IMG/VR virus record: IMGVR_UViG_3300050821_010846
Location: 1 to 38,718 of that record
Strand: one strand, 5' to 3'
Origin: a virus
DNA: 38,718 nucleotides
Part shown: piece after piece, positions 1-38,718 of the stretch
Numbering within the stretch: the first letter of the stretch is position 1
How the letters are laid out: each line of letters begins with the position of its first letter
The notes under the pieces: generated by a model
Database searches by the model: none
Told to the model about the DNA's origin: nothing
The model's input: only the letters and a program-made list of their open reading frames with translations
Made by a program: the position numbers and the translations under genes

Positions 1-387
1 AGTTCTTATTGGGGCTTTATGAGTGTAGATTTGCAGGATGATTTGGAAGCTGTGACAAGCTTTACTTCTGCTGCGAATTATCCGAACCCAATGAATGCAC
101 TTGAAGCTGAATGGGGCTCTACACGTAACGTACGATGGCTTTTGAACACCAATGGTTTTAACAACGGTGCTTCAACTCCAGTGTACTCCAGCTTTTTGTT
201 AGGTCAAGAAGCATACGGTGTAGTGCGCCTTGGTGCAAAAGAAGCCGAGTTTATTGTGAAGCCACTAGGAGCTAGTGGAACTGCTGACCCGTTGAATCAG
301 CGTGGAACGGTAGGATACAAGTATCCTTTTGCGACACGCATATTGAATGACAACTGGATAACACGTTTAATTTCAACACACTCATAA
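1..387 (+). CDS. Major capsid protein, C-terminal part (partial; continues from the window's right end)
   Basis: C-terminal 128 residues of the coat protein, open at the window's left edge; the first codons read SSYWGFMSVDL and the frame is open from base 1. The text around residues 5-45 (YWGFMSVDL, then NYPNP...LEAEWGS) matches the N4-gp56/P22-coat type capsid family, where a YWG..H/S.D segment is followed by an EWG motif. The N-terminal exons lie at 36704-38718. The right-end fragment stops one base into a codon and this piece starts on a codon boundary, so the ends do not abut exactly; by family layout some 25-40 residues (or a further intron) are missing. Followed 9 bases later by a small virion gene with a good Shine-Dalgarno site. 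Confidence 0.85.
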   Translation, partial: SSYWGFMSVDLQDDLEAVTSFTSAANYPNPMNALEAEWGSTRNVRWLLNTNGFNNGASTPVYSSFLLGQEAYGVVRLGAKEAEFIVKPLGASGTADPLNQRGTVGYKYPFATRILNDNWITRLISTHS

Positions 388-396
388 GGAGGTTAT

Positions 397-1161
397 ATGG
401 CTATTTATAGAACCGGAACCTTCAGTGTGGTTTCGACAGCAGCAGCGCAGAACTTGAATTTGGGTTTTGTTCCTAGTCTTTTCGTGGCAGAGGACCTTAC
501 TTTGCTTTCGTCAAGTGGAAGTGGTGCTAGGGTAGAATGGGACATCAATATGGCTGGTCTCGCTACTCCAATCACCAAGCTTTTGCTTACTAGTGGTGGA
601 ACAATCACGCAGAGCACGCTGACTACGACAGGTATTAAGCCTTTCCAGTCAAAAGATGCGGATTTGTTTACTCCACAGCAAGCTCCTTATACCACGACAA
701 CTGGTAATAGGGCGTATATTGGAGAGTCTACACTACTTGTTATCACAGGTCTTAGCAATGCAGCTAATGCTAGCGTTACAGCTACGCATAGCTTTACAAG
801 CTCTGACATTGGTGTTACGGTAGTTACATTCCATGGCGTTGTAGGTATGACACAGATTAACGGCCTTTCCGGCGTTATTCAGACTGTGACATCTACCACA
901 AGCTTCACAGTTAACATCAATACCACAAACTTCGGTACGTACGTAGCTGGTACTGCTGGAGTAACTGGTGGTTTTGCTAACGTGATTACGGGAGCTCCGG
1001 TGAATACTCTGTATGGAAACACATTGCTTCCAACAGCAGAGGCTAACCTAGGCTTTATTGGCTTGACATTGGGAACTGGTGTAGTAGGTGCTAGCGGCGT
1101 TAGCAATAGCGACGTGTGGTCTTACCATGCTTGGCTCCAATCTCCGGCAACAGGACCGTAA
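397..1161 (+). CDS. Virion-associated protein with E1-FCCH-like domain (possible head decoration)
   Basis: A 254-residue protein directly after the capsid gene, with the start supported by AAGGAGG a few bases upstream. It is rich in Thr, Ser, Gly and Val, as in beta-rich virion proteins. Residues about 110-195 carry a segment (ASVTATHSF, then VVGMTQINGLSGVIQTV, then SFTVNINTTNFGTYVAG) with the layout of the domain that databases label ubiquitin-activating E1 FCCH and that is common in phage structural proteins; the gene at 1289 has a clearer copy. A palindrome and terminator follow immediately, so this ends the capsid transcription unit. A decoration or cement role is inferred from position only. 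Confidence 0.7.
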   Translation: MAIYRTGTFSVVSTAAAQNLNLGFVPSLFVAEDLTLLSSSGSGARVEWDINMAGLATPITKLLLTSGGTITQSTLTTTGIKPFQSKDADLFTPQQAPYTTTTGNRAYIGESTLLVITGLSNAANASVTATHSFTSSDIGVTVVTFHGVVGMTQINGLSGVIQTVTSTTSFTVNINTTNFGTYVAGTAGVTGGFANVITGAPVNTLYGNTLLPTAEANLGFIGLTLGTGVVGASGVSNSDVWSYHAWLQSPATGP

Positions 1162-1180
1162 ATGTAAAGCCGCTTTACAT
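1162..1180. repeat. Dispersed palindrome, copy 1 (perfect 9+1+9)
   Basis: ATGTAAAGC-C-GCTTTACAT, one base past a stop codon and just before a terminator. Related copies lie at 26687-26701, 27171-27188 and 35523-35541. This is the only intergenic copy. Symmetry suggests a dimer-binding DNA site or an RNA hairpin. Confidence 0.7.
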
Positions 1181-1181
1181 G

Positions 1182-1222
1182 AAAAAACCCTCCGGTTAGG
1201 GAGGGTAAACCAAGGTTTTTTT
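1182..1222 (+). terminator. Rho-independent-type terminator after the capsid unit
   Basis: A 7-bp stem ACCCTCC/GGAGGGT (1187-1193 with 1200-1206, 6-base loop) is flanked by an A-run on the left and a seven-T run at 1216-1222. The outer AAAAAACC and GGTTTTTT can also pair, giving an alternative longer hairpin ending in the T tract. It would separate the highly expressed capsid genes from the downstream virion genes and could also work from the other strand. The gap 1223-1288 holds only the leader of the next gene. Confidence 0.6.
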
Positions 1223-1288
1223 GGAGACTTTGAACCCTTTGGATGATTCAAAACGTGATCAATTTACCGATTAGGAAATTTAGTTGCA

Positions 1289-1660
1289 ATGACGAAAAAT
1301 CTCGCTGGTACAAATGTTCCTCCTGGAAATGGTGGCGTTACTTATCCAAGCCCTAACGAATGGCCTATAACCTATGTGGCTATCACAGGGATTACGCAAG
1401 GTATCAATACAAAGATAACAGCACCTAACCACGGCTTTACTCAAGGTCAGGTACCCCAAGTACAGGTAGATTTCTCGCAAGTGAAGGGCATGCAGCAGAT
1501 CAATGGAAAGTTCGGCTATATCATCCAGGTCATAGATACAAATAATTTCGTCATAGCTTTGGATACCACGACATTTAGCCCCTATACCTCGGGAGGGTTT
1601 GTAAATATCAACGCATCAACCGGATCTCCTACAGATCCATTTACAAATACCTTTGCTTAA
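1289..1660 (+). CDS. Small virion protein with E1-FCCH-type domain
   Basis: 123 residues. Residues about 30-110 show the full pattern of the phage-borne FCCH domain: an ITGITQG strand, HGFTQGQ, KGMQQINGKFGYI, IDTNNFVIALDTTTFSPYTSGG. In eukaryotic E1 enzymes this fold is an insert; in phages it is a small beta-domain of structural proteins, so no ubiquitin chemistry is implied. The N-terminus is Pro/Gly-rich (NVPPGNGG), like a flexible tail. Related in layout to the middle of the protein at 397-1161, which suggests duplication and domain shuffling. Exact virion position unknown. Confidence 0.7.
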   Translation: MTKNLAGTNVPPGNGGVTYPSPNEWPITYVAITGITQGINTKITAPNHGFTQGQVPQVQVDFSQVKGMQQINGKFGYIIQVIDTNNFVIALDTTTFSPYTSGGFVNINASTGSPTDPFTNTFA

Positions 1661-1691
1661 TGTATTTTAAACATGAAAAAGGAGTTTTACA

Positions 1692-2087
1692 ATGGCAGAA
1701 AAAAAGCTAGGTCAGTATGGAAAAGAGATCGTAGAGAAGAACATCCTACTTGAAAATCCAGATATTCCAATAGAACACAAGGTCGTTGTGGCTAAGGAAA
1801 TGCCTAAGATGGTTGATATCATATTCAATAACTATCGAGATACGGGTGTTGCTATTAGCTTCCACTATGCCTCTGCAACGCATCCTCTTGGAAGGTACAC
1901 ACTAGTTCCAGGACAGAAATACACGCTTCCTCAAGAGATTGTAGATCATCTACATGGCGATATCCCATATGACCTGAAAGCGTGTCATGAGCCTATACAT
2001 GGTATAAGACGTGATCTAGAGGGCATAAATCAGAGCTATATCAAAGATTATAAGCAGCTTTTTCAGTGCAAAATCGTTCGTACATGA
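1692..2087 (+). CDS. Conserved-type virion protein, function unknown
   Basis: 131 residues, start preceded by AAAAAGGAG. N-terminal third is charged and helical (EKKLGQYGKEIVEKN); the middle (IIFNNYRDTGVAISFHYASATHPLGRYTLVPGQKYTLP) looks like a small beta-sandwich. I do not recognise a named family. It stands between the capsid accessory genes and the neck protein, a place where P22-like phages keep head-completion or minor virion proteins. It ends 6 bases before the next gene, so the two are probably translated together. Confidence 0.6.
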   Translation: MAEKKLGQYGKEIVEKNILLENPDIPIEHKVVVAKEMPKMVDIIFNNYRDTGVAISFHYASATHPLGRYTLVPGQKYTLPQEIVDHLHGDIPYDLKACHEPIHGIRRDLEGINQSYIKDYKQLFQCKIVRT

Positions 2088-2093
2088 GGTTGT

Positions 2094-2978
2094 ATGGTCG
2101 TTTGGAACCTTGCGGAAATAATAACATTAGTTAGGGATCTTACTGGAAGCCCCTCTCAAGGGCAGATACCTGACAGTACGATCATAGATTTCATAAACAC
2201 ATACTATACATTTGAGATGCCTTTTGAGCTGAAGGAGCAAATAAACCTTCAGCCTTTAAACTTCTTTGCCCTTCCTAATATCGATGTCTATAGTTTTCCT
2301 GGAGCATTCCTCACAGACCAGCCAATGGCATATGCGGATGGGTTCCCTCTCATATTTTATCAAGACAGGGATATCTTTTTTCAAGATTGGCCACAACAGT
2401 ACGCATCTGATCAAGTAGGTGCTGGAAATGGCGTGACAACGACATTCTCAGGATCTACGCAGAATTTTCCTGTAATTCAAGGAACATATCTCGTTACGGA
2501 TGGCTCACAGGTCGCGTTTGATCAAAGCGATGGTTTTCTTTATCAGACCGTAGCGAATGTGAATATTCAGGTGGGAACAATCAACTACGTCACAGGCGTG
2601 TTTTCAGTGACGTTTCTTGCGGCTCCTGCATCAGGTACTACCATCTATGATAAATACCAAGGCTATCAACCAGCAAGGCCACAGGGAGTTCTATTTTACA
2701 ATAATGTATTTACTTTTCGCCCTATTCCTGATCAGACGTATCAAATCACGATGCAAGGATATATAAATCAAATCCAGCTCGTAAACACAACAGATTCGCC
2801 GCTACAGACGGAATGGGGAGAACTCATAGGATATGGTGCAGCAATACAGATCTTTTCCAGGAGAGGTGATCTAGGGCAGGTGAATGCCTATTACCCATTG
2901 CTTAAAAGATACGAAAACATCGCGCTTGGACGCTACGTACAGCAGCTCGAGAGCGCCCAATCAGTTCCGAGGTTTTAA
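2094..2978 (+). CDS. Putative neck (head-to-tail adaptor) protein, P22 gp4-like position
   Basis: 294 residues. The first 60 are helical (NLAEIITLVRDLTG, then STIIDFINTYYTFEMPFELKE), as in neck adaptor proteins that dock on the portal. The remainder is beta-rich with many aromatic residues; a segment near residue 100 (GAGNGVTTTF) recurs in the hub protein at 3374 (GTGNGSKKTF) and may be a shared small domain. P22 gp4 has 166 residues, so this one is longer, with an inserted beta domain. Assignment rests on the N-terminal style and on its position right before the hub gene; I cannot confirm it without a profile search. Confidence 0.55.
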   Translation: MVVWNLAEIITLVRDLTGSPSQGQIPDSTIIDFINTYYTFEMPFELKEQINLQPLNFFALPNIDVYSFPGAFLTDQPMAYADGFPLIFYQDRDIFFQDWPQQYASDQVGAGNGVTTTFSGSTQNFPVIQGTYLVTDGSQVAFDQSDGFLYQTVANVNIQVGTINYVTGVFSVTFLAAPASGTTIYDKYQGYQPARPQGVLFYNNVFTFRPIPDQTYQITMQGYINQIQLVNTTDSPLQTEWGELIGYGAAIQIFSRRGDLGQVNAYYPLLKRYENIALGRYVQQLESAQSVPRF

Positions 2979-3377
2979 ATGACTTTCTATCCAAATGCTC
3001 CGGCTCCTACCGATAATGTATCTACTTCTCAGGGCCAGTTACAGTCAAACAATCAGTTTTTATCATCAACAGCAGGAAATTCTGTTATAACCACAGGAGA
3101 TCCAACAGGGTATTATCATCTTCCAAATGGTCTTATAATTCAGTGGGGAGCAAAGACTAATCAATCTTCTACTACGACAAGGACAGTGACTTTCCCAGTC
3201 GCTTATTCTGCTGATCCATATTCAATAAATGTGACGCCTCAAAGAGATACTGCAAGCCCAGGATCAACATTCGGTTTCTATATAGATGATACGACAGTTT
3301 CTACTACAGGTTTTAATATAATAAACATTTCAGGGCATGCATATGCATTCTACTGGATGGCAATAGGCCCAGCATGA
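2979..3377 (+). CDS. Small tail-fibre protein with gp53-like C-terminal domain
   Basis: 132 residues. After a Ser/Thr/Gln-rich N-terminus, residues about 45-130 begin with YYHLPNGLIIQWG and continue with a VTFPVAYS.DPYSINVTP strand pattern. This is the signature of the gp53-like fibre C-terminal domain, which often forms the receptor-binding tip. It starts on the base after the preceding stop codon and its stop overlaps the next start (ATGA), so expression is coupled to the neck and hub proteins. A stand-alone fibre-tip domain sitting in the neck operon is unusual; it may attach through the hub protein. Confidence 0.7.
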   Translation: MTFYPNAPAPTDNVSTSQGQLQSNNQFLSSTAGNSVITTGDPTGYYHLPNGLIIQWGAKTNQSSTTTRTVTFPVAYSADPYSINVTPQRDTASPGSTFGFYIDDTTVSTTGFNIINISGHAYAFYWMAIGPA

Positions 3378-5725
3378 CAATAAGCTCATATCAGCCATTT
3401 CTGATAGGTCAAGGCCAGCAAAAAACAGGCTTGTTCACTTATCTCGAGAGCTGGATAAAACCGGATGATGCATGGGATACGCTTGAAAATGCCTATGTCT
3501 ATAAGGGCGTTTTATATCAACGTCCTGGCATGCAACTTTATCAATCAGCCGCAGGAAATGGCTCTTTGGTGTATATTGATAGCGTTCAAATAGGTACAGG
3601 CAATGGCTCGAAGAAAACATTCAATTTTACATTCACAAAGCTTCCTGTGGTCGCAAATGCATCCTTTCCTACCGTTACTGTATGGGCTATTATAGGCGGT
3701 GTTGTACAAAGCATTACAGATAACGGAACGCCTCCTACAGGAACATTTACAGGAACTCAGGATAACGGATCTACAATTGTATACGCTACAGGTGTTCTCA
3801 CTGCTAAGTTTGTAACGGCTCCTGATAATTCAACGCCTGTATGGGCTACATGGGGATATGTTCCAAATCAAATTACCACAGGCTCTAAAGTCTATAACCC
3901 TATAATGGGTATAAAGCAATTCACGAGTCCTACAACAGGAAAATCCATAACCGTTGTCATGGATACTCGTAGGGCATCTTTTTACGACCAGAACTCAAAA
4001 AGTTTTGTCGCTCTTAATCAGTTCTCACAAGTCATATGGCAGCAATTTTCTACTGCAACAACTACCGGAGGAATACATACCCAGTTTACAAATATCACCC
4101 CACTCTCAGTAGTTATTACAGACGGTCCAGACACAACAACCGATGATGGAGCAGGGAATATAATAGCCTCTGGAAATATTTCAGGGGGAACTGTGGTGTA
4201 CTCTACGGGTATTGTAACAGTCACATGGACTTCAGCTATAACAGTAGGAGCTCAAGTAACGATTACAGCAGATGTCACAGGGGATTATTTTACAGGTGAC
4301 AACACGAACTTTTTCAATGCCACAAACTGGAGATTCAACGATGTCCAGGGGGATTTTCTGTATTTTACTAACAATGTTGATCCCGTTACTCTTTTCAACG
4401 GTACTCAACTCTCTCGGCCTCTTTTTAATACTACACTAGCTGAAGTCCAGGATTTTTCTTATAGCAACGCAATAACTATAAAGACGACATTAGACATAAA
4501 AGTTTATAAGAATCGATTGTTATTTATAAGGCCTACTCTCGTAGGAAGCACAATACCTGAAGCGCAAACCGTGCGATTTAGCCAGCAGCAGACATTTACG
4601 ACTTCTCCAACAGTTATATTCAGCTCTTATAATTTTGCAGCGGATGTAGCAGGAAATGGAGGCTTTGTAAATTGTCCTACAGGCGATTGGCTCATGGCAA
4701 GCCAGCTTATACGCGACATCCTTGTTGTATTTGCTACAAACTCCACATGGAATTTACGATTTACCGGATCAGCATTTGACCCCTATAGGTTCGATCAGAT
4801 CAATAGCACAAGGTCTACAAGCGCCCCTTATGGTACGGTGCCTTATGATACAAACGCCACTTCTATGGGAATTAAGGGACTTATTTCATGTGATTCCGTA
4901 GCTGTAGATCGATATGATATACCCATTATCGATCAATTTGAACAGATACACCAATCGGGATTTGCGAATTGTTTTGCTCAGAAATATGACACCTTTAACC
5001 AAACCTGGATGCTATATCCTAGCGAATCAAATAATCTGCTCACAAATGACTCTGCATTGATATTTAACTATCTTGAAAACACATGGGCAACAGCTATACC
5101 GAATATGGGATTCCTTGCGACTTCTCCATCTTCAATAAATACGCTTTCCTGTCTTGGTCTTGGATTAAATGTGGAAGATATTACATGGGCAGATTTTGCA
5201 CCAGGTTCAGGATCTGAAGTAGAAGGCCTTACTTGGTCAGAATGCAATTTCCCTTGGTTTGGGTTCCTCACGCAAACGCTCTCTTCCGTGCTTCTAGGAG
5301 GCGATCAGAACGGTTTTGTTTATCAGCTTTATTCCGGAGTTACAGACACAGGATTACCGGTAAAGACATTCTGTAGTACGAAGCGATTTAATCCTTTTGC
5401 TGCAAATGCCCTCATGGCACGTTTTGGGTATCTTGACGTCTACTATGAAATCAATACGCAGATCACACTTTCCTTTAATTTCTATGTAAACAATAGCGAA
5501 TCCCCTTCCAATTCACAGCAGGTGACTCTAGATGGTCCTTTAGGTCAAAACTGGGCCTGGAAGCGTGTCTATCTAAACCTTGTAGGGGAATTTGTACAAA
5601 TCGAGATAACTAATGAGGTTCCTACAGATTCAGGGCAATTTAATACAGGTGGAAGTTTTAAGATTTTGGGCATGATCTTACATGCATCGCCGGCAGGAAG
5701 AATAACTCCGAGCACATTCCTATGA
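3374..5725 (+). CDS. Tail hub / DNA-stabilisation protein (P22 gp10-like role)
   Basis: 783 residues, the largest protein of the window. The N-terminus has the WIKPDDAWDTLENAYVYKG block and the following LYQRPGMQL, a pattern typical of large hub or packaged-DNA-stabilising proteins of podovirus-type phages. A segment near residue 75 (GTGNGSKKTFNFTF) resembles an insert in the preceding neck protein. The rest is beta-rich with repeated Asn/Thr stretches and ends in a compact domain (GQFNTGGSFKILGM). P22 gp10 is 472 residues, so roughly 300 residues are extra. Both borders overlap neighbours by ATGA, indicating a tightly coupled neck-hub operon. Confidence 0.6.
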   Translation: MTISSYQPFLIGQGQQKTGLFTYLESWIKPDDAWDTLENAYVYKGVLYQRPGMQLYQSAAGNGSLVYIDSVQIGTGNGSKKTFNFTFTKLPVVANASFPTVTVWAIIGGVVQSITDNGTPPTGTFTGTQDNGSTIVYATGVLTAKFVTAPDNSTPVWATWGYVPNQITTGSKVYNPIMGIKQFTSPTTGKSITVVMDTRRASFYDQNSKSFVALNQFSQVIWQQFSTATTTGGIHTQFTNITPLSVVITDGPDTTTDDGAGNIIASGNISGGTVVYSTGIVTVTWTSAITVGAQVTITADVTGDYFTGDNTNFFNATNWRFNDVQGDFLYFTNNVDPVTLFNGTQLSRPLFNTTLAEVQDFSYSNAITIKTTLDIKVYKNRLLFIRPTLVGSTIPEAQTVRFSQQQTFTTSPTVIFSSYNFAADVAGNGGFVNCPTGDWLMASQLIRDILVVFATNSTWNLRFTGSAFDPYRFDQINSTRSTSAPYGTVPYDTNATSMGIKGLISCDSVAVDRYDIPIIDQFEQIHQSGFANCFAQKYDTFNQTWMLYPSESNNLLTNDSALIFNYLENTWATAIPNMGFLATSPSSINTLSCLGLGLNVEDITWADFAPGSGSEVEGLTWSECNFPWFGFLTQTLSSVLLGGDQNGFVYQLYSGVTDTGLPVKTFCSTKRFNPFAANALMARFGYLDVYYEINTQITLSFNFYVNNSESPSNSQQVTLDGPLGQNWAWKRVYLNLVGEFVQIEITNEVPTDSGQFNTGGSFKILGMILHASPAGRITPSTFL

Positions 5726-6171
5726 TTCCCTACCAGCCGTTCTTGAATCTTCCTCCGCAAACTGTAGTACCGAATCCTGTAGATGATACGCAGAACTTTC
5801 TTGAATTCATGAACAGATTTTATGAAGAAATAGGATTTATCGTAAATGCAAGGCAAATACCCTTCTATACTATTAACATATCAGATGTCGCAGAGGATAT
5901 ACCTAATCTTCCTCAATTCGGTGCCTATTTGGTATGTGTATCCGGAATCGCTTCTACGCAGCCTACTGGAGTATGGTCTCTTTGTAAATCAACTTCCACA
6001 TTAGTGGGCTTCGGAGCTGAAATAACAAATCAGGCGGGCTCTGGTATATGGGCAGGAATAAATTTAACAATCTCAGCTACCGCAAATACGTTTCAGATAT
6101 ATCATGGATTGACAGGCACAACTGCTGTCTTCAATATAAGCGTATTTGGAACACAGGTAGGAACGGAGTAA
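5722..6171 (+). CDS. Unidentified tail protein
   Basis: 149 residues, start overlapping the hub stop (ATGA). N-terminal 25 residues are Pro-rich (YQPFLNLPPQTVVPNPVDD) and resemble the YQPFLI start of the hub protein; this is followed by an amphipathic helix (FLEFMNRFYEEIGF) and a beta-rich C-terminal half. In P22 the gene at this place encodes the tail needle, but no long coiled coil is visible here, so that role is not supported. A tail-tip or plug component is a positional guess. Confidence 0.5.
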   Translation: MIPYQPFLNLPPQTVVPNPVDDTQNFLEFMNRFYEEIGFIVNARQIPFYTINISDVAEDIPNLPQFGAYLVCVSGIASTQPTGVWSLCKSTSTLVGFGAEITNQAGSGIWAGINLTISATANTFQIYHGLTGTTAVFNISVFGTQVGTE

Positions 6172-6174
6172 TAT

Positions 6175-7161
6175 ATGGCTAAAAAAGCAGCATACACAGG
6201 CACTCAGAAAAAAGCGCATAAGCAAGAAGCCAAAGCACAAAATGTACAGGCAAAGATCTATCAAAAGCAAGCACCTCAGGAATACAAACAAAGAAAAAGC
6301 GCTTCTCATAGAGTTACTCAAGTAGGAAAAGGGCGTCATATTCCAGAGTATGAAGGAAAGACCAAGTACGAGCCATCAAAGTTTAAGGCAGAGACGAAAT
6401 ACGAGCCAACGAAATTCAAGCCTGAAACTAAGTATGAGCACAGAACATTAGGACAACTTCAGAAGGATTTTGAACGTGCAGGCCGTGGATTAGAACCTAT
6501 GTTTGAAGCCAGAAAACAAGCAGCTCTTGCGGATTATGCCCAGAATTTGGCTCCGGAAGTCACAGGGCAATACGGACAAGGAACAGCGGGATCTAGTGCT
6601 CTTTTCCAAGCTCAGAATGCAGCAAAAGCAAACCTTCAAAGAAATCTATCTGCTGATTTTGAAACAATGAGAAACAACATAGCAGGAAGTCTTTTAGGAG
6701 CAAGAGAACAACAACGACAATTTAGCGCACAGTTCGGAGGAGCTCAGGAAAACTTCTACAATCAACTTAGAGCTCAACAAGAACAATATAAATCACAATT
6801 CGGAGCAGGTCAAGAACAGTTCGGAGCTAATTTACGTAATCAACAACAACAGTTCGCTTCACAGTTTGGAGCTGGACAGGAACAAAACATATACAACTCG
6901 CAACTTCAGGCTCTAAATGCAAGACTTAATGCAAATCAACTCCTTATGGGTCATCCTGTAAATACAAACTTTACTGCTCTACAAAGCCCATATCTTCAGG
7001 CAGGTGGAGGGGCAGCAGGTCCTACTATAGGTCAAAGATATGCAAGTAGTACGGCAGGCGCAGCAACAGGAGCGGGAACAGGATTTCTTGTAGGAGGCCC
7101 TCCAGGAGCTGTAATAGGCGGTATTACAGGTGGAATTGGCGGTCTTCAACTCGGACAATAA
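6175..7161 (+). CDS. Putative ejection protein, P22 gp7-like, with glycine-zipper tail
   Basis: 328 residues. Three zones are visible. The first is a basic N-terminus with a tandem motif near residues 62-92 (TKYEP.KFK repeated). The second is a Gln-rich helical middle with a threefold repeat of about 24 residues around QFGAGQEQ (residues 175-245). The third is a C-terminal glycine-zipper membrane segment (AGAATGAGTGFLVGG, then GAVIGGITGGIGG). Glycine-zipper tails and Gln-rich helices are common in proteins that phages inject to form a conduit across the host envelope. It is the first of three consecutive genes sized like P22 gp7, gp20 and gp16 (229, 471 and 609 residues against 328, 413 and 596 here). 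Confidence 0.6.
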   Translation: MAKKAAYTGTQKKAHKQEAKAQNVQAKIYQKQAPQEYKQRKSASHRVTQVGKGRHIPEYEGKTKYEPSKFKAETKYEPTKFKPETKYEHRTLGQLQKDFERAGRGLEPMFEARKQAALADYAQNLAPEVTGQYGQGTAGSSALFQAQNAAKANLQRNLSADFETMRNNIAGSLLGAREQQRQFSAQFGGAQENFYNQLRAQQEQYKSQFGAGQEQFGANLRNQQQQFASQFGAGQEQNIYNSQLQALNARLNANQLLMGHPVNTNFTALQSPYLQAGGGAAGPTIGQRYASSTAGAATGAGTGFLVGGPPGAVIGGITGGIGGLQLGQ

Positions 7162-7170
7162 GGAGCTACT

Positions 7171-8412
7171 ATGAGCAAAGGAACAGGACAAGCTATCGGG
7201 TATGGAGTAACCTCAGGATTACTCGCAGGGCTTGGTGTATTCAAAAAGAAACAAGAAGAAGAAAAGTTAAAGAGTATTCTCGATAATCCTGATGCTACAG
7301 ATCTACAAAAGGCTTTGGCTATTGCTGAACAACATCCTCAACTTGCACCTCAATTTTTGAAAAATCAGCAGAAGCAAACTAATCTCCGTCAACTGCAAGA
7401 GAATCTCCAGAATCAACTAAATCCAGGTGGCGTGACAAATGCTCAAAATGCCACCAGAAACGCCGCCAATCAATTCATGGAAGGTGGAGGCGGTATAAAT
7501 CCTATGCTCGCAGAATCGGCGAACCTACAGCCTGGAGGAGGCCAAAATCAGCCACAGCCTATGAATGTTCCACAACCGGTAGATCCGATACAGCAGCTTG
7601 AACAGCAAGAGCAAGCATATCGCAATGCAGCTGCTCAAGCGTCTCAACTTGGAGAGGAAGGAATTGCAAGAAATTACCTTTCTCAAGCCGATGCTTTACA
7701 AAGGAAGAACCTAGCTCAGCAGAAGTTGCAAAATCAACAACAACAGTTTCAACAGAAGAATTTGAACGATATTCACAAGCAAAGCGCTCCGGCTTATGAA
7801 AAAATGCAAAAAGAGTATGATACATCAAAAACACGATTAAGTTCATTTAATGTGATGAAACAAAAACTTCAATCTGGGAATTTAGATCCAACAAACTTCA
7901 AGAATCTCATTAGAAAAGCATTCGAAAATACTAGATGGAAAGATTTTTTTCTAAATCCAGATCAGGCAACATTTCAAGCAGCGGCTTTAGATACATATGA
8001 AGGAATGAAAGATATTTTCGGAACTAGATTATCTGATGCAGATTTAGATCAAGCTTCTGGAAAAGTACCATCTATAGATAAAACCCCTCAAGCAAATGAA
8101 GCAATAATAAATTTTCATGAATTTAAAGATAGAATGAAACTTGAAAAGTTAAAAATAGCGGATGAAATCATTGATGAAAATGGTGGTTTTCGTCCTATTG
8201 ATTTTACATCGCAAGTTCGTAAAAGAATAGAGGAAAGATTTGGCGATGAAGCTAAATTACTTACAAGACTTGCGGCATATGATGGAGAAGTTGGGCCAAA
8301 ATTTGATATAACTAATCCTGAACATAAATCTCGGAGAGATCAAATATTACAAGCTGTAAATGGTGATAGAGCAAAAGCCGCTCAACTCTTAAGTCAGGAA
8401 TTCATACAATGA
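7171..8412 (+). CDS. Putative ejection protein, P22 gp20-like, coiled coil
   Basis: 413 residues, with an AAGGAGC site upstream. The N-terminal 20 residues are Gly-rich and hydrophobic (GYGVTSGLLAGLGVF), followed by KKKQEEEKLK. Residues 60-215 are very rich in Gln, Asn and Pro with likely coiled coil (QQLEQQEQAYRN, then QQQFQQKNL); the C-terminal 200 residues form a charged helical domain. Base composition becomes visibly more AT-rich in the last 600 bases and stays so through the next gene, suggesting separate ancestry of that part. Its stop overlaps the next start. Role inferred from the three-gene ejection block. Confidence 0.55.
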   Translation: MSKGTGQAIGYGVTSGLLAGLGVFKKKQEEEKLKSILDNPDATDLQKALAIAEQHPQLAPQFLKNQQKQTNLRQLQENLQNQLNPGGVTNAQNATRNAANQFMEGGGGINPMLAESANLQPGGGQNQPQPMNVPQPVDPIQQLEQQEQAYRNAAAQASQLGEEGIARNYLSQADALQRKNLAQQKLQNQQQQFQQKNLNDIHKQSAPAYEKMQKEYDTSKTRLSSFNVMKQKLQSGNLDPTNFKNLIRKAFENTRWKDFFLNPDQATFQAAALDTYEGMKDIFGTRLSDADLDQASGKVPSIDKTPQANEAIINFHEFKDRMKLEKLKIADEIIDENGGFRPIDFTSQVRKRIEERFGDEAKLLTRLAAYDGEVGPKFDITNPEHKSRRDQILQAVNGDRAKAAQLLSQEFIQ

Positions 8413-10199
8413 CAAATTCTTTCTTTGCTGATCTTGATGTTTCACCTTCATATAGTCAACAACAGTCTCAGTCAAGTTCTTTTTTTTCAGATCTTAATGA
8501 AGCAGATGAAAGAACCAAGTTCCTTGAATTGCCTTTTGAAGAAAGGGCTAGAATATCAAAAGAATTAGGAGAAAAAGCAAGTCAGCAAGCAAGAACAGCG
8601 GTAGGAGCTGGCATGATACCTGGTGGGGGAAAATTGCTTGAAAAGGCAAGAGAAAAAGGTCTTCTTGAACCTTCATTAAATCCTACAGCAGAATCAGTAG
8701 CACAATTTGGTGGAGAAGCTCTCAAAATCGGTGCATTAGGCGCTGGAGTAACAGCCGCTACCAATCCAATTCTTTCGGGTATTCCAGGCGCTGGAATCGC
8801 ACAATCAGCGCTTACAGGAGCAACTTATAAAGGTCTTGAAACAATTGCCGGAGAGCAGCGATTACCTGAGACGCCGGAAGTTGTTGGAGAAGCTGCATTA
8901 TTTGGTGGGGGACATGCATTATTTCAGGCAGCTAGAAAAACTGCTCAATTTCTGAAAGGAAAAGAAATAAAACCTTCGAATCTAATAAAATCTTCTACTG
9001 ATGAATTTTATAAAAAACAAGTGATAAAAGGTAAACTTGAAATTCCTAAAAATCGAGGGAAGACAATTGAAACAGCCATAGGAGAAAAATACGGTCTTAG
9101 ACCATTTGCAGGAACTGAGATAAAAGAACCTCGTGGTATAACACCAACTATTTCTAAGGAACAGGCAAGAGGAATAAAGAAAGAAATAAAACAATCATCA
9201 GAAAATGTTGTAAAAGCTATAGTAAAAGAAAATATTCCAGCAGCAGTGGCAAGAGAACGAGGATTAGATTTAAATAAAGCTAGTAAAGATTATTATGATT
9301 TAGCTAATAATCGAGCACAAGTAGCAAAAAGAAGAGTGAATTTACTTCCTATTGTTGAATGGATGGATAAGGAAATCGACTCAATTCAAAAAAGTATTCC
9401 TTCGATTTCAGATCCAAAAAATAAAAGATTGTCTATCATAAAAGAAGAAAGAAAGAAGTTTCTTCAGCCAAATCCAGAGTATAACGAAAAACCAAGCAAA
9501 ATTTTGGATGAATTTGGACGGCCTATGCGAAGTCCAGTAGTTCCTAAAGAAATGGTTAAAAAAATTGATGCTAGGAAAACATTAAAACAATATCAAGCTT
9601 ATAATGAAAATGTTGATAGATTATATAAAAAAACAGAAATGACCGGATTAGAACAAGCAGAAGCTAAGGCTTATCATGATATCAATGATCAACTAGTAAA
9701 TGCAATGAAAGCATCTGGAAATGAAGCTGTAGCTAGGCCTTTCGGATATGCTAATGAAATCTATAAACAAACAAAAAACCTTCAATTGGTGGAGAAAATT
9801 TTAGAAGATGGTTTTAGAAATCCAAATAGCCTTAAAAATATTTTGAAAAGTAGTAAAAGGGGATATTTACAAAAAAGTTTAGGAAAGGATGCAATGAATC
9901 AATTGGATGAAATAGCAAAATATCAAACTGCTGTTTCTGATAAAATGAAAGATTTTGTAAAAATTCAAGACCCTGAATATCTCAATATAAGAAAATTATG
10001 GAGAAATATAGCAGATATTCCAGCGAGGATTGCTGGAAAAGGATATACTGGTAAAGATATTAATAACTCATATATAAAATTTCAAAAGAAATTTCTTGCT
10101 AAAGACTATAAAGCAGCGGAAAAGGAGGCAGAAGAAATTTTAGAAAATCTTGGGCAAAAAACTTTGGAAGTGAAACCTAAAGAAATTTCTGGTTCTTGA
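8409..10199 (+). CDS. Putative ejection protein, P22 gp16-like
   Basis: 596 residues, close to the 609 of P22 gp16. N-terminal 60 residues hold a doubled SSFFSDL/NSFFADL motif; residues about 60-180 are Ala/Gly-rich with membrane-active character (GALGAGVTAATNPILSG); the rest is a lysine-rich helical region. A repeated N-terminal FFxDL motif could be a docking peptide for the portal or hub. The gene is distinctly AT-rich compared with upstream virion genes. Its last 23 bases overlap a convergent minus-strand microprotein gene. No peptidase motif was recognised. Confidence 0.55.
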   Translation: MTNSFFADLDVSPSYSQQQSQSSSFFSDLNEADERTKFLELPFEERARISKELGEKASQQARTAVGAGMIPGGGKLLEKAREKGLLEPSLNPTAESVAQFGGEALKIGALGAGVTAATNPILSGIPGAGIAQSALTGATYKGLETIAGEQRLPETPEVVGEAALFGGGHALFQAARKTAQFLKGKEIKPSNLIKSSTDEFYKKQVIKGKLEIPKNRGKTIETAIGEKYGLRPFAGTEIKEPRGITPTISKEQARGIKKEIKQSSENVVKAIVKENIPAAVARERGLDLNKASKDYYDLANNRAQVAKRRVNLLPIVEWMDKEIDSIQKSIPSISDPKNKRLSIIKEERKKFLQPNPEYNEKPSKILDEFGRPMRSPVVPKEMVKKIDARKTLKQYQAYNENVDRLYKKTEMTGLEQAEAKAYHDINDQLVNAMKASGNEAVARPFGYANEIYKQTKNLQLVEKILEDGFRNPNSLKNILKSSKRGYLQKSLGKDAMNQLDEIAKYQTAVSDKMKDFVKIQDPEYLNIRKLWRNIADIPARIAGKGYTGKDINNSYIKFQKKFLAKDYKAAEKEAEEILENLGQKTLEVKPKEISGS

Positions 10200-10338
10200 C
10201 TTCTTCAATTTTAAATAGAATCGAATGCCATAAAAACCAAGCTCCCCAACCAACTGCATAGAATATAGATCCTATGAGGAAAATAGTTGGAAGTGCTAAT
10301 CCAATGAGAGCTGCATACATTAGTATAGTGAATACCAT
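10177..10338 (-). CDS. Microprotein with a long hydrophobic segment, holin-like candidate
   Basis: 53 residues. Residues 1-42 are almost continuously hydrophobic (MVFTILMYAALIGLALPTIF, then GSIFYAVGWGAWFLW) followed by a charged tail (KIEEVKNQK). Such a protein must sit in the membrane, with one long or two short helices. It is the last of four genes chained by TGATG/TAATG stop-start overlaps. A holin or antiholin role fits size and topology, but no endolysin is visible next to it, so it is only a candidate. Confidence 0.55.
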   Translation of the reverse strand: MVFTILMYAALIGLALPTIFLIGSIFYAVGWGAWFLWHSILFKIEEVKNQKFL

Positions 10339-10502
10339 CACTTCTTCTCCATGATTTGATCTACCTTTTTCTCTATCCTATCTTGTCTTATTGATAGGTC
10401 TAGAATCTTCAATTTAAACTTATTGTATATTACGAAAATGATAATTCCTGTTATGTAAAAACCTGCACATATGACATGAGGCAATATATTACTTTCTTCC
10501 AT
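10338..10502 (-). CDS. Microprotein with one N-terminal membrane helix
   Basis: 54 residues. A hydrophobic helix spans residues about 8-26 (HVICAGFYITGIIIFVIY), followed by a charged, helical tail (KLKILDLSIRQDRIEKKVDQ). This is the outline of small membrane-anchored phage proteins, including some inner-membrane spanins and holin partners, but it is too short to assign. It overlaps both neighbours (TAATG at its start, TGATG at its end), so its translation is coupled to them. Confidence 0.55.
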   Translation of the reverse strand: MEESNILPHVICAGFYITGIIIFVIYNKFKLKILDLSIRQDRIEKKVDQIMEKK

Positions 10503-10675
10503 TATTTCTTCTCATTTATTATTGTTTCCATCATATGAATATACTTTTCTTCCAGTTTGCAAAGCCTTCCATGAAAGTCTTTTACTTCTTTATGAAATTC
10601 TCCGATCTGTCGCTGGCTATGAAAATACATGCCAAGATTTACCGCTATGATAGTTAACACATGATACCATTCCAT
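10502..10675 (-). CDS. Microprotein with N-terminal hydrophobic segment and coiled-coil tail
   Basis: 57 residues. The first 18 residues are moderately hydrophobic (WYHVLTIIAVNLGMYF) and could anchor the protein; residues 20-57 are helical and charged with spaced His residues (FHKEVKDFHGRLCKLEEKYIH). Topology resembles the neighbouring microprotein, as if the two arose from a similar template. Its start overlaps the upstream stop (TAATG). Confidence 0.5.
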   Translation of the reverse strand: MEWYHVLTIIAVNLGMYFHSQRQIGEFHKEVKDFHGRLCKLEEKYIHMMETIINEKK

Positions 10676-10830
10676 TACTCACTCTCCATGTATTCATCAA
10701 GGGGCTCGCTTCCGGAATCTACAGTATCTTCCTGCATTTCCATATCGCGTACATACGCTTCGTTTGCTCGCTTTATCACATCGAATAGGTCGGATTCATG
10801 GCACATAGCGCAGCAGATTAGGATGTTCAT
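10675..10830 (-). CDS. Acidic microprotein, first gene of the minus-strand cassette
   Basis: 51 residues beginning MNILICCAMCHESDLF, with three Cys in the first ten residues, then an acidic tail (QEDTVDSGSEPLDEYMESE). AGAGAGG lies at a good distance upstream of the ATG. The CC..C arrangement could bind a metal or a lipid, but there is no lipobox-type signal. It opens a four-gene overlapping cassette controlled by the promoter at 10851-10879. Confidence 0.5.
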   Translation of the reverse strand: MNILICCAMCHESDLFDVIKRANEAYVRDMEMQEDTVDSGSEPLDEYMESE

Positions 10831-10850
10831 CGTGGCCTCTCTTTCTAGAT

Positions 10851-10866
10851 AGTATAATATTTTACT
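10851..10866 (-). promoter_or_regulatory. Shared 16-bp promoter/operator motif, copy 1
   Basis: Minus-strand reading AGTAAAATATTATACT. Copies at 19957-19972 (AGTAAAACGTTATACT) and 20624-20639 (AGTAAAATATTACACT) differ by at most three bases. The motif is nearly palindromic (AGTA-WAA-NN-TTW-TACT) and covers the -10 box here, as expected of a repressor operator or a dedicated promoter class. Confidence 0.55.
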
Positions 10867-10879
10867 GATTTAATTGCAA
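10851..10879 (-). promoter_or_regulatory. Sigma70-type promoter of the minus-strand microprotein cassette
   Basis: Reading the minus strand: TTGCAA (10874-10879), 17-base spacer, TATACT (10851-10856). The first gene starts at 10830, giving a leader of about 15 bases that includes AGAGAGG. The -10 lies inside the shared 16-bp motif described at 10851-10866. Confidence 0.65.
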
Positions 10880-10904
10880 ATAATTTACCAGAACATGATT
10901 TTTG

Positions 10905-10933
10905 TTGATTAAACATTAAATAGGGATTATGAT
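10905..10933 (+). promoter_or_regulatory. Sigma70-type promoter of the fibre/tail-tip operon
   Basis: TTGATT (10905-10910), 17-base spacer, TATGAT (10928-10933), ending 30 bases before the fibre start at 10964. It is divergent from the promoter at 10851-10879, with about 25 bases between the two -35 boxes. The 133-base gap 10831-10963 is thus entirely regulatory. Confidence 0.6.
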
Positions 10934-10963
10934 GCAACTTCATTCACCTAAGAGGTACAAAAA

Positions 10964-12985
10964 ATGGCTCTCACAACAATGTCAGTAAAACAAGGCTTCC
11001 CATACTATGGTGGAGGCCAAGTCCCAAATCCTTCCAATGTAATCGTAGCAACAATAAATCCTTCCAATGCGGCTACAGGAAATGCTATAGGAACGATCTG
11101 GATCAACAAATCGGCTGCTACATCATTTATAGCAACGCAGAATACAGGTATCAACGGTTCTGTGACATGGGAGCAATTTGGCCTTTCAACAGGAACAGTG
11201 GGATTCCTTGCCGGAGATTCTGGGGGCAATATAGGCCCTACAGGTGGTGGTGTTATCAATATCAATGGTACGGCAAACCAAACAACGGTGACAGGAAACG
11301 CCGGAGCAAATCAACTTGTGATTAGTCTTCCTTCTACAATGATTACTCCTGGAACACTTGAAATAACCGGAACATTGACAGTTGATGGGGCAGGTACTTC
11401 TGCTATAGGAACCTCGAATTCGGCGACTACGGTTAACATCGCCAGTGGTACCGGAGGTAACACTGTTTCTATAAACAATGGAGCTAATACATCTGCTAAT
11501 ACCACAAACATAATGAGTGGAAATTCCGCCGTAAACAACACGCTAAACATCATGAATGGAACGCTTTCCGGTGGAACTCAAGCCTTAAACATCATGAACG
11601 GTACAGGTACGGCAGCAGCTCGTCTTATTAATCTAGGTACTAATGGAGCCAATACCACAATAACTATAGGAAATAATGCAAGTTCAAGTGGAATTGCAAT
11701 GTTAGTGGGTACAGGTAATTTTTCTTTGGATGGTTCCTCTACTGCAACATACGCAATAGCTGCTTCTGTTACAACAGGAACAATAGCAATTGGGGGAACA
11801 GCAGGCACAGGAAATATGACCTTTGGTTCAAGTTCCGGAACACAAACAGTCCTCATAGCTAATGGATCAGGTGCTGCAACATTGAATCTTGCCAATGGCA
11901 CTACAAGTCATAATGCTACTGTGAACGTTATGACAAGTGCGATGTCTGCTGGTACCCAAGCTTTCAATCTGTTCACTGGAATAGCTACAGGAGGTACACA
12001 GACAACAAATATCAATACAGGTGCCTCTGCTTCTACTGTAAACATCGGTAATGCAACAGGTGCTTCAGCTACTACAATCACGGTAGGTACAGGCAATTTC
12101 CTAGTTAATGGTGCCGTTACATCAACATACACAATCGGTACTGCCACAGGAACAGGACAGATCAATTTGGGAATATCTACTGCCGCAGAAACAATTGCCA
12201 TTGCTAACGCTGCCTCAAGCACAGGTGCCCAAAGTGTTAATATACTTTCAGGAGCAACTCCAGGAGCCGCACAAACCATCAATATGATGAATGGTGTGAT
12301 CTCTGCGAATGCCGCCCAAGCATTAAACGTAATGACAGGTACATATACTACAGGTTCTCAGACAGTGAACCTAATTACTGGTACACCTTCAGGTGGTACA
12401 CAAGCTGTAAACATCCTATCAGGAACCTCAACAGGCGGTACGCAAACTCTGATTGCCGGCAACATTGCGCAAGCTGCAAATGCTGTATCTCTGCTTTCTG
12501 GAAGCTCTGGAGGTCTTACATTTACTTCAGGAACGGCAAGCAATGTCCTTCTTCAAGCAGGTGGTACATATTGGGGTCAGCAAGGAAGTACAGCTCCTTC
12601 TGCTGGATACATTGGCCAGCAGCTTATTACAACTGTTACCTCAGGTGCCGCTATCACTATGACAACAAGCGCTACAGTCTATAACATCGCTACTGTGAAC
12701 CTAACGGCAGGATGTTGGGATGTCACAGGATGCGTTATCATAAATGGAACTGTACAGACACTAAACCAGGCAAGTATTTCAACAGCAACTAATACGCTAG
12801 GAGCTCTTGGCGTTGCTTGTGGCTCTACGAGTGCAAGTGCTGGATCAAGCATCCCTGTAGGAGTACAAACACCAGTATTCCGCGTGAATCTTGCTTCTAC
12901 AACATCATATTATCTGACAGCGGCTTCAACATTTGGTGGATCTGCTACAGGATATGGAACTATCAGAGCGGTGCGCGTAGCATGA
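10964..12985 (+). CDS. Repetitive tail fibre / tailspike-like protein
   Basis: 673 residues. A short N-terminal domain (about 1-85, with GTIWINKSAATSFIATQNTG) is followed by roughly 430 residues of short degenerate repeats of the type xxxNIxxGTxxGGTQALNIMNG, each about 12-17 residues, extremely rich in Thr, Ala, Gly, Asn and Ser with almost no charged residues, as in beta-helical or triple-stranded fibres. The C-terminal 130 residues (from about GGTYWGQQGSTAPSAGYIGQQ) form a distinct tip domain ending in a beta pattern (GYGTIRAVRVA). It heads the tail-tip operon, and its stop overlaps the glycosyltransferase start (ATGA). Confidence 0.75.
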   Translation: MALTTMSVKQGFPYYGGGQVPNPSNVIVATINPSNAATGNAIGTIWINKSAATSFIATQNTGINGSVTWEQFGLSTGTVGFLAGDSGGNIGPTGGGVININGTANQTTVTGNAGANQLVISLPSTMITPGTLEITGTLTVDGAGTSAIGTSNSATTVNIASGTGGNTVSINNGANTSANTTNIMSGNSAVNNTLNIMNGTLSGGTQALNIMNGTGTAAARLINLGTNGANTTITIGNNASSSGIAMLVGTGNFSLDGSSTATYAIAASVTTGTIAIGGTAGTGNMTFGSSSGTQTVLIANGSGAATLNLANGTTSHNATVNVMTSAMSAGTQAFNLFTGIATGGTQTTNINTGASASTVNIGNATGASATTITVGTGNFLVNGAVTSTYTIGTATGTGQINLGISTAAETIAIANAASSTGAQSVNILSGATPGAAQTINMMNGVISANAAQALNVMTGTYTTGSQTVNLITGTPSGGTQAVNILSGTSTGGTQTLIAGNIAQAANAVSLLSGSSGGLTFTSGTASNVLLQAGGTYWGQQGSTAPSAGYIGQQLITTVTSGAAITMTTSATVYNIATVNLTAGCWDVTGCVIINGTVQTLNQASISTATNTLGALGVACGSTSASAGSSIPVGVQTPVFRVNLASTTSYYLTAASTFGGSATGYGTIRAVRVA

Positions 12986-13644
12986 CGAAGTTGTTTATCG
13001 CAACACCTGCTTTTTCTGGTCAAGTGCATGCAAGCTATGCCATTTCTCTTGCAGAGATGGCATCTATTCTTGTCATGCACAACATATCATCTATGTATCG
13101 TATTCATTCATCGGGATCGCTTCTTTCCGCAGAAAGAAATATGCTCAATAAATTCTTTCTGGAATCAGATTGTACCCACATGCTCTGTATCGATGCAGAT
13201 ATAGCTTGGAAGGCAAATGATGTCATAAAAATGATTCTTTATGATGAAGAGTTCATTGCAGGAGCTTATCCGGCAAGATCGGAAGATCATTTTCATTTCG
13301 AGGCTTGTACAAACCCTGATGGAACCATCATCCAAAAGGGAAATCTTCTCAAAATGAATCTTATGCCGGCAGGCTTCATGCTATTGAAAAGATCAGCTCT
13401 TGAAAAAATGATAGCCTTTTATCCTGAGCTTGCATATAAACCGAAAAGCGTCCGTAGGGATAACTTCCAAGGCACAATGCTGTATAACACAGAGCTTATA
13501 GATGGAGAATTCTGGGGAGAGGATTATGTGTTCTGTAAACGAGCTATAAATGCCGGAATAGACATATGGTGCGACCCAACTTTTGAATTCAACCATGCAG
13601 GAAGAAAAGGCCGCTTGATAGACACTTTAAAAATTGAAAGGTGA
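12982..13644 (+). CDS. Phage glycosyltransferase, GT-A fold
   Basis: 220 residues; ATG chosen because it overlaps the fibre stop as ATGA. Motifs: MLCIDADIAW near residue 62 (the D-x-D that binds metal and nucleotide sugar), AGAYPAR near residue 92, LMPAGFMLLKRSALEKM near residue 123, and GEDYVFCKRAINAGIDIW near residue 177 followed by FNHAG. These blocks in this order are typical of phage-encoded GT-A enzymes. The substrate cannot be read; encoded between fibre and lectin-like genes, it may glycosylate a virion protein or alter host surface sugars. Translation coupled to the fibre favours a virion or surface-related role. Confidence 0.75.
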   Translation: MTKLFIATPAFSGQVHASYAISLAEMASILVMHNISSMYRIHSSGSLLSAERNMLNKFFLESDCTHMLCIDADIAWKANDVIKMILYDEEFIAGAYPARSEDHFHFEACTNPDGTIIQKGNLLKMNLMPAGFMLLKRSALEKMIAFYPELAYKPKSVRRDNFQGTMLYNTELIDGEFWGEDYVFCKRAINAGIDIWCDPTFEFNHAGRKGRLIDTLKIER

Positions 13645-13647
13645 AAA

Positions 13648-13842
13648 ATGCAGAAAACCATCACGAAACTTGAGATTAAGAAAGGCGAAAGGTCATACAT
13701 ACTTCTTTTGGAAAATGATTCTCCTCTAGGAGAGACTCATGATGTTCTCATAGAACTGAGGCAGTATGTGGTTGAAATAGCTAATAAAATGTTGAAAGAA
13801 CAATCCCAGAAAGAAGAGGTAATCTCAGATGCCGGACAGTAA
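13648..13842 (+). CDS. Small helical protein, function unknown
   Basis: 64 residues, start 3 bases after the glycosyltransferase stop with AGGTGAAAA upstream. N-terminal half has a beta-like pattern (KLEIKKGERSYILLLENDS), C-terminal half is a charged helix (VLIELRQYVVEIANKMLKEQ). It overlaps the next gene by 14 bases in another frame. No family recognised; position suggests a chaperone or assembly partner of tail proteins. Confidence 0.45.
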   Translation: MQKTITKLEIKKGERSYILLLENDSPLGETHDVLIELRQYVVEIANKMLKEQSQKEEVISDAGQ

Positions 13843-14158
13843 AATTCGATGGAATATGGAGACGCTACGGGTATTTAGCAGCGCCTCTTTAACAGGGTCT
13901 TACCAGAACTTCGGAACTCCTACAGTAAATAAGGCTGTAGGATTTCATATCATAAACAATGGCTCTACAGACGTTACCATATCAAACGATGGTACAAATG
14001 ATAAACTCTATGTGCCAGCAGGTTCTTTTGTACTGCTAGACATCGCAGCAAATTGCGAAAGTGATGACGAGTCCTTCCTTCCGGCTCAGACACAATGGGA
14101 AATAAAAGGCACAGCAGGAATAGGAAATATCTATCTAGAATCATATTTTCAATATTGA
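13829..14158 (+). CDS. Small beta-rich tail protein
   Basis: 109 residues with a jelly-roll-like beta pattern: AVGFHIINNGSTDVTISNDGTNDKLYVPAGSF, followed by WEIKGTAGIGNIYLESYF. Proteins that pair position-dependent intensity strands with GxG turns in this way are common virion accessory proteins. It lies in the fibre operon, 6 bases before a lectin-like gene, and is probably part of the tail tip. Confidence 0.5.
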   Translation: MPDSKIRWNMETLRVFSSASLTGSYQNFGTPTVNKAVGFHIINNGSTDVTISNDGTNDKLYVPAGSFVLLDIAANCESDDESFLPAQTQWEIKGTAGIGNIYLESYFQY

Positions 14159-14164
14159 GGCATC

Positions 14165-14854
14165 ATGTCACAGGCAGGACTAATAAACATAGGGACAAAT
14201 CCTAATTCTTTTAAGCCAAATCAGGTCGTAAATCTAGTGGATGATTTTGTAAGCAATGGCAATACAACGGGCTTGTATAACTGGGGTAATGGAAGCCTAT
14301 CATACATTAATGGAACTGCCACAAATCCAGGGCAGATGACTTTTCCAACGATATCAACAGGTCTATTCTTGTTGTCTACAGGAGGTACAGTCAATCCATT
14401 TTTATTTGGAGGAGGCTCCTTTGCACTAAATTTTGTCTTTAACCTTGTTGCCCTCTCTACAAACACAAATGCTTATACGTTCTATCTAGGATTTATGCAA
14501 CAGGCAGATGCTTCCGTTCCTCAAGCCCCTGGTAATGGCGTATATTTTCAATACACACATACCGTAAATAGCGGAAATTGGCAGATAGTGACTAACCACG
14601 CAGGAACAAAGACAACACAAAACACCTCAACTCCAGCAGCTATAGGATTTCTGAATTTCGGTATTGATGTAAACGCAGCAGGAACAAGCGCCTCGTTTTA
14701 CATAAACGGAACACAGATAGGAACAACCATAAGCACAAATATGCCAGTGGTAGCACTGCAACCAGCGATTATATCTCTTGTCTCAGCAGGAAACTTGCCA
14801 GCTCAAGCAGTTGATCTTTTCTACATGCAAAACATTTTAACAACGCCAAGATAA
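14165..14854 (+). CDS. Lectin-like (concanavalin/LamG-type) tail protein
   Basis: 229 residues. After a 25-residue linker the sequence shows the alternating pattern of a concanavalin-like jelly roll: LVDDFVSNGNTTGLYNWG, FALNFVFNLVALSTNTNAYTFYLGF, GNWQIVTNHAGTKTTQNT, then FLNFGIDVNAAGTSASFYINGTQIGTT. The last block (G.....FYINGTQIGTT) is the characteristic strand-turn of LamG/ConA domains. Such domains bind glycans and are common in adhesion proteins. Its stop and the next start overlap (TAATG). Confidence 0.6.
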   Translation: MSQAGLINIGTNPNSFKPNQVVNLVDDFVSNGNTTGLYNWGNGSLSYINGTATNPGQMTFPTISTGLFLLSTGGTVNPFLFGGGSFALNFVFNLVALSTNTNAYTFYLGFMQQADASVPQAPGNGVYFQYTHTVNSGNWQIVTNHAGTKTTQNTSTPAAIGFLNFGIDVNAAGTSASFYINGTQIGTTISTNMPVVALQPAIISLVSAGNLPAQAVDLFYMQNILTTPR

Positions 14855-15333
14855 TGTCAGGGCCTCTTCCTTCAGTTCCCATATACTTCGTTACGAATTC
14901 TGGAACAGGTTCGGCAACTCTAGGATATCTAAATGTAGTAGGTTCTGCGGGCACTACCGTTTCGGCTTCAGGAAACACCATCACAATCGGCGTTTCTGGT
15001 TCAGGCATGACATGGTCAAGGATAACAGCTTCTCAAACGCTAGTGGTGAATAATGGCTATTTTTGCGTATCTCCAGGAGGAGCGCTCGCACTTCTTCTAC
15101 CTGCAACAAGCAACGTAGGCGATGAAATAGAAATAGCTCTCAAAGGCGCAACATCTTTCACTGTAACGCAAAGCGCAGGTCAATCAATAGAGATAGCAAA
15201 CTCAATAACAACTGTAGGTGTCGGAGGTTCTCTTGCTTCTACTCAACAAGGTGATACCCTAAGACTTGTCTGCCTAGTCCAAAACTTAACTTGGCAAGTA
15301 ATGTCGAGCATGGGAAATTTAACAGTGGTTTAA
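14854..15333 (+). CDS. Tail-tip protein, paralogue A
   Basis: 159 residues. The N-terminal 50 residues are a Gly/Thr-rich shaft-like segment (SGSGMTW); the C-terminal 105 residues hold a recurring domain with TLVVNNGY at its start, a LLLPATSNVGDEIEI strand and the block VTQSAGQSIEIAN, ending NLTVV. The next gene has the same domain in the same order, so the two are tandem duplicates. Domains of this kind recur in adhesion regions of phages; ligand unknown. Confidence 0.6.
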   Translation: MSGPLPSVPIYFVTNSGTGSATLGYLNVVGSAGTTVSASGNTITIGVSGSGMTWSRITASQTLVVNNGYFCVSPGGALALLLPATSNVGDEIEIALKGATSFTVTQSAGQSIEIANSITTVGVGGSLASTQQGDTLRLVCLVQNLTWQVMSSMGNLTVV

Positions 15334-15348
15334 AAAAGGTCTTACAAT

Positions 15349-15840
15349 ATGCCTACAAACAATAGCATCAATATTTCAAGCAGTGGTTACACTGTCTACG
15401 ATGGATCGGGAACTTTTACGGGAAGAACTTTCCAAGCAGGTACTGGTATATCTCTTACCAACGCTTCAGGAACAGGTGGAAATACCACAATAACAGCTAC
15501 AGGTGGTGGTTTGACCTGGACAGACGTCACAGGAACTACACAAACCCTCTCAGTGAATAATGGCTATACCAGTAACGATGGGGCAAGCTTAGTCACCTTC
15601 ACGCTTCCTGTAACCGCAGCATATGGAACGATTTTTGCTGTAGTAGGTAAAGCAGCAGGCTTATGGACAATAGCTCAAAACTCTGGTCAAACAATACATT
15701 TCGGAGTAGTAAATACCACAACAGGCGCTACCGGCACTTTATCTTCTACAAAACAGTATGATGTAGTATATCTACTGACGACAATAGCAAATACAGACTT
15801 CACGGTTATCAATGCTGTAGGAAATCTTACATACGTTTAA
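15349..15840 (+). CDS. Tail-tip protein, paralogue B
   Basis: 163 residues; same plan as the preceding gene: Gly/Thr-rich shaft with GTGISLTNASGTGGNTTIT, then TLSVNNGYTSNDGASLVTFTLP, IAQNSGQTIHFG and a NLTYV end. The two proteins are clearly related over their C-terminal 105 residues but diverged in loops, as expected of duplicated receptor-binding domains. They may form a hetero-oligomeric tip or be alternatives. Confidence 0.6.
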   Translation: MPTNNSINISSSGYTVYDGSGTFTGRTFQAGTGISLTNASGTGGNTTITATGGGLTWTDVTGTTQTLSVNNGYTSNDGASLVTFTLPVTAAYGTIFAVVGKAAGLWTIAQNSGQTIHFGVVNTTTGATGTLSSTKQYDVVYLLTTIANTDFTVINAVGNLTYV

Positions 15841-15846
15841 GGCTTT

Positions 15847-16524
15847 ATGGTCACAAACAATATCGCAAATATCCCGACTGCTGCTTCAGGAAAAGTTCTC
15901 CAAGGAGCAGGTGTTGGAAATGCACTCACTTTTTCCACCCCAACTTATCCAAGTGCTAGCGGAACAGCTAGAACAATTCTTGTCTCTGATGGAACGAATA
16001 ACATCTATTCCACAGAAACCTGGCCAGTGCCAGGAACCTCAGGAAATGTTCTTACAAGTAACGGAACGAACTGGACAAGCGCAGCAGCTACAGGTCCTTC
16101 AGGTCTTACATACGTAACCCTAAACATCACATCGGCTCAGATAAAAGCCCTACACGGAACACCCATACAAGTCGTGGCAGCTCCAGGTTCAGGAAAGGTC
16201 TTGTGCCTCATATCTCCGATCTATGGAAAATTCAACTATGGCGGAACAAACGTATTCGTCGCAGCAGGAAGTCAAACAATAGCTCTCTATTGGGGAACAG
16301 CAACTACAAACGGCGATGTATTGGCAAATGCTCAGCTTACCGGCTCAACATCTGTGTATACAGCAACAACAACATCTACACACACAGGAACAGCATTCGC
16401 AAGCATTGAAAACTTGGCTCTGAATCTATACAACCCAGCAGCAGCAGGTGAAATCACGGGAAATGCAGCAAACAACAATACATTTACAGTATCGTTTTTT
16501 TATTACACTGTAACACTAACTTAG
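15847..16524 (+). CDS. Tail-tip protein with phage-type C-terminal domain
   Basis: 225 residues. An N-terminal fibre-like part (SGKVLQGAGVGNALTFSTPT, then TSGNVLTSNGTNWTS) has the repeats seen in collar and short tail fibres. It is followed from about residue 92 by a domain starting YVTLNITSAQIKALHGTPI and containing APGSGKVLCLISPI, YGGTNVF and a long beta-rich end (FTVSFFYYTVTLT). This C-terminal domain is common as the last module of phage adhesins. It is the last fibre gene before two membrane-protein genes. Confidence 0.6.
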   Translation: MVTNNIANIPTAASGKVLQGAGVGNALTFSTPTYPSASGTARTILVSDGTNNIYSTETWPVPGTSGNVLTSNGTNWTSAAATGPSGLTYVTLNITSAQIKALHGTPIQVVAAPGSGKVLCLISPIYGKFNYGGTNVFVAAGSQTIALYWGTATTNGDVLANAQLTGSTSVYTATTTSTHTGTAFASIENLALNLYNPAAAGEITGNAANNNTFTVSFFYYTVTLT

Positions 16525-16528
16525 GTTC

Positions 16529-16663
16529 ATGATGAATATTATTCTTATTTCAAGTCTAGTTATCTTCCTACCGCTTATGATTATATTAATTCATTATGGC
16601 CCTGACCCAATTATACATTTTATTAAAAAACTCATCAAACTTATTTTGCGTTCAAAAAACTAA
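16529..16663 (+). CDS. Small membrane protein, holin-like candidate
   Basis: 44 residues. One strongly hydrophobic helix (residues 3-22, NIILISSLVIFLPLMIILI), a short polar turn (HYGPDP) and a basic amphipathic end (HFIKKLIKLILRSKN). This is the outline of a pinholin or small class III holin, with positive charges on one side of the membrane. It starts 5 bases after the last tail gene and lies 9 bases before another membrane-protein gene. No lysin neighbour, so function is inferred only from topology. Confidence 0.5.
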   Translation: MMNIILISSLVIFLPLMIILIHYGPDPIIHFIKKLIKLILRSKN

Positions 16664-16671
16664 GAGGAATT

Positions 16672-17085
16672 ATGCAAGCTTTAAACTCAGTATATACTTT
16701 TGTTAAAGAAACAATTACAATGGAAAACTTCTCACGGGCAGCCTATAGCGCTGCAGCATTTTGCACAGGAGCTACCACAGCAGCGTTCGCATACAACAAC
16801 GTGCTCTACAGTGTGCAGATCATCAAAAACTGTGCCCTCCCTATACTCAACGGTACTATGCCTCAAATTCGAACGGATTTGGCAGTAGGAGCGTTTAACA
16901 TAACAGCTGGCTATATTGACCATACCCTACTCAACTTAGGCCATTATGGCTTGATTCTGATAGGAATTTGCGCCACTGGCTACCTAATTGGCAAAGCAAT
17001 TTCGATTATCCAACCGCAAGATGTCCAAAATATCGAAGCCACGCATCGAAGCATCAAAGAAGCTTCACTAGCTTCAAACTCTTAA
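16672..17085 (+). CDS. Membrane protein at the end of the tail operon
   Basis: 137 residues, start preceded by AGAGGA. Two hydrophobic segments are visible: residues about 22-45 (AAYSAAAFCTGATTAAFAY) and 92-112 (YGLILIGICATGYLIGKAI), the second with small-residue spacing typical of packed helices; a hydrophilic tail follows. A role in lysis (holin) or in superinfection exclusion is possible. The stop codon overlaps the convergent stop of the replication gene by 4 bases, so the two large transcription units meet here. Confidence 0.5.
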   Translation: MQALNSVYTFVKETITMENFSRAAYSAAAFCTGATTAAFAYNNVLYSVQIIKNCALPILNGTMPQIRTDLAVGAFNITAGYIDHTLLNLGHYGLILIGICATGYLIGKAISIIQPQDVQNIEATHRSIKEASLASNS

Positions 17086-18050
17086 CGATACTCGCCACCT
17101 ACGGTATCGTTGGCCTCAGTCTGCCCTAACGGACTGGGGCGTTTCTTCTCAGCCTCTTCTCTTTCCAGTTTTTTAATCTGCCAAGCTTTCATGTTGGCTC
17201 TTTCCAAAACTTTTTTCCGTCTTTCGTCTGCTTCTCTTTGAGCCTGCCTATCTTCCTTCGTCGGTTCCTTTGGAGGCTTAATACCAAGTCTTCGCCATCT
17301 TTCCTCTCGCTCTTCACGAGACAGGCATTTTTTAACCGGTGTTTCAGAAACACTCACATAGCGACCTTCAGAGTAAAGTCTTTTACAGATGCTTTTGGTG
17401 TATTTTAAAATATTAGTTATTGGCTTATTACTGTCTATTTCCTCGACGGCTTTCTCTATAACATCTGCTGGAAATTCTTCCAGATGTTTCTTAAGCTCAG
17501 AGATGGTTATTTGCAGGTCTTTACCAGATTTACTCTTGAATTTGACCAATTCCAAAGAGTTTGAAAGACCACCACCACCATTCGGAATGCCGGGAGATTT
17601 CTCAAGATTTTCAGGAATTGGAGGGGTTGGGGGTGGTGGTTTCTTATATATATTATTCCTTAGTTTAGCTTCATTCCTTGGTAGTGTCGACTTCGCCGTA
17701 TACGGGAAAGCCGGTTGCGGAGAAATTATTTTAATTTCATCGGGAACCTGTTGTTTTGTCTCAAAAACAGCGTAGTCGCATCTTGTGAATTTTCCTTTAT
17801 CATCCCTCTTCTGATTTTCCCGTAATATGTATCCGTTTTGAATCCCTTCTTTAATCATAGAAAATATGGCGTCTCTTTTTTCTTTTAAGACAGAAGAGAG
17901 ATGAGAGACTCGAAAAATCCAATCATCGGGTTGAGATAAGCAAAAAGCAAGAAAGCCCTTAAGGCTACATGATATTGATTTGTCATGTAGAAATTGTTTG
18001 TCTAAGACGACATAAGGCTTTTCATGTCGTTGAATTCTAATAACTGACAT
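17082..18050 (-). CDS. Replication-initiator-like protein with N-terminal winged-helix domain
   Basis: 322 residues. N-terminal 90 residues match the HTH module seen in many phage and plasmid replication proteins: YVVLDKQFLHDKSISCSLKG, then FLAFCLSQPDDWIFRVSHLS and an effector-like IFSMIKEGIQNGYILREN. A Pro/Gly linker (KKPPPPTPPIPENL, then NGGGGLS) leads to a helical domain (residues 165-225) and a very basic, charged tail (SREEREERWRRLG, then EREEAEKKR). This two-domain plan suggests origin binding plus recruitment of host helicase. Start supported by AGGAGATT upstream. Upstream lie two near-copies of its own start region. No polymerase or helicase is in the window, consistent with dependence on the host replisome. 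Confidence 0.6.
   Translation of the reverse strand: MSVIRIQRHEKPYVVLDKQFLHDKSISCSLKGFLAFCLSQPDDWIFRVSHLSSVLKEKRDAIFSMIKEGIQNGYILRENQKRDDKGKFTRCDYAVFETKQQVPDEIKIISPQPAFPYTAKSTLPRNEAKLRNNIYKKPPPPTPPIPENLEKSPGIPNGGGGLSNSLELVKFKSKSGKDLQITISELKKHLEEFPADVIEKAVEEIDSNKPITNILKYTKSICKRLYSEGRYVSVSETPVKKCLSREEREERWRRLGIKPPKEPTKEDRQAQREADERRKKVLERANMKAWQIKKLEREEAEKKRPSPLGQTEANDTVGGEYR
17084..17111. repeat. Inverted repeat at the convergent gene ends
   Basis: AACGATAC (17084-17091) and GTATCGTT (17104-17111) pair over 8 bp with a 12-base loop, beginning exactly at the overlapping stop codons. Probably an RNA 3'-end hairpin that acts with the adjacent terminator. Confidence 0.5.
17113..17150 (+). terminator. 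Terminator of the plus-strand tail operon
   Basis: Nine-bp stem GCCTCAGTC/GACTGGGGC (one T-G pair; 17113-17121 with 17132-17140) with a 10-base loop, followed by GTTTCTTCTC. It lies inside the 3' end of the opposing replication gene, so the terminator is also coding sequence on the other strand. Confidence 0.6.
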
Positions 18051-18174
18051 AATCTCCTGTTGTGTAAAAAGGAAGCATTATGCCAAACTGATAACAGACA
18101 TGATGTTTCCTTGGTTTTTGAACTCACATAACTGGTTTTAAAACCGACATAATTTCCTGTTGTGTAAAAAGAAA
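18046..18174 (-). repeat. Direct repeat of the translation-start region, exactly 100 bp apart
   Basis: Bases 18046-18074 and 18146-18174 are near-identical over about 27 bases; each contains, on the minus strand, TTTTTACACAACAGGA.ATTATGTC. The first is the real start of the replication gene; the second starts a short peptide. The 100-base period is exact (both ATGs at positions ending in 50). Confidence 0.75.
18078..18150 (-). promoter_or_regulatory. Two upstream leader peptides of the replication gene
   Basis: Minus strand: 18150-18124 encodes MSVLKPVM-stop, 18101-18078 encodes MSVISLA-stop, and the gene itself starts MSVIRIQR at 18050. All three starts are ATGTC.GTT and follow a purine-rich site (ACAGGA, AAGGA, CAGGAG). 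This looks like a triplicated translation-initiation region giving small upstream reading frames that could attenuate or time synthesis of the replication protein. Confidence 0.55.
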
Positions 18175-18197
18175 ACATGGTGTTGAGTTGAGGGCTG

Positions 18198-18521
18198 ATG
18201 GAAATTGAATTGATAGACATTTTGATATCGCTGTCAGTGATCCTATTTTTCGTTTCCATCTGCCTGTCTTTTAAATCCATATCCATTCAAAAAAACCTCG
18301 TGCGTCGTGTCGATAGCGACGCGCATTTTAATCGGTCCAAGCTAATACAGATTGAATTTGAGGTCAAGGACTTCCGACGTGCCTTCCAGACACAATCCAT
18401 CCATGACAGAAAGAAAGATCTCGCTAGAAACAGATTCGAATCTAGCGAAACTTCAGCTACTAAGATTCAGCCTTTTGTGGCTTTAAAGACTCAAGGAATG
18501 AATCTCGAAAACGTACCGTAA
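18198..18521 (+). CDS. Possible small membrane protein opposite the early operon (uncertain)
   Basis: 107 residues. Residues 6-25 are hydrophobic (IDILISLSVILFFVSICLSF), then a polar helical tail. TGAGGG lies 6 bases upstream of the ATG. Against it: the surrounding genes all run the other way, the last 62 bases overlap the annealing-protein gene, and two inverted repeats inside look like regulatory RNA. The 410-base stretch 18051-18459 would otherwise be non-coding. Confidence 0.35.
   Translation: MEIELIDILISLSVILFFVSICLSFKSISIQKNLVRRVDSDAHFNRSKLIQIEFEVKDFRRAFQTQSIHDRKKDLARNRFESSETSATKIQPFVALKTQGMNLENVP
18421..18448 (-). terminator. Inverted repeat downstream of the annealing-protein gene
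   Basis: TCGCTAGA (18421-18428) and TCTAGCGA (18441-18448) pair over 8 bp; the loop can extend through GATTCGAATC. On the minus strand it lies 12 bases past the stop at 18460 and is followed by GATCTTTCTTTCTG, so it may act as a weak terminator or 3'-end stabiliser between recombination and replication genes. A second GC-rich hairpin is at 18302-18322. Confidence 0.4.
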
Positions 18522-19257
18522 GCGCCTCGTTCATCAAAGCGCTGTTCAAGATTTCTTCCTGAGACGCTCCTTTCTTTACGGAAATATACTTGATATACTC
18601 CTTCAAAAGCTCAATGTCGCAGTCGCTTCCTATAGAAAGAAGAGCCACTTGCAAGTCTTCTACAGTAGGATCTTTCTTCACTTCCGGCTCAACATTCTTC
18701 ACTTCAACCTCAGCCTCTTCCAGATGCTCCAAAGCCTTCGGCTTCTTCTTTTCTTGCTTCGGCTCAAATTCTTCCTCGCCGTATGTGCCACCAATGATAT
18801 CCGCAAACAGCATCCTGCCAAGATTTCCCATAGCACGCGCAAAGAGCATGTTCTTAGGGTTCTTCTTGTAGTTATCCTTCCCAAGCAATCCAGCAAGTTC
18901 CGCATCTTTCAGCGTAAACCTAATTGTGAGCGTATCTCCGTTATCACTCCTTGTGCCTTTGATAATGCACTCATCAGAGCCCCATTTCTCCACAATGATG
19001 CTATGGCCCGCTTTTCGGATCATCTCATTCATCATCATAGGCTTCATGCTTATCTTGCCCTGGATGATGTCAAAGCCGCTCATAAGAGCCTTTACAGGAT
19101 GAATCCCCAAGTCCTTCGCATACATGATAACAACCATAATGGTGTCTAGGTTCCATTCCTTAGACCATTTCCCGCTCTTTATCACGATGTCGCCAAGCTT
19201 TCTCGCATAATCAAGTTCTGAAAAGTATTGATCTGCTTTTACTAATTCGTTAGCCAT
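18460..19257 (-). CDS. recT: RecT-family single-strand annealing protein
   Basis: 265 residues. The core (residues about 35-165) carries the RecT pattern: AKDLGIHPVKALMSGFDIIQ, GKISMKPMMMNEMIRKAGH, a TIRFTLKDAELAGLLGK strand-helix, then NPKNMLFARAMGNLGRMLFAD and GGTYGEEE. These correspond to the conserved GK.S..P.lm and K.NP..ml..R....l.R...pd...G.Y..eE blocks. The C-terminal 90 residues are a charged linker plus helical tail. Known role: anneals complementary single strands, pairing with a 5'-3' exonuclease; the nuclease at 19979-20572 in the same strand and cluster is the expected partner. Start overlaps the upstream stop. Confidence 0.85.
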   Translation of the reverse strand: MANELVKADQYFSELDYARKLGDIVIKSGKWSKEWNLDTIMVVIMYAKDLGIHPVKALMSGFDIIQGKISMKPMMMNEMIRKAGHSIIVEKWGSDECIIKGTRSDNGDTLTIRFTLKDAELAGLLGKDNYKKNPKNMLFARAMGNLGRMLFADIIGGTYGEEEFEPKQEKKKPKALEHLEEAEVEVKNVEPEVKKDPTVEDLQVALLSIGSDCDIELLKEYIKYISVKKGASQEEILNSALMNEALTVRFRDSFLESLKPQKAES

Positions 19258-19435
19258 TGTTTTTCTCTTCCCTTATTTTTGCTATTTTTGTGTATTTTTC
19301 TTTGATCTGGAAATACTTTTCTCCCCAAAATTCGGCACTTATTTTCCATTCGTCCGCAGATTCTTTCCAAAATTTAATCATAAGATTTTTTGCATTTATC
19401 CTATCTTCAAGATCCCTTATCATGTCGTTATCCAT
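19250..19435 (-). CDS. Small coiled-coil protein in the recombination operon
   Basis: 61 residues, one charged helix with many aromatic positions (RDLEDRINAKNLMIKFWKES, then EWKISAEFWGEKYFQIKEKY). It overlaps the annealing-protein start by 8 bases and its own start overlaps the preceding stop (TAATG). It is similar in style to the next gene upstream (both contain W/Y-rich coiled coil), so the two may be distant duplicates. Function unknown. Confidence 0.5.
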   Translation of the reverse strand: MDNDMIRDLEDRINAKNLMIKFWKESADEWKISAEFWGEKYFQIKEKYTKIAKIREEKNNG

Positions 19436-19644
19436 TATCTTGTCTCCAAATAATTCATGAATGTTTTGTTTAATTCTTCGTAGGACTCGTACCAGAAATT
19501 TTCCATCTCTTTTGCCATCTTAAGCTCTATCTTCGCTACGCACAATTCGCTTTCCAGCTTCTCCGCACGCTCTTTATAAAAATCATAGGAAAAGATTTGC
19601 TCAAAATCATCATCCCCTATAGATTCATCGTGTTCCTTTAACAT
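19435..19644 (-). CDS. Small acidic coiled-coil protein in the recombination operon
   Basis: 69 residues: acidic start (KEHDESIGDDDFEQIF) followed by a long helix (YKERAEKLESELCVAKIELK, then EMENFWYESYEELN). ATGGAGA is placed upstream of the ATG. The WYESYEELN part resembles the aromatic helix of the next protein. Possibly an accessory factor for exonuclease and annealing protein; not recognised. Confidence 0.5.
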   Translation of the reverse strand: MLKEHDESIGDDDFEQIFSYDFYKERAEKLESELCVAKIELKMAKEMENFWYESYEELNKTFMNYLETR

Positions 19645-19671
19645 TTTGATTTCTCCATTTTTTGATTTGGG

Positions 19672-19699
19672 AGCGTTCTAGAACCCACTCTAGAACGCT
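19672..19699. repeat. Perfect 11-bp inverted repeat in front of a small early gene
   Basis: AGCGTTCTAGA (19672-19682) and TCTAGAACGCT (19689-19699), 6-base spacer. The left arm runs on into the palindrome GTTCTAGAAC. It sits between two minus-strand genes and no T-run follows on either strand, so an operator or RNA-processing hairpin is more likely than a terminator. Confidence 0.6.
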
Positions 19700-19705
19700 T
19701 CGTTT

Positions 19706-19927
19706 CTATATATTCATCGAATACTTGCTAGCCAGATACCAAGAGAAGTCATCCTCGTAGCAAGCTCTTTCTTCCAAGTCCATTTGCTTAAATATATTCA
19801 GCTCCTCGATCAACTGAAATTCGTTGATTCCAAAAAGAAACTGTAAAACCGACTTATTCTCGTCATCCAACAGCCCCTTCCACTCGTCAAATTCCTCTTC
19901 TTCCTCTTCGTCTTCTTCATTATTCAT
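19706..19927 (-). CDS. Strongly acidic early protein, DNA-mimic candidate
   Basis: 73 residues; the first 25 are almost all acidic (MNNEEDEEEEEEFDEWKG), and acidic residues continue to the end with only a few basic ones. Own promoter (19957-19986), a short leader with AGAGGA, and an inverted repeat behind it. Small, very acidic early phage proteins often mimic DNA and block host nucleases or restriction (the Ocr and Gam-type strategy), but the sequence itself matches no family I know, so this is a testable guess. Confidence 0.5.
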   Translation of the reverse strand: MNNEEDEEEEEEFDEWKGLLDDENKSVLQFLFGINEFQLIEELNIFKQMDLEERACYEDDFSWYLASKYSMNI

Positions 19928-19956
19928 GCAATCCTCTGTTTTTTTGTTGTGATTTA

Positions 19957-19986
19957 AGTATAACGTTTTACTGAATATTTAGTCAA
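19957..19986 (-). promoter_or_regulatory. Promoter of the acidic early gene, with shared motif copy 2
   Basis: Minus strand: TTGACT (19981-19986), 18-base spacer, TATACT (19957-19962). The -35 lies inside the last codons of the exonuclease gene. The 16-bp motif AGTAAAACGTTATACT occupies 19957-19972 and includes the -10 box, as at 10851-10866. Confidence 0.65.
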
Positions 19987-20572
19987 ATAGTAAACTAGCT
20001 TTTTTCTCTTCCCATGCCTTAATTGCCTCCTCAACACAACGTGTGAACACACTGTTTTTGTATGAAAATTCATAAACCTTAGGAAGCATCGGAGAATATT
20101 TCGCAACTCCATCCTCTATATACTTCTTGCTTTGACGTAAGTTTACCCACAGCATCTTTTCTTTGCTCACATCAATACCGTTCCTTTGAAGCAGATACCA
20201 GTAGAAATGCGCCTGCATCTCCCATATCTCCTCATTGGCACTAGCTGAACACTTCCAGTCCACAAGTAACGGTAGATTATGTCTATTCGTCTCAATAATG
20301 CCATCAATCTCACCTGTTATCATGAGCTCATCATCATAAAGCCGGGGAACTTGCATCTTAAATACAGGCTTCTCCTTAGCTTTCCATAATTCATATGAAC
20401 CAAAATATGCCCAAGCTCTTTCCGTCTTAAGCATAGGGAAATCTCCGCTAGTATCCTCTACAATTGCTTTATGAACGTTAGTGCCTATTTCAGCCTTGGC
20501 ACTTAAAACCGCCTCATCTATTCCTGAGAAATTTTGTAGCCTTCCCAATATCTCCGAAACCCTAATATACAT
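19979..20572 (-). CDS. PD-(D/E)XK exonuclease, RecB/lambda-exo type
   Basis: 197 residues from the ATG chosen because GGAG lies 7 bases upstream; longer in-frame starts run into the divergent promoter. Motifs in order: IGTNVHKAI near residue 31 (the G..vH helix of this nuclease group), LMITGEIDGII near residue 85 (catalytic Asp), LLVDWKCS near residue 103 (catalytic D-x-K), and EMQAHFYWYLLQ near residue 118 (Q....Y). This is the expected 5'-3' resection partner of the RecT-type protein in the same operon. Together they can circularise or recombine phage genomes independently of host RecA. Confidence 0.8.
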   Translation of the reverse strand: MYIRVSEILGRLQNFSGIDEAVLSAKAEIGTNVHKAIVEDTSGDFPMLKTERAWAYFGSYELWKAKEKPVFKMQVPRLYDDELMITGEIDGIIETNRHNLPLLVDWKCSASANEEIWEMQAHFYWYLLQRNGIDVSKEKMLWVNLRQSKKYIEDGVAKYSPMLPKVYEFSYKNSVFTRCVEEAIKAWEEKKASLLFD

Positions 20573-20586
20573 GAAAATTCTCCATA

Positions 20587-20615
20587 TTGACATTTTTACA
20601 GTAGAATAGTATACT
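20587..20615 (+). promoter_or_regulatory. Near-consensus sigma70 promoter for the regulator operon
   Basis: TTGACA (20587-20592), 17-base spacer, TATACT (20610-20615): the best-matching promoter in the window. The decamer TAGTATACTA (20607-20616) is palindromic and could also serve as a -10 on the other strand. Transcription would begin near 20622, at the edge of the shared motif, and run into the Cro-like gene at 20649. Confidence 0.75.
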
Positions 20616-20623
20616 AACGTGAA

Positions 20624-20639
20624 AGTGTAATATTTTACT
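20624..20639 (-). promoter_or_regulatory. Shared 16-bp promoter/operator motif, copy 3, in the divergent control region
   Basis: Minus-strand reading AGTAAAATATTACACT. For the exonuclease operon its TACACT end could be a -10, giving a leader of about 45 bases; for the plus-strand promoter it lies exactly over the expected transcription start. A protein bound here would affect both directions, as in classical phage switches. Confidence 0.55.
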
Positions 20640-20648
20640 AGGAGAATC

Positions 20649-20840
20649 ATGCAAATCGAGGAATGGCTACAGAAAAATAATATCTCTCCATTAGAATTTT
20701 CCAAGAAAATTGATGCATCAAGAGCCGCTCTTTATAAATGGAGAATAGGAAAGTTCAAACCAAATAAGTTTTATCAAAAAATAATCCATAGAGAGACACA
20801 GGGAGAAGTCTCATACTCAGATTGGGAGAAACAAATATGA
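20649..20840 (+). CDS. Cro/CI-like HTH regulator
   Basis: 63 residues, almost a bare HTH domain: QIEEWLQKNNISPLEFSKKI, then DASRAALYKWRIGKFKPNK, where SPLEFSKKI is helix 2 and SRAALYKWRIGK the recognition helix and turn. ACTAGGAGA precedes the ATG. It is the first gene downstream of the strongest promoter, next to the divergent early operon, the usual place of a Cro-type repressor. Likely binds the 16-bp motif at 20624-20639 and its two relatives. Confidence 0.65.
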   Translation: MQIEEWLQKNNISPLEFSKKIDASRAALYKWRIGKFKPNKFYQKIIHRETQGEVSYSDWEKQI

Positions 20841-21229
20841 AATATATATCAGTAAGCGAAGCCGTGGAAATGCTAGGAGTCACGCCACAAGCCGTCTACC
20901 AAGCGATACGTCGCAGAACACTTAAAGCAAAAAGAAGCAATGGCAAGATCGTTACAACATATGAATGGATACACGAATACCTTAAATATTGGAGATCAAA
21001 ACAAGAACATTCCATGTTTAATGGCGAAAAGGTGTTCAATAAAGACAAAGGAGAATACTCCATAATCATGGCAGCAAAAGAGCTCGGAGTAAAGCCGCAG
21101 CTCCTACAAGACATGCACTTCGAAGGCAAGATAAAGACATACTATAAGGGGAAATACATAGTCATATCAAAACAAGAGCTGGAGCGCGTCAAAGAATCAG
21201 TTCTCGAGAGGCATCGTAAATCCGCTTGA
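20837..21229 (+). CDS. DNA-binding protein with two excisionase-like HTH domains
   Basis: 130 residues from the ATG that overlaps the previous stop (ATGA), with GGGAGAA upstream. Two similar modules: residues 2-55 (KYISVSEAVEMLGVTPQAVY, then AIRRRTLKAKRSNGKIV) and residues 75-122 (YSIIMAAKELGVKPQLLQDM, then HFEGKIKTYYKGKYIVI). Both follow the excisionase/MerR winged-helix pattern: sv.eaa..lgvs...vy..i..g.l.....g....i. A duplicated HTH suggests binding to two adjacent half-sites. No integrase is present, so a transcription or replication regulator is more likely than an excisionase. Confidence 0.65.
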   Translation: MKYISVSEAVEMLGVTPQAVYQAIRRRTLKAKRSNGKIVTTYEWIHEYLKYWRSKQEHSMFNGEKVFNKDKGEYSIIMAAKELGVKPQLLQDMHFEGKIKTYYKGKYIVISKQELERVKESVLERHRKSA

Positions 21230-21279
21230 CATCTAATGACGAGATCGATAACACAGAACAAATTTTAAATCGGTCTCGT

Positions 21280-21705
21280 ATGATCATGTTCGAAATACAC
21301 ACAATACCAAAGCCACAGAAACAAACTCGTTTCGCAAGAAATATCGCTTATGATCCATCCAGGGATTACAAAGAGTCTCTACGCTGGCAGATAAAGCCAC
21401 ACGCACCAAAAGAGCCTTTCCAAGGGCCAATGAGAGTTCATCTAACTTTCCACCTTCCAATTCCAAAACAGACACCAAAGGCCCGCAGAAAACAGATGAT
21501 AAATGGCGTTTGCGTGCCATGGAGAAGGCCAGACCTCGATAACCTGGCATATACCGTAACCAATGCCATGCAAGAGCTCGTATATGAAGACGATTCACAG
21601 ATAATAGACCTCGTTCTTAGCAAGCGGTACGCAGAGGTGCCAAAGATAATCGTGAAAATTCTTGAAATGAACCTTGCAAAAAATGATGACAATGATCAAA
21701 GTTGA
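21280..21705 (+). CDS. rusA: RusA-family Holliday junction resolvase
   Basis: About 141 residues from ATG 21280 (a second ATG is at 21286, and a TTG at 21226 overlaps the previous stop; no start has a clear Shine-Dalgarno site). Motifs: IPKPQKQTRFARN at the N-terminus, YKESLRWQIKP, VHLTFHLPIPK, then the catalytic WRRPDLDNLAYTVTNAMQ with the conserved Asp pair and a third acid in YEDDSQI. RusA enzymes resolve four-way junctions; in phages they clear branched DNA before packaging, which fits the position in front of the terminase genes. Confidence 0.85.
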   Translation: MIMFEIHTIPKPQKQTRFARNIAYDPSRDYKESLRWQIKPHAPKEPFQGPMRVHLTFHLPIPKQTPKARRKQMINGVCVPWRRPDLDNLAYTVTNAMQELVYEDDSQIIDLVLSKRYAEVPKIIVKILEMNLAKNDDNDQS

Positions 21706-21725
21706 CGTTTAATATAAGGTAATGC

Positions 21726-21875
21726 ATGCCACTCGTCAAAGGCAAGAAAGCCAAAACAAAAGCCGGAATCTCTGAAAACATTAGACGAGAAAAACATGCT
21801 CACCCAGACATGGATATTAAACAGGCTGTGGCAATTGCATACAGCACAGCTCGCAAAGCAAAAAAGAAAAAGTGA
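21726..21875 (+). CDS. Small basic conserved phage protein (LVKGKS-type)
   Basis: 49 residues: MPLVKGKKAKTKAGISENIR, then MDIKQAVAIAYSTARKAKKK. The MPLVKGK start and the KQAVAIAYS block are a recurring pattern in small phage proteins of unknown function, often encoded beside terminase or portal genes. The high Lys content suggests contact with DNA. It lies between the resolvase and the small terminase. Confidence 0.65.
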   Translation: MPLVKGKKAKTKAGISENIRREKHAHPDMDIKQAVAIAYSTARKAKKKK

Positions 21876-21970
21876 ACGTAACAATACTCGAAGTGCATCA
21901 ACTTTTAGGACACGGTGGCTTTGTAATGATATTCGAAATCAAAAAAGATCATAATTATGGCGAGACCTAG
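21872..21970 (+). CDS. Possible 32-residue peptide upstream of terS (weak)
   Basis: A GTG start overlapping the previous stop (GTGA) opens a frame, VTILEVHQLLGHGGFVMIFE and following, that ends 11 bases inside terS. No separate ribosome site. It would bridge the gap between the two genes by translational coupling; it could equally be chance. Confidence 0.25.
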   Translation: MNVTILEVHQLLGHGGFVMIFEIKKDHNYGET

Positions 21971-22406
21971 AAAAGACGGCACCCATGCTCCAGGAACAAA
22001 TCAAGGCGGAGCACCAACTAAATATACCGAGGAATGGATTGAAGAAGAAGCAAGAAGATTGCTTGATTGGATCGCTAATGATACCCCTGATAAAATCTAT
22101 ATAGGTTCTTTTGCAAGATATCGAGGTTATGACCGTGCTCGTCTCTCAGAATTTGCTCGTTCAAATTCCAACTTTGCGCGCGCTATGCGTCAAGCACAGG
22201 CCTGGCAAGAAGAAAAGTTCCTCCGTAATGCCCTGTCGAAGGAGTGGGATGCGGCGCAAGTACGCTACACTATGGCTAGAGTGTGTTCTCCGGAATGGAA
22301 AGCATCTTGGGATAAAGAAGAAAAAGAAGAAGCTCCTCCTCAAATAATTCAACATGTTGTAAGATATGCGGATATCCCTAAAGAATCCCATGCCAAAGCT
22401 GATTGA
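21957..22406 (+). CDS. terS: Terminase small subunit
   Basis: 149 residues, close to the 162 of P22 gp3. N-terminus basic and Gly-rich (ARPRKDGTHAPGTNQGGAPT), then a helical DNA-binding region (EEEARRLLDWIANDTPDKIY, then FARYRGYDRARLSEFARSN) and a long helix (AMRQAQAWQEEKFLRNALS) typical of the oligomerisation core, ending in a charged tail. Immediately followed by a homing-type endonuclease and the large subunit, the expected pairing. It would recognise pac DNA and stimulate the large subunit. Assignment from layout and neighbours. Confidence 0.7.
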   Translation: MARPRKDGTHAPGTNQGGAPTKYTEEWIEEEARRLLDWIANDTPDKIYIGSFARYRGYDRARLSEFARSNSNFARAMRQAQAWQEEKFLRNALSKEWDAAQVRYTMARVCSPEWKASWDKEEKEEAPPQIIQHVVRYADIPKESHAKAD

Positions 22407-22941
22407 TCTTACAGGACAAAAATTCGAAAGACTAACCGTAATTGAAAGAATAGGCCGATTTTCCAATAAGACACTATGGAAATGCCTATGCTCATGCGGA
22501 AAAATTACTACTCCTAATTCATATGATCTTAGATCCGGGAAAACGCTAAGTTGCGGCTGCTTCCACAAGGAAAAAGTAAAAAATCAAGCTTCTTCCGGAA
22601 TATATGGATGGAAAAAGAAGAATGACTATAGAAAAGTTCATGGCATGACTAAGCACAAGCTGTACTATATTTATAGAGGAATACATGACCGCTGTTATAG
22701 AGAGAAGTGCAAAGACTTCAAGTTCTATGGAGCAAAGGGAATAAAGTTGTGTGAGGAATGGAAAAAAGATTTCATGAAATTCTACCAATGGTCTATGGAT
22801 TCCGGATGGAAAGAGGGCCTTACAATTGATAGAATAAAAAACACTGGTGATTATGAACCATCAAATTGTCAATGGTCTACAAGGTCAGAAAATTCAAGAA
22901 GGCAAGGGAAAAGTTTTAATTCTTCCAGAGCTTCCCCATAA
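22390..22941 (+). CDS. HNH homing endonuclease lodged between terS and terL
   Basis: 183 residues from ATG 22390 (MPKLIDLTGQKFERLTVIER), the standard start of this phage endonuclease group. Zinc-ribbon-like Cys pattern in residues 32-60 (WKCLCSCGKI, then LSCGCFHK). The C-terminal nuclease block is GLTIDRIKNTGDYEPSNCQ followed by WSTRSENSRRQ, where D.I.N.G.YEP.NC.W is the diagnostic HNH pattern. The gene overlaps terS by 17 bases and runs 89 bases past the terL ATG used here, so it is a compact insertion into a packaging operon. Composition is more AT-rich than the flanks. Such free-standing endonucleases copy themselves into homologous loci lacking them. Confidence 0.8.
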   Translation: MPKLIDLTGQKFERLTVIERIGRFSNKTLWKCLCSCGKITTPNSYDLRSGKTLSCGCFHKEKVKNQASSGIYGWKKKNDYRKVHGMTKHKLYYIYRGIHDRCYREKCKDFKFYGAKGIKLCEEWKKDFMKFYQWSMDSGWKEGLTIDRIKNTGDYEPSNCQWSTRSENSRRQGKSFNSSRASP

Positions 22942-24238
22942 ATTCACGCCAAGGCATTATCAAAGAAATTTCTTCATAGAAATGGATAAAGGCAAGAAAA
23001 GAGGTGTTTGGGTTGCTCATAGAAGAGCCGGTAAAGATAAATGTGCTTGGAATTATATGATTCGCGAAGCCCTTACAAAAAAAGGTGTGTACTTTTATTT
23101 TTTTCCCACTTTTTCTCAAGCTCGTAAAGTCATTTGGGATAGCATGGATAACGATGGGCTTAAATTCTTAGATCATATCCCTAAAGAATGCCTACTTTCT
23201 CCACCTAATAATCAAGAGATGAAGATAAAGCTTATTAATGGTTCTCTTATTCAACTTGTTGGAACTGATAAGTATGATTCTGTTATGGGTACAAATCCTT
23301 GTGGATGTGTTTTCAGTGAATATGCTCTTCAAGATCCCAACGCATGGCAATTTATAAGACCTATTTTGGATGCTAACGGTGGTTGGGCTGTATTCATATT
23401 CACACCTAGAGGTGCGAATCACGCTAAAGAGCTCTATGATATGGCTTGCAATAATCCTGACTGGTTTTGTGAAAAACTGACAATTAAAGAAACTGGAGTG
23501 ATTTCTGATGAGACCTTAGATAAAATACGTTCTGAAGGCACAAACGAAGATATTGTTCAACAGGAATACTTCTGCAGCTTCACTCTTGGTATACAGGGCT
23601 CTTACTACGCATACTATCTACAGGCTGCAAAAGACGAAGACCGGATATGTCATGTACCGCATCAAACACAGAAAAAGGTTTGTACTTCCTGGGATGTGGG
23701 TTACAACGATGAAACAGCGATTATATGGTTTCAATGTATTGGACAAGAAATACACATCATAGACTATTATGAAAACAGACAGAGAGAGGCAGCGCATTAT
23801 GCAAAGATTATTAGTGATAAGCCTTACACTTACGACAGGCATTTTGCTCCTCATGATGTATGTGCTCATCAAAAAGGTGATGGATTGGAGCTGCGATCAA
23901 TTTATGCCAATCTCGGCCTTGACTTCACTGTGCTGACATTGGATAATATACGTAGTATTGTAGAGGGCATTGAGTGTGCAAGGAGCTTATTTCCGAGATG
24001 CTACTTCGATTCTGTGAAGTGCAAGCCGCTGATACAGGCTCTTGAGAACTACAGGCAGGAATACGACAAAAAGCGTGAGTACTACAGCAATAGACCTGTC
24101 CACGATAGGTTTTCCAATGCGGCTGACGCATTTAGGTACCTCACAATAGGTTGTAAGCTGTATATGTACTCCGACAGAGGTGTGTCAGACCGTGAGTATG
24201 AAATTATGATGAATAGAAACAAACCGGTGTTTAACTAA
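22853..24238 (+). CDS. terL: Terminase large subunit
   Basis: About 461 residues (P22 gp2 has 499). ATPase: WVAHRRAGKDKCAWNYM is the Walker A region near residue 45, and GCVFSEYALQDPNAW carries the Walker B Asp/Glu equivalent near residue 155. Nuclease: TSWDVGYNDETAIIW near residue 280, HDVCAHQKGDG near residue 340, and VHDRFSNAADAFRYL near the C-terminus. The conserved part begins at KFTPRHYQRNFF, so the first 25 residues, which overlap the endonuclease gene, may be a new start created by its insertion (GTG 22847 is an alternative). Motor and nuclease for headful packaging. Stop overlaps the next start (TAATG). Confidence 0.9.
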   Translation: MNHQIVNGLQGQKIQEGKGKVLILPELPHKFTPRHYQRNFFIEMDKGKKRGVWVAHRRAGKDKCAWNYMIREALTKKGVYFYFFPTFSQARKVIWDSMDNDGLKFLDHIPKECLLSPPNNQEMKIKLINGSLIQLVGTDKYDSVMGTNPCGCVFSEYALQDPNAWQFIRPILDANGGWAVFIFTPRGANHAKELYDMACNNPDWFCEKLTIKETGVISDETLDKIRSEGTNEDIVQQEYFCSFTLGIQGSYYAYYLQAAKDEDRICHVPHQTQKKVCTSWDVGYNDETAIIWFQCIGQEIHIIDYYENRQREAAHYAKIISDKPYTYDRHFAPHDVCAHQKGDGLELRSIYANLGLDFTVLTLDNIRSIVEGIECARSLFPRCYFDSVKCKPLIQALENYRQEYDKKREYYSNRPVHDRFSNAADAFRYLTIGCKLYMYSDRGVSDREYEIMMNRNKPVFN

Positions 24239-24513
24239 TGTGGATTTCCTACAATAAAGAGCAGATTGACGAGCTTCTCAAGAACAAGTTTGTTGTACAG
24301 AAAACTCTTGAGCTGCAAAAAGCGCTAGACACTGATACAATGGGGGAATTCTTCGAAGAGAATCCAGATTATTTGCAGCTTATGATGCACCAAGCATCAA
24401 CACTAGATTGTGAGATAGGGGAAGAGATTAAGCCTTTATTATATCCAGATAATCTTCAATATATTGATCCTCCGGGAACATTTGAAGGAATACCAGATGA
24501 GTGTAACGGATGA
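24238..24513 (+). CDS. Small acidic protein downstream of terL, unknown
   Basis: 91 residues, helical N-terminal half (NKEQIDELLKNKFVVQKTLE), then an acidic region and a Pro/Asp-rich end (DPPGTFEGIPDECNG). Start overlaps the terL stop (TAATG), stop overlaps the next start (ATGA), so it is translationally coupled to the terminase. A packaging accessory role is possible but unsupported. Confidence 0.5.
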   Translation: MWISYNKEQIDELLKNKFVVQKTLELQKALDTDTMGEFFEENPDYLQLMMHQASTLDCEIGEEIKPLLYPDNLQYIDPPGTFEGIPDECNG

Positions 24514-24752
24514 GCTTTAACTATGAGGCATTTGTTTTAAGCAACTCAGGCGGGCTAATGCATATTATAGAAGAGTATTTTAAACAAACGTTAGCCACTA
24601 CACCTGTAGGCACAGATCTTAGATCGCTAGAAAATGCTATACTTGTTCGTACTATCTCTGTTTTGTTCGATGCAAAGGTGTTATCTAGCGATCTATCTAT
24701 GGAGCAGTACACTGCTTTAAAAAGAAGAGTAGCAAAAGTTTTGAAAAATTGA
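24510..24752 (+). CDS. Small helical protein, unknown
   Basis: 80 residues, fully helical in appearance (GGLMHIIEEYFKQTLATTPV, then LRSLENAILVRTISVLFDAK) with a basic end (YTALKRRVAKVLKN). No recognised family. Coupled to the gene before it by ATGA overlap; part of the chain of small genes between terminase and portal. Confidence 0.45.
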   Translation: MSFNYEAFVLSNSGGLMHIIEEYFKQTLATTPVGTDLRSLENAILVRTISVLFDAKVLSSDLSMEQYTALKRRVAKVLKN

Positions 24753-24759
24753 GGTATTT

Positions 24760-24885
24760 ATGACACACATAGTACAGACCCCAATAGCTCCATATCGCCC
24801 AAAGGATTGGCCACAGCCGCAGATGACGATAAGCCCGAATCCAGCACCACAGCAGTATTTTCCTCAAGGGCCTAACCAAAAATGA
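24760..24885 (+). CDS. Proline/tryptophan-rich microprotein 1
   Basis: 41 residues: MTHIVQTPIAPYRPKDWPQ, then PQMTISPNPAPQQYFPQGP. Ten prolines, no predicted helix. Preceded by GAGGTATTT and overlapped by the next start. Similar in length, start (M-T/S-..V-Q) and Pro/Trp content to the microproteins at 25193, 25920 and 26252; that recurrence is the best evidence for real coding. Confidence 0.5.
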   Translation: MTHIVQTPIAPYRPKDWPQPQMTISPNPAPQQYFPQGPNQK

Positions 24886-24989
24886 CAGTCTCTAAATTAG
24901 ATCTAGGTTATGGATGGTGGCGCGTAGAAATTTGGCGAAACGGCTTTTTGATAAGTGCTTGGTATGAAAGAGAAAGTAAAATTCCGTGA
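24882..24989 (+). CDS. Aromatic-rich microprotein
   Basis: 35 residues (LDLGYGWWRVEIWRNGFLIS, then AWYERESK), five tryptophans. ATG overlaps the preceding stop (ATGA); its 3' end overlaps the next gene by 26 bases. Very small; kept because it extends an unbroken chain of stop-start overlaps. Confidence 0.4.
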   Translation: MTVSKLDLGYGWWRVEIWRNGFLISAWYERESKIP

Positions 24990-25227
24990 ATGGCCATACG
25001 AGATGTTTTTTCATGGTGATCGATATACATTCAATCGGAAATGTGTTTCAAAGTTTATGAAAAGAAAAGGTGCTGCATATATCCTCTTTGAAGAATTGGC
25101 TACGTATAGGGAAAACTGTTTTTGGGGTTTAACGATTAGGATATACGCGCTCTATCTTCGCGTGAAGAATATTTTAACAGAGAAAAACTATTATGACAAT
25201 GACAGTAAAGACACCACTTCCTCCTAA
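24964..25227 (+). CDS. Small basic protein, unknown
   Basis: 87 residues from ATG 24964: KEKVKFREWPYEMFFHGDRY, FNRKCVSKFMKRKG, then FWGLTIRIYALYLRVKNIL. Basic N-terminal half, helical and aromatic C-terminal half, no membrane segment long enough to be sure of. Overlaps both neighbours. The composition (basic, aromatic) would suit nucleic-acid binding, but nothing identifies it. Confidence 0.4.
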   Translation: MKEKVKFREWPYEMFFHGDRYTFNRKCVSKFMKRKGAAYILFEELATYRENCFWGLTIRIYALYLRVKNILTEKNYYDNDSKDTTSS

Positions 25228-25315
25228 GCAGATGCTGTGGTTTGAGAATATACAGCTTGTTCAAAAGCAGTGGCCTGTACCAGGACCTGGATATCCTAGG
25301 GGATCGACTACATGA
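25193..25315 (+). CDS. Proline/tryptophan-rich microprotein 2
   Basis: 40 residues: MTMTVKTPLPPKQMLWFENI, then QLVQKQWPVPGPGYPRGST. Starts inside the end of the preceding gene and its stop overlaps the next start (ATGA). Shares TVKTPLPP with the VQTPIAP start of microprotein 1 and the IQRPKPLPP start of microprotein 4. Confidence 0.5.
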   Translation: MTMTVKTPLPPKQMLWFENIQLVQKQWPVPGPGYPRGSTT

Positions 25316-25497
25316 CTCAAGAGAATTTTACACTTTCTGAAATCATGGCTCGTACATGTTCAAAGTGTAGTTCTACAAACACGCGAGTATCGTTTCTTAT
25401 TCCGTATGACAGGTCTAAAAAATACACTACATTCGTTCATTGCAGAGATTGTGGGTTTGATGATAAATACCAAAAAGAAAGGGTTTCTACTACATGA
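25312..25497 (+). CDS. Small zinc-ribbon protein
   Basis: 61 residues with two CxxC knuckles 24 residues apart (RTCSKCSSTNTRVSF and VHCRDCGFDDKY), the pattern of a rubredoxin-like zinc ribbon. Start and stop both overlap neighbours (ATGA). Phage zinc ribbons of this size typically touch nucleic acid or host transcription factors; no specific partner can be read. Confidence 0.6.
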   Translation: MTQENFTLSEIMARTCSKCSSTNTRVSFLIPYDRSKKYTTFVHCRDCGFDDKYQKERVSTT

Positions 25498-25766
25498 CAC
25501 CGGTTGAACGTAGAATATGGAATGAAATCGCAGAATGTCTTGAACTCGAGTGTGTAAATATTGTTAGCTACATATATGATTTTGTAGACGACGAAGAGTG
25601 TAAAGGCTTTACTTTAAAGTCTTGCAATGGTATAGTGACCATCTCAACTATAGGCCGAAAAATAGGTAGACGACAGGAAAGGATACTAGAGTTAGAACTT
25701 AATGGGCAAATGCCAGAACGTTGGAAATATTTACCTTTAGATCAACCAGAAAAAGAAACAAATTAA
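25494..25766 (+). CDS. Small acidic protein, unknown
   Basis: 90 residues: PVERRIWNEIAECLELECVN, YDFVDDEECKGFTLKSCNGI, then a basic helix (IGRKIGRRQERILELELNGQ) and a Pro-rich end. Coupled to the zinc-ribbon gene by ATGA. Unknown. Confidence 0.45.
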   Translation: MTPVERRIWNEIAECLELECVNIVSYIYDFVDDEECKGFTLKSCNGIVTISTIGRKIGRRQERILELELNGQMPERWKYLPLDQPEKETN

Positions 25767-25774
25767 GGTGAAAA

Positions 25775-25954
25775 ATGCTATCTTATGAAGACTTTTGCGA
25801 ATCGATAAAGACAATGAACTCTGATGACAGTATTAAAAAGACCTTGTATGACATATACTGGCAGATCTATAAGATGAAAAACCGTATGGAAGAGATAGAA
25901 GACTCATTAAAGGAGCTACATGACAGCAGTTCAGAAGCTACAGCCGATACCTAA
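25775..25954 (+). CDS. Small coiled-coil protein, unknown
   Basis: 59 residues, one charged helix (SYEDFCESIKTMNSDDSIKK, then YKMKNRMEEIEDSLKELHD). AAGGTGAAA precedes the ATG. Its 3' end overlaps microprotein 3 by 35 bases in another frame. A possible small adaptor in the packaging operon. Confidence 0.45.
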   Translation: MLSYEDFCESIKTMNSDDSIKKTLYDIYWQIYKMKNRMEEIEDSLKELHDSSSEATADT

Positions 25955-26018
25955 GCCCTGGATTCATGCTAGACCTTTTCCCTGGTGGCCGCCTATACAA
26001 GTATGGTATCCTCGATAA
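25920..26018 (+). CDS. Proline/tryptophan-rich microprotein 3
   Basis: 32 residues: MTAVQKLQPIPKPWIHARPF, then PWWPPIQVWYPR. Nine prolines and four tryptophans; it looks like Trp/Pro-rich peptides such as the indolicidin type, though relation is not claimed. It overlaps the preceding coiled-coil gene and ends at the base before the tRNA-like element. Confidence 0.5.
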   Translation: MTAVQKLQPIPKPWIHARPFPWWPPIQVWYPR

Positions 26019-26102
26019 GCCTGTGTCAGTGTAGGTGAATTCACTGTTTTTCTGGACGGCAGGCGCAAACGGTGAAATCCGGTTCGATCCCGGAAGCAGG
26101 CA
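26019..26102 (+). ncRNA. tRNA-like element (degenerate; possible pseudo-tRNA)
   Basis: 84 bases. The T arm is perfect: TCCGG-TTCGATC-CCGGA (26078-26094), then AGCAGGC-A as acceptor 3' strand and discriminator. The 5' strand GCCTGTG pairs with it over five standard pairs plus one wobble. A D-like arm AGTG..GG..CACT follows at 26028-26045. The anticodon arm is poor: the best fold is CTGTT/GGCAG with two wobbles and a 9-base loop. A long variable region recalls class II tRNAs. No CCA is encoded. Either a decayed tRNA, an odd class II tRNA, or a tRNA mimic. Confidence 0.45.
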
Positions 26103-26251
26103 TTTCCTACCCGTGCTATAGCCTTCGGTAGGGGGCTTTCATGGAGCCTTGATCCATGTCAGTTTTTTGACCGTTTCTGTAAAAACACGTTCAGGTTTCC
26201 TCCGTGACCTCTTATGCGCAAGTTAAAACGGAGGACGTTTTACAGGTGTTT
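26103..26251 (+). ncRNA. Structured non-coding stretch with three hairpins
   Basis: No gene fits here. First hairpin: CCTACC/GGTAGG (26106-26111 with 26127-26132). Second: CATGGA/TCCATG (26140-26145 with 26153-26158) followed by TCAGTTTTTT, resembling a weak terminator. Third: a two-part stem, outer CTGTAAAAAC with GTTTTACAG and inner TCCTCCGT with ACGGAGGA, spanning about 26177-26244. The inner stem could hide a ribosome-binding-type sequence. Together with the tRNA-like element this is a 230-base structured RNA candidate between terminase and portal. Confidence 0.5.
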
Positions 26252-26374
26252 ATGTCAGTAACAATACAGAGACCGAAGCCTCTTCCTCCTAATCGTGGGC
26301 GTGATGCTCCATGGACATTTCCTAATCAATTTGGTGGCCCTGTACAGTGGCCTAAACCTAACCCGAGCACTTAA
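26252..26374 (+). CDS. Proline/tryptophan-rich microprotein 4
   Basis: 40 residues: MSVTIQRPKPLPPNRGRDAP, then WTFPNQFGGPVQWPKPNPST. Eleven prolines. It starts right after the large hairpin and ends 1 base before the next ATG. Completes the family with 24760, 25193 and 25920. Confidence 0.5.
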   Translation: MSVTIQRPKPLPPNRGRDAPWTFPNQFGGPVQWPKPNPST

Positions 26375-26375
26375 A

Positions 26376-26588
26376 ATGAGTGAGGGAGAATTTGACAGGG
26401 CATTTCTTTCTTTTGATTCATATGATAAAGAAAGATTCCATGCTGCTATACCGGAAATGGCAAAAACTTTAATAGAAGTTATGCTTGGGAAAAAGAAGGG
26501 CAAACATAACGGCTGTGACATTATAATAAAGTATGGTGACAAGGACATTTTTCAACTCCCAACTGTTGGTGTAAAATGGAGAAAATAA
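26376..26588 (+). CDS. Small helical protein, unknown
   Basis: 70 residues from ATG 26376, chosen because the in-frame upstream extension would run through the microprotein gene. Helical first half (EGEFDRAFLSFDSYDKERFH, then MAKTLIEVMLGKKKGKH) and a beta-like end. Unknown. Confidence 0.45.
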   Translation: MSEGEFDRAFLSFDSYDKERFHAAIPEMAKTLIEVMLGKKKGKHNGCDIIIKYGDKDIFQLPTVGVKWRK

Positions 26589-26593
26589 GTGTG

Positions 26594-26683
26594 ATGCAGT
26601 GGCTGGATCTCCTACGCCCATATCTTCCTGTTGTTATTGGATTTGTGTTAGGCTCGATAGTAGGATGGAGTTTTAGAAAATGA
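26594..26683 (+). CDS. Tiny single-pass membrane peptide
   Basis: 29 residues, mostly one helix: WLDLLRPYLPVVIGFVLGSI, then VGWSFRK. Its stop overlaps the ATG of the lipoprotein gene (ATGA). Paired with that gene it could form a small envelope-active unit, but it is too short for a classical inner-membrane spanin. Confidence 0.45.
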   Translation: MQWLDLLRPYLPVVIGFVLGSIVGWSFRK

Positions 26684-26814
26684 AATGTAAAGCGGCTTTA
26701 CTTTTGCTTTTGACCTCATGCACTCCTATAGAGCGAGAGCTTGCGGAAGATTGCCTCCATGAAGTCATTGTAGCCGAAGAAGCTATAGAGGAAGATATTG
26801 CTCATCATGAGTAA
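26680..26814 (+). CDS. Small lipoprotein, outer-membrane spanin-like candidate
   Basis: 44 residues: MKCKAALLLLLTSC, with LTSC a standard lipobox at residues 11-14, giving a 31-residue acidic mature peptide (TPIERELAEDCLHEVI and following). Short lipoproteins of this kind act as o-spanins that bridge the envelope during lysis. The expected i-spanin partner with a periplasmic coiled coil is not adjacent; the 29-residue membrane peptide before it is too short. A copy of the dispersed palindrome lies across codons 3-7. Confidence 0.6.
   Translation: MKCKAALLLLLTSCTPIERELAEDCLHEVIVAEEAIEEDIAHHE
26687..26701. repeat. Dispersed palindrome, copy 2 (7+1+7)
   Basis: GTAAAGC-G-GCTTTAC at the 5' end of the lipoprotein coding sequence, where it encodes part of the signal peptide. 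The outer ATG is present on the left but not mirrored on the right. Confidence 0.6.
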
Positions 26815-27166
26815 AAAACACCGAGAATATTTAGTCACTGAGAAACTCCCTAGAGATATGTGTAGGGTTCGTTGTTTTGGATATAAGCAACCATTTTTAC
26901 GAGATAGGAGAATTTATAAAGAACCGCATTGGTATGAGGTGTATTTCAGCTTCACAGTGAAGGATTGCAAATTAAAAAAAGAGCTACCAAAAGATCCCCA
27001 AGAGTCTATTTTAGAGTCATGTAGGGTTGAGGAATCATGGCTAGCAGTACACGGCGACTATTGTGTTATAGGTGTTTCTAAATGGAAGGCGATTAGCGAT
27101 GGCATGTGTGATAATTGTGGGCTTCTCTATGCAACATGCCCATGTGATAAGCCGGCATTAAAATGA
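26807..27166 (+). CDS. Cys-containing protein, paralogue of 31075-31365 (-)
   Basis: 119 residues from ATG 26807, overlapping the lipoprotein by 8 bases. The middle (MCRVRCFGYKQPFLRDRRIY, PHWYEVYFSFTVKDCKLKKE, LPKDPQESILESC, then VIGVSKWKAI) aligns block by block with the 96-residue protein on the other strand near 31.2 kb. An extra C-terminal zinc-like knuckle (MCDNCGLLYATCPCDK) is unique to this copy. The shared fold looks like a small domain of about 80 residues; function unknown. Confidence 0.6.
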   Translation: MSKKHREYLVTEKLPRDMCRVRCFGYKQPFLRDRRIYKEPHWYEVYFSFTVKDCKLKKELPKDPQESILESCRVEESWLAVHGDYCVIGVSKWKAISDGMCDNCGLLYATCPCDKPALK

Positions 27167-27390
27167 GCGATGTAAAGCCGGCTTTACAATACAACGATGA
27201 AGTTCAGCTCATGTGCGAGCATTGCAAGCAATACTTTCTGTTTGACTACACGTTTAAGAATTGTGTATTGTTTCGCTGTGAAGAATGCCTAAACCCTGGG
27301 AAACATCATGGACAAAGACATCAAGAGCGTAAAAAAGCACATAGACAAAGACATGAACAAGCTGCTAAAGAAAGACAAGGTTCTCGATAA
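27163..27390 (+). CDS. Small zinc-finger protein with basic tail
   Basis: 75 residues: two CxxC knuckles (LMCEHCKQYF and FRCEECLNPG) and a His/Arg/Lys-rich tail (HHGQRHQERKKAHRQRHEQA). Start overlaps the previous stop. The palindrome copy 3 lies over codons 3-9, and the last 83 bases are shared with the lysine-rich gene at 27308 in another frame. Likely binds nucleic acid. Confidence 0.55.
   Translation: MSDVKPALQYNDEVQLMCEHCKQYFLFDYTFKNCVLFRCEECLNPGKHHGQRHQERKKAHRQRHEQAAKERQGSR
27171..27188. repeat. Dispersed palindrome, copy 3 (perfect 18-mer)
   Basis: TGTAAAGCC-GGCTTTACA, without a central unpaired base, at the 5' end of the zinc-finger gene. Confidence 0.65.
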
Positions 27391-27439
27391 AAAGCGAGAC
27401 AAGTGTGAACACGAAGTCGACAAATTGAAGAAGAAATAA
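27308..27439 (+). CDS. Lysine-rich small protein, out-of-frame overlap
   Basis: 43 residues: MDKDIKSVKKHIDKDMNKLL, then KKDKVLDKKRDKCEHEVDKL. Lysine-rich MDKDIKSVKK-type proteins recur near packaging genes of diverse phages. It begins inside the preceding gene (83-base overlap) and ends the small-gene chain. Probably DNA- or head-associated by charge. Confidence 0.5.
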   Translation: MDKDIKSVKKHIDKDMNKLLKKDKVLDKKRDKCEHEVDKLKKK

Positions 27440-27597
27440 ACATCTTGTAGACCAAAAAATCACTAATCAAACCCAACCCAAACCATATCTTAAGCCAAAC
27501 TCATGGATTTTTAATCGACAGATCCACAGTGCCTAAAGAAGAAGAGTAATATATAGATATAGTATATACTCTTAGTAGAGCATTGTGGAAGGTGTCG

Positions 27598-27819
27598 ATG
27601 ACTGAAGATTTATTCTCAAACAGACTTGCTGAGAGCAAACAAAAAATTAAAGAAAAGTGCAGCGAAATCTTGATCGAAGTGAAAAGTGGTGGTCCATTTT
27701 CATCAGATATCGTCATTACGGCGACTTTTTCAGCAGTTGGAGAAAAGGACAAGGTACGCTGTTATTACTCAGATCTGAAAAGCTGTTTAAAGGGAATTGA
27801 GACCATGCTATTTGTTTAA
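27598..27819 (+). CDS. Small protein upstream of the portal, unknown
   Basis: 73 residues from ATG 27598 (GGAAGG upstream). Helical first half (EDLFSNRLAESKQKIKEKCS), then two beta stretches (SSDIVITATFSAVG and KVRCYYSDLKSC). The 158-base gap before it (27440-27597) is AT-rich, with TATA-like stretches (AGTATATACT at 27561) but no convincing -35 box. Confidence 0.45.
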   Translation: MTEDLFSNRLAESKQKIKEKCSEILIEVKSGGPFSSDIVITATFSAVGEKDKVRCYYSDLKSCLKGIETMLFV

Positions 27820-27879
27820 ACATCAACTTTGACCTTATTTCAGCTCTACGCTACACTGAGCCTTTACTCAAGGAGCAGT

Positions 27880-30030
27880 ATGGCTAACCCCATGTCAAAC
27901 TATTCTAGCGATGCAAAAGAATTCCTTTCAGACTATAGAAAGACCGCTAGCAAGTCATATGAAGATCATCAAGACATCGTCAAGGAATTTGGGGAAAACT
28001 ACGAAAGAGCTTACCAGCAGCTAAATACATACTATGCCGAAGCATACCGAGATCTAAGCTATTCTTTAGGCAATCAGTGGTCTCTTGAAGAAATCTCCTA
28101 CCTCAACAACCAAAGGCGTTCCAGCTTCACGTACAACATGTGTAGGCGCATGGTTAACCTTATAGAGGGTATACAGCGCAGTAACCGACTTGCGACGAAA
28201 ATAATGCCTATAGAAGATGCCGCAGACCTCACCGCTGAAATCATGACAGATACTATGCAATACATTATGACCTCGGGAATGGGATACGATAGAATCTCAA
28301 AAGCCTTCCGTGACTCTCTCATCACAGGAATCTCTTGGCTTTGTCCTTACATAGACTATCGAGAAGATCCTGTGAACGGTGATATCAAGTTTCACGTGGA
28401 TGACTGGAATAACACTATCTGGGATCCATTCTTCACTCAAAAGGACATGTCGGACTGTTCATTCTGGTCTAGGCGAAAATATCTTGACCGTACCACTGTT
28501 ATCAGCCTGATTCCAGATCAACAAGATCGCATAAATGCCCTCCCATATGGTTCTAGGGACGATAAATTCACCTACATGAGTTTTGCTCGTCAGTGGGGGA
28601 TGCAAAAGCTTCTTAATTACACAGAGTACTGGCGCCGTCGTTGGGAGATAAAGGATGTGCTTGTAGATATGCGTACAGGTGAGACTACGGTTTGGAAAGG
28701 ACCTAAAGAGCGTCTTAAGTTCATGAGAAACATAGCTCCTAACCTGCAAATCATGAAAAAACCTGTGCGAACAGTGGAGCTGGGCATTATAGTAGAGGGC
28801 GAACTTCTTTATTATGGGAAAGACCCTTATGGCCTTGATGACTACCCTTGTGTACCGATTTTTGGCGGTGATTACGCGCCTTCGTATGACCTATTCACGT
28901 GGAAGCTACAGGGTATCGTCCGATACATTAGAGACCCTCAGACAGAGCTTAATAAGCGTATTTCTAGGCATGTTGATCTGCTTGATTCGCAACTTAATTC
29001 TGGCTGGATAGCAAAGACCGGTGCAGTAACAAACAACTCTTCACTCTTCAAGTCTGGCAATGGCCAAGTGATTTTCCTTAAACCCGAAGCCCAGATGACA
29101 GATGTTCAGAGAATTGAAGCTCCTGATATACCTCAAGGGCAGATGCTGCTTACTGAGATGTTCGACAAGATTATACCGAATATCCTTGGTATTAATCCGG
29201 AAATGCTTGGCATGCCAGAGAATGAAAAAGTCGAGACTGCTGCCGTCTTGGCCAAGATGCGTCAGGCTTCCGGCCTTATATCTCTTCGCGGTGTATTTGA
29301 TAATCTGGCAGAAAGTCAGAAAATTCTCGGTCAAAAGGTTATGAAGCTTATACAGGTGAACTATTCCCCTGAAAAGATACAGCTTATAACAAAGAAAGAG
29401 CCAACACCTGAATTCTATTCCAAGATGTTTGCACGCTATGATGTGGTTGTGGAAGAAGGCCTTCTCACAGATACACAGCGCCAATCCCAATTCATGGACC
29501 TGCTGCTGCTTAAACAAATGGGTGTAGTCGGCGATGAAGTAAATCCTCTCATCATCAAAGCAAGCAACCTGCACGGAAAAGCAGAGCTCAACGAGTTAAT
29601 TGAGGCCAAGCAGAAAGCAGAGTCCGAGCAGCTACAGAAACAAGAGCAGCTACAGAATCAGCAAATGGCGGTCATGACAGACGGCATAGAAGCAAAGGCT
29701 AAGTCCGATCAGGCTCTTGCGATGGAGCGGATGAACAAGATTCACCTTGACGAAGCCATTTCCGCTGAAAGAGTACAGCGAGCTCAGCAAGAGTCAACTG
29801 CACAGATGTTAGATTTTGCAAAAATCCTAAAAGAGCTTCAAGGGTTAGATTTGAATCAGATTCAGCAGAAAGTTGCGATGCTAAAAGGACTGCACGACAT
29901 CGAACAAGGGTTGCATTCAAGAGAAATGGATCATCATAACCTAGGCATAGAGCACAGGAAGCTGGACTTACAACAGGAGCAGGCGCAGCAACAAGCCCAG
30001 ATGGCTTCTGCTGCTTCCCAAACTCCTTGA
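27880..30030 (+). CDS. Portal protein, P22 type
   Basis: 716 residues from ATG 27880, supported by AAGGAG 4 bases upstream; P22 gp1 has 725. The N-terminal part has the SLEEISYLNNQRRSSFTYNM block and VNLIEGIQRSNR, typical of this portal group. The middle holds the stem/clip region (WDPFFTQKDMSDCSFWSRRK). Residues about 575-716 form a Gln-rich long coiled coil (QLQKQEQLQNQQMAVMTD, then QQEQAQQQAQMASAASQ), matching the barrel of P22 portals. It forms the dodecameric DNA gate at one head vertex and docks the terminase and later the neck. Its last 330 bases are opposed by a minus-strand reading frame. Confidence 0.85.
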   Translation: MANPMSNYSSDAKEFLSDYRKTASKSYEDHQDIVKEFGENYERAYQQLNTYYAEAYRDLSYSLGNQWSLEEISYLNNQRRSSFTYNMCRRMVNLIEGIQRSNRLATKIMPIEDAADLTAEIMTDTMQYIMTSGMGYDRISKAFRDSLITGISWLCPYIDYREDPVNGDIKFHVDDWNNTIWDPFFTQKDMSDCSFWSRRKYLDRTTVISLIPDQQDRINALPYGSRDDKFTYMSFARQWGMQKLLNYTEYWRRRWEIKDVLVDMRTGETTVWKGPKERLKFMRNIAPNLQIMKKPVRTVELGIIVEGELLYYGKDPYGLDDYPCVPIFGGDYAPSYDLFTWKLQGIVRYIRDPQTELNKRISRHVDLLDSQLNSGWIAKTGAVTNNSSLFKSGNGQVIFLKPEAQMTDVQRIEAPDIPQGQMLLTEMFDKIIPNILGINPEMLGMPENEKVETAAVLAKMRQASGLISLRGVFDNLAESQKILGQKVMKLIQVNYSPEKIQLITKKEPTPEFYSKMFARYDVVVEEGLLTDTQRQSQFMDLLLLKQMGVVGDEVNPLIIKASNLHGKAELNELIEAKQKAESEQLQKQEQLQNQQMAVMTDGIEAKAKSDQALAMERMNKIHLDEAISAERVQRAQQESTAQMLDFAKILKELQGLDLNQIQQKVAMLKGLHDIEQGLHSREMDHHNLGIEHRKLDLQQEQAQQQAQMASAASQTP

Positions 30031-30295
30031 AGAAGTCTAATATAAACTTATTGATTAGGTCATTAGATTCTCCCTTTGTCCAGTACACTTCTAGGAAGTT
30101 TAGCAAGTCTTCTTTCGTTATTTTTTTCTCTGCGGTTTCAGGATATAACAATACTCTAACCTTGTTTTGGTTATGTATGAGGCGGTTCATGCAGTTTTCG
30201 CATAAAACAAATTGCCAGAAATGATGTTCTATAAAATCGAATTGATATGGTTCGCTGCAAATTGTACAGATCTTTTTTGGTACTGAATAGGTCAT
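29699..30295 (-). CDS. Zinc-finger-like protein whose 3' half is antisense to the portal gene
   Basis: 198 residues. The first 90 lie in unique sequence: ICTICSEPYQF and LCENCMNRLIHN form a CxxC/CxxC knuckle, then a helical part (TKEDLLNFLEVYWTKG). Residues about 90-198 are encoded opposite the Gln-rich portal tail and are low-complexity (Leu/Ala/Ser), as expected of a mirror of Gln codons. The real protein may be functional only in its N-terminal part. Start overlaps the next gene's stop. Confidence 0.5.
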   Translation of the reverse strand: MTYSVPKKICTICSEPYQFDFIEHHFWQFVLCENCMNRLIHNQNKVRVLLYPETAEKKITKEDLLNFLEVYWTKGESNDLINKFILDFFKEFGKQQKPSGLVAAPAPVVSPASCALCLGYDDPFLLNATLVRCRAVLLASQLSAESDSNLTLEALLGFLQNLTSVQLTLAELAVLFQRKWLRQGESCSSAPSQEPDRT

Positions 30296-30738
30296 TTTTC
30301 CTCTGATGTGTTAGGTAGTGGCTTCCAATACGAGACTTTCCAAATATATCCATCTGTGCCATACCAATCTGGATCGATTGTTGAAATACCATCCCAGCAG
30401 CCTTCGAAAATATATCCAGGTGTATAAGCTGTCACTATTGTATCTTTCTCAGGCATCTGCTTGCGACAGTCAATCCAGCCCCTTTCTAATCTTTCTTTTT
30501 TCTGACACTCAATAGATCGCTTCTTATAGTCTTCTAATGATTCCCCTCGCATCCTATCACAGTAGCCGTTTTTCTCTAAGATTTCCTTGATTCTTTTAGT
30601 TACATCCTGACAGAAATCACAACGACACTTACTCCAGTGCTCATAACTTTTCTGTACGATTTCGACAGGATTCGTTTTCATAGAATGCCAGAATTCATCT
30701 GGAAATTGTTTATAGACCTTGTGTAGGTAAGAAGTCAT
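30292..30738 (-). CDS. DUF551-type protein with N-terminal Cys region
   Basis: 148 residues. The C-terminal 60 residues match the DUF551 pattern: GWIDCRKQMPEKDTIVTAYT, WDGI, then VSYWKPLPN (W-I-..-MP-...-V-...-Y/HW-PLP). The N-terminal part has CRCDFCQDVTKRIKEIL. DUF551 proteins are common accessory genes in phages, function unknown. Overlaps both neighbours. Confidence 0.65.
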   Translation of the reverse strand: MTSYLHKVYKQFPDEFWHSMKTNPVEIVQKSYEHWSKCRCDFCQDVTKRIKEILEKNGYCDRMRGESLEDYKKRSIECQKKERLERGWIDCRKQMPEKDTIVTAYTPGYIFEGCWDGISTIDPDWYGTDGYIWKVSYWKPLPNTSEEK

Positions 30739-31043
30739 TTATCCTCTGGACGTTCTACTGGTTCGCCATCTATGAAAATAAATCTTTCATTGATTATTTG
30801 AAGAAATTGTGTTTTTCCTTCTTCAGTTTCATACCATTCAGGAGGTTTTGGAAGCGGCATCCAGTGTGTGACCTCATTGTTTACAAATGGTGATTTCATC
30901 ATGAAAAGCGATCCAAATCCAAATATACTTCCATTTTTTAAAGGCCATATGTAGTCGGATATCCACATTATATTACCATCATAGACAAGATACTCTCCAT
31001 CTTTTTCAGGTAACGCATCTTTTACGCTTATCCAATCTGTCAT
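30735..31043 (-). CDS. DUF551 protein
   Basis: 102 residues in the standard layout: DWISVKDALPEKDGEYLVYD at the start, then VTHWMPLPKPPEW near residue 72. It is a paralogue of the domain in the next gene and possibly of the one at 32511. Function unknown; these proteins accumulate in accessory regions. Confidence 0.75.
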   Translation of the reverse strand: MTDWISVKDALPEKDGEYLVYDGNIMWISDYIWPLKNGSIFGFGSLFMMKSPFVNNEVTHWMPLPKPPEWYETEEGKTQFLQIINERFIFIDGEPVERPEDK

Positions 31044-31074
31044 TTTTCTGCCTTCAAAACCAAGTGTATTTTTG

Positions 31075-31365
31075 TCAAATCCTTTTCCATTTTGTTACAC
31101 CGAGTACATGTTCTGGACAATCTTCATAGGATGGTATATTCCACCGTTCACATACTGAATATTCTTTTAAAACAGAATGTTCTGGATCTTCTGGTAGCGA
31201 ATCTTTTAATCTATATTTATAGACATCGAACTTGAAAACAACCTCATGCCAGCCGGGTTCTTTCTCCATGTCTTTTTTGCAGCAGTATGTCTTGTGACCG
31301 AAGCAAAGGCAGCGCATTCCGTCATCTGGGAGTGTTTGTAAAACGCTATATTCTTTTTCGCTCAC
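31075..31365 (-). CDS. Cys-containing protein, paralogue of 26807-27166 (+)
   Basis: 96 residues: GMRCLCFGHKTYCCKKDMEK, PGWHEVVFKFDVYKYRLKDS, LPEDPEHSVLKEYSVCERW, then VLGVTKWKRI. Aligns over about 80 residues with the plus-strand protein, without its C-terminal knuckle. Two copies on opposite strands about 4 kb apart suggest recombination between small-gene islands. Confidence 0.6.
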   Translation of the reverse strand: MSEKEYSVLQTLPDDGMRCLCFGHKTYCCKKDMEKEPGWHEVVFKFDVYKYRLKDSLPEDPEHSVLKEYSVCERWNIPSYEDCPEHVLGVTKWKRI

Positions 31366-31565
31366 TGTCCCACCACATGAGATTTAAATATTTCCCTAAA
31401 ATACGCTGCTATATTGCTTGTCTCATGCTTCTTTCTTCCGGATACATACTGCCACGTGAACAAGTAGCAGACATCACACAGGCCTCGTGACTTATGGGGC
31501 CTGCCCTGGCACTTGCAATGCCTACAAGATTGATACCTACGACACCACAAGCCGTTTTTTATCAT
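31362..31565 (-). CDS. Cys-rich zinc-finger-like protein
   Basis: 67 residues with a compact Cys/His cluster (WCRRYQSCRHCKCQGRPHKS, then RGLCDVC) resembling a treble-clef finger. The stop overlaps the next start. No family recognised. Possibly DNA- or RNA-binding. Confidence 0.5.
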   Translation of the reverse strand: MIKNGLWCRRYQSCRHCKCQGRPHKSRGLCDVCYLFTWQYVSGRKKHETSNIAAYFREIFKSHVVGQ

Positions 31566-31568
31566 ACC

Positions 31569-32039
31569 TTAATCCTCACCATTTTGTGCGAATGGCTGTT
31601 TAAAATATTTAGTTCCCCAAGATACAACCAGTTCTTTGGCTTCTTCATTCATCCAGGTCTGTGCTACAGCTTCATGCAGATTGTAAGGTTCTCTTTCTCC
31701 ATTTTCATGTTCATGATAAGCAAGCTTACCTTCTGTTGGTTTAAGTCCTTTTTCATGAAGCTCGCACAGACCATCTTTCCAAAAAGTACACCCTTCTTCA
31801 GATGAAGGTATGAAAGGTGCAAATTTTCCTTCACTTCCCTTTAAAGCAGGGCAAATAATTGGTGTATCATTGGGAACTGCGCACCAGTAATCATGCATCA
31901 ATCTATCCCCATATCCGGCATCAATGAGACGTTTTATGTCTTCCGGAGTACCCCAACAAGGTCTTTGACACATACTTTTGCATATTTCGCAGGCGCATTC
32001 TGTAGGTTTAAGCACAGTAAGTGGGTTTTCGCTTTTCAT
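31569..32039 (-). CDS. Cys-cluster protein, YkgJ-like
   Basis: 156 residues. Cys pattern CACEICKSMCQRPCW near residue 15 and ICPAL, then GCTFWKDGLCELHEKGLKP near residue 83: this resembles the zinc- or iron-chelating YkgJ-type cluster (CxxCxxxC...PC ... C.l....C.lH..GlKP). The rest is an acidic C-terminal half. These clusters appear in many uncharacterised bacterial and phage proteins. Start overlaps the preceding stop (TGATG). Confidence 0.55.
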   Translation of the reverse strand: MKSENPLTVLKPTECACEICKSMCQRPCWGTPEDIKRLIDAGYGDRLMHDYWCAVPNDTPIICPALKGSEGKFAPFIPSSEEGCTFWKDGLCELHEKGLKPTEGKLAYHEHENGEREPYNLHEAVAQTWMNEEAKELVVSWGTKYFKQPFAQNGED

Positions 32040-32206
32040 CGCTTTGGCAAATCCTTTTCATAGGAGAGTTTTTCAAGCATCTGCAATCTGTTTTCCATTT
32101 GAGCCATACTTATAATAATTTCTGCTAAAAAATCTGCAAACTCGTCAGGATCTTTCATGATAAGCTTAATACCCTCTGAGGCTTTTTCTTTTAGTCGATC
32201 GCTCAT
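32036..32206 (-). CDS. Small helical protein, unknown
   Basis: 56 residues: SDRLKEKASEGIKLIMKDPD, then EFADFLAEIIISMAQMENRL. Charged amphipathic helices; linked by overlap to both neighbours. Unknown. Confidence 0.5.
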   Translation of the reverse strand: MSDRLKEKASEGIKLIMKDPDEFADFLAEIIISMAQMENRLQMLEKLSYEKDLPKR

Positions 32207-32514
32207 AAGTCCTCTGGGATATTTTGTAATATCTTGATTTCAGACTTCTTTTTTCTAGGTTTTTTTACTTTCGTCTGCAATTCTATAGCTTTTTTTAGTT
32301 CATCAAGTTTTACTGCATAAATTTCGAGCATTTTTGCATGATTTTCTTGTGATCTTTGAAATTCTCCAAGGAATATAGAGAGCTCTGTTATTTGTTCTCT
32401 TAGAGGTTTTTTATTAGGGAAAAATTCGCTAATAAATCTTTCAAATTTATGCTCTAATCTTCTTATATCACAAGTTAATCCGTATAAAAAAGAAGTCTGT
32501 TGATCTGGGATCAT
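32203..32514 (-). CDS. Coiled-coil protein, unknown
   Basis: 103 residues, helical throughout (LEHKFERFISEFFPNKKPLR, then EITEL-type heptads) with a basic patch (KVKKPRKKKSEIK) near the end. Overlaps both neighbours. Could be a small DNA-bridging protein by charge; unproven. Confidence 0.45.
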   Translation of the reverse strand: MIPDQQTSFLYGLTCDIRRLEHKFERFISEFFPNKKPLREQITELSIFLGEFQRSQENHAKMLEIYAVKLDELKKAIELQTKVKKPRKKKSEIKILQNIPEDL

Positions 32515-32708
32515 AAGTCCTCTATTGGTGGAAGTTCAATCCATTTCATCACGATGCCACCGCCTTTCCATACAAACTCACCGAAAGCATTCACGAAGCC
32601 CTCATCGAAATCGTATTGAGGATCTGTCAATCCTGATTCATCTATATGCTGTTTCACGCAGAGAACACGCTCATGGCAACGAGGTCTTTCTTGATTTTTC
32701 CATATCAT
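32511..32708 (-). CDS. Small DUF551-like protein
   Basis: 65 residues: QERPRCHERVLCVKQHIDES, then VMKWIELPP at the C-terminus. The RP..hERVLCV and W..LPP ends resemble a shortened DUF551 domain, so this may be a third member of that family in the island. Weak similarity only. Confidence 0.45.
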   Translation of the reverse strand: MIWKNQERPRCHERVLCVKQHIDESGLTDPQYDFDEGFVNAFGEFVWKGGGIVMKWIELPPIEDL

Positions 32709-32866
32709 TTCTTAGACCTTTTTATTATTTCTATGATAGATTTATTTATATCTGAAAGTGTCTTGACTGATTGTTCAATTAAACAGATCCGTTTAATAAT
32801 AAAATGCATTCTCATGAAAACAAATAAGAATAAAATAAAACTTGCTACAATAAATATCAAAATCAT
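32705..32866 (-). CDS. Small membrane protein with one N-terminal helix
   Basis: 53 residues from the ATG at 32866, which overlaps the regulator's stop (TGATG). Strong hydrophobic helix (MILIFIVASFILFLFVFMRM) then a basic/acidic helical tail (LIEQSVKTLSDINKSIIEII). Small inner-membrane proteins in accessory islands often block superinfection; nothing more specific can be said. Confidence 0.5.
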   Translation of the reverse strand: MILIFIVASFILFLFVFMRMHFIIKRICLIEQSVKTLSDINKSIIEIIKRSKK

Positions 32867-33075
32867 TTTTTTACCTGACTCAGAAACTGTTCCCAGTCTT
32901 CTGTTTGAAAGAACTGAGCGAATCTTCGTGCCCATAGCTCGCCTATTGGTTTGTTACCGTACTCCACGGCAGCTATCATAGCAGCAGAGCATCCTAGGGC
33001 TTTTGCGAACTCTTTTGAGGATATTCCGCGCTCTTTACGCATCTTTCTCAGAACTGACGGCTTGCTTGGTTCCAT
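32863..33075 (-). CDS. XRE-family HTH regulator
   Basis: 70 residues: SVLRKMRKERGISSKEFAKA, then LGCSAAMIAAVEYGNKPIGE. Helix 2 is SSKEFAKALG and the recognition helix is SAAMIAAVEYGNKP, the usual Cro/CI pattern. It probably controls the island in which it lies. A second regulator, unrelated in sequence, is at 20649. Confidence 0.7.
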   Translation of the reverse strand: MEPSKPSVLRKMRKERGISSKEFAKALGCSAAMIAAVEYGNKPIGELWARRFAQFFQTEDWEQFLSQVKK

Positions 33076-33084
33076 TTGACTCCT

Positions 33085-33351
33085 TTACTTATCGTCTATT
33101 AGGCTCACTGCATCAAAGAAAAGACAGGGTTTGCCGTCTTTATCAGCGAATTGCTTCGCTCCTTTTTTGCTGGCTTCATCCAGGATATGGTCTTTAAGGT
33201 TGTCGGTTATATTTGCTGACAGTATCCCAAGCATTAAAATAAGATCTTGCTTTCTCAGCATTGCATCCAGTACTACGAATTTTTCATTCTTCTTAAAGAT
33301 GACACACGAATATTGATGCCCTTCAATTGTGAAGCCGTTTAATTCATTCAT
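33085..33351 (-). CDS. Small protein, unknown
   Basis: 88 residues: beta-rich start (FTIEGHQYSCVIFKKNEKFV), a hydrophobic stretch (DLILMLGILSANITDN), then DEASKKGAKQFADKDGKPCL. No family recognised. Overlaps the upstream gene's stop. Confidence 0.45.
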   Translation of the reverse strand: MNELNGFTIEGHQYSCVIFKKNEKFVVLDAMLRKQDLILMLGILSANITDNLKDHILDEASKKGAKQFADKDGKPCLFFDAVSLIDDK

Positions 33352-33761
33352 AGGTCCTTTAGTACGTTTTTTGATGATTGGAGAATAAGACTCATTTTAT
33401 GTAAACAATGGTAATGTGCTTTCTGCAGCTCATCTTCTAGTGCATCAATCTGTGCATTTCTCATACTAAGCACAGCTTTTTTACATCTTTTTCTATAGTT
33501 ATTCTCGATTCTTTCGCATCGATTAGTCATTTCTTGTATAGGCAGTATCCTTAGAGACCCATTTTTGCATTTACAGAAAAATCCTTGTTCCTCTATATAA
33601 TCTTTTAATTTTAATAACGGATTAAGGAAATTCCACGGATTTCTAGGATCTTCTTTGCAACCTATTTCATTTTCTAAGACACTCTTTTCTATAAATTTTC
33701 CATAACCAATGAGACCTTTCTCATTTAACTTGTAATAAATGTACTCTTCGTCAATATCCAT
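33348..33761 (-). CDS. Unidentified protein after the pentamer-repeat leader
   Basis: 137 residues from the ATG with AGAGGA upstream. Features: YIYYKLNEKGLIGYGKFIEK near the start, a Cys pair (FFCKCKNGSLRIL) and a helical, basic C-terminal half (CERIENNYRKRCKKAVLSMR). Its leader is a 60-base pentamer array, so expression may depend on that element. Confidence 0.45.
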   Translation of the reverse strand: MDIDEEYIYYKLNEKGLIGYGKFIEKSVLENEIGCKEDPRNPWNFLNPLLKLKDYIEEQGFFCKCKNGSLRILPIQEMTNRCERIENNYRKRCKKAVLSMRNAQIDALEDELQKAHYHCLHKMSLILQSSKNVLKDL

Positions 33762-33789
33762 AAATCCTCTTGTAATAAAAAAAAATAAA

Positions 33790-33849
33790 CCTAACATAAC
33801 CTAACGCAACCAAACACAACCTAACGAAACGAAACGCAACGCAACCTAA
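33790..33849 (-). repeat. Twelve-unit degenerate pentamer array
   Basis: Plus-strand units read CCTAA, CATAA, CCTAA, CGCAA, CCAAA, CACAA, CCTAA, CGAAA, CGAAA, CGCAA, CGCAA, CCTAA: always C-N-N-A-A, exactly in register for 60 bases. On the minus strand this is TTNNG, with four TTAGG units. It lies between a RAMP-like gene and the gene it precedes, next to A/T-runs. Confidence 0.85.
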
Positions 33850-33854
33850 ATAAA

Positions 33855-34475
33855 TTATTTAATCTCTTTTATACTTTCTAACGTAAATCTTCCGTAATTT
33901 CCAGTAACTTTTTGAGGTCTTAATTCAAGAACTCCTTTTTCAAAACCAGCTTTTTCAATAAGTTGTGCAAATACCTCGGGATTGAAAGATAATGTATTAA
34001 GAAATACATCAAATTTTACCTCCCATTTAGGAAAAATAGGACGTGTTCTCATGATTTTTGACCTACCTACATTTACAGGACTTATGTGTACATGAACTTT
34101 CCCTTTTTTCCCTTCAATATTCCAAAGATCTTCGGGTGTTGTTTTTTCATATCCAATGAGAGATGGTCCAAAAACAGAATCGATGGTAATACCAGAGCAA
34201 AATTTTGTTTTTTTGTCATCTTTTGCAGCCGCTTTGATAGACCCCATAATCGCTCTAGCAGGAAGGTAAATGCCTACAGATTCTTCATAATAGATCCCTA
34301 AAAGGAATTCTATTTTTGAAGCTGCTGAATGATGGTCATCAGTTTTTTTCCCTCTTTCTGTGATTTGCTTAAGTTTTTTTACCAATGGATGAAATGGATC
34401 AGCTCCTTGATCGTTATGCATTATCAATGGTGAAAGGCTTTTCAGATGTATGTTGAACTTCTTTAGTGTTTCCAT
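33855..34475 (-). CDS. Conserved phage protein with RAMP (Cas7-like) features
   Basis: 206 residues from the ATG with GGAG upstream. Motifs: FNIHLKSLSPLIMHND at the N-terminus, VGIYLPARAIMGSIKAAAKD near residue 75, IMRTRPIFPKWEVKFDVFLN near residue 140, and a C-terminal VTGNYGRFTLESI. Phages widely encode proteins with this order. The spl-i..., ipg..ikGa-like and G.GRF elements resemble RAMP-superfamily proteins, which bind RNA in CRISPR effector complexes. No catalytic residues stand out. First gene of the inverted island. Confidence 0.55.
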   Translation of the reverse strand: METLKKFNIHLKSLSPLIMHNDQGADPFHPLVKKLKQITERGKKTDDHHSAASKIEFLLGIYYEESVGIYLPARAIMGSIKAAAKDDKKTKFCSGITIDSVFGPSLIGYEKTTPEDLWNIEGKKGKVHVHISPVNVGRSKIMRTRPIFPKWEVKFDVFLNTLSFNPEVFAQLIEKAGFEKGVLELRPQKVTGNYGRFTLESIKEIK

Positions 34476-34602
34476 GTGTTCTCCTAAAAATACCACTGTG
34501 CAACATTTATGTGATTTAATCAAGAAATATGTTTTCCCCCTTGCGAAATACTCATTCTTGATGTTTAATATGGAAATATATAAATCCATTCAAGGAGGAT
34601 GT

Positions 34603-34677
34603 ATGAGCGTACCAAAGCCAGGACAACCACAACAACCAAAACCCCCTAAAAGTGCTCCAGGATCAGGAGGCAAGTAA
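34603..34677 (+). CDS. Proline-rich micropeptide with strong ribosome site
   Basis: 24 residues (MSVPKPGQPQQPKPPKSAPG, then SGGK), preceded by AAGGAGGATGT, one of the best Shine-Dalgarno sites in the window, and overlapping the next start (TAATG). It may couple translation of the following virion gene. Proline-rich like the microproteins at 24760-26374 but without Trp. Upstream, 34476-34602 holds the divergent leader of the island; no clear promoter pair. Confidence 0.5.
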   Translation: MSVPKPGQPQQPKPPKSAPGSGGK

Positions 34678-34988
34678 TGTCTTTCAATTTCCTAGACCAA
34701 GGCTTTATGCCTGAAGAATCCTATTCAAGAAGGCTTGACAGACGCGTTGCTATGGATGAATACCCATACGGGTATGGAGCTATGGAACCAGCAGCAGGGC
34801 ATGTTAACCAAGGCCTCTTGAACGATCATTATAAGAATGAGCCTCTAAGACCTCAAGGACTTCCTTGGCAGTATGACCAGCATGACAGTGCTCCTCATGT
34901 TCCTCGCACTAGCGCTCAAATGGGAAGCTTTCCTAAGTCTGAAGTAAAGGGTGCTTACCAAGCTAAAGGAAAACTCAAAGGGTATTAA
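34677..34988 (+). CDS. Tyr/Pro-rich protein near the scaffold, unknown
   Basis: 103 residues: YSRRLDRRVAMDEYPYGYGA, then DSAPHVPRTSAQMGSF and a basic end (EVKGAYQAKGKLKGY). Low order expected. The head-operon position and the basic/aromatic make-up suggest an internal head protein. Unknown. Confidence 0.45.
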   Translation: MSFNFLDQGFMPEESYSRRLDRRVAMDEYPYGYGAMEPAAGHVNQGLLNDHYKNEPLRPQGLPWQYDQHDSAPHVPRTSAQMGSFPKSEVKGAYQAKGKLKGY

Positions 34989-35125
34989 TGCCAGCACGAC
35001 TGAACGATCAGAAGCCAAAGCCTAGGCTTGGAAATGACAAAAACTTACACGGAAAAACTTCCGTTGATAATGCAGGAGGCGCTAACCCGCCCACTGTAAA
35101 TCCTTCGAAGAAAAAGAGGAAATAG
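34988..35125 (+). CDS. Small basic protein, unknown
   Basis: 45 residues: PARLNDQKPKPRLGNDKNLH, then GGANPPTVNPSKKKRK. ATG overlaps the previous stop (TAATG). Basic, Pro/Asn-rich, no structure predicted. Confidence 0.45.
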   Translation: MPARLNDQKPKPRLGNDKNLHGKTSVDNAGGANPPTVNPSKKKRK

Positions 35126-35126
35126 T

Positions 35127-35432
35127 ATGCCAAAACATATGCATCATTCGAAATTACACGGTTCAGGAATGATGGGCTCAGAGTCACGAGATTCTGGCAA
35201 GCCACGTCATGGAACCTATACAGATATGGTAGATGAGCCGCATCACCAGAAGATCCATAAGGGTCATGTATCAGCATCAGCTGATCTAGGCATGATGAAG
35301 TGCTGTGCTGACTTTAAAGAGGAAGCAGCAGATCAGGCATGGGGACAATCCGGAAAAGACGGACTAATGAGAGACGAAGCAAAGATCCGCTCTCAGTTTC
35401 GCCCTGCTTACAGTGATGATACAGGCTATTAA
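35127..35432 (+). CDS. His/Met-rich protein, unknown
   Basis: 101 residues; the first 50 are rich in His and Met (PKHMHHSKLHGSGMMGSESR, then MVDEPHHQKIHKGH), a metal-binding look; the rest is acidic/basic helical with a CC pair (LGMMKCCADFKEE). Two bases after the previous stop. Function unknown; metal binding is only suggested by composition. Confidence 0.5.
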   Translation: MPKHMHHSKLHGSGMMGSESRDSGKPRHGTYTDMVDEPHHQKIHKGHVSASADLGMMKCCADFKEEAADQAWGQSGKDGLMRDEAKIRSQFRPAYSDDTGY

Positions 35433-35434
35433 TC

Positions 35435-35830
35435 ATGACTGAAACCTTGGGAGAAGTTAGAGATTCCATGGCTATGGATTGCTGGAATCTCGTAGAGCGA
35501 ATAGTCAACGAAAGGAAGTCAGATGTAAAGCCGTTTTACATTGTCTTTGCTGCAAAGCCAGATCCTGCTCTTAACGGAGCAACGCTCAATGGGAACTTTA
35601 CAGCAGGTGGTATACGGCAGACATTTAGACTTTCATACGAAAGACCGCAGCTTATCCTAGGTCAGCTTGTATGGTATGTCAATAATCCAATGGGGATATT
35701 TCAATTCGTTCCTGATTTATCCGCTCCATATGACGTGCCTCTTAATCCACAATACATGTCCGATCGCAAAGAAGATCAGGCGCCAAGTGTTATGGAAAAA
35801 GGACAACAGATGAACGTTTTACTTTCCTAA
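35435..35830 (+). CDS. Unidentified head-region protein
   Basis: 131 residues. Beta-rich core: FYIVFAAKPDPALNGATLNG, IRQTFRLSYERPQLILGQLV, then WYVNNPMGIFQFVPDLSAPY. The 5' part contains palindrome copy 4. Directly upstream of the scaffold gene with a 38-base gap, so a minor head or assembly protein is likely. No family recognised. Confidence 0.5.
   Translation: MTETLGEVRDSMAMDCWNLVERIVNERKSDVKPFYIVFAAKPDPALNGATLNGNFTAGGIRQTFRLSYERPQLILGQLVWYVNNPMGIFQFVPDLSAPYDVPLNPQYMSDRKEDQAPSVMEKGQQMNVLLS
35523..35541. repeat. Dispersed palindrome, copy 4 (imperfect 9+1+9)
   Basis: ATGTAAAGC-C-GTTTTACAT, with one mismatched pair, inside the head-region gene before the scaffold. Confidence 0.6.
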
Positions 35831-35868
35831 ATTAAAGCTGTAGAGGTGTTCGCTACACCAGGGATAAC

Positions 35869-36687
35869 ATGACAATTTACGATCAAGATTATCTTGCAGA
35901 ACTCAAAATGCAAGATGAATATCAAACAACGGGCGTAGGGGATCCAGCCGCCGTGGATCAGGAAGCAGTGGCTTCACAGAACACTGAAAACCAAATTGCC
36001 GACACCGACAATATGGTCGATACGGCATCTGAAGATGGGTCTGCGGACGCTAGCAATCCGATAGAAATTCCTTCAGATAAAGAAATGAATTTCAGAGCTC
36101 TTCGTGAAGAACTCGCATCAATAAAAACAGAGAAGGAAAGACTAGCTCAAGAAATTGAAGGTATAAAACGCGCCCAAGTGCAACGTCAACCTGAGTCGCC
36201 TCGTAAGCGTGCTATCGATGAAATCAGCAATGATGACCTCGTAACAGGTGCACAATTCAAGCAAATCATGCAAGAGCGTGAAGCTGAATACCAGCTCATG
36301 ATGGGTGAACTTCAAGCAAAGGCCAAGTATTCCGATTACGACGAGGTGACTGCTAAGTATGGCGTCCCTCTTATTGAACAAGAACCTGATCTCGCGCAAG
36401 GATTTCTAGCCGCTCCCAACAAAGCCAACTACCTATACAAGATAGGCCGTATGGCAAAGCAAGAAGCTGATTACCAGCGCATGCTTCAAGAGCAGCAAAG
36501 ACCACAGGAAGTAGAGCCACCGCAACCTTCAGTGAAGGCACAGCGTATGATAGAGAATGCAAAGAAGCCAGGGACGCTTTCCAACGCTGTTGGAGGAAGC
36601 TCCCAGATGTCTCAAGCAGACTACATAGCTTCAATGACGGATGCAGAATTCTACGCCTATGTTCAGAAAAACCTAGCTGAGGTCTAA
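35869..36687 (+). CDS. Scaffold protein
   Basis: 272 residues (P22 gp8 has 303), just before the coat gene as in other P22-like phages. Acidic disordered N-terminus (YQTTGVGDPAAVDQEAVASQ), a coiled coil (REELASIKTEKERLAQEIEG) near residues 75-100, a helical middle, and a C-terminal helix (SQADYIASMTDAEFYAYVQK) that fits the coat-binding end. It would direct procapsid assembly and then leave the head. Confidence 0.75.
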   Translation: MTIYDQDYLAELKMQDEYQTTGVGDPAAVDQEAVASQNTENQIADTDNMVDTASEDGSADASNPIEIPSDKEMNFRALREELASIKTEKERLAQEIEGIKRAQVQRQPESPRKRAIDEISNDDLVTGAQFKQIMQEREAEYQLMMGELQAKAKYSDYDEVTAKYGVPLIEQEPDLAQGFLAAPNKANYLYKIGRMAKQEADYQRMLQEQQRPQEVEPPQPSVKAQRMIENAKKPGTLSNAVGGSSQMSQADYIASMTDAEFYAYVQKNLAEV

Positions 36688-36703
36688 ATAATGAGACCTT
36701 TAA

Positions 36704-36902
36704 ATGGCAATTACAACATTAACCCAATTGCCTCCAGAGGTGCGAACATATTTCGATAGAATGTTGCTTACGCTCGCAAGACCGTACTTCATCTACGACC
36801 TGTTCGCACAGAAGAGGCAGATCCCGCTCAACAGTGGTGATCAGATGGTTTTTCGCCGCTACGGGACGCTCTCAGCAGCGACAATACCGCTCACAGATGG
36901 GC
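36704..36902 (+). CDS. Major capsid protein, exon 1
   Basis: First 66 residues plus one base: ITTLTQLPPEVRTYFDRMLL, KRQIPLNSGDQMVFRRYGTL, then IPLTDG. This is the N-terminus of the N4-gp56/P22-coat type capsid family. The exon stops after C36902, where AGATGGGC (36895-36902) pairs with ACCCATCT (36914-36921) as P1 of a group I intron, with a C-A pair at the splice site. Joining to 38053 gives codon CAA and the family-typical LTDG-QTPSGDQLSVTD. Read through without splicing, the frame ends at 36961. Confidence 0.8.
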
Positions 36903-37064
36903 AAGGATGCATTACCCATCTAAAATCAGACCTGATTGACTTGGAACTCCTGGCTGCTTAACCTGCAGAGGACGACAAGGCGGAACCCGCAAGGGACCGT
37001 GACAGACTAAGGCGGTTAGACATCTATTTAAAGTAAATAGATGAAGCGATAGTCGAATCTGCAG

Positions 37065-38000
37065 CTATATAGATGAAACTGCAGAGGTGGCAGAAATGAC
37101 CACCCGCTTAGCAGAAGAACCTTTTGAGTTTAGAATATGGATATCAGAAAGCAAAGATTCTCGAAGTTTATGGATAGTGTCCAAATCCTGTCTAAAGGAT
37201 TTGAGACGGCTATATCCTCTTGGGAGCATTGTTTTTTTGAATTCCAGAATCTTTTCACAAACAGCTCTTTTGGTTTGAATAAATGGAAGTATATTTTTGA
37301 TTATGTTGAAAGAATCGGTAGAATTTATGGTGAGCTGAATCTGGTTCCGATCATTAGGATTTTTAGAAGATTTGTCTCTAAAAGAGGCACTTCCTTGGAA
37401 TCTTTCCATGATCCAAACTGGAACAATCGGACAAACTGCACCCATGGAAACTCTAATTTTATAAGAAGGAAAATCTCTATCCTTTTTCATGAATTTAGAA
37501 ATTCCTATGGAGCATTCTGCATCGATATAACCAGCGAGATAAGAAAAATCTTCTTCAGAGCACGACTTTTTTTCACGAATAGACCTTATATACGTGATAT
37601 GATCCAAAGTTGTGACCAGAATATTTTCTCTAGCTTTTTTAAATTCCTCCAACAAAGTCTCGCCAAAATCTATGAAGTCACAAGAGAGAAAATCTATAAA
37701 AATCTTGCATTCAGATTCTTTTTCCTTTACATAAGGAAAAATACTTTTTGCAACATCGAGAGCAGGTTTTCCTCTTATAGACCAAATATATTGATTAGCC
37801 CAATTAGCATTTTTTGGCATGTTCACTCTAATGTGTCCACCAAAAGTTTGTTGAAAGGATTTGATAATATCTTCCTTTGTAGAACAAATCGATATGGATC
37901 CCTCTCTAAAAGGATATCCTCGTGTATTAAATCTTTTTCTTATAGAAAAATGGCCATCTCCATCGATATAGCCAGCCAAATAGGAATAATTTATAGTCAT
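37065..38000 (-). CDS. LAGLIDADG homing endonuclease, antisense inside intron 1
   Basis: 311 residues with two LAGLIDADG helices: YLAGYIDGDGHFSIRK near residue 7 and YLAGYIDAECSIGISK near residue 155, each followed by the expected alpha-beta-beta pattern. Both catalytic acids are kept (D in GDG, E in AEC), so it is a monomeric two-domain enzyme likely active. It is encoded opposite to the coat gene, so it needs its own transcript. No Shine-Dalgarno site precedes the ATG; a possible promoter is at 38008-38037. It should cleave intron-less coat genes and drive intron spread. Confidence 0.85.
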   Translation of the reverse strand: MTINYSYLAGYIDGDGHFSIRKRFNTRGYPFREGSISICSTKEDIIKSFQQTFGGHIRVNMPKNANWANQYIWSIRGKPALDVAKSIFPYVKEKESECKIFIDFLSCDFIDFGETLLEEFKKARENILVTTLDHITYIRSIREKKSCSEEDFSYLAGYIDAECSIGISKFMKKDRDFPSYKIRVSMGAVCPIVPVWIMERFQGSASFRDKSSKNPNDRNQIQLTINSTDSFNIIKNILPFIQTKRAVCEKILEFKKTMLPRGYSRLKSFRQDLDTIHKLRESLLSDIHILNSKGSSAKRVVISATSAVSSI

Positions 38001-38007
38001 GATGTAT

Positions 38008-38037
38008 ATTTTAGACCATCCGTCATTTCTAAGTCAA
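38008..38037 (-). promoter_or_regulatory. Possible promoter for the antisense endonuclease (weak)
   Basis: Minus strand TTGACT (38032-38037), 18-base spacer, TAAAAT (38008-38013). Transcription would begin at about the ATG at 38000, giving an almost leaderless message, which would fit the missing ribosome site. Confidence 0.35.
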
Positions 38038-38052
38038 CAAGTAATAGCAATG

Positions 38053-38165
38053 AAACTCCATCCGGAGATCAACTTTCAGTAACAGATTTCAAGGCCGCGA
38101 TTTCTTGGTACGGTTCGTACGTCACGATTACCGATCAAGTGCAGTTCGTGGTACAAGACAGGGTT
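38053..38165 (+). CDS. Major capsid protein, exon 2
   Basis: 113 bases coding TPSGDQLSVTDFKAAISWYG, then SYVTITDQVQFVVQDRV. The QLSVTD and YVTITDQV blocks are typical of the family just after the N-terminal arm. Exon ends after T38165: ACAGGGTT (38158-38165) pairs completely with GGCCCTGT (38174-38181) with the standard U-G pair at the splice site. Exon lengths 199 and 113 sum to 312, a multiple of three, so exon 3 starts on a codon boundary. Confidence 0.8.
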
Positions 38166-38525
38166 AACATAAAGGCCCTGTATAAATCGGATCTAATTGA
38201 CTTGGAACTCCTGGCAGCGTAGGGAATATGGAAGGAGAAATAAATTTAGATTTAGAAGAGAAAGCAAAGCCTATTCTGGAAAAAATGAGGCTCTGTAAAG
38301 ACTACAATATTTACAGAAAACTTGCTGATGAACTTCTGGGTTTAGTTGAATCTCCTACAACTGTAAAGGACAACAAGGGCGAACCCGAAAGGGACGCTGA
38401 ACGACTTAACGATCTGATCTCGAAAGAGAATGCGAAAGTCTGACCTCACAGGTAACTGTGAGAGGGAAATCCGAAGAGTTTTCCCCGCCTAATAATTGGG
38501 TCAAAGCCTAATTAATTAGGTCATG
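38166..38525 (+). ncRNA. Group I intron 2 in the capsid gene (360 bases, no endonuclease)
   Basis: Same 20-base block as intron 1 (38196-38215), a GGACAACAAGGGCGAACCCG segment near 38369, an R-like element GCTGAACGACTTAACG near 38397, an S-like AAAGTCTGACC near 38435, and a terminal GTCATG ending in G38525. Compared with intron 1 it has about 120 extra bases between the conserved block and the Q segment, which contain an open frame. Splicing joins QDRV to KVTDSLNEA, matching the family's DPVLNEA region. Confidence 0.8.
38228..38443 (+). CDS. Possible intron-2 encoded 71-residue protein (weak)
   Basis: EGEINLDLEEKAKPILEKMR, YNIYRKLADELLGLVESPTT, then ERDAERLNDLISKENAK: charged, helical. AGGGA lies just before the ATG but too close. 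The second half overlaps the intron's catalytic core, which limits its evolution as a protein. It could be real or an accident of a purine-rich insertion. Confidence 0.25.
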   Translation: MEGEINLDLEEKAKPILEKMRLCKDYNIYRKLADELLGLVESPTTVKDNKGEPERDAERLNDLISKENAKV

Positions 38526-38718
38526 AAAGTAACAGATAGCTTAAATGAAGCGACAAAAGTATTGTCACTGCAGCTCGGTCTTACTATTGATACGCTCATA
38601 CGCGATATGATGGTATCGACTGCTAGCACAATTGTGTGCAGCCATGGTAACAACGGTAATACACCGACCGAAATCAACGACCAGGACATCCAGACGGCTG
38701 TCATTGCGTTGAGACAAG
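38526..38718 (+). CDS. Major capsid protein, exon 3 (partial, runs off the right end)
   Basis: 64 residues plus one base: KVTDSLNEATKVLSLQLGLT, IDTLIRDMMVSTASTIVCSH, then GNTPTEINDQDIQTAVIALR. The D.LIRDM..STAS and NPTEI/TPTEI blocks are characteristic of this capsid family. The gene continues, after a short missing piece, at bases 1-387. Confidence 0.85.

Follow-up and report, generated by a model that had tools for sequence, protein, structure and literature searches.

Bacterial ribosomes trail RNA polymerase closely, and for this reason introns in the protein genes of bacteria and their phages should give rise to truncated proteins. Truncated coat proteins could poison assembly, and it has long been asked how such genes can retain introns. 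Bacteria mark failed proteins for destruction with the ssrA (tmRNA) tag, which ends in Ala-Ala. Within the ssrA degron, the Ala-Ala carboxylate matters most to ClpXP, and the same ending is found in other degrons (PMC7652416). Most group I introns carry a stop codon just past the 5′ splice site, which blocks ribosome entry (PMC3073962). In mycobacteriophages Baka and LittleE, splicing of the introns has been proven by RT-PCR (PMC3706429).

Here we describe a 38,718-nucleotide (38.7 kb) virus record, hereafter the window, whose capsid gene carries two introns with an in-frame Ala-Ala tail. Over a hundred related phage introns possess the same tail, which suggests that unspliced messages yield proteins pre-labelled for disposal.

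Results

Coat gene and splice junctions

The capsid gene is split across both contig ends and lies on the plus strand. Exon 1 (36704–36902, 199 nt), intron 1 (36903–38052, 1150 nt, insertion phase 1), exon 2 (38053–38164, 112 nt) and intron 2 (38165–38539, 375 nt, insertion phase 2) are followed by the first part of exon 3 (38540–38718), which runs off the window end. The C-terminal part of exon 3 occupies positions 1–387, as placed by alignment to relatives, and in comparison with these about 22 capsid codons are absent between 38718 and 1. In locus L279, exon 3 and the capsid C-terminus form one open frame.

Querying IMG/VR with the window capsid C-terminus alone yielded 79 loci, in many of which the gene is a single open frame of about 313 codons. 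These intronless relatives, together with a family covariance model, uphold the preliminary description of the gene as interrupted by two group I introns. The join proposed for intron 1 (36902 to 38053, LTDG-QTPSGD) is exact when aligned with the intronless capsid of L288, and the size of exon 1 stands. For intron 2, the proposed join of 38165 to 38526 was off by 1 and 14 bases: alignment with intronless relatives places it at 38164 to 38540, so that exon 2 measures 112 rather than 113 nt. The residues KVTDS in the reading QDRV-KVTDSLNEA, first given across this junction, do not occur in intronless capsids, which read QDRV-LNEA. Frame restoration, claimed to be exact for both introns, holds as first joined for intron 1 and, once the junction is corrected, for intron 2 as well. 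With the corrected joins, the predicted spliced capsid is 86% identical to that of L288, with zero extra residues at either junction. The sequence AAAGTAACAGATAG is the conserved 3′ end of the introns and precedes exons in many relatives.

Two introns in one coat gene had been considered unusual; in this phage group, however, coat genes with two or more are common (L103, L108, L295, L316, L337, L352). On a 39.8-kb contig from a Parachlamydia metagenome-assembled genome (L123, 3581–6380), about ten covariance-model matches fall within 2.8 kb, and the coat gene is apparently broken by many introns.

Group I identity and relationship of the two introns

The P1 pairings, the R/S (P7) elements and the terminal G first noted in both introns are all borne out in the sequence. 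P1 of intron 1 (36895–36921) pairs 36895–36902 with 36914–36921; the atypical C·A pair at its 5′ splice site is present, C36902 facing A36914 in place of U·G. P1 of intron 2 (38158–38181) pairs 38158–38164 with 38175–38181 and has U38164·G38175 at the splice site. The terminal G residues are G38052 and G38539. The catalytic core of intron 1 (36926–37054), defined by covariance-model alignment and family covariation, comprises P3 (36926–36932/37014–37020), P4 (CTTG 36940–36943/CAAG 36976–36979), P5 (36948–36950/36970–36972) and P7 (37005–37009/37050–37054). That of intron 2 (38186–38440), defined by sequence and covariance-model alignment, comprises P3 (38186–38193/38411–38418) and P7 (38403–38407/38436–38440), with an insertion of about 150 nt in the P5 loop.

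A covariance model, R1, was built from a family alignment of 50 related intron cores. In this alignment P3, P4, P5, P6, P7 and P8 consist of standard pairs at 98.8%, two-sided base changes fill 254 cells as against 66 in shuffles, and the covariation score is 0.514 as compared with 0.158 in shuffles, the signal being lost when the partner is slid by one column. R1 matched intron 1 at 36922–37060 (E=2.6e-17) and intron 2 at 38331–38446 (E=3.7e-14), with no other significant match in the window. A search with the Rfam model Intron_gpI (RF00028), which the preliminary description had offered as a check, stayed below threshold, intron 2 scoring 16.9 of the 50 bits required (E=0.26) and intron 1 giving no match. 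That score serves recognition and does not define the class; since the RT-PCR-proven introns of Baka and LittleE likewise fall under the RF00028 gathering score, the miss reflects a limit of sensitivity. From their sequence and predicted fold, we conclude that the window introns are group I introns, predicted to be self-splicing.

The 20-base block shared by the two introns, from which a duplication of one intron inside the gene had been suggested, is present, but it corresponds to the P3-J3/4-P4-P5 core, which all members of the intron family share. The evidence does not support intragenic copying: the two cores are 67% identical, ranking 18 and 10 among relatives, and same-site introns of different phages resemble each other more. 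The 5′ end of intron 2 has its closest match in L118, a different phage whose intron occupies the same site. Judged by sequence relationship, the two introns are not sisters or copies of each other.

Open reading frames and endonucleases

Intron 1 contains, in antisense orientation, a 311-aa LAGLIDADG homing endonuclease gene (37065–38000, minus strand; Pfam PF00961, E=2.6e-11) with two motifs, YLAGYIDGDG and YLAGYIDAEC, and weak matches to I-CvuI, I-MsoI and I-CreI. The P5 loop of intron 2 contains a 71-aa ORF (38228–38443, plus strand) that runs on through the catalytic core and matched no family above its cut-off. Short P6-loop ORFs are found in L016, L017, L026, L033, L037 and other related introns, starting about 21–30 nt past the stop codon of the tail described below; several are rich in CxxC pairs (zinc-ribbon-like), and they read through P6′-P7 as QPERL. 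The core sequence CAAGGGG is a possible Shine-Dalgarno site for them. Elsewhere in the window, an HNH endonuclease ORF (22366–22941; phrog_374, E=9e-60) lies between the small and large terminase genes, overlapping both, and is probably a free-standing homing endonuclease.

An in-frame Ala-Ala tail in both introns

Neither intron interrupts the coat frame with a stop in P1, P3 or P4; in both, the first stop lies in the P5 loop, where the reading ends KSDLIDLELLAA-stop. In intron 1 the extension (36903–36961, plus strand) reads (Q)GCITHLKSDLIDLELLAA-stop, with the Ala codons at 36953–36958 and TAA at 36959–36961. In intron 2 it reads (V)NIKALYKSDLIDLELLAA-stop (38165–38222, plus strand), with TAG at 38220–38222. 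The shared core block thus doubles as a protein reading that ends LAA-stop, which was overlooked in the first reading of the sequence. Over a 39-nt block including the stop codon, the two introns differ at 6 positions, all 6 synonymous. As in ssrA-type degrons, for which Leu-Ala-Ala is best, Ala-Ala would stand at the free carboxylate. The window itself contains no tmRNA gene from which such a tag could have come, and a codon-degenerate scan of bacterial genomes for an origin in host tmRNA returned phage introns and chance matches, with no tmRNA carrying IDLELLAA.

Frame and phase of the tail in related introns

A codon-degenerate search of IMG/VR for IDLE[LF]LAA-stop returned 117 stretches as compared with about 2 that we had estimated; almost every one is the 5′ end of an intron within a capsid, portal or other gene. 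This search selects for the tag itself, and the frame and end counts were therefore taken from other sets, in which shared ancestry makes the introns less independent than they look. Among the introns at loci fetched by capsid homology alone, the exon frame ends in Ala-Ala-stop in 20 of 21 and in Val-Ala in the remaining one; these introns occupy 13 site/phase positions and have 20 distinct 12-residue ends. A search by RNA motif only, with the pattern ATTGACTTGGAACTCC and evaluated on the listed loci, gave 33 introns in which the motif is entered in the exon frame; 28 of these end in Ala-Ala and 5 in Val-Ala or Thr-Ala. Among the 28 are L145 and L235, where the frame continues across the core as far as CAA and IAA.

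The program that called junctions misplaced some splice sites in divergent capsids, and the frame test was for this reason limited to 26 confident junctions (9, 6 and 11 in phases 0, 1 and 2). Ala-Ala ends the exon frame in 26 of 26, as against 1 of 52 for the other two frames. The stop lies 54, 57 or 63 nt from the splice site in phase 0, 56 or 59 nt in phase 1 and 55, 58 or 61 nt in phase 2; this spacing tracks the insertion phase, which argues that the intron 5′ end is adjusted so as to keep the tag in frame. The junctions come in part from tag-selected loci, but both the phase relation and the other-frame control are independent of that choice. The Ala codons vary at third positions with positions 1 and 2 fixed, all three stop codons are used, and indels in the P5 loop preserve the frame, as in LEAA, LDAA, LAMAA and LIAA. 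Since the core is constrained as RNA and reads IDLEL in one frame, the evidence here is confined to the Ala-Ala end, the frame and the open 5′ stretch; these sequence features strongly support selection on the peptide end.

Other routes to Ala-Ala and other endings

In other introns of the family the Ala-Ala end lies at P6′ (EAQALIAA, AEDEYLLAA, AEMLLAA) or a short way past P1 (EQQELRLAA, KLEPHVALAA). In P22-type coat genes, same-family introns have the tails YAANDSSFAKVA, VANDSSFALVA, VANDEKFALVA and NDCGYLQAA, and further members read ASNDAVFALAA and ASNDELFALVA. Several of these tails, such as AANDSSFAKVA, VANDEKFALVA and ASNDAVFALAA, mimic the tmRNA tag and resemble the E. coli ssrA tag AANDENYALAA. 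In MW202674.1 a P22 coat protein is annotated as split (16569–16871, UOF80249.1, and 17089–18084, UOF80250.1), and the first piece ends DAYFLLAA, within an unrecognised intron. A tape-measure intron of a B. subtilis SPbeta-type phage ends ASVIAA, phi3T being without the intron. In a separate intron family, Baka reads LSDDLAAAAA and LittleE WNSVATAAA, both in exon frame; these near-identical introns lie in two genes at insertion phases 0 and 1, and the frame is kept in both.

The exon frame of the T4 td and nrdB introns stops at the splice site and that of SPO1 gp31 ends NIAC near it, in none of the three with Ala-Ala, in keeping with the stop that most group I introns carry just past the junction (PMC3073962). 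Some members of the window RNA family end in VVR, VILN or LH. A recurrent -[LV]H end, seen in several coat genes, was observed in related introns ending in VTLH, GLLH, GLVH, GLIH, GFLH or GYVH rather than Ala-Ala (L137, L140, L141, L142, L147, L160, L162, L198, L199, L239, L248, L257, L270, L274). The Ala-Ala tag is thus common in the window intron family and is not universal among introns.

Discussion

These observations make it probable that the introns encode ssrA-like degrons that send the products of unspliced mRNA to ClpXP. A ribosome translating the mRNA ahead of splicing would enter the intron in frame, pass through P1, P3, J3/4 and P4, and terminate in the P5 loop, by which point the protein would have gained about 19 residues ending in Leu-Ala-Ala. 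As Ala-Ala-COO⁻ is the key element of ssrA for ClpXP, recognition of this end would lead to destruction of the truncated coat protein, and capsid assembly would not be poisoned; splicing would remove the tag along with the intron. We infer translation of the tag in cells, degradation of the tailed product by ClpXP or another tail-reading protease, and a selective benefit from clearing truncated coat protein. The wider proposal, which we favour with less assurance, is that such host-readable degrons arose repeatedly at the 5′ ends of phage group I introns in more than one intron family, close mimics of the whole tag (AANDSSFAKVA, VANDEKFALVA) included, and form a cis-encoded quality control that clears the products of unspliced messages and makes introns in assembly-critical genes less costly. 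In the open-access full texts searched we found no earlier report linking group I introns to encoded degrons; one may exist elsewhere.

Alternatively, the stop codon in the P5 loop may be placed for translational coupling, so that ribosomes re-initiate at an intron ORF encoding a homing endonuclease or a small zinc-ribbon protein, with AAGGGG of the core as Shine-Dalgarno sequence. An ORF of at least 60 aa begins within 80 nt of the tag stop in 68 of 141 tag introns, often 21–30 nt downstream and directly after CAAGGGG, and in intron 2 of the window the ATG of the 71-aa ORF follows the tag stop by 5 nt, making re-initiation on unspliced mRNA possible. However, half of the tag introns have no such ORF, and coupling explains neither Ala-Ala nor the tags that end upstream or downstream of the usual place in the P5 loop. 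As a substitute for the degron we regard coupling as very unlikely, although it may operate as a compatible extra alongside it.

It is most unlikely, in our opinion, that the block is kept as RNA only, that is, as ribozyme P3-P5, with Ala-Ala a coincidence of the P5-loop hairpin GCNGC...GCAGC. Such a reading would account for the strong covariation in P3-P8 and for the retention of the motif CUGAUUGACUUGGAACUCC...GGACAACAAGG in introns that lack an in-frame reading of it. Yet same-family introns whose exon frame falls short of the motif have a short P5 loop that lacks the GCNGCNTAR hairpin, which implies that IDLEL derives from the RNA core and that Ala-Ala-stop is an addition made where the frame enters. 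Moreover, the Ala codons of the hairpin vary at third positions only and lie in the exon frame in all insertion phases, and introns using P6′ or the stretch just past P1, like those of an unrelated family, also attain Ala-Ala. It is the frame and its compensation for phase that disfavour an explanation by RNA alone.

The stop might also be positioned for the control of splicing, the ribosome being admitted as far as P5 so as to time folding and splicing, with the peptide irrelevant. Ribosome entry into group I introns does affect splicing, as reviewed in PMC3073962, but the Ala-Ala end stays constant over stop distances of 27 to 90 nt, and we consider this account extremely improbable. We give almost no credence to a functional short isoform, which the open frame and conserved tail might suggest, as exon length varies between tens and hundreds of codons across many sites in several genes and the end alone is common to the products.

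The degron explanation would provide a simple answer to the persistence of introns in assembly-critical genes. It leads to clear predictions for SPbeta-type Bacillus phages and for mycobacteriophages Baka and LittleE, and explains a deposited genome in which a split coat gene ends LLAA (MW202674). The in-frame tails also qualify the view that an intron merely halts translation at the splice site, and they offer a search rule for phage introns missed by Rfam.

As to the host, the tmRNA tags of Chlamydiota, a possible host group, end in Ala-Ala in 17 of the 17 that were read and have very different interiors; they thus show the same pattern as the introns, a fixed Ala-Ala end with a variable interior. 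Capsid relatives were found in 9 of 234 Chlamydiota genomes, the best at 51%. Contigs with the tag are present in bins of Bacteroidales and Methanomicrobiales too, so that the host need not be a member of the Chlamydiota.

With respect to known systems, the window introns share with phage group I introns such as T4 td, nrdB and nrdD, SPO1 gp31 and those of Twort and the Bastillevirinae the wobble pair of P1, the P3-P8 core, the terminal G and homing endonuclease ORFs in loops. Unlike T4 td, T4 nrdB and SPO1 gp31, however, their exon frame crosses half the core to an Ala-Ala end. They resemble the cluster J mycobacteriophage introns (LittleE capsid, Baka tail; PMC3706429) in residing in structural genes and in their in-frame AAA-stop ends, and the antisense LAGLIDADG-like ORF described for the LittleE capsid intron (PMC3706429) has the same arrangement as that of window intron 1; yet they belong to a different intron family and come from different hosts. 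The in-frame tail of LittleE and Baka was found in the present analysis and is not mentioned in the passages of PMC3706429 consulted.

A failed product that receives a C-terminal Ala-Ala recalls tmRNA/ssrA trans-translation and the other C-terminal Ala-Ala degrons of ClpXP substrates. Contrary to tmRNA tagging, the intron tag would be encoded in cis by the retained intron and would require neither a stalled ribosome nor tmRNA. In purpose only, the proposed mechanism resembles the eukaryotic quality control of intron-retained mRNAs, where the products of unspliced messages are likewise removed; the phage introns, in contrast, would act not on the mRNA but on the protein, through an encoded tail.
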